NCBI GenBank assembly: GCA_023205875.1 | Contig: CP060766.1 | Span: 541,068 to 605,067 of the forward strand | Reading direction: 5' to 3' | Length of the DNA stretch: 64,000 nt | DNA from: Chloropicon primus | Lineage: Eukaryota; Chlorophyta; Chloropicophyceae; Chloropicales; Chloropicaceae | Shown here: positions 1 to 64,000 of the stretch, in pieces | How the letters are laid out: the number at the start of each line of letters is the position of its first letter | Numbering within the stretch: position 1 is the first letter of the stretch | Notes under the pieces: model-generated | What the model was told of the DNA's origin: nothing | The model's database searches: none | What the model saw: only the letters and a program-made list of their open reading frames with translations | Translations under genes and position numbers: made by a program

Positions 1-760
1 TTCCAACGGCGTGCTGAAGCATCTTTTCGTCCCCCTCCGTGATGTTCACCACGTCCTTGACGAAAACCGCAGCAGCGTCTGGCTTGTAGTGACACTCTGT
101 TCCGTTCCTTCCCTCGTAGGGGTACGCGGCTTCCAAGTCCAGCCCGCCGTTGTACCTGATGTACTCAAAGGCGTGCGAGGGAAGCCCTCCGCTGCAGCCG
201 TGGTTGTCGAAGGCTTGCGCGCAGTCGACCAGCTGCTGCTCACTGAGGGACAATATGCTGCCAAACTCCAGAGCGTACGCGGCCTCCAAGGCACCGGTGG
301 TGGAGAAGCTCCAGCACGAACCGCAGTGGCCTTGGTTCTTCACGGGGCTCACCACGCCCTTCTCCCTCCAGTCCTGGCTCTCCGGGTGGTGGTGCCTCAG
401 CATAGGCTCGTGCCTCTCGCTCAGCGTCGCGCTGCAGTCGGCCTGAGGCTCGGACAACCTCACGGAGAACTCCTCCCAGGTCTCGTCCGCGAACTCGTTC
501 ACCTCCGAGTAAAACGCATTCCTCGCGTTCGAGTCCTCAATCTCCTTGAGGTTCTGGGCAAACACCTCAAGACGATACGCAAGCTCGGCCTCGTCGTTGA
601 GGTAGCTCCTCTTGTGCTTCAACACGAAAGCATTGAACTGATCCACCACCTCAGGCGCGTGCTTGGTGACCCGCCCGAGCTTCCTCGCTTCCACGGAGGA
701 GGATGCAAGCACCACCGAACACACAACCGCAAGAAGAAGAACAAGTCGAACAAGTCTCAT
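1..760 (-). CDS. Papain-family (C1A) cysteine protease precursor, C-terminus off the window
   Basis: Partial gene; the reading frame runs off the left edge. The ATG at 760 opens a hydrophobic signal peptide ([19 protein letters not shown]). An I29-type inhibitory propeptide follows at about residues 30-100 ([26 protein letters not shown]), then the mature enzyme start with the catalytic block [17 protein letters not shown] (nucleophile Cys149) and [10 protein letters not shown]. Only about 253 residues are inside the window, so the catalytic His and Asn are not visible. C1A enzymes of this layout are secreted or vacuolar endopeptidases activated by removal of the propeptide. The family call is secure; the cathepsin subtype cannot be given. 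Confidence 0.9.
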
Positions 761-1268
761 CCTCCCGTCCATCTGTCCGCCGAGAGAAAGGAACCATCCA
801 TGACGACGACGAGGACAACAGCGACAACGAGGAGGAAGCTGGTCAGTCCTGCGTCCCTTTCTTCACGGCAAATGACAAGGAAAAGCGATGCACAACCACC
901 TATGCATCCAACCATTCCAACTTTGACGACAAACAATGGTCTTGCAAATTCTCGCCAAGACGTCGTCGCTTTCGAGGGAGGGTTCTTTGGAAAGCCCAAG
1001 ACACGAGGGTTCCGTCTGGCCCAACCCCTCTCCCTCTCCGACGACGCCCGCCCTCTCCCTCCGTCGCCGACGCACGCACTCACTCACCTCTCTAGCACCA
1101 CGTCGATTTACAATATGATGGCGGAGACCAGGAGCCAAGGCGTGATTAGCGTGAGTCACTCCAAAGGTAACGCCTGATCGAGGCGATGGAGGACGGGATC
1201 AGTTGCGGATGAACCCCTGGCGACCACGAATGAGGGTGAGGAGGAGCACTGCAAGCCAGCACAACGCC
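761..1268. promoter_or_regulatory. Divergent intergenic region upstream of the protease and the tail-anchored protein
   Basis: About 500 bp between two divergent starts. No convincing gene is seen; open frames here lack support. CGTCGTCGCTTTCGAGGGAG at 961-980 resembles the CGTC...CTTTCGA promoter motif found repeatedly in this window, facing the plus-strand gene. Confidence 0.4.
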
Positions 1269-1691
1269 ATGGATTGTCCGAGTTCCGGGAGTTGCAGTTA
1301 CGAGGAACCCTTGAAGGCGACGACGACGACGACGACGATGCCTGATCAGGATCAGGACCATCGTCCTCGCCCTTTGATGACGAGGACGAAGAGTTGCAGC
1401 GAGCACGGGACTTCTCTGAGGTTGCTGCTGAAGCACAAGTCATTCAGGGAGGACGACGTGAGGAAGCTGGTGGACTACGAGATGCTGAGGGAGGACGTGG
1501 ATGCGCGAGCGGAGGCGAAGAGGAACGCAGGCCTCGTGGACAAGGTCGGCAACTGGTTCGGGGATGCCCTGTTCAAGTTCCAGGTTATGAGCGGGACTTA
1601 CGCCCTGGCGCGTTCCGAGAAGCTAGCGGTGAACGCGGCGGCCGCGTCGGTTCTCGCCCTTGCCCTTGCCGTGCACTTCTACGGTGCCTGA
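1269..1691 (+). CDS. Small predicted tail-anchored membrane protein, unknown function
   Basis: 140 residues from the ATG at 1269, chosen because its context (GCCATGG) is strong; in-frame ATGs at 1209 and 1230 are alternatives. The protein has a Thr/Asp-rich N-terminus, a charged middle (KHKSFREDDVRKLVDYEMLR) and a hydrophobic C-terminal segment (NAAAASVLALALAVHFYGA) ending at the stop, as in a tail-anchored protein. No family was recognised. It converges on HIRA, with 135 bp of AT-rich spacer between the two stop codons. Could be a lineage-specific organelle or ER membrane protein. Confidence 0.6.
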   Translation: MDCPSSGSCSYEEPLKATTTTTTMPDQDQDHRPRPLMTRTKSCSEHGTSLRLLLKHKSFREDDVRKLVDYEMLREDVDARAEAKRNAGLVDKVGNWFGDALFKFQVMSGTYALARSEKLAVNAAAASVLALALAVHFYGA

Positions 1692-1826
1692 GGCCCCTCT
1701 TCCCAGCCGGATCGGTACGACAACAACAGAAGCCCTGTGGGCATTCCCCTTCAAAAGAAAAAAAAGGTGTTTATATTATTATTGTATTTACAACGCGCGT
1801 CGTCTCCTGATCCGCGTGTGTCCCGC

Positions 1827-4726
1827 TCACTCGCTGTTCACAATGTCGAGGTACTCGGTGACAAGTCTCTGCATGCTCCTTACGCTGGCAATGGCGGAAA
1901 GTATGCTCTTCATCTTCTTCCTGTCCGACTGCAAAAACTTGTCCAATATCTCCCGAAGCTTGCCTTGGTCGCCCTCCTGCGCGAGGAACTTGACGAGCTT
2001 GCACCACCAGTCCACCTCCGTCGCTTCGTCCCCCAGCGACTCGGCCGCCTGGGACATGAACTCCAAGTGCCTCCCCGTGGCCCTCCTCTGCTCGGCTGCC
2101 GTGACCATGTTCAAAGTCCTGGCCGCGGCTCCTCCCGCCGACCTCGCCATCTGGGCCTGGGCCTGGGTCTGCAAGGTGTTCAACTCCTCCCCGCAACCCC
2201 CGGGGGACAGGGCGCTTCCTCCGAGCTGAGTGATGCCGCTGGCAAACTCGCTGTAAAGGTGAGATCCATCGGCGACGCGGACCCAAGTCGAGAACTTTGA
2301 GCTGTAAACCAGGGCGTGGTTGCTGTCCAGCACCACCAACGGCAGCCCTTTCTCGCTCAGTCTGACCAGCTTCACTCTGTAGCTCCCCTCCCCCAGGGCG
2401 ACGGGGACCACGTCGGACTGCAGCTTGCACACCTCTCGCTCGAGGTCCCAGCACCAGAGCTTCCCGTCCGTGGTCACCGCCAGGAGAATCAAAGCCCCCA
2501 TGAGGTCACCTTCGCCTCCGGCAACCCTTTTCATTTCCATGAATGCCAGCGGCGATCCCAACGAAAGCGGGGGCCACATCCTCCTTCCCTGCTTCGAGTA
2601 CACTTGGAGGATTCCCCTGCCCAGCCCAAGAGCGAGGTATTCCTCGCAACCGCTCACGACGTCCACAGTGTTGCCCAGGTGCTTGTCCGACCACAAGCAA
2701 CTCGTGCTCTCGAGGCACTGGACGGTCGCGGAGATCCTGAGCTCCTTGGGGACGCCCGCAATGTCCTTCTCCGTGTTCTGCACCTCGCAGATGCGATTCT
2801 GTGATACCTTCACGCTCAACCTTGGACGAGTCTCCTTGCAAGCTGGGGGGATGATCACGGGCCGAGCTTTAGCCGCTGCTGCTGCAAAGGCTTCCTGATC
2901 AAAGCGGAAACTGGAGCTCGACCTTGGCTTGTCCCTCGACCCTGGGGGCACGGCGACCTTTGCCTTCTTTGCCACCTTCTTGGGGCTCGCGGGGACAGCG
3001 GCGCTGTTGCTCGGCCCCAATCTCTGCGTCTGGATTGGCCCTCCCGCGCCCCCGACAGGCACCGGCGCGATCCTCCTCTTCCCGTCGCTGGCCCTGACGG
3101 TCTCCGTCTGCACCAAGACGGCAGGCTTGGCGGGACTGGCGCTCGGCTGTGGAGCAGGGCGCTTCTTTTGGACGGCCTTCTTGGCCTCCGTAGATTTCTT
3201 CATCGCGGCGACGGACGTGAGGTCCTCCTCCTGGAGCTCCATGAGCGCTGGGTCCTCGGCCACGCCCATCCTGTCCAACCGTGCCGTCCCGTAACTGTCC
3301 TTCATGATGTCTTGCACCTCCTTGGCCGAAAGCCTCTCCCCCAGCTCCTTCTCCTCGAAGGAGAACACGGCCACCGTGCCGTCGATGGAGGCGGCAAAGA
3401 GAGTGAGCCCGTCGGGGGACCAACAGAGATCCACCACGCTCTGATTGAAGAAGGTCTTCGCCACGAGGACGGGCCTCGCCTTCTGAGAGAGCCAGACAGT
3501 GACCTTGTTGTCCTGGGCCCCCAGGGCTATGCAGGAGGCAACGTACGTTTTGCTCTTGTCCTCGTCAGAGACGACCCTAAACAGCCTGGGGTTGAACCTC
3601 GAGGCAACGACTGGGCCCTTGTGGCCGACATAGTCGTGGCTCCTCTCCCAGCTGCCCCTCATGAGAATCGCCGCCGTGTTTTTGGGAGACTGGTACGTGT
3701 TCACAGCAGTGATGTGGCTACCGTCCGGGCACCAGTCCAGTCTGGTGGAGAAGGTGTTCCAGACCGCCTTCTCGAACGGCTCCTTGATGCAGGCGACGGT
3801 CTCCCACCCCTCCACCGTCCTCACCACCACGCTCCTGTCGTCGCTCTGGCTGGCGATGTACTTCCCGACCGGGTCCCAGACAACGCCTTTGACAAAACTG
3901 GTGTGCTCCTGCAGCACCGTGAGCACCGTCCCCCTCAGTGTGTCCCAGATTCGAACCGTGTTGTCCAAGCTGCAGCTGGCCACCATGGAGTCATCCGGAC
4001 ACCAGCCCAAATCCACGACGTTGTTGGAGTGGCCCGTCAGGGTGTTGCACAGGACCCAGTTCTCCACGTTCTTCACCGCTTGGGAGCCAAACGAGGAGCC
4101 GTTCGAGAACTGAATGTTCCTGCTCCCCCCGACGATCGCGTTGGAGGGCCTGAGCTCGTGGATCAGAACCAAGTGGTTGTCCCCGCCAGAAGCGACGAAC
4201 CTCCCGCTGTTCGAGAACCTCGCCACGTTCACCGGGTGCCCCCTGTGGTCCGCCAGGGTCGCCACCCTCTCCACCTTTGTGTTCGTGTACTCCACAGCGG
4301 CGCTTCCCACCACGCCGTTGCTCCCGTGACCCCTCGCACTCCCCTGGCTCCCGTTCTCCGGCAGCATGTTCTCCTTCTCGCCGTTTGCTTGGTCGTCCTT
4401 GCTTCCGTTCTGCCCCGCCTCGGCCTTCTTCTTCAGCCTCTTCTTCTTGTTGTTGTTGTTTCCCCGGAGTTTGCTGAAGATGTGGCCCACCGACCACAAC
4501 ACAACCATCCCGTCCCCTCCAGCAGACGCCAGCCTGTTCCCATCGGGATGAACATCCACGGAGAAGATCGGCTGCACGCCATCTGCATCACCACCACCAG
4601 CAACAGCAACAGCATCGAGAAAGAGAAACGTTTCAGAGTCAGAGGATGGAAGAGGAGAGAGGGAGGACAGGGAGGAAAAGTTTACTGACCTCCGTGCGTG
4701 ATCCAGTCAGGCTTGTCAATCAGCAT
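1827..4726 (-). CDS. HIRA: Histone chaperone HIRA (WD40 protein)
   Basis: Two exons, 4726..4690 and 4582..1827, joined across a 107-bp GT-AG intron; the join restores the family N-terminus (KPDWITHGDGVQPIFSVDVHPDG) and gives 930 residues. The first ~400 residues form a WD40 propeller (VRIWDTLRG; VKGVVWDPVGKYIASQSDD, nearly identical to the family). DGKRRIAPVP at about residues 511-520 matches the HIRA B-domain, the ASF1-binding element. The C-terminal ~300 residues match the HIRA C-terminal domain (VTTDGKLWCWDLE). HIRA deposits histone H3.3-H4 independently of replication in the nucleus. A Lys/Asn-rich insert lies inside an early propeller blade. Confidence 0.95.
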
Positions 4727-5376
4727 GACGACCACCAACCACTCCGAAGACCTCGGTAAGTTTCAAAAAAACAAATGGGGAACCCAAACAAAAGAAAAAA
4801 AAGAAAAAAGAATCGGAACCCACGTCCTCAAAGCGTCACGTCGCCTCCACCGTAACGGCAACGCAAGCAAGCGCGGCAGAGAAGAACCAAGAGATCGAAG
4901 GGTCTCGTCCTTCCCTTTGTCCTTCCTCGTGATCAGTGATCGTGATCGATCGCGATCGATCGCGCGCACTCCCTCGCTCTGGCTCTCCCCGATCGCGATC
5001 GTTTTCCTGTTGGCGCGAAAGCGGAGGAGGTCTAGTTACGAGTGTACGGTACATGCATCCCACGGAAAGGTTTTCGGTCGAAAAACCCAAAGGCCCTCGA
5101 GTCAGTTCGAGCCTGTGGAAGGGAAGGGAAAGGGGTGTGTGGGGTTGGTTTTGAGCAACGAGCAAAGGAGGTTCAAGGTCTAAGCCTGATTGTTTTGGAT
5201 ACTACGCCTCCTGGGCTTTCGATTGATCCATTCCTTGCGTGATTTGACCGCGTGGACTTTTTTCAGACGACTCGGAGGAGGACGGTTTGTCCACTGAGGT
5301 GTGCCACAGGCTTGTGTGTGTACCACCGATACCGCCCAAAGACGTCTTGTACCATCATTGGATTGGCAGGGACGAG
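4727..5376. promoter_or_regulatory. Divergent intergenic region with a promoter motif copy
   Basis: Upstream of HIRA and of the membrane coiled-coil gene. It carries GATCGATCGCGATCGATCGC-type palindromic runs near 4935-4965. One clear copy of the window-wide motif lies at 5204-5229 on the plus strand (ACGCCTC, five bases, CTTTCGATTGATCC), about 150 bp before the ATG at 5377. No additional gene is supported. Confidence 0.5.
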
Positions 5377-6479
5377 ATGTATCAGAGGCCGCAAGCAAAC
5401 CAGTCGTACTCCGCGTACGACGCGAACAATAACTATGCGCCGCTTCCTACCTTTGGAGGACGGGGTGACAAGGCAAAGAAAAGAAAGGTAGGGACGGGAC
5501 ACCACGCCACGCCACACCACAGAGAGAGACGTTTCTCTGCGGTGAGCGAGAGGAAACACTCGCGTGACGCTCGTCCACTGTCCCAATGACACGCGGGATC
5601 CCTCTCTCCCTGGTGCCAGAAACTCTTCCTCGACCACTTTGCTGGTTCGTCCTTGCTGACTCTCTTTTTCCTCCCCCTGGTTCTTCTGTGTTCTCGTTTG
5701 CTTCTGGGTTGTTGCTGTAACGGCAGGGCTTGCCGTTATGGGCGAATGGCAAGCTGCTGACGTACGCCCCTCTAGCGATCCTGGCGTTCATCTTGATCTG
5801 GGTAATGATCTCTCACTCGCGAACTATCACGGACCTCAAGGAGCGCAACCAGCAGCTGCACACGGAGGTGTACAAGAAGGAGAGGAAGGAATCCACCTTG
5901 CAGAAGACGGCCCTGTCGTACGAGAGGAGCTTGCACGACACGCATGCGGAGAAGGCACAGGTCCAGAGCAAGCTCAACGACGCTTTGGACAAGCTGAAGA
6001 ACCTGGAAGACTTTTTCGAGAGGCACCAGCATGCCCACAGGCAACACGCCGAGGAGAAGGACCTGTGGGAGAAGGAGAAGAAGTTCCTCCACTCCGAGAT
6101 CGAGTCCATTAGGGACAACTTCCGTGACACGAGGCAGATCTCCGAGGAGGCCCAACAGCTTCAGAAGCAGGCCGAGGCGGTAGGAAAGACGGAGGCGAGC
6201 AAGGTGAATAACCCTCTCAGCGGTGGCAAGGCCTCGGGGGACGGCAAGACTGAGGCGGCATCCCAGGAGCCCGCGGCGGCCGAGAGCGATGGGGCGTCCA
6301 AGAGAAACCTGGAGTCCACGGAGGATCCTGTTGAGACAGACGACGGCAACGAAAATGCCAAGGCCGGCAAGGACCTCACCGCTTCGATCATCAAACAGTT
6401 CAAGCACCACAGGTTCTCTTATGGGGGAGAGGCACAGGCCCAGCAAGCGAACCCTCCTCCGGGTGAGGTGCCGCTCTAG
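5377..6479 (+). CDS. Single-pass membrane protein with long lumenal coiled coil (Golgi-type layout), unknown
   Basis: Two exons, 5377..5487 and 5727..6479, joined by a GT-AG intron in phase 0, giving 287 residues. A short Gln/Tyr/Asn-rich head with a KAKKRK cluster precedes one transmembrane helix at about residues 47-65 (LLTYAPLAILAFILIWVMI). A heptad-rich coiled coil spans about residues 70-170 (DLKERNQQLHTEVYKKERKE). The tail is acidic and low-complexity. Basic head, signal anchor and lumenal coiled coil resemble type II Golgi proteins such as the GOLM1/CASC4 group, but this is analogy of layout only. It converges on SERINC with 111 bp of AT-rich sequence between the stops. Confidence 0.7.
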
Positions 6480-6590
6480 ACAGACAGACGCAGCATAGTT
6501 TCTTATCATTACATAAAACATAACCAAACAACATTAATATACACAAAGATAATAGATAAACCGAAGCGCCAAACGGCCTTTGGGCGTCCC

Positions 6591-7706
6591 TCAGAAGGAT
6601 CTGCTCTCCAAGATGAAAGGCGCGAAGAGGGTCCACACGTAGAGAAGGGCGGTGCCCCACTGAACCGCGATCTTGATCCACACGGAAGTCCAGCCAATAT
6701 CGAAGGTGCCCTTCCCCTGGTGCTTGTCGATGTCCCAGCCGGTGAGCAGCATGCCCATGTAAGCGCTGGAAAGCACGAACACAAAGTGGGAGATTGCCGG
6801 CGAGAAGACGCTGTCCCCGTCGCCGCTGCTGAGGGAGAAGGCCTCCTGATCTCTCGCCGAGTTGAGGCAGCAAACGGAGACCACCAGAACCATGAAAACC
6901 AGCGAGATGATTGTCGTCCAATCGTTGTTGGCTTTGGGGTAAACTTCTTGCACGCACGTCTCCGGCATCGACGATGCCGCAGACCAGAGCAGGTACACGC
7001 AGTACCCGAAGCAGAAGGCCGCGCTGAGCAAGCCAGCCGACTCGCTCCTGAATTTCGAGACCGACAGGAGTGTCACCAGGACCCCCATCGCGAGGGTCAC
7101 CGTGGTGACAATCACGTTGAAGTCACACCCGCTAAAGTAGTGGTACGCGAGGCCAACCGCCACGAGGGACGCGGAGTAGATGCTCAAGGTGACCGAGACC
7201 AGGAGCGGGACCCAGCCCCCTTCATGGTCTTCCGCTTTCGAGACCCACCACTCGTTCCACTTGTAGAACAGCTCCAGCATCTGTATGCTTTGAAAGATGA
7301 GGAACAGGACCCCAAGAACGCGAGCAGCTTGTGCGTAGTCACTGATGGACTCGTTGGGCAGGGTGAAGCACACGAATACGAGGCCCAGCAGTCCCAGGTA
7401 CTTGAGGAAGAAGAAGTGCTTGTCGAAGAAGTCCCTCGGCCCTCCGCTGTCTGCCTTGAAAGCCATCCCAAAGCAGATGCTGAAGAATATCACCAGCGAC
7501 AGGGAGAGCCTGAACACTGCCTCCTTCCCATAACACACGTCAGAGGACGACCCCTCGGGGACATCGTCGCAGTGCTGGAGCGCTGGTATGTGCCTCAGAA
7601 GCGGAGCCCCATAGTCCCTCAGCACCCAACTCAGTATCGAAAACTTGAAGAAGTACCCAAAGTAAGACCAGACCCTCTTCTGGTCCTCCTCCAATGTGAA
7701 GCCCAT
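6591..7706 (-). CDS. SERINC: SERINC/TDE1 family multi-pass membrane protein
   Basis: 371 residues, no intron, from the ATG at 7706. About ten hydrophobic helices are visible. Family landmarks include FFKFSILSWVLRDYG near the N-terminus, NESISDYAQAARVLG, the FLIFQSIQMLELFYKWNEWW block, SCCLNSARDQE-like sequence and the C-terminal GWDIDKHQGKGTFDIGWTSVWIKI. SERINC proteins sit in the endomembrane system and plasma membrane and are associated with serine incorporation into lipids and with lipid scrambling. The protein is somewhat shorter than animal members (about 450). Family assignment is secure; substrate is not. Confidence 0.92.
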   Translation of the reverse strand: MGFTLEEDQKRVWSYFGYFFKFSILSWVLRDYGAPLLRHIPALQHCDDVPEGSSSDVCYGKEAVFRLSLSLVIFFSICFGMAFKADSGGPRDFFDKHFFFLKYLGLLGLVFVCFTLPNESISDYAQAARVLGVLFLIFQSIQMLELFYKWNEWWVSKAEDHEGGWVPLLVSVTLSIYSASLVAVGLAYHYFSGCDFNVIVTTVTLAMGVLVTLLSVSKFRSESAGLLSAAFCFGYCVYLLWSAASSMPETCVQEVYPKANNDWTTIISLVFMVLVVSVCCLNSARDQEAFSLSSGDGDSVFSPAISHFVFVLSSAYMGMLLTGWDIDKHQGKGTFDIGWTSVWIKIAVQWGTALLYVWTLFAPFILESRSF

Positions 7707-8428
7707 GGGACTCGCTCAACTCGTGGCCACACCTTGCCTTGCCTCTCGTTCCTTCCTCTCAAGTGGACACCACAGGACACTTTGTCTCTCCTCACTCTCA
7801 AACGCAGTAAAGACCACGCCTTGGGCCTCTGTTGGACCACTGGATTGCTTCTGGACCTCACAAGGAGCGAGCCTAAGCCAAGAAATGGATTGTGACGATG
7901 CCAAGGCGACCCCAATTGTGTCCTGACTGAACCTGAGCTCTGCACCTTGGCCTCCCTTGCCCTCCAGTGCTCCATCTCATCTCCCCATCGTACAGTACCA
8001 ATTCAAAACTATACTCGCAAATTTCACAAAGGAGAAACAGCCTCGCCTCCTGCAAGGAGGACGACGGAGTGGACCGCAATCAGCGAGGAATTCAGCGACG
8101 AGAGCGACAGAGGAAGCGTGTGACAAGGACACCAAGCGAAATTATGTCTCAAGAGCTTTCGATTGGTACCTTGGTTGACGCCATCGGCAAAGAACTGACG
8201 GAGGAGGCTCCGTCTGAAGAAGATTGATTCCTAGCGGGGGAAGTGGAGGAGTGGAGCGCAATCAGCGAGGAATTCAGCGACGAGGACGGGAGAAGGGCGA
8301 AAGGGGGCGTCGTCAGGCGGAATCATCGTCTCGATATTGTTCGGTTGGTGCTTTGGTTGACGCATTTGGTGGCCTGAAAGGCATTGAGGTTGACCTTTGG
8401 GAACATCGGAGAGGGGGGGAAGCAGAGC
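7707..8428. promoter_or_regulatory. Divergent region with a ~182-bp tandem duplication carrying the promoter motif
   Basis: A roughly 182-bp unit is tandemly repeated: GCAATCAGCGAGGAATTCAG occurs at 8076 and again at 8258. Each unit has a copy of the bipartite motif on the plus strand, TGTCTC then CTTTCGATTGGTACC at 8145-8170 and a weaker copy from 8327 (CGTCTC...GTTCGGTTGGTGC). Both face the 965-aa gene starting at 8429. Short open frames across the repeat are not supported as genes. Confidence 0.6.
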
Positions 8429-11326
8429 ATGAGTTCCGTGACGGTGAGGGAGGTGGTGGGGAGGTTGGGCGGAGGGAGCGGGAAGGGGAAGGGCATAGCT
8501 TCGCAGAACTTCGGGAAGAAGCCTTCCTCGCGACGAAAAACGGTTGAGGTCGGAGACCTTCTCCAGTCGTGCAGAAAAGGCTCGCAGCAGGGCAGCAGAG
8601 ACCTTGGCTTTGGCCACGGTCACGACAACTTCGCTGCCGGGTCGACGACGAGCGTGAGCGGGAGCTCGAACAGGCAGGTGGATGTGATGGACAACCATTT
8701 GGCCATCGCGGCGAACAGTGGCTTCGCGGTTTACGTGCTCAGCCTCCACCAGAACGAGGGAGAAAACAGGGATAGCTTGAGGATATTGTCACGCCACGAG
8801 TTCTCGCAGGTGAGGGCGATCCGCTTCGCGAGGACAAACTCGGGCGATGGGTTTGGCCTCGCCCTCGTGTCCCTTGTCATCATCCAGGAGGATGGAGAGA
8901 TAGCAGTGTGGAGCTACAGAACGAAGAGGAGGCAGGAGGGCTTCATGGACAAGAGCGGTCGAGCGGCCGGGGGGAACGGCACTTGGCAGCTCGTCAGCAG
9001 AATCCCGCCGCCCCCGTGCAAGATGGAGCTGATCTCCCACGCGATATTGACGATGGACAACATTCTGACGGTGCTGTGCCTGAACCGGGAGGCGGAAGCC
9101 CCACAGCAAGACGGGGCCTCCAACCGAGGCAAAGTCGGGAGAATCGGCAAGTTGGAAGACTTGTTTCCGGTGAAGAGGGCCGTGCTTGAGCGCGTCGACT
9201 TGCAGATGTGCGGAAGCATCGAGGAAGACGGCGGCGGCGATCTTAGCCCCAGGAACAGGAAGAGGGCCACCAGATCAATGCTTGGCGAGATTGCTGGAGC
9301 AGACTGCTTGCTGTGCCCTTCGCCGGGCGACCCCAACACAACGAGTCACTCCTCTCAAGGAGGATCACAGCTGAAGAGAGTAAGGTTCTGGGTCATCTGC
9401 AGCAAGCGGAACACGGCGTTCTTGTGGAATTTGGAGGACATGAGGTGCGTCAGGAAGGTGCCCATGATGCGGAATCCCTCGCACTTGTGCATTCACAATC
9501 CGAGCGGAGATTTGTTGTGGGTCACCCAGTCGCACGAGCTATGTATTCACAAATGCGAGAGGGAGGAAGGTGGGGAGGGGGGAGCACCAGTCGCGGAAAC
9601 GGTTAGGCTGCTGAGTCATTTGGATCAAAGCTCTCTGCGCGACCAGCAAATTGTCACGATGCTCTCCATAGGACCATTTCTTTGGGTTGCATGCACGCCT
9701 GACATGAGCAACGCGAGGCAGAACCACAAAAGCTTGACAGTCTTCGCCTTCCATTCGATGTCTGGCACTTGTGTCGGAAAGCAAACCCTGAAATTGCCTG
9801 GGGACGGAGAAGGGGGCGAGGCGGGGGGGAGTTTGGGCCCCACCTACACCCTTCTCATGCAGGGAAACTCCCTGAGCACGTATCTGGTTAGCGCGGGTGG
9901 ATTTGATGCCGGGAAGATCTGGAAGTGCCAGCTCAAGGTTCCTGCCGCCATGTCTAGCGTGGTCGCAAACGTATTGCGCAGACTAAACAGCACGCACAAC
10001 ACTGGGGGAACGACCGAGGGCTCCAAACCCAGCGCCAAGAATGACCTGAACTTGCTGTCCCACATGATCAAGGGCGAGCTCTCTCAATGGGGAAATGCCC
10101 TTCAGCAGCAAAGGAGGGAGGCAGAGCTGGCGCAAATGGAGCTCATTTCGAGACTTGGAGACGCAAGCGAGATTGAAGAGATTCTGGCCAAGAACCCAGC
10201 AGCTCATGCTCTTTTGATACAGTCGAGGGTGCGTGAGAATGAGCTCGCAAAGATCCTAGCGCCACTGATCAGGAAGGAGGTTGAAAAGAAGGACTCGGTC
10301 ACTTCCGTGCTGACAAACCCCCAGCACACGATCGACAAGAGCACGAGAGCGGTCCTGGTGGAATTCCTGGACCAGATAGAGAATCCTCGGGGCGAAGCCA
10401 AGCCAGAGGAATGGTGGAGCTCCTCCGTGATTGTCGTGGGGAGCTCAAGTACGACGTCTTACAACGTTGGAAGACGAGTCAGACTCTGCTTGTACTTCTT
10501 TAACGCGCTCCTGAAAACAGTGGTATCGAGGATGCCAGAAGAAGGAGAGAGCAGGGCTGTGCAGGAAATCGAAGAGATTTTCTTGTGGTTTGCTGCCCAC
10601 ATCGAGGATGAGAATTCGCTGGAGTCTCTGAAGGAGAGGACGAAGGAGACCCTCGTCAAGGATTTTGCGAGAGAATTCGCTTTGTTTGGCAGAGACTGCC
10701 CCACTTGCGAGGACGAGGATGAGAACCTGTATTTTGACATTGCCTATGAGATCACCTGCCTCATGCTCTACCTGGTTTTGCCCGACTACCTCGTGGGCTT
10801 TGTACTATCGTACGGCCAAACCATGGCAGCGGGGGGCCAAGGCTCCGCGAACTGCGACACCCAGAACGAGGCAGTTAGGGGATATGCTTTCAGGGCAACT
10901 TGCGTGCTGCCTGCTTTGCATATCCAAGGACACTATGAGACACCCCCGAGGCCCCTTTTAGAGACCCAGGTGCACAGTCAGGCAAAGCTGATGGTTTGCG
11001 CTGGCCACCCCCTCTGCGCACTGCATGTTCTGTGCAAGCTGGAGTCGGAGGAGGCTAGCGGAGGAGACTGGAAGAGGAGCTTCCAACTCTTAGAGTGGAT
11101 GAGGAACAGCGGAATCAAGGATGAGCTGCAGGACCAGACAAGCATTTTGGTAGAGCACTTTTGTTGCATGCTGTTGAGGAGCAAGCACCAAGAGCTGCGC
11201 TCTGAGGCAGGCCTCTTGCTGCAAACCCTTTCGTCATCAAGGAATCCGGAATCCGGTGACACGACGGTGGTTGAGAGCATCATTCAAGAGTCCATTTCTT
11301 CGTTGATAGACATCGTGTTGTATTAA
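8429..11326 (+). CDS. Large conserved-looking protein, beta-propeller-like N-half and helical C-half, unknown
   Basis: 965 residues from the first ATG of the frame (8429), intronless. The N-terminal ~500 residues contain strand-rich, WD-like stretches (DNHLAIAANSGFAVYVLSL, IIQEDGEIAVWSYRTKR, FWVICSKRNTAFLWNLEDM, NPSGDLLWVTQSHELCIHK). The rest is helical (AELAQMELISRLGDASEIEE; FDIAYEITCLMLYLVLPDYLV). Propeller followed by an alpha-solenoid is typical of nucleoporins, coat and tethering subunits, but no specific family was recognised. It converges on the aminotransferase with only 26 bp between stop codons. Confidence 0.75.
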   Translation: MSSVTVREVVGRLGGGSGKGKGIASQNFGKKPSSRRKTVEVGDLLQSCRKGSQQGSRDLGFGHGHDNFAAGSTTSVSGSSNRQVDVMDNHLAIAANSGFAVYVLSLHQNEGENRDSLRILSRHEFSQVRAIRFARTNSGDGFGLALVSLVIIQEDGEIAVWSYRTKRRQEGFMDKSGRAAGGNGTWQLVSRIPPPPCKMELISHAILTMDNILTVLCLNREAEAPQQDGASNRGKVGRIGKLEDLFPVKRAVLERVDLQMCGSIEEDGGGDLSPRNRKRATRSMLGEIAGADCLLCPSPGDPNTTSHSSQGGSQLKRVRFWVICSKRNTAFLWNLEDMRCVRKVPMMRNPSHLCIHNPSGDLLWVTQSHELCIHKCEREEGGEGGAPVAETVRLLSHLDQSSLRDQQIVTMLSIGPFLWVACTPDMSNARQNHKSLTVFAFHSMSGTCVGKQTLKLPGDGEGGEAGGSLGPTYTLLMQGNSLSTYLVSAGGFDAGKIWKCQLKVPAAMSSVVANVLRRLNSTHNTGGTTEGSKPSAKNDLNLLSHMIKGELSQWGNALQQQRREAELAQMELISRLGDASEIEEILAKNPAAHALLIQSRVRENELAKILAPLIRKEVEKKDSVTSVLTNPQHTIDKSTRAVLVEFLDQIENPRGEAKPEEWWSSSVIVVGSSSTTSYNVGRRVRLCLYFFNALLKTVVSRMPEEGESRAVQEIEEIFLWFAAHIEDENSLESLKERTKETLVKDFAREFALFGRDCPTCEDEDENLYFDIAYEITCLMLYLVLPDYLVGFVLSYGQTMAAGGQGSANCDTQNEAVRGYAFRATCVLPALHIQGHYETPPRPLLETQVHSQAKLMVCAGHPLCALHVLCKLESEEASGGDWKRSFQLLEWMRNSGIKDELQDQTSILVEHFCCMLLRSKHQELRSEAGLLLQTLSSSRNPESGDTTVVESIIQESISSLIDIVLY

Positions 11327-11352
11327 AATATGGCGGTTCATATCATATCGTG

Positions 11353-12747
11353 TTACTTTACGTTCTTCCCGAGCCACTCCTCGATCTTATCCAAAGCCCT
11401 CTCCAGATTCTCCATGGACGTTGCGTAAGACATCCTGAGGCATTCCTCCTTGCCAAAGGCGCTTCCGGGGACAGTTGCCACCCCCGCTTCTCTCAGGATT
11501 CGCATGCAGAGCTCGTCTGAAGACTTGGATCCCGTCCCCTCGATCCAAGAGGAGACGTCGGGGAAGAGATAAAACGCTCCCTGGGGTTTCGAGCCCCCTG
11601 GGAGGCGAGTGCCGCCAATCTTCTCCAGTCTCTCACACACGTAGTCCCTCCTCTTTCTGAATTCCTTCACCATGGCCTGCACCTCCTCACCGCCCCTCAG
11701 TCCCTCGTTTTCTTCCTCTTCGCACATCAGCAGGGCTTCGCAGGCAGCGTACTGAGCCAAGCTTGAGGCGCCGGAAGTGAACTGAGACTGGACTTTCGCG
11801 GCAGCGGAAGCAAGAGGTTCTGGAGCCGCGAGGTACCCCACCCTCCAGCCCGTCATAGCGAAGGACTTTGAAAAGCCGTTCACGGTAATTGTTCTATCCT
11901 GGGCCCCCTCGACCCCGCAGGACGCAAACGAGCAAGGGAAAGCGTCGTCCTCGGCATCGCCCGACTCGTTCTTGTAATAGATGTGCTCGTAGATCTCGTC
12001 CGAGATGACCAGCAGCCTTTCGTGGCTGGCCACCACCTTGGCGATGGCCTGCATGTCCTTCTTCGTGTAGACCCCTCCCGTGGGGTTGCTCGGGGAGCAA
12101 AGGATCAGAATTCGTGACTTTTCAGTCAGCGCGCTCTCGAGCCCTTCTGCCGTCAAAAGGAAATTGTCCTCGAGCTTGGTCTCCACGATGACGGGGTCCG
12201 CCCCCGCAAGCCTAGCCATCTCTGGGTAAGAGACCCAGTACGGCGAAGGGACGATCACTTCGTCACCCGGGGAGCAAGCTGCCAGGATAGTCTCCGCGAT
12301 AGCCTGCTTTGCCCCGTTCGTGACAACGATGTTCTTCGATGCACTCAGGCCCGATATGCCATTCTCTCGCTCCAGCTTCCTCACTATGGCTTCCCTCAGG
12401 TCTGCAACCCCGGCGTTTGGGGAGTACTTTGTTTTCCCCTCCCCAATCGCATTCTGGCCCGCCAGCGCAATCCTTTGGGGCGTATCAAAGTCCGGCTCCC
12501 CCGGGGCAAGACTTATGACGTCCTTCCCCTCCCTCTTCATCTCCGTCGCCAGGTCACTTATCGCCACCGTGGTCGACGGCTTGAGCCTCTCCGCGGTGGA
12601 ACCCACCTCGTACAACTCCGAGGAATAGGAGCACGAGCAGGACGAGAGCCTAATCCTTCGTCTCCAGCCATTCCTCGAGGATTGCCTAAGCACTGCTACT
12701 GACACGACTCGGGATCCCCTCGCCAGGTGGTGACAATCCCCTCTCAT
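11353..12747 (-). CDS. PAT: Plastid prokaryote-type aspartate/prephenate aminotransferase
   Basis: 464 residues, no intron. Residues 1-45 are Arg/Ser-rich and look like an organelle leader. The mature part is a class I PLP aminotransferase of the bacterial I-beta type: LAPGEPDFDTPQRI, KYSPNAGVADLREAI, CSPSNPTGGVY, ISDEIYEHIYY, and NGFSKSFAMTGWRVGY with PLP lysine Lys294. Plant proteins of this type transaminate aspartate/2-oxoglutarate and prephenate to arogenate in plastid Phe/Tyr synthesis. Whether this copy does both reactions cannot be read from the sequence. Its upstream region carries two motif copies in its orientation. Confidence 0.88.
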   Translation of the reverse strand: MRGDCHHLARGSRVVSVAVLRQSSRNGWRRRIRLSSCSCSYSSELYEVGSTAERLKPSTTVAISDLATEMKREGKDVISLAPGEPDFDTPQRIALAGQNAIGEGKTKYSPNAGVADLREAIVRKLERENGISGLSASKNIVVTNGAKQAIAETILAACSPGDEVIVPSPYWVSYPEMARLAGADPVIVETKLEDNFLLTAEGLESALTEKSRILILCSPSNPTGGVYTKKDMQAIAKVVASHERLLVISDEIYEHIYYKNESGDAEDDAFPCSFASCGVEGAQDRTITVNGFSKSFAMTGWRVGYLAAPEPLASAAAKVQSQFTSGASSLAQYAACEALLMCEEEENEGLRGGEEVQAMVKEFRKRRDYVCERLEKIGGTRLPGGSKPQGAFYLFPDVSSWIEGTGSKSSDELCMRILREAGVATVPGSAFGKEECLRMSYATSMENLERALDKIEEWLGKNVK

Positions 12748-13169
12748 ACCAGCGAGTGATCCACGTTCCCCTGCCAGTTCCGAGCACCAAACGGGTCAAT
12801 GCCGGTATCAATGGAAAGGCCTTGAGATGTACTTTCACTCTACGCACCTCTCGTTCCCTTTCTTTCACTCGTTTGCTCTTCGTTTTCTTTCGAGTTGTGT
12901 CCCCCTCCACTTTGCCCCTGCCAAAGTGGTAGTTCCAATGCGAGTTCCTGGAGTGTTCCGAGCACCAAACGGGTCAATGCCGGTATCAATGGAAAGGCCT
13001 TGAAGTTTACTTTCACTCTACGCACCTCTCGTTCCCTTTCTTTCACTCGTTTGCTCTTCGTATTGGTTCGTTTCTCCCTGTGTCCGCATTCCTCCTCCAG
13101 GGTTCAAAGGGGAGCTCGTTCCCCCCGGCGGCCGAGAGAGAGCGCGAAACGCGACGATCGCGAGAGGCG

Positions 13170-13205
<36 letters not shown>

Positions 13206-13369
13206 GCAACACGGCGACCGACGACCGCTGACGTGGAGTAGCGGAGGGCAACAGACATCACCCCATCATCAGCAGACACAAAACTTTTTAGCCTTTTTGC
13301 TTTTCGAGCGAACGAGCGAGGAAACAATTGGATGGGAGGAATGGATCGCGTGTATGTGTTTGCGTCAGG

Positions 13370-13406
<37 letters not shown>

Positions 13407-13639
13407 CTTGGAGAGGGTTCGTGTCGAGGAGGAGGGAAGGTCACGCTCGTTGGGAGGGTAACGCTCGGGACGGGTGAGGGTACCGGACGCGAACGAGGGA
13501 AAGGGTTGAGACGGAGAAGTTTTTTTTTTCTTGATTAGGGCAGGGCACGTGGTGGTCATCACTCGCCCATCAGTGGATGGGTGACGAGGTGTGAAGAGGG
13601 TTTGTGTTACCTTGCTTGGTTGCGTGCGTTACGACCGCG
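12748..13639. promoter_or_regulatory. Divergent region: tandem ~178-bp duplication, two motif copies, microsatellites
   Basis: A unit beginning GTTCCGAGCACCAAACGGGT occurs at about 12778 and again at about 12956, 178 bp apart and nearly identical for about 100 bp. Each unit carries the motif on the minus strand (CTTTCCATTGATACC preceded by CATCTC or a variant), at 12804-12830 and 12982-13010, facing the aminotransferase whose ATG is at 12747. Further right are a GA tract near 13175-13203 and about nine TTGA units at 13370-13406. No gene is seen. Confidence 0.65.
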
Positions 13640-14667
13640 ATGGAGAAGTACGAGAAGGTGGAGAAGATTGGGGAGGGGACGTACGGCGTGGTGTACAAGG
13701 GAAGGAACAAGGAGTCGGGGCAGACCATTGCTTTGAAGAAGATAACCCTTGACGAAGCCGAGGAGGGTGTGCCTTGCACCACGATCAGAGAGATAGCCCT
13801 GTTGAAGGTGCGTGATGTGACCCTTCCCTGAGATTGGTGGAGAAGTGTCCTTGCCCTGTTTTCGTTTTTCGCGGTTTGGTTTCTGACTTGTTTCCTCTTC
13901 TCTCGGTCGTCGTTGTTTTCCCTTCGTCGTGGGTTGCCCTTGCCCGCGGGCGCGCGCAGGAGCTCCAGCACGACAACGTGGTGCGTCTCAAGGACGTGGT
14001 GGCCTTGAAGTCCTCCATGTACCTCGTGTTCGAGTACCTCGATCTGGACCTGAAGCAGCACATGGAATCGAACAAGGTCGACTCCCCTTTGCTGATCAAG
14101 AAGTACCTGTACCAGATCATCAGCGGCATCGCGTACTGTCACACGCACAGAATTCTGCACAGGGACCTCAAACCGCAGAACTTGCTGATCGACCAGAACA
14201 CCAAGGAGATCAAGTTGGCAGACTTCGGGTTGGCAAGGGCCTTCGACATCCCCATCAAGAGATACACGCACGAGGTCGTGACGTTGTGGTACAGGGCGCC
14301 AGAGATTTTGCTTGGTTCGCCCCACTACTCGACTCCCGTTGACATGTGGTCGATTGGGTGCATCTTTGCCGAGATGGCGAACCACAGGCCCCTGTTTCCT
14401 GGCGAGTCTGAGATCGACCAGCTGATCAGGATTTTCAGTGTGCTGGGGACGCCGAACGAGGAGCTTTGGCCCGGCATCTCCCTGCTTCCAGACTTTTCAG
14501 AGAACTTTCCAAAGTGGACCCCCAAGAACCTCAAGGACTTCGTGCCCCACCTCGACGACCTTGGCGTCGACTTGCTGAGCCAGATGCTGCAGTACGAGCC
14601 GAGCAAGCGCATCAACGCCAGGGCGGCCCTGGCCCACGGCTACTTCAAGGACATTGCCGCGCAGTGA
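13640..14667 (+). CDS. CDKA: A-type cyclin-dependent kinase (CDK1/2-like) with a PCTTIRE helix
   Basis: Exons 13640..13807 and 13960..14667 join in phase 0 (GT-AG) to a 291-residue kinase, the usual CDK length. Seen: GEGTYG loop 11-16 with inhibitory-type Thr14/Tyr15, catalytic Lys33, HRDLKPQN from residue 123, DFG at 145-147, activation-loop Thr159 in [14 protein letters not shown]. The cyclin-binding helix reads PCTTIRE (45-51) instead of PSTAIRE. Overall sequence ([26 protein letters not shown]) is otherwise that of CDK1/CDKA, the nuclear driver of G1/S and G2/M. The helix change is the one oddity. Confidence 0.95.
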
Positions 14668-14863
14668 GCCTGCCGAGGGAAAAGGGACGAACGGAAGCGG
14701 ACGGCACCAAGAGGGAGGGGCAAGGGGCAAGGGGAGAGGGAGAGAAGAGAAAAGAAAAGTGGTTCGAAACCATAATTCGTTGCTTGTATAATACACACTT
14801 GATCTTGTTTTTTGACAAAGAGACCTGCTCCCGCGTCGCGCGCGCCAACCCAGCCCCGGACGC

Positions 14864-15247
14864 TCACCCGCCCTCACCCTTGCCCCAGTCCTTCCTCCTG
14901 CGCTCCCTCATGCCCTTCACCGCTTCGGCTACTTTCTCTCTCCTTCGCCTGTCCTCGGCCTCCTCCTCCTTGTGCGGCGCTCCCCCTGTCCACGACCGAC
15001 GGTCCAGGTAGAACACCAGCAGGATGAAGACGCAAGCGATGCAAACGATGGTGATGCTCAGGTACATGAGCAGAGCGCTGGCCACTTGGGGCGTGAACAC
15101 TCGAGATCTCGTGCGACCACGCACGATGCGGACGGAGCTCCCTGATGGACGAAAAGTGGAGTCAATCTCGTCCGGCCCAACCTCGCCCAAGCCAAAGACC
15201 TCTTTGTCCTTGTCGAGCCCCTTCAACCGTACCCGTGTCGTTGCCAT
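14864..15247 (-). CDS. Small single-pass membrane protein, unknown
   Basis: 127 residues from ATG 15247, the first ATG of the frame. A short N-terminal part (MATTRVRLKGLDKDKEVFGL) is followed by one strong transmembrane helix at about residues 65-90 (ALLMYLSITIVCIACVFILL) and a very basic/acidic C-tail (KEEEAEDRRRREKVAEAVKG). No family was recognised. It converges with CDKA. A motif copy lies about 180 bp upstream (15424-15450, minus), which supports a real promoter and gene. Confidence 0.6.
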   Translation of the reverse strand: MATTRVRLKGLDKDKEVFGLGEVGPDEIDSTFRPSGSSVRIVRGRTRSRVFTPQVASALLMYLSITIVCIACVFILLVFYLDRRSWTGGAPHKEEEAEDRRRREKVAEAVKGMRERRRKDWGKGEGG

Positions 15248-15750
15248 GCCCTCCGTCGACAGAACCTTTACAGAACACAACAGGAGGCGTACGCGTCCTC
15301 CTCCTCGTCCATTCCCTTCCTCCTTCCCTCGATGCTCCTCGTGGGCCTCATGATAACTCTTCCTGCTGTAACGCCTGTCGTCTCAAAGGGAGAGCCACTC
15401 CGTGCGTCAAAACCTTCAGCCGAGGTATCAATCGAAAGCCCGTGAGACGCCCTTCCGTTCTGTCACCTCCTCCCCTTCGCCGTCACCGTCCTCGCACAAA
15501 GGTCTTCGACAAACAACGCCCCTCTCCCTTGTCGCGCGACGAACCCGGGCGTTACCCCCAGCAGAGGAGGCCAAGATGAGGCTGAGGTCGGTGCTGGTGG
15601 AGAGAGAGAGGAGGGAAGGAGAGGAGAGGAGAGGAGAGGAGAGAGGATGTTGCAGGGTTAGCTCCATTCATCGTTCAGGGTTCTTTTTTGCTTTTCTTGC
15701 ATATAGAATACATACACTTGTTGATGTTTTGGTTTGCAGACTTTTATGCC
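15248..15750. promoter_or_regulatory. Upstream region of the small membrane-protein gene
   Basis: Lies between two minus-strand genes. A clear motif copy is on the minus strand at 15424-15450 (CGTCTC, five bases, CTTTCGATTGATACC), oriented toward the ATG at 15247. A GAGGA-type purine tract occupies 15600-15645 and an AT-rich stretch near 15690-15760 marks the 3' end of the next gene. No other gene is supported. Confidence 0.5.
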
Positions 15751-18391
15751 TTAATCGTATTGCAGGGAGTGGTGAAGGTGCTTCAGGTTCACGATCCTTC
15801 GGAGGTTTTCGTTCTCGGTCCTTGCTCCCCTTGACTCCGTGCTGAGCTCTTTGATCTTGTTCAAGTAAGACGCCTCGTTGGCGTGCTTGTGCGCGATGAA
15901 CTCCTTGACGGACACGAGCTCCTTCTCGCGGTCCTCCGCCCTGTTCTCGAGCCGCTCGATGTCGTTGGCTTTCTTTGCGACTTGGAGGTTGGCCTTGGCC
16001 AAGGCCTTGGTCAAGTCGAAGATCTCGCTCTGGTAAAACGCAGAGTTCGACCTCTTCCTCGTGCCGGCCGTGGACGGAAACAAGCTTTGGCTTTGGTGAA
16101 GGGACGACGACGAGGAAGGTGGGCTCGCCACGTACCCTCCGCCATACTCGTGACGGGAGGAGGACACCGGGTCGTTCGCGAACTCCCTGAGCTCCAGGTT
16201 TCTCGCCAGTCTCCTCGTGCCACTCGCGCTCGAGGTCGAAGTCGCCATCCTTTGCTCGAACGCTCGCATGCGATCGTAGATGTTCCTGGACCCCGAGCGA
16301 CCCAAAGGCGTCTTGTAAGGATCGGACGCTCCCCCCTGCAGGTACCGACTGGACTTGGAGTAGTAAGGCTGCTGCCTGATGCTGCTGATGCGGCCCGAGT
16401 AAGAGCTCGAGCTCTCCCTAATGATGGTGCTCTCCAAAGCCGCAATCCTCTTCCTGAGAGCGAGCATGACGCTCTCCTTCTCCCCAACAACCTGTGTGGA
16501 AAGGTGCCTCTCGTGCTCCACCTCGTTGTTCAGGGCCTCCACCTGACCGCCAAGCTGCTCGATCAGGGCGGCCTCGTCCCGACTCTCCAGAGATTGAAGC
16601 GCGGCGATGTTTTGGTCGGTCTTCCTCCTCGTGGCCAAGAGCGATTGAGGAGTCGCCAGGTTCACCCCTGGATCATCACTCACTGCACCCCCTTTGGCTT
16701 GTTCGGGCTCGGGTGTCATCTGCGTCGCGGTCGCAGTCGTCTCCGCGGTGACGATCTTGCCGGCGTCCTCGTCGGCACTGTCTTTCCCCTCCACCATCAT
16801 CCCGGCCGCGATGCTCTCAAGCAAGGCCTGCGGAGGCAATGCCTGCCCCTCAAAAAGACTCAGCTTTCTCTTCACATGCCTCTCCACCACGCTTGAGAGC
16901 TCGTTGAACTCTTGCTGGAGCCAAGCTGCCGAGGCGGCCAGCCTCCACACTCGCCTCTGGCTCCGTCTGAGCTTGATCTTGTACTGCCTCGCCAAGGCGG
17001 CGGACTTGTACTTGTCACTCGACATGTACACCTTTTGATAACGGATGGCAGAGACCTTGTTGATCTGCTTCCACCATTCCGCTTCCGCCTTGGCCTTTGC
17101 GAGCTCCCGCTTCGCGTTCCTGTTGACCAAGAGAGATCCTTGGATGTCGATGTCGTACCCAGTCCCTTGCTCGGCCTGCTGCGGTGCATCCCTCTTCCTC
17201 TCGATGTTCTTCCTCAGCCTCACCAGCTTGAGCAAAGCGCCGTACTCTGCGTTTTGGGCCACCGCGTCATCCAAGCGAATCTTGCACAGGGAGAGGTCCT
17301 TGTCCAATGCGCTGGCCCTCAGCCTCGACTCCAAGAGGTTCTCGCTCTCTTCCCTCAGAGCTTTGGTCAAGAAGGCTATCTTCTTGTTCATCTGAACCAT
17401 CACGTTCTCCATCCCTGGTCCCAAGTAACTGCCGTACAGCATCTCCGCCGCTTCGTTGACCTCGTTCGCCACCGACGGTATCGAGGGAGACAACACCGCT
17501 TGACCAGCTTTCCCTCTCGCTCGCTCTTCCTTGATGCAGGGCACGTGACGCAGAACAACCCTCACGCTCGCAAACGTGAGCGGATCCAACGGAAGCTCCG
17601 CGAGCTCACCCACCATTGCCACTTGCCTGTCGCCCGTGTCCAAGCTCAAGCCCTGGCCAGCCTTTCCTTGACCGCTCAAGTACACGTGGACCAGCACCTC
17701 CGCCAGTCTCTGTCGATTCTTTCCGTGGGACAGCCACACTCTACACATTGGGAACGGTGGAAGAAGCAAGCGAAAGCCAATCGTGAGTTCGTGAGGTGCG
17801 CAACGAAACTCAAGCACCGCGCCCGCTGCCCGCGCCTGCGCCCTCTGCCAACCACTTACCTCAGGTCGAACTTTTTCCGCTTGTCCTCCCCATGTGAGAA
17901 GGAGTCCGTGACAGCAAGCGTCTTCTCCGCTTCTGACATGGCCTGCCTCAGTGCTTCATCGAATTCCACGAGGGTGACGAACTGCTCCTTGCCGTCTCCA
18001 CCTGCCACGTTCCTCTTCTCCTGTGCCAGGTTGGCCAGGACAACATACGTCCCTTTGGCCATCTTCCAGTTGCACGGCAAGCCCATACGGTGCATGCCGG
18101 TCTGAAACGCATTGCCACTGGTCAATTCGAACCCCTCGGTTAAGATCTTGTACACATCCCTCGCCCTCTTCTTCTTCGCGTCCATCCAAAGCCTGCACAT
18201 CAATCCATCATTCACACAGCATCAATTGGGAAAGTCAAATGGTTTGTCAGACAAGTTGTTGTGTGGAAGACAGCGGAAGCGTCCCTTTTGAGAGGATGAG
18301 GTTCTCCTCGATGCCGCAACTTTGCTGACCGTCACTCCGAACGCTCCGCTTACCTCAGAAGGAGGAGGGCCTCCAACGCATTGGTCTCCAT
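15751..18391 (-). CDS. Three-exon coiled-coil protein, unknown (786 aa)
   Basis: Exons 18391..18354, 18192..17860 and 17740..15751, all with GT-AG borders, give one frame of 786 residues; splicing links METNALEALLLLR to LWMDAKKKRARD and FDLR to VWLSHGKNRQRL. The N-terminal ~170 residues look globular. From about residue 215 the protein is dominated by heptads (MNKKIAFLTKALREESENLL; LGGQVEALNNEVEHERH; ALAKANLQVAKKANDIERLE) broken by Ser-rich linkers. Scaffolds of this kind are common in centrosomes, cilia and the cortex, but nothing specific was recognised. Confidence in the gene model is high because the lengths sum to a whole number of codons and conserved borders are used. Confidence 0.75.
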
Positions 18392-18742
18392 GGCGCTGGC
18401 AATGGAGTTAGTGACTCCAACTTCAATCCTTTTCGTGAGTGAAAATGCGTTCGAATTTGCTGGAGTGTGGCGAACGCTTGAGCCAGTCCGCGATGCAGAG
18501 GGCCAGGTTCCGGCCTCTCGTTCCCCCTCCGCCTCACCCGGGAAGAGGATTAGGATTGTGGTCCGGTCGCAGTCCCTTGATCCCAAGGACAAGAACAATT
18601 AATGGAAGAGCACCAGCGGCTTCCTGCTTCCTGGAGGGTACGAGATGATGATGATGATGGGGGTGGGGGGGATGATGGGGAGTGAGGTGGTAGATCCGTC
18701 TTCAAAAAAGTACAGTTGGGTCACTACAAGACTCAAGAATTT
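18392..18742. other. Spacer between the coiled-coil gene and DXS
   Basis: About 350 bp. It should hold the coiled-coil gene promoter and the DXS 3' end. A GATGAT/GGGG-rich simple stretch lies at 18643-18680. No gene or strong motif copy is visible. Confidence 0.4.
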
Positions 18743-21016
18743 TTATAGGTTGTTCGCGAAGACGTTTGTCTTTCCGAGGGTCTTCAAGGAGGTGGCCGCG
18801 ATGTGAGAGGCGGTCAGACCGGCCTCCGCAAGCTGCTCCGCGGGGGAGCCGTGCTCGATCCACTTGTCGGGGAGACACATTGGACGGAACTTGAGCTTGC
18901 CCGAATCGAGGAGGCCCTCAAGGGCGAGGAATTGCATGACGTGGCTCCCGAAGCCTCCGATGCTTCCCTCCTCAACCGTGATCATGGCACCGTGGTGCCT
19001 CGCCAGCTTGCGCAGGAGCTCGGTGTCCAGCGGCTTGCAGAAGCGAGCGTCGACAACGGTGGCCTGGATGTCGTGCTCCGCCAGCATGTCCGCCGCAGCG
19101 AGGCACTGGTTCACACTCTGGCCGTAGCCGACCAGGGCAACGTCGGTGCCCTCCCTTCTCACGACGCCCTTTCCGACTTCCAGGGGCGTGCCCTTGTAGT
19201 CACCGAGGACGCCGGCGTCCGCCATGTCCACTCCAATTCCGTTGCCCCTGGGGAACCTAAAGGCGCTCGGTCTGTCGTCAATCGCGATACTCGTGGCGAC
19301 CATGTGGCAAAGCTCCGCCTCGTTGCTCGGGGCCATGACAACCATGTTGGGGACGCAGGCGAGGTAGGCCACGTCAAAGGCACCGCAGTGGGTGGCGCCA
19401 TCGGCCCCCACGAGCCCGGCCCTGTCCATGGCAAACCTCACGGGCAGGTTCTGCAGGGCCACGTCGTGAACGATCTGGTCGTAGCCCCTCTGCAAGAACG
19501 TGCTGTAAATCGCGCACATCGGGATGAGGCCCTCGCAGGCCAACCCGGCGGCGAAGGTCACCGCGTGCTGCTCCGCGATGCCAACGTCGTAGGTCCTGTC
19601 CTCGAACCTCTTCTCAAACCTGTTCAGCCCGGTTCCGCCGCCCATCGCGGCGTGGATTCCAACGACCCTGCTGTCCCTCTCCGCCTCGGCGATCAGGGAG
19701 TCCGCAAAGTAGTTCGTGTACGACATGGTCTTGGTCACCGGCTTGTTCTGCTTCCCGGTCCTGACGTCGTAGGTGGAGACTCCGTGCATCTTGTCCGACG
19801 CGGTCATGGCCGGCAGGTAGCCGCTCCCCTTCTCGGTCATCACGTGAATGAGAACGGGCCCGATCGAGTCGGTGTTCTTCACCTCGCTCAGGATGGCGGT
19901 CAGCTCGTCGATGTTGTGGCCATCGATGGGGCCGATGTAGTACAAGCCCAGCTCCTCGAAGAGGGTGGCTTGGCTTCCGCTGATCATGCCGCGAGCGTAC
20001 TCGTCGATCTTGGCGGTGAGGTCAGGGAGGGGGCCGGGGAGGTTCCTGGTGACGTCCTTGGCGACCTCCCTCAGCTCTCTCAGGGGCTTGTTCGCCTGGA
20101 TCCTCGCCAGGGTGTTGCTCAGGCCTCCCACGGGGTCCTGGGTCTTCCCGTTGTACTGCGTCGGCAAAGACACCTGCTTGTTGTCGTTCAGGATGACAAT
20201 CATGTTGGTGTCCAGGTACCCCGCGTTGTTCATCGCCTCGTACGCCATTCCACCGGTAATCGCGCCGTCTCCAATCACCGCGATAACGTTGTTCTTCCTC
20301 CCCTTCATGTCCCTCCCCACCGCCATTCCCAGCCCTGCGCTGATCGACGTCGAGGAGTGCCCGGCGCCGAAGGGGTCGTACTCGCTCTCGTCCCTCTTGG
20401 TGAATCCACTCAAGCCTCCCGACTTCCTTATCGTGGACATCTCCTTCCTCCTTCCGGTCAAGATCTTGTGAGGATAAGCTTGGTGCCCGACGTCAAAGAT
20501 GATCTTATCCTCCGGCGTGTTGAACACGTGGTGCAATGCAACGGTGAGCTCCACGACGCCGAGGGAGGAACCGAGGTGACCCCCGGAGTTGCTCACCGAG
20601 TTGATCACCTCGCTCCTCACCTCCTTGCTCAACTCCTTGAGCTGCTTCGTTGTGAAGTTTCGGATGTGCACTGGATAATTCACCGTGTCCAGCAAAGGCG
20701 TCGCGGGTCCCGTCTCACGCCACTCGCGGATGTCATCCAACGAAACGAACTGCTGGTCCCTCCACGTGTCGTCGCTCTCACTGAAGCTGTCCTCCTGCGA
20801 TACGTTCGACCCCGCGCTCACCGCAAAGCATCGTACCTTGTCCATTGCAATGGCATCCTCCTCACCTTTTGTGCTGAAAAGGTTCTTGGGGTTCGTCGTG
20901 GTGGATGCATAAGAAGTATTGTGGGATGGTTTCCTTCCGTGGAAGCGGACGAAAGAAGAAGTGAATGAGGCCGAGGCCTTCGACCTCGACAACCTCGTCG
21001 CTTTACCCTTCACCAT
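18743..21016 (-). CDS. DXS: 1-deoxy-D-xylulose-5-phosphate synthase, plastid-targeted
   Basis: 757 residues from the first ATG (21016), intronless. The ~100-residue N-terminal extension is Ser/Lys/Arg-rich and transit-like. The core has the transketolase-like DXS landmarks: [29 protein letters not shown], the thiamine-diphosphate motif GDGAITGG...NDN (about residues 245-275), [28 protein letters not shown] and [18 protein letters not shown]. It condenses pyruvate and glyceraldehyde 3-phosphate in the first step of the plastid MEP isoprenoid pathway, feeding carotenoids and the phytol chain. Length and motifs are complete. Confidence 0.97.
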
Positions 21017-21706
21017 CGTCGCTCGTCTTCGTCGTCGCCACTGCGTCGGCCGCAACGCCTTCGTCGTCTGACTGCCACGATTCTGTTTTTGGTCTCCAGA
21101 CCTCCGGCTTCAACTTCACATTTGAACTATGGGACTTTTCCGTAATTAAAATCTAATACAAATCCCTTCTTAGAGGGGGCCGCTCTTCGCACTTCTAATC
21201 CAACATTTCCGTCATTCAAATGTAGACGTGCAAGCACTTGACATTTGAAGTACGCAACTTTTCCATAATTAAAATCTAGTAGAGATCCCATCTTAAAGGG
21301 CTTTCGCTCTTCGCACTTGAAATCCAACATTTCCGTCATTCAAATTCTAGCGATAAGGCGATAAGGTGGAGAAACTACACGAATCCCATTGGCCGACAGG
21401 TGGCAACATTATCAAACGTCTCCGATAGAATAGAAGATCTACGTTAGTATTACTGAATCATTTTCCCGCGCAAAAAAAAAAAAAAAAAACAGAAAAGAAG
21501 AGAATCTCGCGATCGATCGTGTGCCCTTGGTTTCTTTCCCCTTCCGCGTCGCAGGTGAGGTTTCCTGACGCGTTCGAGGTGCTGCTAGTGACCTGCTTTG
21601 TGTCGAGACCTTTCCAACGATACCCAACATCGACATTGACGTCGACGTCATTGACGACGGGTACCGCCGCTTCCTCTCTTGACACAGACAGAGGATTCGA
21701 TTCACG
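21017..21706. promoter_or_regulatory. Divergent region with two AT-rich elements
   Basis: 690 bp between DXS and the Swi3-like gene. It holds two tandem ~105-bp AT-rich elements (listed separately at 21119-21346) and an A run near 21473-21489. The AT content is far above the surroundings. No gene is supported here. Confidence 0.5.
21119..21346. repeat. Two tandem ~105-bp AT-rich elements, each with terminal inverted 8-mers
   Basis: Copy 1 spans 21119-21222 and copy 2 21242-21346. Each starts CATTTGAA and ends TTCAAATG or TTCAAATT, so the ends are inverted repeats. Internally both share CTTTTCCRTAATTAAAATCTA (21135, 21258), CTCTTCGCACTT and AATCCAACATTTCCGTCATT. They are about 123 bp apart start to start. 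They could be a small non-autonomous element or a duplicated regulatory block. Confidence 0.7.
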
Positions 21707-22519
21707 ATGATGAGGATGGAAGCGACGACGGCGACGACGGCGGCGGCGACGACGACGGCGGAGGACGATGCGAAGGCGAAGGCGACGAAGACGAAGGCGA
21801 CGAAGAGGAAGAGGCAGCTGAAGATGGAGGACTTCAAGGTGGACGTCGCTTTGCCTTACGTCTACAACAACTTTTACGACAACTTTCGTGACGGGATGGA
21901 GGAGTCCGTCGCCAGGAGGAGGAAAGCTTCTTCTCCCTCTGGTGCTGCTGCTGCTCCCTCTGATGCTCCTCCCGCTGATGCTGCCACACAGCCGAGGGAA
22001 AGCACCGCGAGGAGCCTCCGTCGGCTGATACAGCTGTACTACCGGTGGCAGCACTGGGCGTTCCCTGGGTTCGCGTTCAGGGACTTTGCCGAGAGGGCGC
22101 AGACCTTTGGTGGGTCGTACCTCTTCAAGCGTGAGCTGGACGAGCTCAGGAAGGAGGCCATCAACATCTGCTCGAGGCAGGGGCTGGAGCCCGAGAAGGA
22201 CGAGGACGGCGAGGTTCGGGCGGCGGAGAACGACGCCGCGCCAGCGGCCAGGAGGTCGAGGATGGACTGGGTCGACGACGACGAGGATCTCCTCGCTCTG
22301 CAGCACGAGGAGGTCGCTCAGGGGGAGGCCGTACTGGACGAGATGGCGGATGACGAGCTGAACGAGCTCCTCGCGGACGAGCCGAACCAGACGACGCCAC
22401 CCCGTCCAGCAGCAGCGGCTTCGGCGGCGGCGGAGGCGAAGGAGGTGGAGGCCCAAGAGGGCCCCGAGGGAGTCGACGACGACGACGATGAGGGTCTCCA
22501 GGAGCTCCTGGCCGATTGA
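21707..22519 (+). CDS. Putative Swi3/Csm3/TIPIN-type replication fork protection protein
   Basis: 270 residues. After a Thr/Ala/Lys-rich head, residues 100-150 (RSLRRLIQLYYRWQHWAFPGFAFRDFAERAQTFGG) resemble the Swi3 domain pattern L..Y..W....FP...F.D, followed by a long acidic tail (DDDEDLLALQHEE, GVDDDDDEGLQELLAD). TIPIN/Csm3 proteins pair with Timeless/Tof1 to stabilise stalled replication forks in the nucleus. The match rests on one ~40-residue segment, so the family is tentative; an unrelated acidic nuclear protein is the alternative. Confidence 0.5.
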   Translation: MMRMEATTATTAAATTTAEDDAKAKATKTKATKRKRQLKMEDFKVDVALPYVYNNFYDNFRDGMEESVARRRKASSPSGAAAAPSDAPPADAATQPRESTARSLRRLIQLYYRWQHWAFPGFAFRDFAERAQTFGGSYLFKRELDELRKEAINICSRQGLEPEKDEDGEVRAAENDAAPAARRSRMDWVDDDEDLLALQHEEVAQGEAVLDEMADDELNELLADEPNQTTPPRPAAAASAAAEAKEVEAQEGPEGVDDDDDEGLQELLAD

Positions 22520-22745
22520 GGCCACCAAGCCACGCCAGTCGGCTGCTTTTGTACCACTTTGTAATCTAAACCATCAAAACTTCGTCCGTCGTTAGAAAGA
22601 GAAAGAGAAAGAGAATAATGACGAAGAGATCAATGAGATGGTGATTCCAGAGTGCCACCGTCATCACCCCTCCCCCTCCTCCTCCTCTCCTCCTCTCCTC
22701 CTCCTCCCTCTCTCCTCCCTCCTCTCCTCCTGCCACAATCGCGCC

Positions 22746-24254
22746 ATGGCGAAGCGGCAGAGGGACGAGGAGCATGAGGACCTGGACTCCTCAAGGAGGC
22801 AGAGGCGTCTGGACGCGAATGCGGTGACACGTCGGCCTCCCTCCAAGGACTCGGAGGACTCGGAGGGCGTCCCTCCTCCCTCTCTCCAGCCCAAGTCCGA
22901 GTCCGAGTCGAAGAAGCGTTTGGCTTTACCTGGATCCCAGTGCCCTTACCTCGACACGATCGCGAGGCAGAGGCTTGACTTCGACTTCGAGAAGTGTTGC
23001 AGCGTGAGCTTGCTGAAGGAGAACGTCTACGTGTGCCTCGTGTGCGGCAAATACTTCCAGGGCCGCGGACCCAAGACCCACGCGTGCACGCATGCCCTCG
23101 AGGAGCAACACAGCATGTTCATGAACTTGAAGTCCGGAAAGGTGTACTGCTTGCCGGATGGGTACGAGGTGATTGACAGGTCCCTGGAGGACATCAAGCA
23201 GGTTCTCAACCCGCGATTCACGGAGGAGCAGGTGAAGAGGATTGACGAGGAGGGAACCGCTTGGAGGAGGAGCCTTGATGGCCAGCACTTCCTTCCTGGC
23301 ATGGTGGGACTGAACAACATCAAGTGCACGGATTACGCCAACGTTGTCGTCCATTCGCTGTTGAGGGTGAAGCCGTTCAGGAACTTCTTCCTCAGGCTGG
23401 GGAGCGAGGGAAGCGAGGGTGGGAGGGCGACCACCTTGCTGCTGGAAAAGTTCGGGGAGCTCTGTCGAAAGATGTGGAACCCTGGGAACTTCAAGGGGCA
23501 AGTCTCGCCCTTGGAGTTCCTCCTGGCTGTCCAGGAGAGGAGCAAGAGGCGGTTTCGGGTCGATGTCCAGTCGGACCCTGTGGATTTCCTCACCTGGCTG
23601 CTGAACACGCTTCACTTCGACCTCACAAGCGGCAAGCCGAGCAAGAGGAAGTCGATCGTGACGAGGTGCTTCCAGGGGGAGATCACGGTGACGAAGATAA
23701 ACGAGGCGGGGGAGGACCAGCCGGCGGTGACCACGAAGTTCCTCATGCTTGGGTTGGACCTCCCGCCCACGCCGCTGTTCAAGGACGCCTTCGAGAAGAA
23801 CATCATACCCCAGGTCCCTCTGTTCGTGTTGCTCAAAAAGTACAACGGGACCACGATAAGCGAGTCGATCAAGAGCGGGCGGAGCAAGTACTCGGTCACC
23901 AGGCTCCCGGACCACCTCATCGTTTGGGCGAAACGATTCACGAAGAACAACTTCTTCAGGGAGAAGAACCCCACAATCGTGACATTCCCCGTGAAGAGCT
24001 TGGATGTCGCGGACAACATTCCTTTGCCCGCCGCGGAGGCTGCCAGGAGCAAGTACGACCTCGTGGCAACGGGTTGCCATGTCGGCAAACCGGAATCCGG
24101 GTCGTACCACGCCATCCTCTACCACTTTGCCGATCAGGAGTGGTACCAGGTGGAAGACCTGTCGGTGAAGGAGGTGAGGCCGGAGATCGTTGCCATCCAA
24201 GAGGCTTACTTTCAGATCTACAGCAAGCAAGCCAAGTTCAGTAATGTAAACTAA
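22746..24254 (+). CDS. USP39: USP39/Sad1-type tri-snRNP splicing factor (inactive ubiquitin protease fold)
   Basis: 502 residues from ATG 22746 (CGCCATGG context). The N-terminal ~55 residues are charged. A UBP zinc finger spans about 75-145 (CLVCGKYFQGRGPKTHACTHALEEQH, MNLKSGKVYCLPDGYEV), then an ubiquitin-specific-protease fold from about 185 (PGMVGLNNIKCTDYANVVVHSLL). The usual catalytic Cys/Asn-Thr-Cys box is replaced by IKCTDYAN, as in USP39/Sad1, which act structurally in U4/U6.U5 tri-snRNP assembly rather than as proteases. C-terminal landmarks include DHLIVWAKRFTKNNFFREKNPTIV and YHAILYHFADQEWYQVEDL. Converges on the next gene with 25 bp between stops. Confidence 0.95.
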   Translation: MAKRQRDEEHEDLDSSRRQRRLDANAVTRRPPSKDSEDSEGVPPPSLQPKSESESKKRLALPGSQCPYLDTIARQRLDFDFEKCCSVSLLKENVYVCLVCGKYFQGRGPKTHACTHALEEQHSMFMNLKSGKVYCLPDGYEVIDRSLEDIKQVLNPRFTEEQVKRIDEEGTAWRRSLDGQHFLPGMVGLNNIKCTDYANVVVHSLLRVKPFRNFFLRLGSEGSEGGRATTLLLEKFGELCRKMWNPGNFKGQVSPLEFLLAVQERSKRRFRVDVQSDPVDFLTWLLNTLHFDLTSGKPSKRKSIVTRCFQGEITVTKINEAGEDQPAVTTKFLMLGLDLPPTPLFKDAFEKNIIPQVPLFVLLKKYNGTTISESIKSGRSKYSVTRLPDHLIVWAKRFTKNNFFREKNPTIVTFPVKSLDVADNIPLPAAEAARSKYDLVATGCHVGKPESGSYHAILYHFADQEWYQVEDLSVKEVRPEIVAIQEAYFQIYSKQAKFSNVN

Positions 24255-24279
24255 AGAGGGAGTACTTGTTCTCACCCCG

Positions 24280-24957
24280 TTACTTCTTCAACTTCTTCGA
24301 CGACCCGCTGCCCTCGGAGAGGACCGCTGCTGTGAAGATCGCCCTCTCAATCTGCTCGCAGGTGAACGCGTCCGAGTCCCCGCACTCTTTGTTGAGCTCT
24401 TCCGCTTTTGCGTTCAATTCCTTCGCCAGGTCAAGGTAACGCCCAAGGGTATACGTCCTTGGGCCCGTCAGCTCCAGCGCCTGGTCGCTCATGAACGGGT
24501 AGAGCTTGGGGTTGAAGCGGCTCAAGACAACCGATGCCGTGGCCGTGCCCACGCCTTTGAGCTCCGACAAGGTCGTCACAGCCGCCTTCAGCACCTCGAT
24601 CGACAGGGAGTCGCCCGCCAACGCGGGTTCCGACAGAGCTTTTTTTGTGGTTTCCTCAATCTTCTTCTCGTTCAGGGCAACAATGAACCGCATGAGCGGC
24701 CGCATCTTTCCCCTGGTCAGCTTCCAGTCCATCATCTTGACCAACTCCGCCTTGGCCAACCCCTCCTTTCCCACCACCCAGTCCCGAAACCACCGGTGCA
24801 ACTTGGTGAGGTCCCTCTTCTTCCCTCCCCTGCTTGCCACCACTCCCACGGCCTCATCCTCCCTCCCCAGCACTGCCACCCAGTCCTCCGCATTCCCCTT
24901 GTCCCACAACTCCCCGGGACTCAACACTCCGCACTCCACCGAACTCCTCTTGCTCAT
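24280..24957 (-). CDS. Helix-hairpin-helix/DNA-glycosylase-like protein, function unknown
   Basis: 225 residues from the first ATG of the frame (24957). LSELKGVGTATASVVLSRFNPKLYPFMSDQALE at about residues 140-170 has the LKGVGxATAS hairpin seen in HhH-GPD base-excision glycosylases, followed by PFMSD. A related group of uncharacterised fungal and algal proteins has this layout. The rest is helical (LTKLHRWFRDWVVGKEG; GKMRPLMRFIVALNEKK), with a short basic tail (SSKKLKK). The catalytic Lys/Asp arrangement of true glycosylases was not clearly identified, so enzymatic activity is not claimed. Confidence 0.65.
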   Translation of the reverse strand: MSKRSSVECGVLSPGELWDKGNAEDWVAVLGREDEAVGVVASRGGKKRDLTKLHRWFRDWVVGKEGLAKAELVKMMDWKLTRGKMRPLMRFIVALNEKKIEETTKKALSEPALAGDSLSIEVLKAAVTTLSELKGVGTATASVVLSRFNPKLYPFMSDQALELTGPRTYTLGRYLDLAKELNAKAEELNKECGDSDAFTCEQIERAIFTAAVLSEGSGSSKKLKK

Positions 24958-25773
24958 GCTGCTGATGATGATGCTGAAGCAGATGCTGAAGCTGCTGTTG
25001 AGGATGACGAAGGTGATGAAGCTGATGTCGCAACCGTTACGACGTCGCGATGCTTCTCGTACCGATGTTCCTCGAGTATCGTCGAGAAGGGTCCTGGCGA
25101 TCACGTCCTCGTTCCTCCCTCTCCTCGTCGTCGTCGGTTACGTGTTGTCCTCGATGCTCGATGGAGACGTGTTGCTTCGATCCCGTTCGAAAGGGAACCT
25201 TCCTCGTGACGACGACGCTGTCCCCTTCGAGCGACGGCTCGTTCGAAAGAGGAGAACGTGACGCTTCCGATCGCACCGCTTGCTCTCGCCCTCGACCGCG
25301 TCGGTCGGCGACAACGTGCCAAGCGTTCTGATCGATCGATCGATCGATCGCGATCGATCAGCATTCGTTTGGAAAAAGCAAAAAGGAAGGTGATTGTCGC
25401 GATCGATTGCGATCGCAAGGAAAGGTCAAAGGTAAGGCTTGTGGCGACGGAGGCGGTGGAAAGGGAAGAGGAGAATGTCAAAGATGGAACTTTCGCGTCT
25501 TCCTCTTTCGATGGACTCCTCGCTTGAAACATTTGCGTGATGATTTCGTGGAGAAAAACCATTCCACTCGGAGCCTGCCCTCGTGGCTGCCCTCGTGGCT
25601 GCCCTCGTGGTGGGTGGGCGGCGAGGACGAGAGCGAGGAAGAAGGAGCGAGCGGTGTCATCGGAAGCGTCGCGTTCTTTTCTTTCCAACGAGCCGTCGCT
25701 CGAAGGGTTTGGCGTCGTTTCGAAGAAGCTGACCACGAATGTCTTTTTGCTTTGTGGTGTTCTAGGAGAGGGG
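24958..25773. promoter_or_regulatory. Divergent promoter with motif copies in both orientations
   Basis: Motif copies facing the minus gene: 25229-25271 (reverse strand GCGTCAC, then CTTTCGAACGAGCC) and a weaker one around 25070-25090. Copies facing VPS35L: 25496-25540 (CGTCTTCCTCTTTCGATGG) and 25657-25717 (ATCGGAAGCGTCGCG, CTTTCCAACGAGCCGTCGCT), cores 176 bp apart. The 25229 and 25657 copies are near-identical over about 50 bp as an inverted pair, GAGCCGTCGCTCGAAGGG being shared. GATCGATC runs lie near 25330-25360. Confidence 0.65.
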
Positions 25774-28700
25774 ATGGGTTGGTGCCATGCGCGACGGTAC
25801 GGGGAGGAGAGGCAGGAGGGGGAGAGGAGGTGCGAGTGGACGACGTTGAGCTCGAGCGACTTCGATCCTCTTTCCGTCTCTCAGGCTTGTGGTGATGCCA
25901 GCGCTGACAACGTCGTTGTGGACGAGGAGAAGGTTTCCAGGACGACGACGACGACGACGGCCAGCGATGAGGAGGACGAGGAGAAGGTGGGCTCGGCCAG
26001 CGCGGTCGAGCTGGAGGAGGAGGACTTCGACCCTCTGTCAGGAGGAACCGGAGGGAGTGCCTCGGGAGGCGACGCGGAGAGGGAGTCAGGGGCGGGGAGA
26101 GCGGCGCAGGCGGACCTCGGCGGTCGAGGGGAAGACGCTTTGTCCGGCATAGACGAGGGAGAGGCGAAGAAGTTTGGTTATGGAGTCGGCGCGGCGTCGT
26201 ACACGCCAGGGTACGAGCGAAAGATGAATTGGCAGGACTGGCGCGGCCGGAGGAACAAGATGCTGAACGTGCGGAGCTTCCTGAACACCGACTGCTTGAG
26301 CAAGGAGGACAAGGAGTCCCTGTCCGTGGTCACGGTGAACTTGAACTTTCAGGTGGCGACGACGGTGGCGCCCAAGGACGGAGGGGGGGGAGGGGGGGAG
26401 CTGAGTGCGTCGGAGCAGCGCCTTCGCGCCTTGGAGGACGCCATCGAGTCCCGGGCCAGGGAGAGGAGCAGGACGGTGGGTGGGTCTCAACTGTCCGCGG
26501 CCGCAATCAGGAAGCAGGCGCTGAGTGACCAGCAAGAGATGGTCGAGAGGCTGAGGCTCCTCAGCAACGACTTGAGCACGGCTTGGGCAAAGAACCAGAG
26601 GGTTGTTGCGGTCAAAATTGCGGAGAAGACCGCAAGCCTGCTCGAGAAGCAAGTGCAGCACATTGACTTCTTGAACACGGGAGAATCGAATTTGGACGAC
26701 GGCCTGATGATCACCTCGCTCGTGTTCTACCCAGCCATCTACGTCTTCGCTTGCGAGATTCTGGACACCCTCGGGGACTTGGTGTGGGACAGGATACTGA
26801 GGAAGTGCCAGTACGAAGACAACGGGACGTTTGTGAGGTCGCTGGGCAGAGTCTTCACGCACGAATCCGTCAGGGAGGAGGCCAGTTACACGTGCAGGAA
26901 TTGGTTTTTGAAGATCGCCGGCAACAAGTCCCTCGTCGGTCGAATCTACCTCGAAGCGAGCGTGTCCCGATGCCACCACTTTCTGATCGGCTCCACGCAC
27001 CAGGAGGAGCTTCACGACAAGGTGTTTTTGCGCCTGGCGAAGATGTGCAGGGGCATAGCCCACCCCATCACGTCCAGCTTTGCGAGGATGTACGTGGCAA
27101 GGAGAGGGTGCGCCCTCTTGCCGGACTCCTCCTCCTTTGGTTTCTTGGACGTCTTGCTGTCGGATGTCGTGCAGACCTTTAAGGGGCTGGCGATGTCAGA
27201 GGTCAACAACTCGCCTCGGGGGCTGCATCTGTTGAACATCATCGAGGCTTGCCTCGCGTACATAGTGGAATCCCAGGGGAAAGTGCTAATGGCCAAAACG
27301 AGCTCGAGGGAATCGAAAAACAACAAGCTCAAGCAGATGCTGAGGCTGATCACGGCAGGAGGGGGGAGCCAACCGGGGCAGATGCACCCCTGCAGCCTGT
27401 GCATCCTGCAGCACTTTCTTCGGCACCTTCCACACGATTTCGTGCTGGAGTACGCCGTGCAGCTGACTCAGGTCGTTGGCAGCGCCCTGGAAGCTGAAGC
27501 CCCGCAGGAGAGCGTCCTCACCGAGCACTACGTCGCTGCCCAATCGGAGTGCTTTGCCCAGCTCGGGGTTTACCTCAGCAGCGCCTCGGTTTCCGCCAAG
27601 ACGCAAAACGTGGTCCAGCTGAGGAAGGACCAGCAGAGGCAGGTACTCAACATGACGTGGAGAGTGGTCCTCAAGTACAAGAGCTTGGACCAATTCCTCC
27701 AGGTGGCCACCACGTTCGCGGCGTTCATCACCAGCAGCTTTGGGGACAGGGAGATCAACGTCTTCCTGCAGTCGGTTCACAAGCACGTGCACGCTTTTCT
27801 GCACTCGGCGGACGACGCAGAGAGCCAGGATGTGGACCAGGGGGTGCCAAAGAGGGTGCTGAGCAAGCAGCACGTGAGCCAGATCAGAGAAACTTTGCTG
27901 CACCTCTTTGGGTACTACAAGGAGACCCTGGGAGACCTGTCTCCCCTCTTTGCGTTCCCATCCCTGGTCCACCTGATCGACCTGACCTTCAGCAGCAGCA
28001 CCGAGAAGGTCGATTTCGCTGAGACCTTGCTTGGTCTGCTCTTCTGGCAAAGGGCCTTGAACCAAGAGAGCTCCCTCAGCGTGACCGACCCGATGGCCCA
28101 GCAATTTTGCCTCGACATGTGCCAGCTGGTCTCTGACGCCATCGCCTCGGACATCAATTCCTCCTGGACCCGTTCCGGCGGGAGCAGCAGCAGGGCGAGG
28201 AAGGCCGGGAGGAGCATCTCTACTTTCATCCTGTGCTGCGATTTCGGGGGGAATTACGAGTCCCACCTTGGCTTCCTGTCCACGTGCCGCAGGGTGTTCC
28301 ATAAGGTCGTCGAGGTGCAGGAGCTCTGCATCCACTTGGCCTGCCAGATCGCCGCGAGGATCTTGCACAAGTCCTGCGGGGACGACCCCCAGAGGCACAC
28401 TGGGGCGACCCTGGACATCGCCAAGGCCTGCATTGCATTTTGCCACATCACGATCCCCTCCCTGCCGGGGATGAACCCAAAGCTGGGGCTGATGCAGCAG
28501 GCGGCCAGCGTCGCCCTCATGAACGGGCTCGTGTCCCAAGCGGAGTCCCTCCTCAAGGCCGGGGTGAACATGGCGCAGGAAGCGGAGGCCGACCAGGGGG
28601 GGAGTGGCCGGGAGCTGATGGCGAGGGCCCCGACCCAGGCCTCCTACTGCGCCAACTTTCTCAAGTCCTGCGCCTCCCTGTGCCTCCTCCTCCCGGGCCA

Positions 28701-29118
28701 CCCCCAAAAGGGTCCCCTGTACGTGGTGCACGGGCTCGAGGGCGCGGTCACGGAGTCCTCGGACAAGATTGCCCTCCTTCCCATGGTCTGCGCGTTCGCC
28801 CAGGAGAGCCTCCCGTACCACTGCAAGGGGGTGGACAGCAACGACGTCCTTTACGCGGGCGACGAGGACTTCCACAGGGAGCTTCAGGAGATCGGGGGGA
28901 AGATGATCGCCGAGGCCGTCCAGGGGCTTCTGGACAGGGGAACGGCGGTGGGGGCGGCGGACGACGCCTTGCTCCTGGCGATCGACACCATCCTTTCCAG
29001 CTGCCAGTGCTCGGCGGTCCTCCAGAACAAGCTGAGGACGCTGCTGGACAAGGTGGAGAGGAGAGGTGGTGGGCAGTACAAGGCGATCGCGAGGCGGCTA
29101 CTCACTTCGGGGGCTTGA
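25774..29118 (+). CDS. VPS35L: VPS35L (C16orf62) subunit of the retriever endosomal recycling complex
   Basis: 1114 residues from ATG 25774, which lies just after the promoter motifs; the frame is open further upstream but that part overlaps the motifs. The N-terminus has WCHARRYGEE and DFDPLS repeats (twice), as in the family. The body is a VPS35-like alpha-solenoid. Best matches to known VPS35L are near the end: AFCHITIPSLPGMNPKL, LCLLLPGHPQKGPLYVV and KGVDSNDVLYAGDEDF. VPS35L with VPS26C and VPS29 recycles cargo from endosomes to the plasma membrane. The Gly-rich insert at about residues 200-212 (GGGGGG) is lineage-specific. Confidence 0.92.
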   Translation: MGWCHARRYGEERQEGERRCEWTTLSSSDFDPLSVSQACGDASADNVVVDEEKVSRTTTTTTASDEEDEEKVGSASAVELEEEDFDPLSGGTGGSASGGDAERESGAGRAAQADLGGRGEDALSGIDEGEAKKFGYGVGAASYTPGYERKMNWQDWRGRRNKMLNVRSFLNTDCLSKEDKESLSVVTVNLNFQVATTVAPKDGGGGGGELSASEQRLRALEDAIESRARERSRTVGGSQLSAAAIRKQALSDQQEMVERLRLLSNDLSTAWAKNQRVVAVKIAEKTASLLEKQVQHIDFLNTGESNLDDGLMITSLVFYPAIYVFACEILDTLGDLVWDRILRKCQYEDNGTFVRSLGRVFTHESVREEASYTCRNWFLKIAGNKSLVGRIYLEASVSRCHHFLIGSTHQEELHDKVFLRLAKMCRGIAHPITSSFARMYVARRGCALLPDSSSFGFLDVLLSDVVQTFKGLAMSEVNNSPRGLHLLNIIEACLAYIVESQGKVLMAKTSSRESKNNKLKQMLRLITAGGGSQPGQMHPCSLCILQHFLRHLPHDFVLEYAVQLTQVVGSALEAEAPQESVLTEHYVAAQSECFAQLGVYLSSASVSAKTQNVVQLRKDQQRQVLNMTWRVVLKYKSLDQFLQVATTFAAFITSSFGDREINVFLQSVHKHVHAFLHSADDAESQDVDQGVPKRVLSKQHVSQIRETLLHLFGYYKETLGDLSPLFAFPSLVHLIDLTFSSSTEKVDFAETLLGLLFWQRALNQESSLSVTDPMAQQFCLDMCQLVSDAIASDINSSWTRSGGSSSRARKAGRSISTFILCCDFGGNYESHLGFLSTCRRVFHKVVEVQELCIHLACQIAARILHKSCGDDPQRHTGATLDIAKACIAFCHITIPSLPGMNPKLGLMQQAASVALMNGLVSQAESLLKAGVNMAQEAEADQGGSGRELMARAPTQASYCANFLKSCASLCLLLPGHPQKGPLYVVHGLEGAVTESSDKIALLPMVCAFAQESLPYHCKGVDSNDVLYAGDEDFHRELQEIGGKMIAEAVQGLLDRGTAVGAADDALLLAIDTILSSCQCSAVLQNKLRTLLDKVERRGGGQYKAIARRLLTSGA

Positions 29119-29344
29119 AAGCAAGCAAGCAAGCAGCAGCAGCAGGGGACCGAGGATTGGGGGGAGACTGACAGGCAACACGCCGCTAGATTATATTTAA
29201 AACAAAACAACCTTGGATTATTTTGATGCAAAAACATTCATCTTGGGCGCGTCGCGCCAGATCATTCATCATGCAGGACGTCATGCAGAAACATGCAGGT
29301 GGGGCTCGTCCACTACCGAGGAGTGGTGAGCGGTGCTTGGCCTC

Positions 29345-30583
29345 TTAGTCCAAGTGGGCCCACTTGGGGGCCCACTTGGGGGCGTGCCACTTGGGGGCGT
29401 GCCACTTTGGCTCCGGTGGGGGCGTAGGGCTTGGCTTCCCCCAATCCCACTTGTGGTAGTGGTAGTACGGCTTGGAAGGGTACGTCTTGTGCGTGTACCA
29501 CTTGGGCTCTGGTGGAGTTGGCCCTGGTGGCGTAGGCTTCTCCCACTTGTGCTCTGGTGGAGTTGGCCCTGGTGGTGTAGGCTTCTCCCACTTGTGGGTC
29601 TCCCACTTTGGCGGTGGCACAGGCCCTGGTGGCGTAGGCTTCTCCCACTTGTGCTCTGGTGGAGTTGGCCCTGGTGGCGTAGGCTTCTCCCACTTGTGCT
29701 CTGGTGGAGTTGGCCCTGGTGGCGTAGGCTTCTCCCACTTGTGCTCTGGTGGAGTTGGCCCTGGTGGCGTAGGCTTCTCCCACTTGTGCTCTGGTGGAGT
29801 TGGCCCTGGTGGCGTAGGCTTCTCCCACTTGTGCTCTGGTGGAGTTGGCCCTGGTGGCGTTGGCTTCTCCCACTTGTGCTCTGGTGGAGTTGGCCCTGGT
29901 GGCGTTGGCTTCTCCCACTTGTGCTCTGGTGGAGTTGGCCCTGGTGGCGTTGGCTTCTCCCACTTGTGGGTCTCCCACTTTGGCGGTGGCACAGGCCCTG
30001 GTGGCGTAGGCTTCTCCCACTTGTGGGTCTCCCACTTTGGCGGTGGCACAGGCCCTGGTGGCGTAGGCTTCTCCCACTTGTGTGGCGCTGGTGGAGTTGG
30101 GGTTGGCTTCTCCCACTTGTGTGGCGCTGGTGGAGTTGGGGTTGGCTTCTCCCACTTGTGTGGCGCTGGTGGAGTTGGGGTTGGCTTCTCCCACTTGTGT
30201 GGCGCTGGTGGAGTTGGGGTTGGCTTCTCCCACTTGTGTGGCGCTGGTGGAGTAGGGGTTGGCTTCTCCCACTTGTGTGGCGCTGGTGGAGTAGGGGTTG
30301 GCTTCTCCCACTTGTGTGGCGCTGGTGGAGTTGGGGTTGGCTTCTCCCACTTGTGTGGCGCTGGTGGAGTTGGGGTTGGCTTCTCCCACTTGTGTGGCGC
30401 TGGTGGAGTTGGGGTTGGCTTCTCCCACTTTGGCGGTGGCACAGGCGCTGGTGGCGTAGGCTTCTCCCACTTGTGTGGCGGTGGCACAGGCCCTGGTGGC
30501 GTAGGCTTCTCCCACTTGTTGTCGGCCAATGCCCCCGTGGCACACAATGCCAAGACGGCAACAATCACATACCCAAACTTCAT
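29345..30583 (-). CDS. Secreted Pro/Lys/Trp repeat protein, probably cell-wall or extracellular-matrix
   Basis: 412 residues. From ATG 30583 there is a signal peptide (MKFGYVIVAVLALCATGALA), then almost pure tandem repeats: an N-terminal block of 13-residue units (HKWEKPTPTPPAP), a central joint with PKWETHKWEKPTPPGPVPP, and a block of 15-residue units (HKWEKPTPPGPTPPE). The tail changes to PKWYTHKTYPSKPYYHYHKWDWG and PKWHAPKWHAPKWAPKW. Proline-rich repeats of this type are usual in hydroxyproline-rich wall glycoproteins; no enzyme domain is present. Repeats are in multiples of 3 bp (39- and 45-bp units), and several other frames are also open, which is a by-product of the repeat. Confidence 0.85.
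   Translation of the reverse strand: MKFGYVIVAVLALCATGALADNKWEKPTPPGPVPPPHKWEKPTPPAPVPPPKWEKPTPTPPAPHKWEKPTPTPPAPHKWEKPTPTPPAPHKWEKPTPTPPAPHKWEKPTPTPPAPHKWEKPTPTPPAPHKWEKPTPTPPAPHKWEKPTPTPPAPHKWEKPTPTPPAPHKWEKPTPPGPVPPPKWETHKWEKPTPPGPVPPPKWETHKWEKPTPPGPTPPEHKWEKPTPPGPTPPEHKWEKPTPPGPTPPEHKWEKPTPPGPTPPEHKWEKPTPPGPTPPEHKWEKPTPPGPTPPEHKWEKPTPPGPTPPEHKWEKPTPPGPVPPPKWETHKWEKPTPPGPTPPEHKWEKPTPPGPTPPEPKWYTHKTYPSKPYYHYHKWDWGKPSPTPPPEPKWHAPKWHAPKWAPKWAHLD
29345..30583. repeat. Coding minisatellite with 45-bp and 39-bp units
   Basis: Right part (about 30070-30430): nine or so 39-bp units containing TGTGGCGCTGGTGGAG. Left part (about 29510-29950): 45-bp units containing CTCTGGTGGAGTTGGCC, interrupted by a TGGGTCTCCCACTTTGG spacer at about 29595, 29966 and 30025. 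The near-identity of units implies recent unequal exchange or gene conversion. Confidence 0.85.
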
Positions 30584-31198
30584 CTCTCTCGTCAAGACAA
30601 GACCCTCGTGTCCCTCCCTCTCGGTCTCTCTCCCTGACCGCCCTTGCCCTTGTCCCTTCTAAACCTTATCCGTAGCCACTATTTTTAGTTCCCCTTCTCG
30701 TCACCACAGCACTTTTCACGAAAATGTCCAATTCCTGCCATATTCTTCCAATTTGGAAGGAATCAGTGCAAACCGAGCGTTACACTCGACCCACCTTTAT
30801 GACGCCTCTCACCGATCGACGAGAGAGAGGCGAGAAGTTTGCCATTCCCTCGAGGAGCTGTGGTGGTGAAGGTCGGGGACGAGAACCCGAGGGCTCTGGA
30901 GCGGAGCGGAGGTCTGGGCTTCTTCTCTTCTCTTCTCTCTCTCTCTCTCTCTCTCTCTTTGGTCTACTCTTCTCTGTTTTGCTTGACCCCTTTGTGGTAG
31001 CGTTGCCTCCGGGGCGAAGGGTGAAGGACCAAGCACGAGGCCCGGTTGCAACAACAACAACTTTCCTTTCCTTTTCCTTTTCCTTTCGACTCGAAGGAAG
31101 GAAAGAGTACGCTTTGCTTGCTTGCTTGCTTGCTTGCTTGCGCTCCTGCCACCACTCCACGAGCGAAGGAGAAGAAGGAGAAGGAGAAGGAGAAGACG
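30584..31198. promoter_or_regulatory. Divergent region between two secretory-type genes
   Basis: It holds CT repeats at 30937-30958, TTTCC repeats near 31062-31087 and CTTG repeats at 31114-31139. Translations through it are low-complexity and are not called. ACGCCTCTCACCGATCGACG near 30799 is only a weak likeness of the promoter motif. Confidence 0.4.
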
Positions 31199-33094
31199 AT
31201 GAAGGAGAGCAACGCCAACGCCAACGCCAACGACGTGAGGAGGATGAAGAAGAAGGTGACCAAGGACCAGCAGAGTAGGAAGCTGGGCACGATGTGCTTG
31301 GCCCTCCTGTGCCTGACCTTGGCCCTGGTGGTCGTGACCCGGGGGAGGGGCGGCACTTCGCCGTCCTCCCCCTCCCCCTCCCCCTCCTCGTTCCGCGAGG
31401 ACATCATGGCGGAGTTCTCCTCCTCCTCGGTCTCGGCCTCGGTTCTGGACCAGCAACAACAACAACAACGCTTCCGAACCCGCCGCTCTCTCATCAAGAG
31501 CCCCTCCTCCTCCTTCTCCTCCTCTTCTGCGAGGAAGGGAAGGATCCGCCGGGCTCGGGAGAGGAAGATGGAGGACTACAAGCGTTACAGGCGGGACCAG
31601 TGCGACCTGGGGCGTCGATGGATGACCTTGGACCTCGAAAGGGAGAACGTGAGCGCCAAGTACTTTTACGAGGACAGCATGTTCTTCCCGGAGGTGTACC
31701 AGAAGCGCGCCATCGGGGTGCAGACATGCGAGGTGGAGACCTCCGAGGACGGCTCGGAGGGCTGGCTCATCCACAGGATCGGACCCATGGTGGGCACGGG
31801 GGGTTACGACAGGCACGACGTCCACGTCACCCCGCTGCCTCACCCGAAGAAGGCCAAGTTCATCACGGGCAAGGTCGCCGCCCCCGTGTACGAGGACGGG
31901 GAGATCGCCGGCTACCCGCCGCTCCACACGCACCACATCATGGTCGGCTTCGATGGGGTCTACCACGCCCTGGAGTCCCACGGGGACGCGATCTGCTCCC
32001 AGGACTTTGGAGCGGAGAGCTGCTACCTCATCAGTTACCCGGAAGGCATGGGGCTCCCGCTCGCGAACGAGACGTACGCGCGGGACTCCATGAGGCTCAC
32101 GTTTGTGATCAACGACGTCAGGCGCAACGACGAGACGAACACGCCCAACCCCCTGCTGTTCTACACCGAGGTGGCCCTCAAGTGGAGCGCCAGGGACCCC
32201 GAGGTCTCCCCCATCAGCGCTGCCGCCTTGCACATGCAGGGGAACGAGCACAGTTACGCGGCGAACGTCGTGACGAGGAGGCCGAGCCTGAGGTGGAACA
32301 CCGGCAAGTGGCCCGCGGACGGCAGGATGATCATCTCCCCCGAGGACCAGCTTCCTTGGTTCCACGCGCACAGGAGCTACTTCGACTCTATGTGGGCCTT
32401 CGCGGCGAGCCCGGAGGAGCTCGGCCTGCGCCCCGAGGAGCTCCTCACCCGGGTGGACGACAACAATCAGACCAAGAACGGCCCGCTGGGAGAGTTCGAC
32501 TACGTGTGGTCGCAGAAGAACTGGACCAAGGGGGACGCGATCAGGGCCCTGGAGGACAAGGTCGGGGGGAGCGACAAGGGGTTCCAGTCCCTGAGGTGCT
32601 GGCTCAGGACGAGCGACGAGGAGAGGGTCTTGGAGTTCGTCGACGGGACGGCGAAAGAGCCCCGGGAGGCCAAGGACCAGGACTGGAAGGCGAGCTGGTA
32701 CGACAGGTCGGGCGAGGTGCACTGCGACCCTTGGTCCTTCAAGGCCGGGGACAACTACACCGTGGTCGCCCTGAACGGGATCGACCAGGAGAAGTACAAC
32801 TGGACGCACGACCAGTCGGACTTTTTCACCATGATGCAGCACGGCATCTTCTTCACCGCGTACGAGACGACTGGACCGGAGCTCGGTCCGACGGTCGAGA
32901 TGTTCGGAGACTTTGACTCCAGCCTCGCGAGCGACGTCAAGGTCAAGATGTCGTACGTTCCTGATTCCCTCAAGGGCGACGCTGAGCGTTACTTTAGGGA
33001 GGAGAACGCGGAGGAGTTCCGGCGAGCGATCAACGAGGACTTTGACGGCAAGATCGGCGGGCACGTCAATATCATAAGACAAGCGACGCCGTGA
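31199..33094 (+). CDS. Type II membrane glycoprotein with PPLHTHH motif, unknown
   Basis: 631 residues from ATG 31199. A basic cytosolic head (KKKVTKDQQSRK) precedes a signal anchor at about 30-47 (GTMCLALLCLTLALVVV), a Ser-rich stalk, and a large lumenal/extracellular domain with several N-glycosylation sites (NVS, NET, NQT, NWT, NYT). Conserved-looking features: GYPPLHTHHIMVGFDG (His cluster about 245-248), ESHGD, QGNEHSYAANVV, LPWFHAHRSYFD and CDPWSFKAGDNYTV. The paired His clusters suggest a metal site, which is inference. No family was recognised. It sits between repeat-protein genes of secretory type. Confidence 0.75.
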   Translation: MKESNANANANDVRRMKKKVTKDQQSRKLGTMCLALLCLTLALVVVTRGRGGTSPSSPSPSPSSFREDIMAEFSSSSVSASVLDQQQQQQRFRTRRSLIKSPSSSFSSSSARKGRIRRARERKMEDYKRYRRDQCDLGRRWMTLDLERENVSAKYFYEDSMFFPEVYQKRAIGVQTCEVETSEDGSEGWLIHRIGPMVGTGGYDRHDVHVTPLPHPKKAKFITGKVAAPVYEDGEIAGYPPLHTHHIMVGFDGVYHALESHGDAICSQDFGAESCYLISYPEGMGLPLANETYARDSMRLTFVINDVRRNDETNTPNPLLFYTEVALKWSARDPEVSPISAAALHMQGNEHSYAANVVTRRPSLRWNTGKWPADGRMIISPEDQLPWFHAHRSYFDSMWAFAASPEELGLRPEELLTRVDDNNQTKNGPLGEFDYVWSQKNWTKGDAIRALEDKVGGSDKGFQSLRCWLRTSDEERVLEFVDGTAKEPREAKDQDWKASWYDRSGEVHCDPWSFKAGDNYTVVALNGIDQEKYNWTHDQSDFFTMMQHGIFFTAYETTGPELGPTVEMFGDFDSSLASDVKVKMSYVPDSLKGDAERYFREENAEEFRRAINEDFDGKIGGHVNIIRQATP

Positions 33095-33247
33095 AGGGGA
33101 AGAGCTAACCTAACCTAACCGATCCCAGTTTGTAGTATACCAAGCATGAAAACGTTCAACGTGTTACAGAGGCATTGCTCGCGATGTGTGCTTGAAGGGA
33201 GGGCGTGGGAACAAAAAGGCGACGCAGGCCAGTGGGATGGATGGGAA

Positions 33248-33943
33248 TCACTTTCCAATCGTCCACCCAGGTTGGCAACCGTAAGAATGGCAGACCCACC
33301 CGGGCGCGCACTTGCACCCGCAGGGATGGCCCACCGGATAGGAGCAGAGGACGTCCCTGATGGCGTTCAACTGCCCGGCGTTGTTGGGTCTCGCCCTCGT
33401 CTGCACGTCGGGCCCGCTTCCGACCGGACGGCGGCCACTCGCGCCGTGAGTGATTCTCCCCGGATAGTACCCCGGACCGGGCTGAGGCTCGTGCTTCTTG
33501 TGCTCAGGCTCGTGCTTCTTGTGCTCAGGCTCGTGCTTCTTGTGCTCAGGCTCGTGCTTCTTGTGCTCAGGCTCAGGCTTGTGGTGGTGAGCGGGTGCTG
33601 GCCTGCTGTAGGCGTACTCGACGACTTTGACGGCAGGAGCGTAGGGCTGAACGTAGGGGACGTGAATGACCGGTGGCCCGTACCTCGGGAGAATTTTCTT
33701 GGTCTCCTTCTTGGTCTCCTCCCCCTTGTGGAGCTCCCACTTGCTGTGCTCGGAGTGGTGGTCGTGATGGTCGTGATGGTGGTGGTCGTTCCAGGGCTTG
33801 TACGGCTTGGGCTTGTACCAGTCAGGCGCCGTTCCCTGAAACCCAACCTGGCCAAGGGAAACCGGAGCCAAAAGGGCCAAAAGGAGCGCAACAGCGCAGA
33901 GGGAGACACTCGTTGGATTCATCCTTCTCATGGTCATCCTCAT
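33248..33943 (-). CDS. Secreted His/Glu/Lys repeat protein with Cys-rich tail
   Basis: 231 residues. A short Met/Arg-rich start and hydrophobic signal sequence (SLCAVALLLALLAPVSLG) lead into a His-rich stretch (DHHHHDHHDHHSEHS-like), then four to five EPEHKKH units at about residues 120-152. The C-terminal ~45 residues hold five cysteines (CSYPVGHPCGCKCAPGWVCHSYGC), probably a small disulfide knot. His-rich and charged repeats suggest metal or polyanion binding, inferred only. It resembles its neighbours in being secreted and repetitive. Confidence 0.75.
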   Translation of the reverse strand: MRMTMRRMNPTSVSLCAVALLLALLAPVSLGQVGFQGTAPDWYKPKPYKPWNDHHHHDHHDHHSEHSKWELHKGEETKKETKKILPRYGPPVIHVPYVQPYAPAVKVVEYAYSRPAPAHHHKPEPEHKKHEPEHKKHEPEHKKHEPEHKKHEPQPGPGYYPGRITHGASGRRPVGSGPDVQTRARPNNAGQLNAIRDVLCSYPVGHPCGCKCAPGWVCHSYGCQPGWTIGK

Positions 33944-34093
33944 CCGTTTCTTTTTTGCTCGCCGACTGTGTTTCTTTCGTAACGCTCGCCGCCCAGCGTG
34001 TAAACCCTCGGAAGGTGTGGCAAACGCCTCGAGGGGGAGAATTGGGCGGAGATGAGGATGACGATGACGTTGGAGTGAGCGGTAAGGGCGCGC

Positions 34094-34141
<48 letters not shown>

Positions 34142-34294
34142 TCCCCTTTCCTCTCTGACCGTTCTAGCACTGACAACTCCTTGCCTCTCTTCTAATCTTC
34201 AAGCTTTGTGTCTCATCCATCCTCCTCACCAGAGGGAACGAAGAACGAAGAACGAAGAACGAAAAGCGTTTTTGCGAGCACACACTCTGAGAGG
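33944..34294. other. Short divergent spacer with a long GA microsatellite
   Basis: 350 bp between two divergent secretory-type genes. An uninterrupted GA tract of about 44 bp occupies 34095-34138, and GAACGAA repeats lie at 34236-34262. No gene or motif copy recognised. Confidence 0.5.
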
Positions 34295-34855
34295 ATGTGG
34301 AGGAAAGTAACCGTCACGGCCCTCGTGGTGCTTGTGATTGCACTCATCGCTCAAACCGCCACCGCATTTCACGGCCGCCACAGGCACCCTTCGCCCTACC
34401 GCTACTCTTGGCGTTACAGGTCGCATCCAAGGGTAAAGGTAATGTCAACGCAAGTTGTTGTTGTGTTGTGCTTCCTCTGACCGTTCTCCTCATCAAAGCC
34501 TGACCTTCCAAAGCCCAAGCCGCCACCAGTGGTGCCGAAGCCCAAGCCCAAGCCCAAGCCAGTGGATCCCACGCCAAAGCCACCAGTGGTGGTTCCGAAG
34601 CCCAAGCCAAAGCCAAAGCCAGTGCTGCCCAAGCCAAAGCCAGTGGATCCCACGCCAAAGCCACCAGTGGTGGTTCCGAAGCCCAAGCCCAAGCCAAAGC
34701 CAGTGCTACCCAAGCCAAAGCCAGTGGATCCCACGCCCAAGCCACCGGTGGTGGTTCCGAAGCCACCGTCAAAGCCAAAGCCAGTGCTGCCAAAGCCGGA
34801 ACTTCCAAAGCCAAAGGAAAGCGAGGAGGGAAAGGAAAGCGGGGAGGGAAAGTAA
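34295..34855 (+). CDS. Secreted Pro-Lys repeat protein (PKPKPKPV units)
   Basis: Exon 1 34295..34438 and exon 2 34499..34855 give 166 residues. Exon 1 encodes a signal peptide (VTALVVLVIALIAQTATA) and an Arg/His/Tyr stretch; exon 2 encodes repeats such as VDPTPKPPVVVPKPKPKPKP and LPKPKP. The acceptor must be AAG at 34496-34498, because no other AG lies between the in-frame stop at 34478 and the repeat. Two donors six bases apart (after 34432 or 34438) both keep frame, so two isoforms differing by Val-Lys are possible. Probably a wall or matrix protein. Confidence 0.7.
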
Positions 34856-35208
34856 AGCGAGGAAGGCTCTGTTAATGACCCCTGGGAATTGCAAAGCACA
34901 GTTCTTTTTCTGTTCTTCTCCTGCCTGCCACCACCACCACCCTTCTTCGAAGTTCGAACGACGACATCGCTCGTCGCTCCCGCAACCCTCCCCTCTCCAC
35001 GCACAGGAATGTATTGGTCTCGAACTAGACAAATGCCGCCTCTCCCGCACACCTCCTCTCCCTCCCTCCCTCCCTTCTCCCTTCATCACCCTCCACCACC
35101 ATCAGCAGCAGCAGCAGCAGCAGCAGCCAGAGATCGCTCTCGCTCTCGCTCTCGTCGCCGTGGTGGCTCTCGTCGGTCGATCGCGATCGATATCAATAGC
35201 GGACAAGT
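34856..35208. other. Spacer upstream of mL46
   Basis: 353 bp. Contains CAGCAG repeats near 35103-35128, CT-rich tracts and GATCGCGATCGAT near 35181. No gene and no good motif copy seen. Confidence 0.4.
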
Positions 35209-36023
35209 ATGAGGTGCAGGAGCGGCGCGGCGCGGGTCTTGACATGGCGTATCCTGGACCGTCTCCAAGCAAAGAAGGTTGACCCCTTGGCTCTTCTCCA
35301 CCAACAGACGGAAGGCTTGGCCGGCACCCATGGTGGGATCCTTTTCACACGCATGCCCCTTTGCCTTCCGCCCAAACCCAAATGGGAGAGCGAGTACCTC
35401 GAATGGCAGGAGGAGTGGCACAAGCGGAGCGGCAGGCACAGGCAGTGGCCCGAGTGGCTCGAGCAGGGTGACTTGGGTGGAAGTGAACAGAGGCAAGGCA
35501 GTGGTGGTGAGGGGGGTGGGCAGGGGGTGGAGCAAGGGGGAGGGGAGGGGAAGCAAGCCGCACCCTTGGAGCAGGAAGCGGATAGGGTGAATGACAGGAG
35601 GACTGTGCAGAGGCGGATTGATTCTCACCTTTACCTTCTGTTGAAGAGCAAGGAGACGGAGAGATGGTTCTTTCCTCATGTGCCCCATGCGGCCAGGGAG
35701 ACTTTGAGGCAGACGTGTGAGCGTGCCCTGGAGACTTTTGTGGACCACGGCAAGGTGGAGACCTTCTTCATTGGGAACGGGCCGTGCGGGATGCTTCCCG
35801 TGGAGGACGAGGGCAACGGGAACGTCTTCCTCATACCAGTGGAGTTGATCAAGGGCTCGCCGAGGTTGAACAAGAAGGTGGCGGACTCGGTGAGCGACTT
35901 TGCGTGGGTGGCCAAGGACGAGATGCCAGAGTACTTTGAGAGCCAGGAGACGAGGGACTACCTGGACAAGCTTCTGCAGGACAAGTCGGACTACTACGGA
36001 TCGGGAACATCTCAGGCGCACTG

Positions 36024-36024
<1 letters not shown>
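35209..36024 (+). CDS. MRPL46: Mitochondrial large-subunit ribosomal protein mL46 (Nudix-fold)
   Basis: 271 residues from ATG 35209. The first ~20 residues are basic and hydroxylated (RCRSGAARVLTWRIL), as in a mitochondrial presequence. A Gly/Gln-rich insert at about 85-115 is low-complexity. The C-terminal half matches mL46: RWFFPHVPHAARETLRQTCERALE, FIGNGPCGMLP, VFLIPVELIKG and FAWVAKDEMPEYF. mL46 has a degenerate Nudix fold and serves structurally in the mitoribosome. Confidence comes from the GxxLRxTxERxLE and GNxPCG blocks. Confidence 0.85.
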
Positions 36025-36085
<61 letters not shown>

Positions 36086-36277
36086 CGCGTGCGGGCGTTC
36101 GGGCGGCGTCGAGAACTTGTGGAGAACTAGAAGACTCACTCGCTTTGATGAAAATGGCTGGTCGGAGAAACAAATGTCCTATTGTTACACACGAGTACTA
36201 CCAGCCTGCCAATGGCTTTTCTTTTTTTAATCGAAAAGTAGAGGAAGAAGAAGAGACTCCTCCTCCCAAAACCGAAC
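36025..36277. repeat. CA and GA microsatellites between convergent genes
   Basis: An AC tract of about 28 bp starts at 36025, followed directly by an AG tract to about 36082. The rest is the AT-richer 3' flank of the proteasome gene. Confidence 0.8.
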
Positions 36278-37045
36278 CTAACCCTCCATGTCAGAGTCGT
36301 CGTCCTCCTCCTGCTCGATCTCCTTCTTGGCCGCCGCCTCGCACTCCTTGGCGAGGTCCGCGGGCACGCGCACGAACTCCCTCCCCGTCTCCTCGGAGAT
36401 CCACGCCAGTTCGATCTCAAACTTCTTGTTGCTCGAGTCATCCCTCTGCTTGATCAGACACTTGCAGACCGCCTTGAGCGCCTCCTTGCACGTCATCTGA
36501 TCAAGCTTCATCCTCTCCAGCTCGGTCTTGATGCCCTGACGCCCCTTGCCCACGGCTATGCCATAGTACCTGTAGCTCACGCCGTTGGTCTCACTGAGGT
36601 ACACGTGAGGCCCGTCGTCGTCGAAGGACGCCGTCAGCGCTGCACTTCCCAATGGCCTGAGGTGCCAGTAGAGAGAGAACACGTGACAAAAGTTCGCCAA
36701 ACGATCGGTCAAAACTTTCGTCGGGATAGTCTCTCCATAAAAACGCTTGTAGTTCTCCGCCTCCTGCTGGGCTCTCGACACGATCTGCCTCCCATCAGGA
36801 AGCTTCCCAGGTACCGCCATGCCACAGTGCCTGGACACGGTGAAGATCCTACGGTTCGAGTTGGGTAACATCATCTTCGTCTCTTCAGGCTTCTCCACAG
36901 CGAGGATGGCTCCATCTTTGCAGCACACGCCGACGCAAGGCACGCCGTTATCCGTCGCTTTTCCTGCGTACTCGGTCTGAAACACTCGCCCCTCCGGACT
37001 AAACGTCGTCACCGACAGATCGTATCCGCTACCCACGCCACTCAT
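36278..37045 (-). CDS. PSMA3: 20S proteasome alpha-7 subunit (PSMA3 type)
   Basis: 255 residues, the normal length. The N-terminus SGVGSGYDLSVTTFSPEGRVFQTEYA is the alpha-subunit gate/signature. Further matches to PSMA3: RHCGMAVPGKLPDGRQI, LYWHLRPLG, NGVSYRYYGIAVGKGRQ-KTELE, and an acidic C-tail (KEIEQEEDDDSDMEG) typical of alpha-7. It forms part of the outer ring of the 20S core in nucleus and cytosol. EYAGKATDNG replaces the usual EYAMKAVEN. The start at 37045 gives the canonical MSxxGxGYDL; the open frame upstream is repetitive DNA. Confidence 0.95.
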   Translation of the reverse strand: MSGVGSGYDLSVTTFSPEGRVFQTEYAGKATDNGVPCVGVCCKDGAILAVEKPEETKMMLPNSNRRIFTVSRHCGMAVPGKLPDGRQIVSRAQQEAENYKRFYGETIPTKVLTDRLANFCHVFSLYWHLRPLGSAALTASFDDDGPHVYLSETNGVSYRYYGIAVGKGRQGIKTELERMKLDQMTCKEALKAVCKCLIKQRDDSSNKKFEIELAWISEETGREFVRVPADLAKECEAAAKKEIEQEEDDDSDMEG

Positions 37046-37836
37046 CACGCCACCGCAAGAACAAGGTGATGGAACCTTCCGCTGTTGTTGCCGTCGTCGT
37101 CGGTGCCGCTCCTCCTCGTCGTCCTCGTCGTCGTCGTCCTCGTCGTCGTCGTCGTCCTCGTCGTGAGGCGCGCGCTTCGATCGATCACCTCCTCGCCTCT
37201 GCCTTTTTTCGCGAGGATCAAAATCGAAACCAAACCCTACGAGGCACCGAGGATGGAGGAGGATGAATCGATGGATGATGATGGTGATGTTGGTGATGAG
37301 GGGCAAGGGCAATGGGAGGCGGGGTAAATCGATGCAGCGTCTCTTCCTCTTCCTCTTCCTTTCTTTCTCTCTTTCCAAGGATGGATGCCTCACACTTGCC
37401 AGGGGGGGCAGGGAGAAGAAGAATGGTGATGGGATGATGAATCGATGGATGATGTTGATGGTGAGGGGCAAGGGCAATGGGAGGCGGGGTCAATCGATGC
37501 AGCGTCTCTTCCTCTTCCTTTCTCTCTTTCCAAGGATGGATGCCTCACACTTGCCAGGGGGGGCAGGGAGAAGAAGAATGGTGATGGGATGATGAATCGA
37601 TGGATGATGTTGATGGTGAGGGGCAAGGGCAATGGGAGGCGGGGTAAATCGATGCAGCGTCTCTTCCTCTTCCTTTCTCTCTTTCCAAGGATGGATGCCT
37701 CACACTTGCCGGGGGGGCAGGGAGAAGAAGAATGGTGATGGGATGATGAATCGATGGATGGAGGCAAAAAAATCACCAGACAAAGCAGCAGTTTAGCGCA
37801 TGATTCTACTACTACTACTACTACTCGATGATGCTA
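37046..37836. repeat. ~155-174-bp minisatellite (three units plus part) between two minus-strand genes
   Basis: GATGAATCGATGGATGATG recurs at 37262, 37436, 37591 and 37745, so units are 174, 155 and 154 bp. Each unit holds ATGCAGCGTCTCTTCCTCTT, CTTTCCAAGGATGGATGCC and CACACTTGCC. Embedded CGTCTCTTCC...CTTTCCAAGG is reminiscent of the promoter motif. A CGTC-rich run lies at 37090-37165 and a CTA run at 37806-37825. Open frames through the array are not genes. Confidence 0.8.
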
Positions 37837-39096
37837 CTACTTTGCATCATCGTGGTCCAAGATGTGCTGAGGCAAGCCTGACAACAGATTCTGGCTGACA
37901 AGGAGGCTCTGGAGATCCCTGAGGGAGTTCACGTAGGTCACGCGCTTGAACAAGACCGGGTCGATGCGCAGCTGGAAGGCCAAGATCCAGGTCCGGAGCA
38001 GCGGGGTGGGGTGGACGACGTAGATGTTCTTAATCCTGCTCCTGCAGAACGACTCGCCTCCCAGGGCAACGTGAAGGCTTTTGAAGAACCCCACCTTTGG
38101 CTTCTTCTCCAGTTGGGCGTTGGAATGAAAGTATAGAATGGAAATCGGCTTTCCGGCGGTCTCCTTGTCAAACACCATCGCCTTGAGGATGTGCAAGAGC
38201 ATGTCCTCTCTGGGAATCATCCTTTTGCTGTAGTGGGCGCCGATGCCGACGAGGATCGGGTCCCCGGCGTTGTCGTTGGCCTCGCTCCTGTAGACAACCT
38301 TCATGTCCTTGACGTAATCGACGTCTCTCTCCTGCGCTCTCATCTGCGGGCACGGTGGAAAAGGAAGGAACGAGGGAAAGAAAGAGTCAGGGACGGGGGA
38401 CAGGGGACGGGCGGACGGACTCTCTCCCTCTGTACCAGCGAGTGAGAGTGCGATCCGTATATCTATCTATATCTATACCTGGCACTGGATCCTCCAGTCC
38501 TGCTTGTTCTCGTCGCTGTACAGGTCCATGGTCCTCCCCGCTCTCCGGTCCGCCTTCTTGCTGGCCTCCTCCGCCGTTCTCGCGTCAGGGGACACCCCGG
38601 TGGCGCTGTACCTGTCCTTGTGGAAGCTCAGGTCCTCCTCCCCGCTGCCGAAGAGCCTCTGCAACCCCCGGAGAAGCCCGTGGAATGTCGCGGGGGACGA
38701 GGAACCCGCGTACGCCGAGTAAGACCCCGGGGACGACGCCGAGGTCGACGGCTTCGGGTTCGGGCTCCTCGATTTCGGGGGCTTGTAGTACTTTGTCGGG
38801 TTGGAGGCCCTGAGGGCCCAGTCCTTGCCCCCACCCGCGGAAGCCAGCGACCCGGGGGACTCCATGATCCGTATTTTTCTCCTGTTCGCCCTCTTCTCGG
38901 CCTTGGCCCTCGCCGACTCGTCGAGGTCATCCTCCTCCCCCTCCTCCACCCTCACCAGGGACGCCTCCCCCTCGACTCGAATGACGTCAGGAGGCCTCGA
39001 CGCCGCGGTCGGGTCCTTCTCCTCCTCCTTGCCGCCTCCGCCCTCGCCGTCCTCGAAGGGGTCCCGTCCAGCGAAGGGGTCGTACCTCTGCGACAT
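37837..39096 (-). CDS. Divergent CRAL-TRIO (Sec14-like) domain protein
   Basis: Exons 39096..38479 and 38343..37837 join in phase 0 (donor GTATAG, acceptor CAG) to 374 residues. The N-terminal ~200 residues are charged, disordered-looking (RYDPFAGRDPFEDGEGGG; SRSPNPKPSTSASSPGSYSA). The second exon is a CRAL-TRIO_2 domain: GDPILVGIGAHY, SILYFHSNAQ, IKNIYVVHPTPLLRTWILAFQL, FKRVTYVNSLRDLQSLL and LPQHILDHD. Such domains occur in RhoGAP- and GDAP/BNIP-related proteins and may bind lipids or small GTPases. No RhoGAP domain follows. A motif copy at 39195-39240 lies about 100 bp upstream. Confidence 0.8.
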
Positions 39097-40836
39097 CAGG
39101 CCCCGCTTGTCCTTCCTTCCAACAACTTGCCTCGAAAGCCGGGGAGCAAAACCCTTCTCGCTCCTCGCTCCTCGGTCCGTGCGCGGCCAACCCCCTCGAG
39201 TGAGGTATCGTTCGAAAGCCCGCGAGAAGACGCTTCCCGATGTGTCCACGCCCTTGCGAGCTCAAGCCTCCCGCACTCGCGCTCGCGCTCGCCGTCGTCC
39301 GCGGTCCCCTCTGGTCCGCCGCGTAACGCACGAGGGTATGAAGGCGTGTAAAAACCGGAACACTCAAAAAACGAAAGCGAGGAGCGAGAAGCTTTGGAGC
39401 GATGGCGATGATGGTCTCGACGGTCAACCGAAGAGCCAAGAGCCATGGATGCTTTCTTCCTCTTCCTCTTGTTCGTTGTTCCCTCCCTCCGTTCCCTCCC
39501 TTCGAGCATGATGCAGCGAGGTTGTGTCGGTTGTGTAGTATGGGAAACACTATAGAAGGGGTTTAGGTCGAGTGTGAAGAGAAGAGAAGACATCGACATC
39601 GACCATGGTTCTCGTCTTATCTGTCTTCCTGCGACTGCTACTGGGGAGGACCGAGGACGGACTTTGTGCAACTCCCGTGCTACGACGGTAGGACAACTCA
39701 CTCCCTCCTTCCCCAAAAGAGAGGAGAGAGAGAGAGAGAGGAAGGAAAGGAAAGGAAAGGGAAAGAAGAGAGAACAGGTCCTTCTCTTCCTCTTCCTCTT
39801 CCTCTTCGTCTTCGTCTTCGTCTTCGTCTTGGTTCTTCACCACCTCGTTGGTAAAGGCGGCCCTCTCTGACCTAAAAGGAAAAAGACAGTATTCGTTCCA
39901 AGACCAAAGGTTCGTGGAGGAACATTTCTGCAAGACTTCAAATTCAAACTCTACTCTCAACAGTAAACGCTCATTCATTACCACATTTCAATTACGGTAA
40001 AGTTGGATTTCACTTATTTTGTGTTCGTTCTCTCGTAGAATCATGTTCGCGACGTCTTTACGAACCACGCAATTAGAATATTCAAGTGGAAGAGAGGCCA
40101 AGTGGACGGAAACCATCGTCGCTGGCGACGCGAGGAGGGAGCAGCTTTGTGTGTGTCTCTCGAGCAAGAGACTCTTGGCCCACTCAAGTCGTTATCTTGG
40201 ACCGTAGCGTTCCACCCAAAGTCGACTCGACTAGCCAAACCGACTGCTTGCCCTTTGTGCTGCACATAAACGAGCGCCCAACCCCGCGAGGTGCTTGGCT
40301 TTGTCCTGCAAGAGCAAGAGCAAGAGCAGAGGTGCCTTTTGTGCAGACCATTGGTTGGGAAGGGACCGAGGCAAGGAGGTTTGCTTGGGTTCAACTCGTT
40401 TGACTCTTCTCTTGGGTTGGGTTGGTACGACGGTGGGCTGTGGAGCGTGACCCTGGCCTCACTCTTTCGAGGTGAAGCGGAGGAAAGGAGGAGAGCTTGA
40501 CGCGCTCGAGGGGCTGCTGGAGGAAGAAGACGAAGACCTTCTGAGCGGGCGGACCAAAGTGAAACAAGTGAGAGAGACGACAGAGAGACAGAGAGGCACG
40601 AGAGAGAGAGAAAGAGAGAGAGAGAAAGAGAGAGAGAGGGGCACGACAGAGAGACAGGAGCAAGGTGCTTGTTGTTGTTGGAGAATGAAGGTGCAGAGCC
40701 AAGTGCTTTGTTAAGGACAGACCAAGAACAGACACACACGAAAACGAAACAGAAGTCTCTTTGCTTTGGGGTGCAGCTTCACGATAATTTCTATGACTAG
40801 TGAGAAGAATTTGAAGCGTACTGCTGCAACAGTTTG
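39097..40836. other. 1.7-kb divergent intergenic region
   Basis: The longest stretch without a supported gene before the subtelomere. At 39195-39240 is a strong minus-strand motif copy (GCGTCTT, eight bases, CTTTCGAACGATACC) for the CRAL-TRIO gene. A weaker plus-strand likeness is at 40444-40476 (CTCTTTCGAGG). TCTTCG/GAAGA repeats at 39783-39835 and GA repeats at 40590-40650 account for most open frames. AT-rich sequence lies near 39935-40080. A non-coding RNA cannot be excluded by eye. Confidence 0.5.
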
Positions 40837-43530
40837 ATGACGAAAGAGTCTTCAGGAGATAGTGCCGCTCCTAAAACAGCCATAGTTGGGAACTTTACCG
40901 ATAGTAACAACATGAAGAACGAAGTAAAATCCGTAAGCCCTCTGACGTCGATAGACGAGATAGAGTCGGAGAATGGGACGCACCATGAGGTCGTCAAAAA
41001 CAAGAAGCGAAGGCGGAGCAGCTTCAAGAAGAAGGGTGCCATCACAAAGAAGCTGTTGATCAAGTTCTTGGACTCGGCAGGCTTTCAGGCGTATATGTTC
41101 GTCTGCCTGGTGCTTGCACTCTTCGCCGTGGACGTCATTGCCCTCCACTCGTACGGTAACGACGTCACAGAGGCCATGAACATCATCCTCACGCTTGTGT
41201 TTGCGAGTTTCCTTGCCGAGATGGTCTTGAACTTTTTCATACGGGAGGATTACTCCAAGCTGGAGACGGTGATGAACTTTATAGCCACGTTCTCCATCCT
41301 TTTGGACATCACGTGGATCACAGAGCTTTGGGAGAAGAGCGATGGAGGAGGAGGAAGCTACGAGAGGGCCTCGCGTGCGGCCAGGGTCGGAGCGAGGGCC
41401 GGTAGGATTGGTAGGATTGTTAGGGTGGTCAGGCTTGTTCGTGTGATTAAGATGTTCGCCCTCTTCTTCCGGTGCTTCCGCAAGGATGAGGAGGAGGACT
41501 CCATGGCGCCAACCAACTTGGGGCAGAAGCTGGCCGAGTCCATCTCCCGTTTGGTGGCCCTTCTCATCATGATTACCATCTGGGTTGCTCCTATGTTGAC
41601 GTTCGAGGAGTTCGACGAGTCCCTCTCTGCGTGGATCACTGTCTTTGATTCTCACGCGCAGAACAACGCCACCACGTTCCAGCTGGAACCTGTCGTCACG
41701 GACTACTACGACTTCATCATGGATGGCGGCCTGCTGAGACCGGTGGAGCTGAACATTCACGGCGACTACTGGGACTGGACGGAGATCTCTGGCGGGTACA
41801 CGCCAAGAAAGAAGGACAAGATCACGCTCCAGGACAACAGCGGTTTGATCGTGCTCAAGCTCGACTCCTCGAAGAAGAACCAGGAGGACGCCATGCTCAA
41901 CATTCTCTTGGTGGTGGTGGTGGTGGTGGAGCTGATCTGTTTTATCGCGCTTCTGAACCAGACGACCTCTCTGCTGGTGGTGCGGCCGCTGGAGAGGATT
42001 TTTACCATCATCCGAATCAACGCTTCGCAGATTGTGGGAGCTTTGGACATCGAAGACTCGGACGAGGAGTCTGAGGACGAGAAGGAAGTGGACGAGATCA
42101 ACACAATCGAGGCTGCTGTCCAGAAGATGACAAGGATCGTGAAGCACGTCAGTGGAGGTGGTGCCCAAGGTTCTCAGATCGTGCAAAACTACATTGATGA
42201 CGCCAACATTGATGAGAAGACAAAGGCCTGGCTGGTGAACCAGTACGACGGTTCCGAGACCGTCGCCGAGACCCCTGCGAAGAAGAAGAAGAAGGAGAGG
42301 AAATTCAAGAGGAGCATCATTGCCTACGACAACGTGGACCTTGATTTCTTGAACTCCTGGAACTTCGACGTGTTCTTGCTCAAGGAGGAGGAGATGTTCT
42401 CTTACGTGAGAGCCATGTTCATGGAGCTTGGCTTGTATGAGGCTGGCATGGTCACGGACGAGATCCTGAGCAACTTCTTGAAGGAAGTGAGGAAGAACTA
42501 CCACGACAACCCTTACCATAACTTCCACCACGTCATCGACGTTACCCACGGAGTGTACCGCATCTTGAGGCTCACGGAGGACCGCTTGGATCTCACGGAG
42601 TACGAGAGAATGTCTCTGATGGTTGCTGCTATTTGCCACGACATGGATCACCCTGGTGTGAACAACGCTTACTTGGTGCACACCCTGGACCCCCTTGCCA
42701 TCAAGTACAACGATTCTGGTGTCTTGGAGAACACCCACGTCGCTTGCTTGTACAGCATGGTCACCACAAAGCCAAACAGCAACATCTTCGTGAACATCAA
42801 GGACGACAAGGTGTGGAGGGATATGAGGAAGAACATCATTGGTTGCATTCTGCACACCGATATGGCTCACCATTTCAAGATGGTTTCCCAGATGGATGTG
42901 TTCTTCGAGTTGCACGCCAACGTGATTGAGAAGAAGGACAACCCTTTCACCACTCCTGATGACAGGCAGTTTTTGATGAACATGGTTCTGCACTCTGCAG
43001 ACATCTCGAACGCGGTGAAGCCTTTCGGAATCTACACCAAGTGGGCGAACTGCGTGCTGGAGGAGTTCTTCTCTCAGGGAGACAAGGAGGCGGCCAAGGG
43101 GCTACCAAAGTCTCCGATGATGGACAGGGAAACCACCTCAAGGGCCATGTCCCAGGTCAACTTCATAGAGTTCATTGTTGGCCCATTGTACCTGAACCTT
43201 GTGAAAATTCTGCCTGAGCTCTCTGAGCTGGCCATCACCTTGTTGAACAACAGGAAAACGTGGGGAGACATGTACATCGAGGAAGTTGACGGCAAGTCCA
43301 TGAGCTCCATGGACTTTAACGCAAGAGAGGAGGAGAAGGCCAAGTGCACCAACAGGTACTTGAAATTCAAGGAGAAGTTTGAGCCAGTTATGGAAAAGAT
43401 GGAGGAGCTGGGTTTCGCCAGTGAACAACTGCTGAAGAGGGCTGGTATCCAAAAGAAGGAGAGGCCAAACCCAAGGGCCTCCGTCATTGGCAACCTTGCC
43501 CGCAGAGCTTCGATTTCCATGGGCAAATAA
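40837..43530 (+). CDS. Voltage-sensor-like membrane domain fused to class I cyclic-nucleotide phosphodiesterase
   Basis: 897 residues, no intron. A ~70-residue polar head is followed by four helices of ion-channel type: S1 about 84-104, S2 112-134, S3 144-164, and S4 with arginines at 177, 180, 183, 187, 190, 193, 196, 199 and 202. Two more helices (about 233-253, 354-375) flank a ~100-residue presumed extracellular loop, then a HAMP-like RPLERIFTIIR linker and a basic stretch (KKKKKERKFKR). Residues 500-800 are a PDEase_I domain: YHNFHHVIDV, HDMDHPG, LHTDMAHH, LHSADISN, and QVNFIEFIVGPLY with the invariant Gln (773). All metal ligands look intact, so it should hydrolyse cAMP and/or cGMP at the cytosolic face. 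No K+ selectivity-filter sequence is seen. Confidence 0.88.
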   Translation: MTKESSGDSAAPKTAIVGNFTDSNNMKNEVKSVSPLTSIDEIESENGTHHEVVKNKKRRRSSFKKKGAITKKLLIKFLDSAGFQAYMFVCLVLALFAVDVIALHSYGNDVTEAMNIILTLVFASFLAEMVLNFFIREDYSKLETVMNFIATFSILLDITWITELWEKSDGGGGSYERASRAARVGARAGRIGRIVRVVRLVRVIKMFALFFRCFRKDEEEDSMAPTNLGQKLAESISRLVALLIMITIWVAPMLTFEEFDESLSAWITVFDSHAQNNATTFQLEPVVTDYYDFIMDGGLLRPVELNIHGDYWDWTEISGGYTPRKKDKITLQDNSGLIVLKLDSSKKNQEDAMLNILLVVVVVVELICFIALLNQTTSLLVVRPLERIFTIIRINASQIVGALDIEDSDEESEDEKEVDEINTIEAAVQKMTRIVKHVSGGGAQGSQIVQNYIDDANIDEKTKAWLVNQYDGSETVAETPAKKKKKERKFKRSIIAYDNVDLDFLNSWNFDVFLLKEEEMFSYVRAMFMELGLYEAGMVTDEILSNFLKEVRKNYHDNPYHNFHHVIDVTHGVYRILRLTEDRLDLTEYERMSLMVAAICHDMDHPGVNNAYLVHTLDPLAIKYNDSGVLENTHVACLYSMVTTKPNSNIFVNIKDDKVWRDMRKNIIGCILHTDMAHHFKMVSQMDVFFELHANVIEKKDNPFTTPDDRQFLMNMVLHSADISNAVKPFGIYTKWANCVLEEFFSQGDKEAAKGLPKSPMMDRETTSRAMSQVNFIEFIVGPLYLNLVKILPELSELAITLLNNRKTWGDMYIEEVDGKSMSSMDFNAREEEKAKCTNRYLKFKEKFEPVMEKMEELGFASEQLLKRAGIQKKERPNPRASVIGNLARRASISMGK

Positions 43531-43744
43531 TAATAATGTTTTAGAGCTTTTTGACGTAGCTGGTCAATCATGTTGTAATTTACCACACACACGCTATATT
43601 CGCATACCCCACAACGCAACGCGACGCGGCGGAGAGAGAGAGACAGAGGGAGAGAGAGAGAGAGTTCGCAAGGACGGTCTTTTTGGTTTGTAATACAAAT
43701 CGTTACACTAGTTTACTTGGAGAGTTTACTACCACGAAAACGGT

Positions 43745-45192
43745 TCACGCAATGGTCAGGTTCAGCCTAAGAGTTCGAGGCAACTTCTTGTCATTGATCG
43801 CGAGGGTCGCTTTGTTCGTCATGATCAAGTCCTTCACTTTCCTTTGCAAGTTCGGCCTCGTTGCTTCCTCCAGAGGACCGTGCATGTAGAGGTTCATGCT
43901 GCCACAGCTTATGCTTGGCGCGGAGATGTTCCCCTTCACCGATGCGTGGGCGGAAACCACATCGATGAGCTCCGCCAACGTTTTCGATTCCGATATCGTC
44001 AAAGAAATCCCAGAGCTGCAAACAGGGCATTCCGCGTCCTTCTCGTACTTGACTGTGTGCGTGTAGATTCCCTCGGCTCCCATGTACATCATGTAATTGT
44101 CCATCCCTGCGCAGCACATCGTCACCGTCTTGAGAACTTCGGTGGCGCAAGCCGCCGCCACAATTGCGTTGGTCGAGGCGATGGCCGGAATGATGTTCTT
44201 CACCACCCCCTGGACCAACGAGAACGTCACGCCCCCGATCCCGAATTGCTCCGCCCTCTTCACCGCGTTCTTGTGGCACCACTGCAGATGCTCGACATTG
44301 TCCACGTCGAACTCCACGATCTCGTTCTCCTTGGGCCACTGGATGAGGTGAGCATACTCTATGCAGTGCACGGGCGTTCTCGGCGTCTCCGCCAGAGTGC
44401 ACAGTGGGAACTTGACCTGGGGAGGGAAGAGCCACATGGTGCACGCAAAGCACGGCGTGATGCCGGGAAGGATAACCCTTGCGTGGCCCTTGAACCCCTC
44501 CGTGCCCCCGTCAACGAGCGGCTTGATCGTCGACAGGTCCAGCTGCCCGTCGTCGTCGTACTCGAGAAAGCCGCAGACCGTCTCGTTGATCCAGCTCCTG
44601 GCCTCCACGGAGTCCAGCCCGAGGACGATGATGTGGAAGCCCTTGTAGAACTCTGGCGATTTGTCCTCGATCCTGCCGAAATGCGGGACGACCTTGACCC
44701 CCTCGATCCTTTCCTGGATCCTCTCGGCCGCCACGACCGCCTTTGGCTTCCCGACGTCCTTCATCCGAAACAGGAACTGCCTGTTGAGGTTGCTCACGTC
44801 GATAGTGTCCATATCAATCACCTCAATGTTCCCGAACGCCAACAGGGCCAAGTCCTTGAGCAGCTCGCAGCCCAGGCCACCCGCACCAATCACAAGAACC
44901 CTGCAGAGGCGCGAGCCGAGGAAGGAACACGCAAACACAAACACAAACACAAACACACACACACACACACACACACACCAGTTCACTCAGTACGGAGAAG
45001 GGGGAGAGAAAGAGATTGTGTGTGTGTGTGCAAAACCGCTGTCGCCTTGCGCTCTTACCTGCAGTCCTCCCTCAAGAAGGGCAGGATCGCCTCCGAGGGC
45101 TCGAACCCTGGACCCACGAGCATCCCATCCCGTCGAAACAACCTGCCCAACACATCCCACCTCTCTTTCTCGTAAGAATACGAAGGATCCAT
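43745..45192 (-). CDS. UBA3: NEDD8-activating enzyme E1 catalytic subunit UBA3/ECR1
   Basis: Exons 45192..45059 and 44900..43745 (GT-AG) join to 429 residues, linking FLREDC-R to VLVIGAGGLGCELLKDL. Nucleotide-binding GAGGLG, DMDTIDVSNLNRQFLF and KPKAVVAAERI adenylation motifs are followed by zinc-ligand pairs (CFAC, CPVC), the catalytic cysteine in FPLCTLAETPR (Cys212), IEYAHLIQWP and a ubiquitin-fold-like C-terminus that recruits the E2. With an APP-BP1 partner it activates NEDD8/RUB for cullin modification. The intron holds CA and TG microsatellites. Two motif copies upstream (45406-45437, 45608-45634) face this gene. Confidence 0.95.
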
Positions 45193-45205
45193 CGCGCGAT
45201 CGCGT

Positions 45206-45239
<34 letters not shown>

Positions 45240-46376
45240 TGGGTGGTTCGCTCGAGCGACGAGAACAAACTAGAGCCGTTCTTCTCAATCGAAAGCTCGC
45301 AGAACTTGCCTTCCCACTGGCCACCACCCTCGCTCCCCTCCTCCACGCCTCTCCTTGGATCACTCACTCACTCAATCGCGAACGAACGAACGAGACCCCA
45401 GGAATGCCAGTATTCGCGGAAAGAGAACGAGACGTTCTATCGATCTTCGCACTCCTCCGTCGCTCCCGACGTAACAGTTCGCTCTAACACCCTGCCTTCC
45501 TCCCCCTTTCCCCTTTCCTCTCCCCCCTTCGACTCGCACAACAACGCGCGCGCACGATTCGCTTGGGATGAATGAGGTCGTTCGTCACGCCAGCCAGGTG
45601 ATGCTTAGGTCTACGGAAAGAGAACGAGATGTTCTATCGATCGAACGAGGTCCATTCCTCCCAAAACGACGCACGCGTCCTTCCCTCTGGAACACAAACA
45701 CGTCCCTCGAGCGCGCTCCTCCTCGATCGATTGATCGATCGCAGGTCGTCGCAAAAGTGTATTTAATTGCGTACACTCACTGCTAGATTTTTGGCGAATG
45801 ACCGTTATCCACTGCAGAGGAGAAAATACTGCAAGGACCAAGGCAGGTGAGTGGAAAGGGGAGTGGGTTTTCGACGGACGATTGTGTGCGTTCGCTTGAA
45901 AGGAAGGGAAAGAAGTGGAGCTTTTACGAAAGAAGACGTCTTTCTCTTTCGAATGAGCCGTCACTTGAAAGAAATGGTTGCGTTTGAGGGGCGTGAGGAC
46001 TGACACAAGTTTGGTTTCGTTCCAAGGCTAGCTTGTGGCTTGACAAGGTGAGTTTGAAGGCGGGTGGGGTGCGGTTAGGGGGTCAGAGGGGACAAAAGGC
46101 GGGATCTTGCGGCAGATAACGTCTCCCTCTTTCGAATGAGCCGTTGCTTGAAAGAGATGGTTACGTTTGAGGGGGCTTGAGGACTGACACAAGTACAAGT
46201 GTGTGTGTGTGTGTGTGTGACCAAAGCAAGTGAGGTTTGGAGAGAGGGTGGCGAGGGGAGCGAGAGGGAGAAGGAGGAAGCGGGAGGGTTTGCAGCCGGT
46301 GCGCTTGAGAGGGACGAGAGAACGCAAGGTTTCCTTTCGGTCTCGTTTGGAAAGGGAGGGTGTGAAGTGCAGCAGG
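45193..46376. promoter_or_regulatory. Divergent promoter with two motif copies for each gene
   Basis: Toward UBA3 (minus): CGGAAAGAGAACGAGAYGTT at 45417 and 45614, about 197 bp apart. Toward the coiled-coil gene (plus): CTTTCGAATGAGCCGT cores at 45946 and 46129, 183 bp apart, each followed by TTGAAAGARATGG and by GGACTGACACAAGT. ACCAAGGCAGGTGAG-like sequence recurs near 45837, 46045 and 46219, so a ~180-bp unit is tandemly repeated. A TG tract is at 46199-46218 and a CA tract at 45211-45238. No gene inside. Confidence 0.7.
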
Positions 46377-47594
46377 ATGTTCTGGAGAGGGAAGAGGAAG
46401 GAGGAGAGCAAGGAGAATGCAGACGATGTGGACATCGAGTGCGGGCTCGGAGGGGTGAGACCGACCATGATAGACGAGATCGAGGTGCAAGGAGCGCTGG
46501 ACATGGCCCAGGTTGCCCTGGCGAGCGTCAGAAGGCGAGCTGAGCAGAGCGAGGGAGAGGCCGTCCTGCTGTCCTTGCAGCTGCAGGACAACCAAGCGAA
46601 GGTTGAGAAGGAGCGGGAGCGGAGGACGAAGCTGGAGAGAGACATGAGAGAAAGGAACCAAAAGGTTTCCCAGCTGCAGAAGGCCGTGGCTGACGGCATC
46701 CTGAACAACAGGAGAGTCGAGACGGAGCTCTCCGTTGAGCGGGAGAGAGCGAGGACCGACCTCCGGACCGCCAAGGACACGATAAAGGAAAGGGACGGGA
46801 GGATTGCGGAGCTCGAGAAGGAGAAGGCTTCGCTTGGCCAGGAGCTGTCCGTCGTGAGAGAGCAGCTGGAGGAAGCCCTCTCGTCGAGCACCAGGGCGGA
46901 CGTCCCCGAGCGCTCCAGGAGCAAGGTGGAGGACAAGGCTGCGGTGCAAGAAGCGGAGAAGCTCAGTGACGAGGACGTCTCCGCTGCGGCCATGACCCTC
47001 GCACGGACGCTGGCCAGAGAGATGTCCGGGTTTGGGAGAGAAGGCCTCCGGACGGAGGCGAGTGCCACGGCGTCGGCTGCCCTCAAGCTCGCGGAAGCCC
47101 TCGGCGGCAACGCCGATCCTGCTTGGGTCGATGCCACTTCCTCCTTCCGCGCAGACCCATCCAGTGAGATGGACAAGGGGAATGCCCCAGCGACTCTGCC
47201 TTTGCAAGACAAGGAGAACTTCAACTACAACGCCTTTGGCCACTTCCGCGACGCGATGTCGAGCGCAAAAGCGAACAGAGCTTGCCTCACTTCCCCGAGC
47301 AAGAAGAGTCACTCTGGATTGGAGCCCCAAGGCAGCCTCATGGGCAGGAAGAGGGGCCTGAGCACAAGCAAGGCGTCTAACGTCAACAATGCCAGTTCAA
47401 AGAACGCTTCGCCGTGGCCTGCCCCTCTTGGGTCGACCCTCGGGCAGTTCCTTTCCTGGACTTCTGCGGAGAAGAAGCAGCTGAAGCCTCGCTGGGGCGG
47501 TGGCGGTGACATTGAGAACAACGCCGGCGAGAGCTTCACGTCCCAGCAGCAGCTAACTCAGAAGAATGTGGAGTACTCCCTAACTTCGTGGTAA
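46377..47594 (+). CDS. Coiled-coil protein, unknown (405 aa)
   Basis: Start at ATG 46377, the first ATG of the frame. A basic/acidic head (FWRGKRKEESKENADDVD) is followed by a long coiled coil at about residues 40-190 (LQLQDNQAKVEKERERRTKL; DTIKERDGRIAELEKEKASL). A helical segment follows (AAAMTLARTLAREMSGFG), then a Ser/Asn-rich tail with SPSKK and QDKENFNY elements and a C-terminal GGGGDIENNAGESFTSQQQ stretch. No family recognised. SP/KEN-like motifs could point to cell-cycle control, which is speculation. Confidence 0.65.
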   Translation: MFWRGKRKEESKENADDVDIECGLGGVRPTMIDEIEVQGALDMAQVALASVRRRAEQSEGEAVLLSLQLQDNQAKVEKERERRTKLERDMRERNQKVSQLQKAVADGILNNRRVETELSVERERARTDLRTAKDTIKERDGRIAELEKEKASLGQELSVVREQLEEALSSSTRADVPERSRSKVEDKAAVQEAEKLSDEDVSAAAMTLARTLAREMSGFGREGLRTEASATASAALKLAEALGGNADPAWVDATSSFRADPSSEMDKGNAPATLPLQDKENFNYNAFGHFRDAMSSAKANRACLTSPSKKSHSGLEPQGSLMGRKRGLSTSKASNVNNASSKNASPWPAPLGSTLGQFLSWTSAEKKQLKPRWGGGGDIENNAGESFTSQQQLTQKNVEYSLTSW

Positions 47595-47642
47595 CACCGC
47601 ACCCCGGAGGACGCGCATGATTCTAGAAAATCGGAACGTTTT

Positions 47643-48503
47643 TTAGTACAGACCTTTGAGCTTTTCCAGTAGATCCGACTTCTCCAGGCAGCCCGTCACG
47701 TCCACGCCCGCCTCGACCAAATATTTTTTCAACTTTCCCACGGACAGCTGGGACGCTTCCTCGAAGGCCAACTTTGGTCCCCCACTTCCTTGGAGGCGCT
47801 GAACGAGAAAGTCCTTCATGTCATCAAGCTCTTCCATGCTGCAAGAGTGGCCGATGCCTCTGTACGTTCTGAAGGTGACGTCGTGACCCAGCTTGGAAAG
47901 GAAGGCGTTGCTCTTCTGTCCCAAAGCGACGGGAACCATTGGATCGGCATCCCCGTGGCCCACGAAGAAAGGGAGAGCGCTGTTCGCCCCGTTGCCGCCA
48001 AAGAAGCTCCCGACCCAACTGCTGAGAACCACGCAGCCCGCCAGCTTCACGTCGCACTCCAGCGCCGCCCTCGCGGCCACGTGCCCGCCCTGCGAGAAGC
48101 CACCGAGGATGATCTTCTCCGGCGGAATGCCCGCCACCTCGATCTCCTTCTTCACGAGCTCAAGGCAGTACTTGACGCTGTCCTTGACCCCTTCCTCCCC
48201 GATATGCTTGTCCATATCCTCCTTGCTCACCTCCTCCGCGCTCTCTATGCGCGTAGCGTCCAAGGGAAGATCCTTGATGTCGAACCACCCAGGCATCGCC
48301 ATGCCCATGTTGCAGCTGATTGGACGCGTAGGAGCCGTCGGGTAAAGCCACTTCACTCCAGGAATCTGCAGCTGCTGCCCGGTGAAGCTCCACCCCTCCC
48401 CCGTGTCCCCGAGACCATGAAGCATGATGACGGTGGCCTCGTGATTGGAGTTGTGCACCGGAGCCGTCTCATAAACCTTCCCGAATGGGTACGCATACGA
48501 CAT
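47643..48503 (-). CDS. Acyl-protein thioesterase (APT/LYPLA type) with C-terminal SAP-like extension
   Basis: 286 residues from the Met in MSYAYPFGK; an in-frame ATG at 48578 would add a Gly/Arg-rich leader. The alpha/beta hydrolase core shows IMLHGLGDTGEGW, PTAPTRPISCNMGMAMPGWFDI, nucleophile GGFSQGG (Ser137), GHGDADPMVP with the acid, and GIGHSCS with the His. These enzymes remove palmitate from cytosolic proteins. The last ~40 residues (SQLSVGKLKKYLVEAGVDVTGCLEKSDLLEKL) are not part of the hydrolase; they match the SAP-like LKxxLxxxGVDxxGCxEKxDL pattern seen at the end of MANF and in some RING proteins. Converges with the previous gene, 48 bp between stops. Confidence 0.88.
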   Translation of the reverse strand: MSYAYPFGKVYETAPVHNSNHEATVIMLHGLGDTGEGWSFTGQQLQIPGVKWLYPTAPTRPISCNMGMAMPGWFDIKDLPLDATRIESAEEVSKEDMDKHIGEEGVKDSVKYCLELVKKEIEVAGIPPEKIILGGFSQGGHVAARAALECDVKLAGCVVLSSWVGSFFGGNGANSALPFFVGHGDADPMVPVALGQKSNAFLSKLGHDVTFRTYRGIGHSCSMEELDDMKDFLVQRLQGSGGPKLAFEEASQLSVGKLKKYLVEAGVDVTGCLEKSDLLEKLKGLY

Positions 48504-48961
48504 TGTGGCCACCTTTCTTCTCGCACCCCTGGCCTTCCCTACCCCACTGCAGCGTCCATCCCCATCCCCATCCATCATCCATCAAGAGCAAAGAGCAAAG
48601 AGAGAAGAAACGTGTTTGGTTGAGTCCGAGGCTTCTTTCGAAAGAGGAAGAGGAAGAGAAGACCATTCCGTCCCTCCGCGATGCTTTCGTTCTCCTCCAC
48701 AACTCTCAACCTGCTTCATCCCCACGGCGAAGATGAAGTCCATGGTGAAGTGGATCACCAAGTTGATCCCGAAAGAAAGCGGAAGGCAAACGAAGCGGAG
48801 CGGAGCGGAGGGTGTTGAGGTCGTAATTCATTGCTCCGACCGGTTCGATCGCGCTTCCTCTCTCTCTCCTTGTCCTTGCGCTCCACTCGTACGCACCTGA
48901 GACGAAGCCCTCGCGAACAGGGCGCCAGCATCCCCTCACAAAAGTGAAGAGCCTTGGCGCC
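48504..48961. other. Divergent spacer between thioesterase and GLTSCR1 genes
   Basis: 458 bp. CTTCTTTCGAAAGAGG at 48630-48645 contains the palindromic TTTCGAAA core of the promoter motif without a clear CGTCTC box. No gene is supported. Confidence 0.4.
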
Positions 48962-49015
48962 ATGGAGGACACGACGACGACGACGACGACGACGACGAGC
49001 GCGCAACAACAAGCG

Positions 49016-49048
<33 letters not shown>

Positions 49049-49963
49049 GGTGTCGATGCAGACGCCAAGGTGCAGGCAACGAAAGGGCAAGGGCAAGGGC
49101 AAGGGCAAGGGCCTCAGGTTGAGCAGCATGGGAACGTGATTGTGGGTTTGGATGGGAAGGTGAAGAAGAGGAGAGGGAGGCCGCCCGGTTCGAAGACGAA
49201 GAAGAGGCATCATGGCGGAGGGACCTTGTACTCGAACTTGGCTCAACTCGGCGGAAGTGGGAATGCCTTGGCACAAAACGAACTCGCTCGTTCTGTGTTG
49301 GGAGGAAACCATGGGTCCACGAGTTTGCATGGTTTGCATCAGCTTGGAACATCATTGCATGCCTCTTCGGTTGTTGGTTTAGCATCTGGTCACGGTGGGA
49401 GGCCTCTCTTGGCGAGTGGTGGGGGAAATTCAGGGCTAAGGGATGGGCAGAGTCAAAAGCAGAGGGCGAGGAACGGGTTGGAGTTGGCGGCACTGGATCT
49501 CTTGGCGTGTCTCCAGCCCAAGGAGGTGGGCAAGCCCTTCGAGTCGTTGGGGGACGCATGCGAGAGGCTTTATCCTTACCACGTGGTGTACGAGGAAAAC
49601 TTCCCGGACGCCAAGGGGGAGGAGGCGGGAGGGAGTGACAAGTCCGAGCGGGAGCGCGCGGGACCGGCGCCCAAGCCGGAGGGTGTGGCCGGTGGAAACG
49701 AGAAGGGTGACCTGTCCGAGTTCGAGGAGCTTTCGTTCTACAACAAGTGGCGCACGTACTTGGACTACAAGTGCGCCTCGATGTGCAATAGAATGATGCT
49801 GCTCGAGGAGAGGTTCATGAACTGCGTGAAGGAGACTGTGACCGAGCAGCTCCTGGACAACTGGCAGCTGGAGTACATGAACTTGACAGAAGCAATCGCA
49901 GAGAGACGCAGGGAGAGGGAGAGGAACGCTTCAATGCCCGGAGTGGCCAAGGATATGAGATGA
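48962..49963 (+). CDS. GLTSCR1-domain protein with AT-hook, likely SWI/SNF subunit
   Basis: 333 residues from ATG 48962 (GCCATGG). A Thr repeat and GQ repeat start the protein. KKRRGRPPGSKTKKR at about residues 68-82 is an AT-hook. PFESLGDACERLYPYHVVYEE at about 190-212 matches the core of the GLTSCR1 (BICRA) domain, xxxEDAxxRLLPYHV. A helical C-terminus (YKCASMCNRMMLLEERFMNC; EAIAERRRERERN) follows. In animals BICRA/BICRAL define the GBAF complex; plant BRIP proteins with this domain bind BRAHMA-type remodellers. The function here is inferred from that domain; the AT-hook suggests direct DNA contact. Confidence 0.75.
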
Positions 49964-50076
49964 AATGGAAAGCGTACATGTACATATACATAAGAAAATA
50001 CTTCTACAACTTACACTTCCCGGGGAGCGGGAGGCCAACCTCCCCCACTGTGCTTTGGCCTCCCGCGGTCATCCCA

Positions 50077-51660
50077 TCACAACGCGTGCTTGGCCTCGGA
50101 AAGGGCCTCGGACGCCATCTCCCTCACTGTCTCCTTCAGTATCCAGGTGAAAAGCAGGTTGACCACGCGGCTCCAATTCTTCCTGCAGTGGTTAGTGCAC
50201 CTCTGCATCTTCCTGCCGACGGTCTCCCATTTTATGGAACCCCCGTTCCGGTTGTAGCAGTCGACCACGGACTTGTGAAGGTCGATCGCCTCGTCGTCTG
50301 TCCAATCGCCTTTCTTGAGGTCCGGATCGATCAGAGTGTACCTCTCCCGGCACTGCCTGTCCGACTTGTTGTCGATGAACTTTGCCACTTTAGACCACTT
50401 CCTTCCCTCCTCGGCCACCTTCTTCAACAAAATCTCGTCCTCCTCCTCCGTCCACTTGTTGCTTGCCTTTCGACCAGTGCTGCCGGCACCGAGTTGGGTC
50501 TGGCTCTGGGGCTTCTTCTTCCCCTTCGCACCGGACCCGTCGGGCTGCTGCTGGGTCTCCTTGACCAGGACGTTCCATCTCTGCAAGCACTGCTTGCCGG
50601 TCTTCTCCGGGAACGAAGCCGCGATCCTTGACCACATGTTCCACCGCTCACCATCCATGATCTCCTCGCCCTTGACGGCTGCGGTAAGCAGGGCATCCTC
50701 CTCCTTGGTCCAAGAGGCGGCCGTAGGCCTCCTCTTCCTGTTCTTCTGATAGTACTGGAGGCAGTCCACGGGCCTCTTCCTGTTCGCCCCTGTGCCGCTT
50801 GAGCCCGCACCCCTTCGGTCCATGGTCTCCTCGTATTCCCTCGCGACCGCCTCCCAGTTCCTCACCTCGTGGTCCTTGGCGATCTTGATGAGCCTGTCCC
50901 CTTGCGCGTTGGTGAACTCGGCGCTCGGGATCGCTGGGTCCGCGTGGTACGTCCACTGCCACAGGCACTCCTGTGGCCCCCTGCCCCTTGCACCATCCAC
51001 CCCCTTGGTCACCCCCTTGGTCAACTCATTCACCCTCTTGCCGACCTTGTCCCAATCCAAGTTGTCCACGTGACGCCTGTCCTCCTCACTCACAAGCGTC
51101 GTCAACTGGTAGACCTCCTGATACTGTGTCCTGTAGTTCCTCAGCAGGTTCTCCTCCGTCTCCTCCTCCTCCACCTGATGCTTCGCCTTGTGCGACTGCG
51201 ACACCATCTCCTTCCCGCACATCTTCATCCGAACCACCTCGCTCCTCACGACGTTCACGAGCTCCTTGGTCTCCCTCTCCGTCCACCGGTACGCCATAGG
51301 GTTGAAGGGGATGGGCATGCTCATGGTATACTCGGCCAACTTCACCGTGTCTTCGTTCGGTTTGGGAACCGTCCCGTTGCAGCTGACGAAGTACCTCGAA
51401 GGGGGGACCTCCACGGACCTTCCGCTTTCGTTGACCGGATAGAACATCGTCTCCATCTCCTTGTGGTACACGACCTCCAAGCCCAACGCCCGATGCTCTT
51501 TGTATTCCATCCTCTTCCTCAACGCGTCGATCTTCCTCAAGGTCATCCCGTTCTCCTCCTTTTGTTTTCGCACCAGCTCCAACACACGACTCAGGTGTGC
51601 CTGCAGTGACCGGTTCGTCACCAGCAGGCTCCGCAGCGCCTCGGCCTCCGGCACCTCCAT
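50077..51660 (-). CDS. SNAPC4: SNAPC4-like Myb-repeat transcription factor
   Basis: 527 residues from ATG 51660. The N-terminal ~110 residues are helical (AEALRSLLVTNRSLQAHLSRVLEL). Then come four to five Myb/SANT-like repeats: AYRWTERETKELVNVV, VRNWEAVAREYEE, ASWTKEEDALLTAAVKG, NKWTEEEDEILLKKVAEEG, GDWTDDEAIDLHKSVVDC, with KQCLQRW and RQCRERY recognition helices. A series of imperfect repeats after a helical domain is the layout of SNAPc190/SNAPC4, which binds the PSE of snRNA promoters for Pol II and III. A generic multi-repeat Myb protein is the alternative. Confidence 0.7.
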   Translation of the reverse strand: MEVPEAEALRSLLVTNRSLQAHLSRVLELVRKQKEENGMTLRKIDALRKRMEYKEHRALGLEVVYHKEMETMFYPVNESGRSVEVPPSRYFVSCNGTVPKPNEDTVKLAEYTMSMPIPFNPMAYRWTERETKELVNVVRSEVVRMKMCGKEMVSQSHKAKHQVEEEETEENLLRNYRTQYQEVYQLTTLVSEEDRRHVDNLDWDKVGKRVNELTKGVTKGVDGARGRGPQECLWQWTYHADPAIPSAEFTNAQGDRLIKIAKDHEVRNWEAVAREYEETMDRRGAGSSGTGANRKRPVDCLQYYQKNRKRRPTAASWTKEEDALLTAAVKGEEIMDGERWNMWSRIAASFPEKTGKQCLQRWNVLVKETQQQPDGSGAKGKKKPQSQTQLGAGSTGRKASNKWTEEEDEILLKKVAEEGRKWSKVAKFIDNKSDRQCRERYTLIDPDLKKGDWTDDEAIDLHKSVVDCYNRNGGSIKWETVGRKMQRCTNHCRKNWSRVVNLLFTWILKETVREMASEALSEAKHAL

Positions 51661-52207
51661 CGACACGACGACGACAGCCACCACCACGACGACCGCGACG
51701 ACCGCCAGCGCAGGAGCAGCTTTCGTAACTGCTGGAGGGGAGGTGGAGGGGATGGAGGCAAGGCGGAAGGAAGGAGAGGGAGGAGGAGGGGGGTCTGCAT
51801 TGCCTGATCATGGCCCCCTTGCTCTTGATCTTGCTCTCTCTGCTTCCAATGAGCGAGGACACAAGGACGAGAGAGACAGAGAGACAAGGAGAGGATGAAG
51901 TGCAGAAGATCAGAGGAGGAGGGGAGAAGGCGGAAGGAAGGAGAGGGAGGAGGGGGGTCTGCATTGCCTGATCATGGCCCCCTTGCTCTTGATCTTGCTC
52001 TCTCTGCTTCCAATGAGCGAGGACACAAGGACGAGAGAGACAGAGAGACAAGGAGAGGATGAAGTGCAGAAGAGGGGAGAAGGCGGAAGGAAGGGGAGGG
52101 GAGGGGGAGGGGGAGGGGGCCTGCATTGTCTGATCATGGGCTGGCGTCGTGTCGCTAACGTACGACTACAAGGAAGGAACGGAAAAGTTTCTTGTGCTGG
52201 TTCGGGA
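51661..52207. repeat. Tandem repeat of ~153-167 bp upstream of SNAPC4
   Basis: AGGCGGAAGGAAGG recurs at 51761, 51928 and 52081. Units share GGGGTCTGCATTGCCTGATC, ATGGCCCCCTTGCTCTTGAT, CTTCCAATGAGCGAGGACAC and GACAAGGAGAGGATGAAGTG. Two full units and one partial unit end near 52150. Open frames in both directions follow the repeat and are not called as genes. Confidence 0.75.
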
Positions 52208-52900
52208 TCAGATCATTGCATACTTGGCAAGGGAAGCCTGGTTGGGAACGATTCCGTCGAAGAAGGTCGCCTCCGCGTATTGGAGGAGGTGGATCGAAGC
52301 CAAGCAGGACTTGTAATCGAAAGCATCTTTCGGCTCGACGCCAGCCAAGACGCCTCGAACTTGCTCCTCGAACGCGGCTGCATTCTTTTCCTCCAAGCCC
52401 TTGGCGAACCTCTCCAAATATGGCAGGGGCCCGACGTCGCTTGCGGCGACGCTGATGAGGTGGCACATCTTCGACCACGCCCTCAAGTTGACGAGCATCG
52501 CGAGCGCGATGGTCCCCTTGCTCTCCGTGGCCATGATCGAGGTGAACACGGCCGCATAGACTTGGCACATGGGCAAGGGAGCGACGCCGTGCACGACCTC
52601 CCCCCAAGTCTTGCCAAAGGTCGTCAACAAAGTGGCCAGCAGATCCTTCTTCGACTCGACGATCGAGGCCTTCATGTCGAGCAAGAACCGATCCTCGCCG
52701 TGCTTGGCCAGGGCCAGGTCCACGGCCTTGAGCATCGCCCTCGTGATGAAGACCTCCTGCTCGCAGATCCTCCTCACAACCTTTCTCATCTGATCCCTTG
52801 AGGCCCCGGCCAAACCCCTGTGCACCGGGTGCTCCTCCAACGCCTCCTCCAAACGCCGAAGCTCCGGCTCCTTCTGGATCCACTCCATTGCGCACTCCAT
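52208..52900 (-). CDS. Helical protein of unknown function (230 aa)
   Basis: Start at ATG 52900; the same frame is open further upstream but there it consists of a short direct repeat (SSSSVVE...HCSCLSLGKG) and DNA shared with the divergent oxygenase gene. The protein appears entirely alpha-helical: ELRRLEEALEEHPVHRGLAG, MRKVVRRICEQEVFITRAMLKAVDLALAKHG, ATLLTTFGKTWGEVVHGVAP, CLASIHLLQYAEATFFDGIVPNQ. It loosely recalls all-helical TENA or heme-oxygenase-type folds, without a diagnostic motif. Product unknown. Confidence 0.6.
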   Translation of the reverse strand: MECAMEWIQKEPELRRLEEALEEHPVHRGLAGASRDQMRKVVRRICEQEVFITRAMLKAVDLALAKHGEDRFLLDMKASIVESKKDLLATLLTTFGKTWGEVVHGVAPLPMCQVYAAVFTSIMATESKGTIALAMLVNLRAWSKMCHLISVAASDVGPLPYLERFAKGLEEKNAAAFEEQVRGVLAGVEPKDAFDYKSCLASIHLLQYAEATFFDGIVPNQASLAKYAMI

Positions 52901-53218
52901 CCCGCCGCTGTGCTCGACAACGGATGACGATGAACCCTTGCCGAGACTCAAGCAAGAGCAATGCCTATGCCCCTCGACCACGGATGATGACGATGAACCC
53001 TTGCTGAGACTCAAGCAATGAGCGATGCCTGGACGGTTGCCTCCCATGTGTTTCCCTCCATGTTTCCCTCCATGGACCCGCTCTCGTCCTCGGTCTCGGC
53101 ATCGGGACGCCTCGGTCTCGGCATGTGCGTGACCTGGCGCTTCAGACCTTTTTTCTTCCTCTTCCATGGGCGACGGCGGTAGACTTGGCTGAGACGACAG
53201 CGACCGAGGACAGTGACG
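52901..53218. other. Divergent spacer with a short direct repeat
   Basis: 318 bp. Two imperfect ~58-bp copies share GATGACGATGAACCCTTGC and GAGACTCAAGCAA (about 52923-52960 and 52984-53020). No gene seen. Confidence 0.5.
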
Positions 53219-54532
53219 ATGAGAGTGACGATGACGATGAGACCAGGTGCGAGGATGCGGACCGCGGCCGCTGCATCGGTGCCGCAATCGATGAGAGCGG
53301 CGCGATTGAGGAGGTACTTGGGAAGGTACTCCAGGTGGAAGATGGCGGAGCATGGTCCGGTGAGGGCGATTGCAGAGGGAGGGATCGACTCGACGATGGT
53401 GGAGGCCTGGCTCTCGATGGTGGAGTGCGATGCGCTCAAGGAGAAGATCGTGAGGGAGAGGGGAAGGGCGTCGTCTGCGGCGACGCTTGACCTCTCGAGG
53501 GGGGAGGAGGAGTGCGCGAAGGTGATGAGAGAGGCGGCATTCGGTGGCACGGGATTTTTTTACCTCAAGGGTCATGGCATCCCGAGGGAGACCCTGGACG
53601 GCGTGATGAGGAGCCACTCTTGGTTCTTCGAACAGGAAGCCGAGCTGAAGAACACCTTCAGGCCAACAACGAAGTTCCAAGAGCCTCTTGGCTACAAGGA
53701 CGCTCAGGTCGAGAACATTCTTGTCGAGAAGGAGTCCCAGACAAAGCCTGATTTCAGGGAGCACCTTCGAGTCGCGAGGAAGCGTTACCAGTACGACTTT
53801 CACAAGGAAACGGGCGTCGACACGTCCGTGTTGGATGCGCACAACATCTCAGAAATGGACGGCGACCACCTCCATTGGGTGGGCCAGGAGGACGCCGGCG
53901 GGAGACCCAGACCCCGGGACGACGACGACGGTGCTTTGGATGATTTCAAGCGCAGGGTGGAGGCATACTACTCGGAAGCGTTCAAGCTCAGCAGGAAGGT
54001 TCATCGCATCACCGCGCTTTCCCTCGGCCTGGACGCGGACGCCTTCGACCGTTACTTTCAGAGACCTCTCGACATCTTGATGCTGAATCACTATCCCGCG
54101 ATCAAGAGGGACGCGGCCAAGGGGGAGGTCGGCATGGGAGCCCACTGCGACTTTGCGTTCACCACCTTGCTCCTGACCGACGGCACGGAGGGCCTGCAGG
54201 TCTGCAAGGACAAGAACCGGCCCGTCGAGGAGCGGGAGTGGGAGTGGATCACACCGGAGGAGGGGACCTTCGTCATCAACTTTGGAGACGCCCTGGAGAG
54301 GCTGACGAACGGCAATTACAAGTCCGTCCTCCACCGAGTCGCCAATGTGAGCGGCAGGGAGAGGAAATCCGTGGCCTTCTTCTGCGAGCCCAGCGCGGAC
54401 GCCAGGATCAAGCCGCTGGCGATGTCGGACGGTGACGATCGCGGAGCCGGGGAGGGGGAGGGGGAGGAGGGGGAGACCTACGCGAGGTACCTCAAGAGGA
54501 GGTTTTCGGGCATCTCGGAAGACCTCCAGTAG
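53219..54532 (+). CDS. 2-oxoglutarate/Fe(II)-dependent dioxygenase (isopenicillin-N-synthase-like)
   Basis: 437 residues from ATG 53219; the first ~45 residues are Arg/Ala-rich and could be an organelle leader. DIOX_N-type sequence (GTGFFYLKGHGIPRETLDGVM) is followed by the double-stranded beta-helix: LMLNHYP, GAHCDFAFTTLLLTDGTEGLQV (His309, Asp311), PEEGTFVINFGDALERLTNGNYKSVLHRV (His372), and RKSVAFF (Arg382, Ser384 for 2-oxoglutarate). The iron triad and 2OG site are complete. Family members include plant hormone and flavonoid oxidases and many uncharacterised enzymes; the substrate cannot be predicted. An acidic Gly/Glu loop lies near the C-terminus. Confidence 0.88.
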   Translation: MRVTMTMRPGARMRTAAAASVPQSMRAARLRRYLGRYSRWKMAEHGPVRAIAEGGIDSTMVEAWLSMVECDALKEKIVRERGRASSAATLDLSRGEEECAKVMREAAFGGTGFFYLKGHGIPRETLDGVMRSHSWFFEQEAELKNTFRPTTKFQEPLGYKDAQVENILVEKESQTKPDFREHLRVARKRYQYDFHKETGVDTSVLDAHNISEMDGDHLHWVGQEDAGGRPRPRDDDDGALDDFKRRVEAYYSEAFKLSRKVHRITALSLGLDADAFDRYFQRPLDILMLNHYPAIKRDAAKGEVGMGAHCDFAFTTLLLTDGTEGLQVCKDKNRPVEEREWEWITPEEGTFVINFGDALERLTNGNYKSVLHRVANVSGRERKSVAFFCEPSADARIKPLAMSDGDDRGAGEGEGEEGETYARYLKRRFSGISEDLQ

Positions 54533-54911
54533 CAACCCGGGATAGACTGCAGGGTTTGGGCCGCTTGCGACATCAAGACTACGCACCTCGACGACGACCG
54601 GCGAGTGGTGGTTTCTCCTTTACACTTTTCTAATTTTAATTCATTCAACAACAAAGGAAAAAAAGAAGAAGACCAGGACTCTGGGAGCAGCCAGACCCTC
54701 GCTGGCTCTGCCGCCATCATTGTCCCCTCTCTAACCCGAGATGCAGTGTGAAATGAAGAGGCTGGGCTCGTTCCATCATCATCCTCGGATGTGCATGTGT
54801 GTCCCAATAATATTATTGTATGCAAAAATGCTTTTGGGGTGTGTGTGCGTGCGTCGCAAAAGACTTCCCGCAAGTCTAACACTCCACCCAATAAGTTAGT
54901 TAGTTAGTTGG
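54533..54911. other. Spacer between convergent oxygenase and aminotransferase
   Basis: 379 bp of 3' flank. AT-rich segments at 54620-54665 and 54800-54830 probably carry both poly(A) regions. TTAG repeats at 54896-54916 sit at the aminotransferase stop. No gene seen. Confidence 0.5.
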
Positions 54912-56345
54912 TTAGTTCCCCTTGCAAAAGTCTTCGATTCTGTTCCAGGCCTCCTCGAGGACGGACATGGGCGCGGCGGAGACGATGCGGACGAATCCGG
55001 GGGATCCGAAGAGGACGCCGGGGAGCGTGAACACGTTCTGCTGCTCCAAGAGCTCCCGGCACCACTTGACGTCGTCGCTGTCCATGGCGTCCGCCACCTC
55101 CTTGTTCGAGGTTGGCACCTGGAAGAAGAGGTACATGGCCCCCTTGGGCACGCTCAGGCACTGCAGCCCGGGGCACCTGTTGCACCTCTCCAGGCAGTAC
55201 TCCGCCCCCTTCTTCATCGTCAGGTTCAGCTTCCGGTGGTAGGACTCCGGGGTCTTCTCCAGGACCACGGGGGCCGCCGCCTGAATCAGGGAGGTGGGCG
55301 TCATCCCGATCTGGCACAAGGCCGCGATTCCGGTGTAGAGTCCCGCCTTCTCCAGGGACTCGCCGGCGTCGTCGTAGAGCGCCAGCCAGCCCGTCCTCCA
55401 CCCCGGGACCAGGAACCTCTTGGACAAGGCGCTGCAGGAGAGCACGGGGGGCCTCTGGCTCCCAAGCCTGCTGTGTGCGATCTCCGCCATGTACTGGAAG
55501 TCGCCGTCGCCGGCACCGCCGTTCTCCTCGTCCGCCGACGACCCCGCGCCGCCGACCTGCACCTGATACGTCATGTGGGCGTACACCTCGTCGGCCACCA
55601 CGGGGATCCCCCTCCTGTACGCGAACCTCAGGAGTTCCTCGATGTGGTCCGGGGAGTACGAGTGGCTGGTCGGGTTGCCCGGGTTGCACACCAGCAGACA
55701 GCACGTGTCCTGGTCGCACTTGGCCTCCAGGTCCTCGAGGCAGGACTGCCAGCCCCTGTCGCTCAGCAGCTTGTAGGGCCTCGCCTCCGCGTTCACGAAC
55801 TCGCAGATGGTGTTGTAGAGGGGGAAGGCCGGGTTGGGGACGAGAACGTTCGACCCGTCCTTGGCCAGGGCCGTGAGGGCGAACTGCAGGGCCTGCGAGC
55901 ACCCGCTCGTGACGAACACGGCGTTCTCCCCGAGCGCCGGCCTGATCTCCCGAGTGATGGCTTCCCTGAAGGCCGGGGACCCGCACGAGTGCTGGTACCC
56001 GTGGACCTGCTTGGTGGTGAGAGCCTCACCCTGGATCGCCTCCACCACGGCGTCCTTGGCCTCCTGCGGCGGGGAAAGCCCCAAGGCGGTTGGGTCCCCG
56101 AGGCTCAGGTCCATCCTCTTGGGGTACGGCACGCCCGTCTTCTCGTTCACCTCCCCCTCCTTGGGCGCGTTCCTCAGTATCCTCTCCACGAACACCCTGA
56201 TCCTGTTCTTGGGCCTGGCCGCCATGGACCCCAGCACCAAGTTCATCTTCTTCGTGTTGTTGGTGGTGGTGTTGTTGGTGGTGTTGTTGTTGGTGGTGCT
56301 GTTCTGGTCGACCGAGGTCTCCTGTTGGGAAGGCATTTGAGTCAT
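54912..56345 (-). CDS. Tyrosine-aminotransferase-like PLP enzyme (class I/II)
   Basis: 477 residues from ATG 56345 (another Met at 56336); the head is Asn/Thr-rich low complexity. The core is a subgroup I aminotransferase close to tyrosine/nicotianamine-type enzymes: LSLGDPTALGLSPP, GYQHSCGSPAFREAI, SGCSQALQFALTAL, PNPAFPLYNTICE, CNPGNPTSHSYS, VVADEVYAHMTY, and SALSKRFLVPGWRTGW with PLP lysine Lys309. GLSPPQEA and VPKGAMYLFFQV are also typical. It would transaminate tyrosine or a related amino acid, feeding 4-hydroxyphenylpyruvate. Exact substrate is inferred from resemblance only. Confidence 0.85.
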   Translation of the reverse strand: MTQMPSQQETSVDQNSTTNNNTTNNTTTNNTKKMNLVLGSMAARPKNRIRVFVERILRNAPKEGEVNEKTGVPYPKRMDLSLGDPTALGLSPPQEAKDAVVEAIQGEALTTKQVHGYQHSCGSPAFREAITREIRPALGENAVFVTSGCSQALQFALTALAKDGSNVLVPNPAFPLYNTICEFVNAEARPYKLLSDRGWQSCLEDLEAKCDQDTCCLLVCNPGNPTSHSYSPDHIEELLRFAYRRGIPVVADEVYAHMTYQVQVGGAGSSADEENGGAGDGDFQYMAEIAHSRLGSQRPPVLSCSALSKRFLVPGWRTGWLALYDDAGESLEKAGLYTGIAALCQIGMTPTSLIQAAAPVVLEKTPESYHRKLNLTMKKGAEYCLERCNRCPGLQCLSVPKGAMYLFFQVPTSNKEVADAMDSDDVKWCRELLEQQNVFTLPGVLFGSPGFVRIVSAAPMSVLEEAWNRIEDFCKGN

Positions 56346-57053
56346 CTTCTTCTTCTTGTTCTTGTTCTTCTTGTTGTTCTCACTCGTGTCTTGCAACTCT
56401 GTGCTACCTCGGTGTGTTGTTGTGTTGTGTGCGTTGTGTGTGTTGTTGTGTGTTGTATGAATCGTATCAATATCAACACCTAATCCCGTATTCTATCGTT
56501 GTGTGTGTTGTGTATATATCTATGTCTCCTCCAGTGTATCGAGTCCAGGCCCCCCCGATGGTTCCTCTCCCTTCTGGTGTTATGTATCTATGTCTCCTCC
56601 AGTGCCTCGTATGTTGTCGTGTGTTGTATATGATGTCGCCTCTGCTCTGCTCTTGTGTCTAGTGTCTTGTGTGTCTTATGCCTTGTGTCTTGTGTTATGA
56701 TTGTCGCCCCGTCTCGTCTCGTCTCGTCTCGTCTCGTCTCGTCTCGTCTTGTCTTGTGGTGTTGATGCTATTGTTGCCGCCAGTTTCTCTCCTCATTTTT
56801 TTTTCTTCTTTTTTTTCGTTTTCGTTCTAAGAGGTGTGTCATGATGTGGAAGATGTACTCTGGGGGTGACGTGTCAGTTTTTCCCCGGATGAACATTTCC
56901 ACGCGTTTCTCCCGCGAAAAAAAAAAGAACAACTGGATAAGGCAACTCGGGCCTCTCCACCAGAAACACGCCGCAGCGGCGGAGGACGAGGAACAACACA
57001 AGACAAGACGCCAGAGGAGGAGGACAAGGAGACAAGGGGAACATTACATCATC
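56346..57053. other. Repeat-rich divergent spacer
   Basis: 708 bp. GTTGT/GTGTT repeats fill 56408-56460, TATGTCTCCTCCAGTG occurs twice (56519, 56588), and a TCTCG pentanucleotide runs through 56714-56749. T- and A-rich tracts lie at 56797-56820 and 56920-56930. No gene is supported. The uL24 promoter is expected toward the right. Confidence 0.55.
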
Positions 57054-57695
57054 ATGGCGACTACCATCAGGTGCCTGACGAACGTAAACATGATGGCTTA
57101 CAACATAAGAAACGAAAACAAAAACACGATTACAAGAAACATAAACACAACACTCACGCAACGACGTCGAGCAATGGGAGGGAGGGAACACAACATAAAC
57201 AGGACGAACACGAACACGAACACGAGGAGGGAGGTCACCGCCATGGCGGTGAAGAAGTGGGTCAAACCACAGGTCAACAATAACACGGGGAAGGCGGTCA
57301 GGACGGAGATGCACGTCAGGGAGGGGGACACCGTCAAGGTCATCGCTGGAAAGGATAAGGGAAAGGTGGGGGAGGTCGTCAAGGTGTACCGCAAGGGACT
57401 CAAGGCAGGACAGATCCTCGTGGACGACGTCAACCTCGTCAAGAAGGCCATTAAACCAAAGAGCACCATGGGGGGGGAGGAGGAGAGGGGGAAGATCATC
57501 CTCACCGAGGCGCCCATCCACCACTCCAACGTCATGCTCTTCTCCAAGACCAAGGAGGTCGTCAGCCGCGTGGGCCACAAGGTCGTCGGGGGGAAGAAGC
57601 TCAGGTACCTCGTCAAGACGGGGGAGGTCCTCCAGGAGGTCCCCAGGAAGGTCCAGCCCCAGAAGGAGGAGGACGCCGAGGCCTCCGACGAGTGA
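57054..57695 (+). CDS. rpl24: Plastid (bacterial-type) ribosomal protein uL24 precursor
   Basis: 213 residues from ATG 57054. The first ~62 residues are Asn/Thr/Arg-rich, unlike the rest, and act as a probable transit peptide. The mature part starts near [10 protein letters not shown] and carries the KOW motif ([24 protein letters not shown]), [31 protein letters not shown] and [20 protein letters not shown], as in bacterial L24. It initiates 50S assembly near the exit tunnel. Plastid rather than mitochondrial is inferred from the strongly bacterial sequence; the leader alone does not decide this. Confidence 0.88.
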
Positions 57696-57892
57696 GGCGG
57701 TCGAGGGAGACGGGCCGAGGAGGCCGAGCAGTAGCAGCAGCAGCCGAGGAGGAGGAGGAGGAGGCGGAGGAACAGAGCAAAAGAAAAAAAGAATAGGGGA
57801 CCAACCAACCAACCAATCATCATCGTAAAGGTTTCCTTCGTGATTGCTATTTTACTTTCGACACACAGACACAAGAGCAGACCTGGGCGCTC

Positions 57893-58243
57893 TCACAGCT
57901 CCTTGGGGAGGACGCGTTGCCTCTTGAGGCACTTTTCCATGTTCTTGGCCTCCCGAACGCAAGCCAGCTGACCCGTCTTGGCGTGGACCCCGAGGTTCCC
58001 CCTGTTCACCGCGAGGTGGTAGCACCGCTCGTACCCCGCGACGGCGTCCTCGCAGTACCCCTTGGCCCAGCAGTGCAACACCTGGTTCCTCAAGTTCTCG
58101 CAAGCCTTGTTGCCGGTGTTGCTGCCCCCCCCCTGGTACGCCCTGGTGCAGTTGACATAAGCCGACAGGTTCTGCTGACACTTCTTCCTCCCCCTCTCCC
58201 GCTTCTCCTGGTCCACCTTGACGAACCACGGCCAACCCAACAT
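57893..58243 (-). CDS. Quadruple CX9C protein, likely mitochondrial intermembrane space
   Basis: 116 residues from ATG 58243 (MLGWPWFVKVDQEKRERGRKK). Four exact CX9C motifs are visible: CQQNLSAYVNC, CENLRNQVLHC, CEDAVAGYERC and CVREAKNMEKC, forming two putative helical-hairpin pairs. Such proteins are imported and oxidised by the Mia40/Erv1 relay and include complex I subunit NDUFA8 and assembly factors. Length and order are compatible with an NDUFA8-like protein, but sequence outside the cysteines was not diagnostic. The upstream AAAGC repeat (58262-58286) lies in the 5' flank. Confidence 0.75.
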   Translation of the reverse strand: MLGWPWFVKVDQEKRERGRKKCQQNLSAYVNCTRAYQGGGSNTGNKACENLRNQVLHCWAKGYCEDAVAGYERCYHLAVNRGNLGVHAKTGQLACVREAKNMEKCLKRQRVLPKEL

Positions 58244-59030
58244 CCCAACTGAACACCAAAGCAAAGCAAAGCAAAGCAAAGCAAAGGAAGGTGTCGCGTC
58301 GCTCGTTCCTCTCTCGTCCTGCTCTCTCCCACCACCAATTGGTTACCTATAATATAAATATAATAGATAGAGATAAACCCCGCCGACGACGACACCGGAG
58401 GTTGTTGTGGTGGATGATGCCAACGCCACGTCGTCAATCAATCAATCAAACAAACAAACAAACAATCCAACAAGCAAAGCAAAGCAAAGCAAAGCCGGGA
58501 GTGGATCGTTTTCCTTCTCGTTCGTTCGAGTGTGGTGGCCTTCCCCCTCCTCTTCGTCGTCGTCGTCGTCCTGGTTTGGTCCTCTCTCTGGTGTGTGCGC
58601 TGGGGTTCCCTTCACTTGTGGAGGAGGAGGAGGCGCTCGAGGCGCTCGAGTGGCGGGAGGACCGAGGACACAAGACCCTCGTCCAGGAGGGGGAAGACAA
58701 ACCAAGGGCGTCATTCACCATTCCTCCACTTCATTGAGATTGAGAGTCAGGACACAACACAACACAACACAACACAACACAAGGCTTCATTCCATTCCAT
58801 TCCATTCCATTCCATTTCAGGAGGTGAGAACCATGAACAACGAAGACGGGACCGAGGAGCTTACCCCCGTGCTGGGCTGACCCTTCCTGCTGCTCCTTCC
58901 TCTTCCAAGCATTACCTCACGACACACACAGAGAGAGAGAGGGAGAGAGACAGAGAGAGACGGAGAGAGAGACGGAACATTACTTGCTTACGGCATTGCA
59001 TTGCATTGCATTGCATTGGTGGTGCTGGTG
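58244..59030. repeat. Divergent spacer with several pentanucleotide microsatellites
   Basis: Distinct five-base arrays occur one after another: AAAGC at 58262-58286, CAAAG at 58475-58496, ACACA at 58755-58781, CATTC at 58789-58816, and TTGCA at 58995-59017. CAAA repeats lie at 58449-58465 and GA-rich tracts at 58930-58975. A 15-codon open frame starts at 58834 and could be an upstream ORF. No larger gene seen. Confidence 0.65.
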
Positions 59031-61957
59031 ATGATGAAGGAGAAGGTGTTGTCGTGGAAGCTTGTGAGGATTGTTTTGTTTTATGTGGTGGTGGTGTCGT
59101 GTGTGTACTGGAGTTGGCACCGGGTGCCGGAAGTCGTGAGGGATGAGGACGACGGGAAGGACAGGATAGAGGGGCTCTCCGCCTCGCACGCGTTCTCAGA
59201 GGAGAGAGCCATGAGGCACGTCCACCAACTCGCGGAGGTCATAGGACAGAGGCAGGTGAGTCAGGGAGCGAGCTGGGACTTCACTACAGGTCCATCGATC
59301 GATGGATGGGTTGACTGACGGAATGGCTTTGTGCTTGGCTTCCAGGTGGGGACCTACGGGCTGGTCCGAGCGGAGGAGTACCTGCTGGAGGAAAGCTTAA
59401 AGGTGAAGAGGATGTGCAAGGAGCTGGGAACCTGCGTGGCGGAGGTGACCGAGGACACCGTGTCGGGGGCCTTCCAGTACAACAAGACGGGGGAACCCCT
59501 GTACTTGAGCTACTCCGGGCTGAAGAACATCCTGCTGACGCTGTACCCCAAGGGGAGTGACCTTTGGGGGGGTAACCATTCTGACCACAGGGCGCTCCTT
59601 CTGAACGCGCACTTCGATTCGGCGATGTCGTCCCCCGGGGCGGCGGACTGCGCCTCCTGCGTCGGGGTGGCTCTGGAGTCCGCGAGGGCCTTGGCGGCAA
59701 GCGGACCGACCGGGAAGGTGGCTTTCCTTCTCAACGGAGGGGAGGAGATCTACATGAACGCGGTCCACGGCTTCGTCAAGGGCCACGGCAAGAGATACCA
59801 CAAGGAGGGCTACAAGGACGCCTACTTTGCCTTCATCAACTTGGAGGCCACCGGGTCTTACGGGCCGGACGTCGTCTTTAGGGCCAACAGCGAGGCCTTG
59901 CTGCGCTCTTACGTCAGAAGGGCGCCCAGGCCGAGGGCCACCGTGATCGCCCAGGACATCTTTGGATCCGGAGTGGTCCCCAGCGACACCGATTACAGCG
60001 TGTTGGGCGGCGAGCAGTTCGGTAACCTGACCGGCATGGACCTCGCAACGATGTTCGACAGCAGGTCGTACCACTGCGCGAGGGACACGTACGACAGGAT
60101 CAAGAGGGGCAGCCTGCAGGCCTACGGGGACAACGTGCTGGAGATCGTCAAGGACGTGTCCGCCGGGCTGGAAGAGAATGACGAGGACAAGGTCGGGGAC
60201 ATGGTGTACTTTGACATCCTTGGCCTGGGCGTGGTGTCTTACTCGCCAAAGGTCACCTTCTTCCTGCACAACCTGCCCCTCGTGCTCACCGCCTTTGTCT
60301 TGGACAAGGAGCTCCTGTTCGGCAGCAGGAACAGGATCAAGTTTTTTCTTGCGGTGCTCAAAGGAATCTTGGCGTGCTGCCTCAGCTTTGCTTGCTGCCT
60401 GGTCTTCCCGGCGGCCGCGGCCCTCCTGGCCTGCGCCCCGAGCGGGGAGGCCGCCATGACCTGGTACGGCAAGCCCGGCGTCGCAGCGGTCTTGCTCTTT
60501 CCGCCTGCCCTGGCGGGCCTCCTCCTCCCCTACCTCGTGCTCTTCATGGGCGGCGGGGAGGGTGGAAACAAAGGGAGCGGCAAGGGATTGAGGAAGCTCA
60601 GCTGGGACTCCTTCCTGTCCCACTGCTTCGGGACGCTCCTGGTGTTCTCCGCGCTGTCGTCTTACATGACGACGAACGAGAAGGGGATCATGGGGCACTC
60701 TGGCTACATCTTCGCGTACTTCTCGTTCAGCACGCTGGCCTGCCTCGCAAGGTGAGTTATCCGGGAGTGGTCCCCCTGGTGCATTATCTTGTCCTTTCTC
60801 TTTGTTTGACCTGACCGCCTCGATTCGTTCATCGGGTTCCTTCTCCCCCAACCAGGTCTTGGAGCAAGCAAGATGTCTCCCTGGACGGCCTGGCCCTGGC
60901 CCTGCACTTCCTGCCCCTCGCGGCCAGTGCCAACGTCTGCATGTTCGCCTGGCTCTTCTTCTCGGACAGGCTGGGCCTGATGGGCGGCGGAGGGGAGTCT
61001 CTCCTCGCGGCGGCAAAGTCGGACGTTACGCTCGCGGTGATCACCGGGATTTGCGTCCTCGTGTGCGTGGGCCCCCTCGTCCCTTGGATCTTGGCCGCGG
61101 CGCCAAGCCGGGGATCCAGGGCCAGGGTGGTGGCCGGACTCCTGGCGTGCTCCCTCTTGGGCTGGGCCTACGCTTACAACTTCTCGGGAGAAGACGGGGG
61201 TGCCTTCTCGCGGGAGGACCCCAAGAGGGTCTTCGTGGTGAACTCGTACGAGCTGGACACGTCGCTGTGGGCCAAGATCGTTCCCTCTGGCCTGGCCCTC
61301 GGCCTGCCAGGAAAGGGGCTCAAGCTCAGGAGGGGCGCGGGGGCGGAGAGGTGGACCTTCATGGGGGCGGACGCGGCCCCCCTCAAGCCTCTGGTCCTGG
61401 ACGCCCTCGGGGACGTGGAGGAGCAGGACCTGATCGCTCCGGTCCCCCGGGAGTTCCTCCTGCCCCACTACCCCAAGCAGAAGAGGATGAAGGACGTGGC
61501 CCACGTGGTGGAGGACCTCCAGCACCACGACGCCTTGGAGAGGAGCGGGATCGAGGTCCCAAAGTTCAGGAAGACGGTGAGCGGGCTCCTCGGGGCCGGG
61601 GTCCTCAAGGGCGTGAGGTGCGAGGTCATCATTGATACCAACGTGCCAGGCTACCACACCCTGAACATCACCGGCGACCTGGACAGGTGGAGCTTCACCA
61701 AGGGGAGCCTGCTGCCCTCCCAGGTGGGCGACACCAGGGAGCACGACTCGTACATTGTGCACCACCACGGGCACGGGGATGCGGGGAGGCACTGGAGGTG
61801 GTGGTTCCACAGGAAGCAGAGGAGCCAGCCGGCCCTGGTGACCTGGAGCTACACCAACCTCACGGAGACCGAGGCCATCGCCGGCATGGCCAGGAAGCTC
61901 CCGGAGACCGTTACGGGCATCTATCAGACCACCCTGACCCACACCTTTGAGTGCTAA
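59031..61957 (+). CDS. ERMP1-like membrane M28 metallopeptidase
   Basis: Three exons, 59031..59255, 59346..60751 and 60856..61957, with GT-AG borders, give 910 residues. One N-terminal helix (LVRIVLFYVVVVSCVYWSW) precedes the M28 peptidase domain: NAHFDSAMSSPGAADC (ligands His164, Asp166), NGGEEIYMNAVHGF (Glu208-Glu209), FINLEATGSYGPDVVFR, GVVPSDTDYSVLG and YHCARDTYDRI. From about 325 to 600 there are roughly eight more transmembrane helices, then a beta-rich lumenal C-domain (MGADAAPLKPLVLDALGD). This is the ER metallopeptidase 1 (FXNA) layout. Zinc ligands appear intact; the substrate is unknown. It is the last gene before the telomere. Confidence 0.9.
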
Positions 61958-63193
61958 AGACGGACGGACGGAAGGACGGACGGAAGAACCTCCCAGATCA
62001 GATATTATTTATTCATAGGAGTAGAACGTATAATATTCATATATATATATATTTAACACCTAACTAAACTCGTTACCAAAGTCGTTACGAGTCTTTGCTC
62101 GTGTGCATGAAAATGTTTTTTTACCCACTTGGGGCCAAAGAAGAAAGGACACCAGTGAGGTCCTGCGCGGGAGGAGGCATTGTGGGCGGCAGAGGAAAAC
62201 AAGTGTGTGTTGTGCGCGCATGGATTGGGCCTTATTTCATTCTGTCGTCCTTCCGATGATCGGGAGAGGCCAAGCTGTGGTGGGAAGTGGCCGGCGCACC
62301 CGTACCGTTGCCGGGGGGCGAGGGAGGAGAGGTGTTCTTGGGCGATTCAGGAGTGTGGGAGAGGAGAGAAGGCAAGTAGATGTGATTGTGGGTAGTTGTT
62401 CGTGGCTTGGATCATCTGTGTTTGGTTCATGGTGACTTGATTGTGTAATGTAGGTGTGTATTATGTGATTCTGTTGCTATTATTGTCCATTTTTGGGCCT
62501 ATTTTTTGGTACGAATAATGGAGTGACGGATCCAGTTCGTGTCCGATGGCTGTGAAACTTTGTCAGAAGGGGCTTGTATTTTATATTTGGAATTCGTTGA
62601 ATATGGTGTTTGTTCCCGTCGTCCTTGATAGCTGTAGAGATCCATCTGTCGGACCACTAAAACCCAAACCACAGCCCTCCATGGATGATGATGATGTTGT
62701 GTGAATGGAGTCCGTGATGAAGAGCCCTGTTCCGGGTGGAGTGCAATAGAGGGCACCAGAGAATAAAGAGGTCCAATCGTAAACCTTACCCTGATCCACT
62801 CTTCTGCTGGAATCCGTCGTCTTATGCGACCTGATTTAGGGCCGACTAAAACCCAGATCACACTTAAGACTTATACCAGAAAGAAAAAGTGCGGTGGCTG
62901 GAGGCACCACGGAAAGCTTGTATGATGCGGCGGTGTCTTTCACTTAGGCTTCTTTTGTTCTCCGGCTCCTTTCCTTGGCCAGGACTTCCTTCCTTCCTTC
63001 CTCGGGCAAACCCTACTCAAGGCACTTAGGACCCACGAGAGGGCCTTTTAGGCGTTAGGTTTTAGGACTCCCAAGGCTTTAGGAAACGCGGTGCTTTGGA
63101 GGCACCACGGCAAGCTTGGATGATGCGACGGTGTCGTTCTCTTAGGCTTCTTTTGTTCTCCGACTCCTTTCCTTGGCCAGGTCGTCCTTCCTT
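61958..63193. other. Subtelomeric, gene-free region
   Basis: Begins with GGACGGAC repeats (61968-61986) and an AT-rich stretch at 62000-62060 that probably ends the peptidase transcript. Frames beyond this are short and unlike any gene. TCCTTCCTTCC tracts lie at 62990-63003. The right part carries the ~95-bp direct repeat listed separately, then GTAGGTTT/GTTAGG runs leading into the telomere. Confidence 0.6.
62891..63180 (+). repeat. Pair of ~90-bp subtelomeric direct repeats
   Basis: Copy 1 about 62891-62981 and copy 2 about 63089-63181 share GGAGGCACCACGG, AAGCTTG, GATGCG, TTAGGCTTCTTTTGTTCTCC and CTCCTTTCCTTGGCCAGG, about 198 bp apart. The sequence between them already contains TTAGG-like pieces (TTTTAGGCGTTAGGTTTTAGG at 63047-63067). 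Confidence 0.75.
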
Positions 63194-64000
63194 AGGTTTG
63201 TAGGTTTGTAGGTTGTTAGGTTGTTAGGTTTTTAGGTTTAGGTTTTTAGGTTTTAGGTTTTAGGTTTAGGTTTTAGGTTTTAGGTTTTAGGCCCAGGCCT
63301 TAGGCCCAGGCCTTTAGGCCTTAGGCCTTAGGCCCAGGCCCAGGCCTTTAGGCCCAGGCCTTAGGCCTTAGGCCCAGGACTTTTAGGTTTTAGGTTTTAG
63401 GTTTTAGGTTTTAGGTTTTAGGTTTTAGGTTTTAGGTTTTAGGTTTTAGGTTTTAGGTTTTAGGTTTTAGGTTTTAGGTTTTAGGTTTTAGGTTTTAGGT
63501 TTTAGGTTTTAGGTTTTAGGTTTTAGGTTTTAGGTTTTAGGTTTTAGGTTTTAGGTTTTAGGTTTTAGGTTTTAGGTTTTAGGTTTTAGGTTTTTAGGTT
63601 TTAGGTTTTTAGGTTTTAGGTTTTTAGGTTTTAGGTTTTTAGGTTTTTAGGTTTTAGGTTTTGGGTTTTAGGTTTTAGGTTTTGGGTTTTAGGTTTTAGG
63701 TTTTAGGTTTTAGGTTTTGGGTTTTAGGTTTTAGGTTTTAGGTTTTAGGTTTTAGGTTTTAGGTTTTAGGTTTTTAGGTTTTAGGTTTTGGGTTTTAGGT
63801 TTTGGGTTTTAGGTTTTAGGTTTTAGGTTTTAGGTTTTAGGTTTTGGGTTTTAGGTTTAGGTTTTAGGTTTTAGGTTTTAGGTTTTAGGTTTTAGGTTTT
63901 AGGTTTAGGTTTTGGGTTTTAGGTTTTAGGTTTTTAGGTTTTAGGTTTTAGGTTTTAGGTTTTAGGTTTAGGTTTTAAGGTTTAGGGTTTAGGTTTTAGG
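63194..64000 (+). repeat. Right telomere, main unit TTTTAGG
   Basis: Perfect TTTTAGG units run from about 63379 to 63590 (roughly 30). The flanks hold variants: TTTAGG, TTTTTAGG, TTTTGGG and, proximally, GGCCTTAGGCCCA-type degenerate units (63288-63380). The G-rich strand reads 5' to 3' rightward, the orientation of a right chromosome end. Variants persist to the last bases of the window. Confidence 0.93.

Follow-up and report, generated by a model that had tools for sequence, protein, structure and literature searches.

Does a gene of the green alga Chloropicon primus place the breakdown of cyclic nucleotides under the control of the membrane potential? Few proteins are known in which an enzyme is directly controlled by voltage. 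The question is raised by one open reading frame in a 64,000-nucleotide stretch of the genome (assembly GCA_023205875.1, contig CP060766.1, positions 541,068 to 605,067 of the forward strand; hereafter the window), which a preliminary description, made from the letters alone, had proposed to encode a voltage-controlled phosphodiesterase. The assembly has 17,584,162 bases in 20 contigs, and the window comes from the end of contig 13. According to the accessible text of the genome paper, C. primus is a picoplanktonic green alga with a mean of <1 intron per gene, and the published genome (strain RCC138) has 20 chromosomes (PMC12301720).

The gene is read as an uninterrupted single frame of 897 codons plus stop, from an ATG at 40837 to a stop codon at 43528-43530. 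Upstream of this ATG the open frame adds just 11 codons (908 amino acids in total), none of which is an ATG. Given the low mean number of introns per gene, the absence of introns is ordinary in C. primus. The encoded protein (P0001; Table 1) consists of S1-S4, a fifth helix, a loop of ~100 residues, a sixth helix, a linker and a class I phosphodiesterase domain (PDEase_I). We regard this joining of a sensor module to a phosphodiesterase as firm. As the gene is known here from genomic sequence, the alternative that the sensor and the phosphodiesterase are separate proteins, made from two genes or from a frame joined in error, deserves mention. It is very improbable, as the single intronless frame noted from the start runs for its 897 codons without a stop, GC3 is 0.60-0.85 in all eight segments measured, linker included, and a paralogue described below has the same sensor-linker-enzyme order in one frame.

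Table 1. Features of the sensor-phosphodiesterase gene; coordinates are positions in the window and residues are those of P0001.
Feature	Coordinates	Strand	Basis and remarks
Open frame without intron, voltage-sensor module and phosphodiesterase	40837..43530	+	897 codons + stop; GC3
N-terminal tail, predicted cytosolic, residues 1-80	40837..41076	+	16 K+R vs 10 D+E; RRRS at 58-61
S1 helix, residues 81-104	41077..41148	+	Hydropathy peak 85-103; helix 81-104 in low-confidence model
S2 helix, residues 110-135	41164..41241	+	Hydropathy, low-confidence model; F125-L-A-E128 aligned with channel S2 FxxE
S3 helix, residues 139-167	41251..41337	+	Hydropathy, low-confidence model; Asn147 aligned with Asp of channel motif LDF
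S4 charge ladder R177-R202 and K205	41365..41451	+	Ladder count; paralogue P0002 register K174-K202
Fifth hydrophobic helix, residues 236-254	41542..41598	+	Hydropathy 2.13
Loop, predicted extracellular, residues 255-353	41599..41895	+	Sequon N277; 8 K+R vs 18 D+E; no Pfam match
Sixth hydrophobic helix, residues 354-372	41896..41952	+	Hydropathy 3.04
Linker, HAMP-like by eye, residues 383-436 (RPLERI ... DEINTIEAAVQKM)	41983..42144	+	Two helices in low-confidence model
PDE catalytic domain, residues 503-815	42343..43281	+	PDEase_I; H561, H565, H601, D602, D722, Q773
C-terminal tail, residues 816-897	43282..43527	+	Mostly helical in low-confidence model; RRAS at 889-892

The Pfam profile PDEase_I (PF00233) gives a full-domain match on P0001, far above its cut-off (E 5.6e-76, 255.8 bits versus 24.8), that covers profile positions 1-235 of 238. 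The catalytic residues, aligned with PDE9A, are H561 and H565 (HxxxH), H601-D602 (HD), D722 and Q773. We take H561, H565, H601, D602 and D722 to be metal ligands and Q773 to be the substrate glutamine, so that the complete domain with metal ligands and invariant Gln seen in the preliminary description is borne out. Of the solved sequences the closest are PDE9A (best E 3.6e-57) and then 7d7p (E 7.7e-53), which is a linker-phosphodiesterase construct of the rhodopsin phosphodiesterase Rh-PDE (PMC7644710). PDE9A, the top-scoring solved sequence, is cGMP-specific, but this score does not reveal the substrate of P0001. Judged by these residues, P0001 carries an intact class I cyclic-nucleotide phosphodiesterase site, with predicted hydrolysis of cAMP or cGMP. 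The RRRS of the N-terminal tail is presumably a kinase site.

The S4 helix of P0001 is marked by arginines at positions 177, 180, 183, 187, 190, 193, 196, 199 and 202, followed by Lys205. A recount thus returned the nine arginines at three-residue spacing, with one four-residue step, that were first described. No shuffle of residues 171-212, which hold 10 Arg, reproduced the nine-rung arginine ladder (0 of 20000; best, 8 rungs), and neither did any shuffle of the whole protein (0 of 3000; best, 5). By comparison, five of the genome's six other phosphodiesterase proteins were measured, and their longest Arg/Lys ladders have 3 to 5 rungs. The outer half of S4 (177-190) is rich in Ala, Gly and Ser. 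S3 and S4 are barely over the hydropathy threshold of 1.3, and S4 of the paralogue is below it.

The ion channel profile Ion_trans (PF00520) matches the whole protein at E 3.9e-4 and 20.1 bits, under the curated cut-off of 25, and the match spans only profile positions 7-109 of 241, which is the sensor part. Residues 84-215 alone score 25.2 bits (E 1.1e-5), just exceeding the cut-off. By this profile the assignment of P0001 to the family is borderline. We also built a sensor profile from P0001 and its paralogue and compared it with ion-channel segments encoded elsewhere in C. primus, 16 in number and taken from the 43 Ion_trans matches listed. The two profiles align with a probability of 90.6, E 1.6e-7 and a score of 40.3; the best score of 20 column-shuffled controls was 6.2. 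The P0001 sensor alone was much weaker, with a probability of only 20.8 and E 2.2e-4 (hhalign); the paralogue sensor alone was strong, at 92.7 and E 5.8e-8.

At individual positions the agreement with channels is incomplete. The charge-transfer centre of voltage sensors consists of an aromatic residue and a Glu in S2 and an Asp in S3. F125 and E128 of P0001 coincide with the FxxE of channel S2. However, P0001 has Asn147 where the channels of the genome have the Asp of the S3 motif LDF, which the paralogue keeps. The absence of this Asp is the main sequence argument against an ordinary sensor and may shift the voltage range or speed. Asp99 in S1 is common to P0001 and the paralogue.

Comparisons with known structures added little. 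Among solved chains, the two-row sensor profile had one match at E <= 1, an L-type calcium channel at E 0.06, which fits a sensor but is not significant. The N-terminal 498 residues of P0001 matched no channel among solved structures and gave one chance match (E 0.43). Structure prediction from the single sequence (AlphaFold) gave a mean pLDDT of 37.1 for full P0001 and 51.3 for residues 66-260. None of the 29 matches that Foldseek listed for these poor models is a voltage sensor or reaches E <= 0.001, and we attach no meaning to them. We used only the order of helices from these low-confidence models, as weak support. Based on the profile comparison, we take the S1-S4 region of P0001 to be channel-like.

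The preliminary description had placed two extra helices around a ~100-residue loop after S4, and hydropathy agrees (236-254 and 354-372). There are therefore six hydrophobic segments N-terminal to the phosphodiesterase, and S1-S6 might conduct ions, either by way of a non-canonical pore or, like proton-conducting sensors, via the sensor part, with the phosphodiesterase clearing cyclic nucleotide locally. Comparable proteins have been published, namely cyclases of ciliates and Plasmodium that combine a sensor with a K+ pore (PMC10651576, accessible text). We nevertheless consider a conducting protein quite unlikely. Neither of the K+ selectivity-filter motifs G-[YFL]-G and T-x-G-[YF] occurs anywhere in P0001, so the filter is absent as claimed, the ~100 residues between helices 5 and 6 have no Pfam match, and Ion_trans covers the sensor part only. 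The paralogue has two GFG triplets, both downstream of its sixth helix and therefore not between helices 5 and 6.

The loop of P0001 contains one N-glycosylation sequon (N277) and matches no Pfam family at E <= 10. In the linker, RPLERI is found at residues 383-388, and the motif P-[LI]-E-R-[IM] is common to P0001 and its paralogue. HAMP as a formal family was rejected, as the Pfam HAMP model at E <= 10 matches the linker of neither protein. Of the HAMP-like RPLERI linker originally proposed, the RPLERI thus stands, while the label 'HAMP-like' is a judgement by eye.

A search of the genome with P0001 gave nine matches: the protein itself, seven rows for six other phosphodiesterase genes, and a locus on contig 2 (L009) that matches only the sensor half (residues 73-257, E 5.3e-11). 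This locus holds a single frame of 820 amino acids (P0002; L028:2631-5090). Residues 71-459 of P0001 align pairwise with P0002 at E 2e-15 with 24% identity and 63 gaps in 434 columns. The alignment spans the sensor, fifth helix, loop, sixth helix and linker, with the gaps mostly in the loop. The C-terminal end of P0002 is a class III cyclase (Guanylate_cyc at 488-687, 32.3 bits against a cut-off of 21.9). The sensor of P0002 passes the Ion_trans cut-off of 25 (residues 70-201, 37.4-40.5 bits). Ten basic residues line S4 of P0002, from K174 to K202 in its own numbering. Their register, 3-3-4-3-3-3-3-3-3, is identical to that of R177-K205 in P0001, with Arg/Lys swaps only. That this register is kept at ~25% identity across the module speaks for selection on the charges.

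The N-terminal module of P0002 finds only itself and the window gene in the genome at E <= 0.01, and the cyclase half of P0002 has no other genome match at E <= 0.001, both among the matches listed. The genome searches score the best candidates only. Neither module gene is among the 43 Ion_trans matches listed, and the P0002 cyclase is not among the 49 Guanylate_cyc matches listed, so further diverged copies of the module could be missed. As far as found, the module occurs on two genes, fused to a cyclase in P0002 and to a phosphodiesterase in P0001. The six other PDEase_I loci (of seven), each taken as one open frame that begins at its first ATG, have no Ion_trans match at E <= 0.01. Other phosphodiesterases of the genome lie behind different sensors, in the combinations ANF_receptor + PDE (L024), SBP_bac + PDE (L023) and GAF + PDE. 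Of nine cyclase frames taken from the 49 matches listed, six were scanned, and one of these combines ANF_receptor with a kinase-like domain and a cyclase. In C. primus, therefore, S4-type and ANF_receptor sensors are each joined to an enzyme that makes cyclic nucleotides and to one that degrades them.

P0001 could instead be a receptor phosphodiesterase, in which a ligand binds the loop that joins helices 5 and 6 and is read out by the linker as in two-helix bacterial receptors. S1-S4 would then respond little to voltage and be kept as an anchor or for dimerization. Both genes with the module have a loop and a sixth helix, the genome has extracellular-type ligand-binding phosphodiesterases (those with ANF_receptor and SBP_bac), and the S3 Asp is missing in P0001. 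However, a ten-rung S4 ladder held in register across two genes at ~25% identity would be superfluous for an anchor, and the loop is not only without a Pfam family at E <= 10 but also the gappiest stretch of the P0001-P0002 alignment. We therefore think a receptor phosphodiesterase unlikely, though a better candidate than a conducting protein.

The contig collections searched consist of prokaryotes and viruses, and negatives from them are silent on other eukaryotes. In viral_contigs, P0001 had one stretch that matched a pattern and alignment A2 had 132, none of which was confirmed. A degenerate pattern made from PNVNMASRLEA, a motif of the cyclase, had no match in viral_contigs or genome_contigs, none of 33 stretches was confirmed for the cyclase paralogue in genome_contigs, and tblastn of P0001 against the phage collection gave no matches.

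Several known systems join a sensor to an enzyme on one chain. In the voltage-sensing phosphatases Ci-VSP and TPTE the enzyme is a PTEN-like lipid phosphatase, and helices 5-6, the loop and the HAMP-like linker are absent. P0001 resembles them in having a pore-less S1-S4 and a cytosolic phosphoester hydrolase on one chain. It differs in its helices 5-6, loop, linker and phosphodiesterase. Identity as a voltage-sensing phosphatase is ruled out, as Pfam at E <= 1 gives PDEase_I and no phosphatase family. For adenylyl cyclases of Paramecium, Tetrahymena and Plasmodium, a K+ pore and the synthesis of cAMP are reported (Weber 2004, as cited in PMC10651576 and PMC12223298). As in P0001, a voltage-sensor part is fused to a cyclic-nucleotide enzyme in these proteins; unlike them, P0001 has no filter motif and carries a phosphodiesterase rather than an enzyme of cAMP synthesis. 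Rh-PDE shares with P0001 a membrane sensor, a helical linker and a C-terminal, PDE9-like phosphodiesterase, but its sensor is a light-absorbing rhodopsin (PMC7644710, accessible text). The linker of Rh-PDE has no HAMP motif; it has been modelled as a HAMP-like dimer that perhaps carries the signal, and the light dependence of the activity is only about 2-fold (PMC7644710, accessible text).

The closest layout is that of the voltage-sensor cyclases of oomycetes and alveolates, the family that includes PPTG_13136 and PPTG_13761 of Phytophthora parasitica. As far as the accessible text describes them, these proteins have an N-terminal Ion_trans-type sensor with S4, a long middle and a C-terminal cyclic-nucleotide domain, and lack pore-helix homology, all as in P0001 (PMC12223298). 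The window gene differs in ending with PDEase_I and not Guanylate_cyc, and in its host, a green alga. Judged on layout alone, the cyclase paralogue P0002 looks like a green-algal member of this family. As the module of the window gene is homologous to that of P0002, and P0002 has the layout of the published sensor cyclases, the window gene is a phosphodiesterase on a sensor-cyclase chassis. The comparison with voltage-sensor enzymes made at the outset is supported. The tie to cyclase fusions, then drawn 'in concept', had been understated, since P0001 and a sensor cyclase encoded by this genome have homologous modules. None of the results that the preliminary description had named as refuting its proposal appeared in the genomic sequence, and the structure models were too poor to bear on the fold.

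The reading we favour, with some reserve, is that P0001 is a voltage-sensor phosphodiesterase, a membrane enzyme with an S1-S4 sensor and a class I phosphodiesterase on one chain, for which control by voltage is likely. The protein is probably a dimer. On a change in membrane potential S4 would move, and its motion would travel along the segment that joins S4 to TM5, and then by way of the TM5/TM6 pair, as far as the HAMP-like linker. The linker could then re-set the phosphodiesterase dimer and alter the breakdown of cAMP and/or cGMP. That S4 motion would reach the enzyme via the segments after S4 is suggested by analogy with the voltage-sensing phosphatases, and a HAMP-like dimeric linker is the most likely coupling route by analogy with what is described of Rh-PDE. 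As the sensor effect reported for Rh-PDE is only about 2-fold, a linker of this type may couple sensor and enzyme only weakly. The TM5-TM6 loop may contribute extracellular input. Breakdown driven by depolarisation, the direction proposed in the preliminary description, is one of several possibilities. The sister cyclase gene could set synthesis via the same kind of sensor, which would place voltage on both arms of the cyclic-nucleotide pool. We tentatively propose that a cyclase and a phosphodiesterase form a matched pair of voltage-sensor enzymes built on homologous sensor modules, with voltage setting both synthesis and breakdown; this is possible but less probable than voltage control of P0001.

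No voltage-sensor phosphodiesterase was found in the literature as far as its text was accessible, a scope that excludes most subscription papers and protein databases, and phrases such as 'voltage-sensing phosphodiesterase' were not found in the literature searched. A review with a figure legend on all proteins reported to carry a sensor domain names, in its accessible part, channels, sNHE, cyclases and phosphatases, among them a lipid phosphatase with the domain (PMC10651576). The word 'phosphodiesterase' has no occurrence in the text of this review (PMC10651576), and neither 'phosphodiesterase' nor 'voltage' occurs in the main text of the Chloropicon genome papers (PMC6731263, PMC12301720). 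We make no claim that the pair of Ion_trans and PDEase_I is absent from InterPro-type listings. In Euplotes, PDEase_I and Ion_trans genes are described as always adjacent in four subgroups (PMC8670190, accessible text), and at a guess these could be fused genes. We regard the sensor-enzyme principle and the chassis type as known, and the phosphodiesterase as the enzyme on this chassis as new.

If the matched pair is real, the window gene would be the first described voltage-sensor phosphodiesterase, and phosphodiesterases would join lipid phosphatases and cyclases as a third class of enzymes that voltage controls directly. Such an enzyme would let electrical events act on cAMP or cGMP with no need for calcium or G proteins, and might serve as a tool for the electrical control of cyclic nucleotides. 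From the pair it is predicted that the responses of cyclase and phosphodiesterase differ in sign, or in the voltages at which they occur, shaping one messenger. The sensor-enzyme signalling layout is now placed in green algae. For the oomycete sensor cyclase, the accessible text reports antibody signal mainly on one flagellum, with a quantification that shows no enrichment there (PMC12223298). Chloropicon is described as retaining flagellar genes in cells without flagella (PMC6731263, PMC12301720, accessible text). Given these retained genes and the oomycete relative seen on a flagellum, our guess is that a hidden flagellate stage may be the setting of the sensor pair.

In the C. primus genome, phosphodiesterase domains were also found behind extracellular-type domains. 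One such frame (L024) carries a hydrophobic helix between an ANF_receptor domain and PDEase_I, and from this layout it is a predicted 'receptor phosphodiesterase', an inverse counterpart to a receptor guanylyl cyclase. A second frame on the same contig has a bacterial-type solute-binding domain in the corresponding position.

Sensor-type domains are likewise joined to cyclases. The green-algal frame in L048 has the domain layout of an animal receptor guanylyl cyclase. Its ANF_receptor match begins only at profile position 107, and therefore the N-terminus may sit on another exon. The domain content of the L050 frame is compatible with a self-sensing cyclase. Among the candidates scored in a search of this genome, the cyclase half of the sensor-cyclase paralogue (P0002; L009/L028) matches nothing but itself at E ≤ 0.001.

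Domains and motifs identified in the window and at other C. primus loci
Feature	Location	Strand	Contig
ANF_receptor, hydrophobic helix, PDEase_I; single frame	L024:2176-5808		3
SBP_bac_8/1, hydrophobic helix, PDEase_I; single frame	L023:3951-7460	-	3
ANF_receptor, kinase-like, Guanylate_cyc; single frame	L048:3372-6764	-	8
Cyclic-nucleotide-binding domain, two Guanylate_cyc stretches; single frame	L050:1244-5938		11
RRRS, ahead of the sensor in P0001	window 41008-41019
RRAS, close to the P0001 C-terminus	window 43501-43512
ThiF, E2_bind open frame, adjoining the P0001 gene	window 43745-44986	-

The sensor-phosphodiesterase itself (P0001) contains two motifs, RRRS and RRAS, that resemble the consensus for PKA/PKG sites. 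Feedback phosphorylation at these positions is possible.

The adjoining ThiF/E2_bind frame, presumably of the NEDD8-activating enzyme type, bears no relation to the sensor-phosphodiesterase. The last 2 kb of the window (62001-64000), which coincide with the contig end, fall to a GC content of 0.43 with strong skew and are probably subtelomeric or telomeric sequence.
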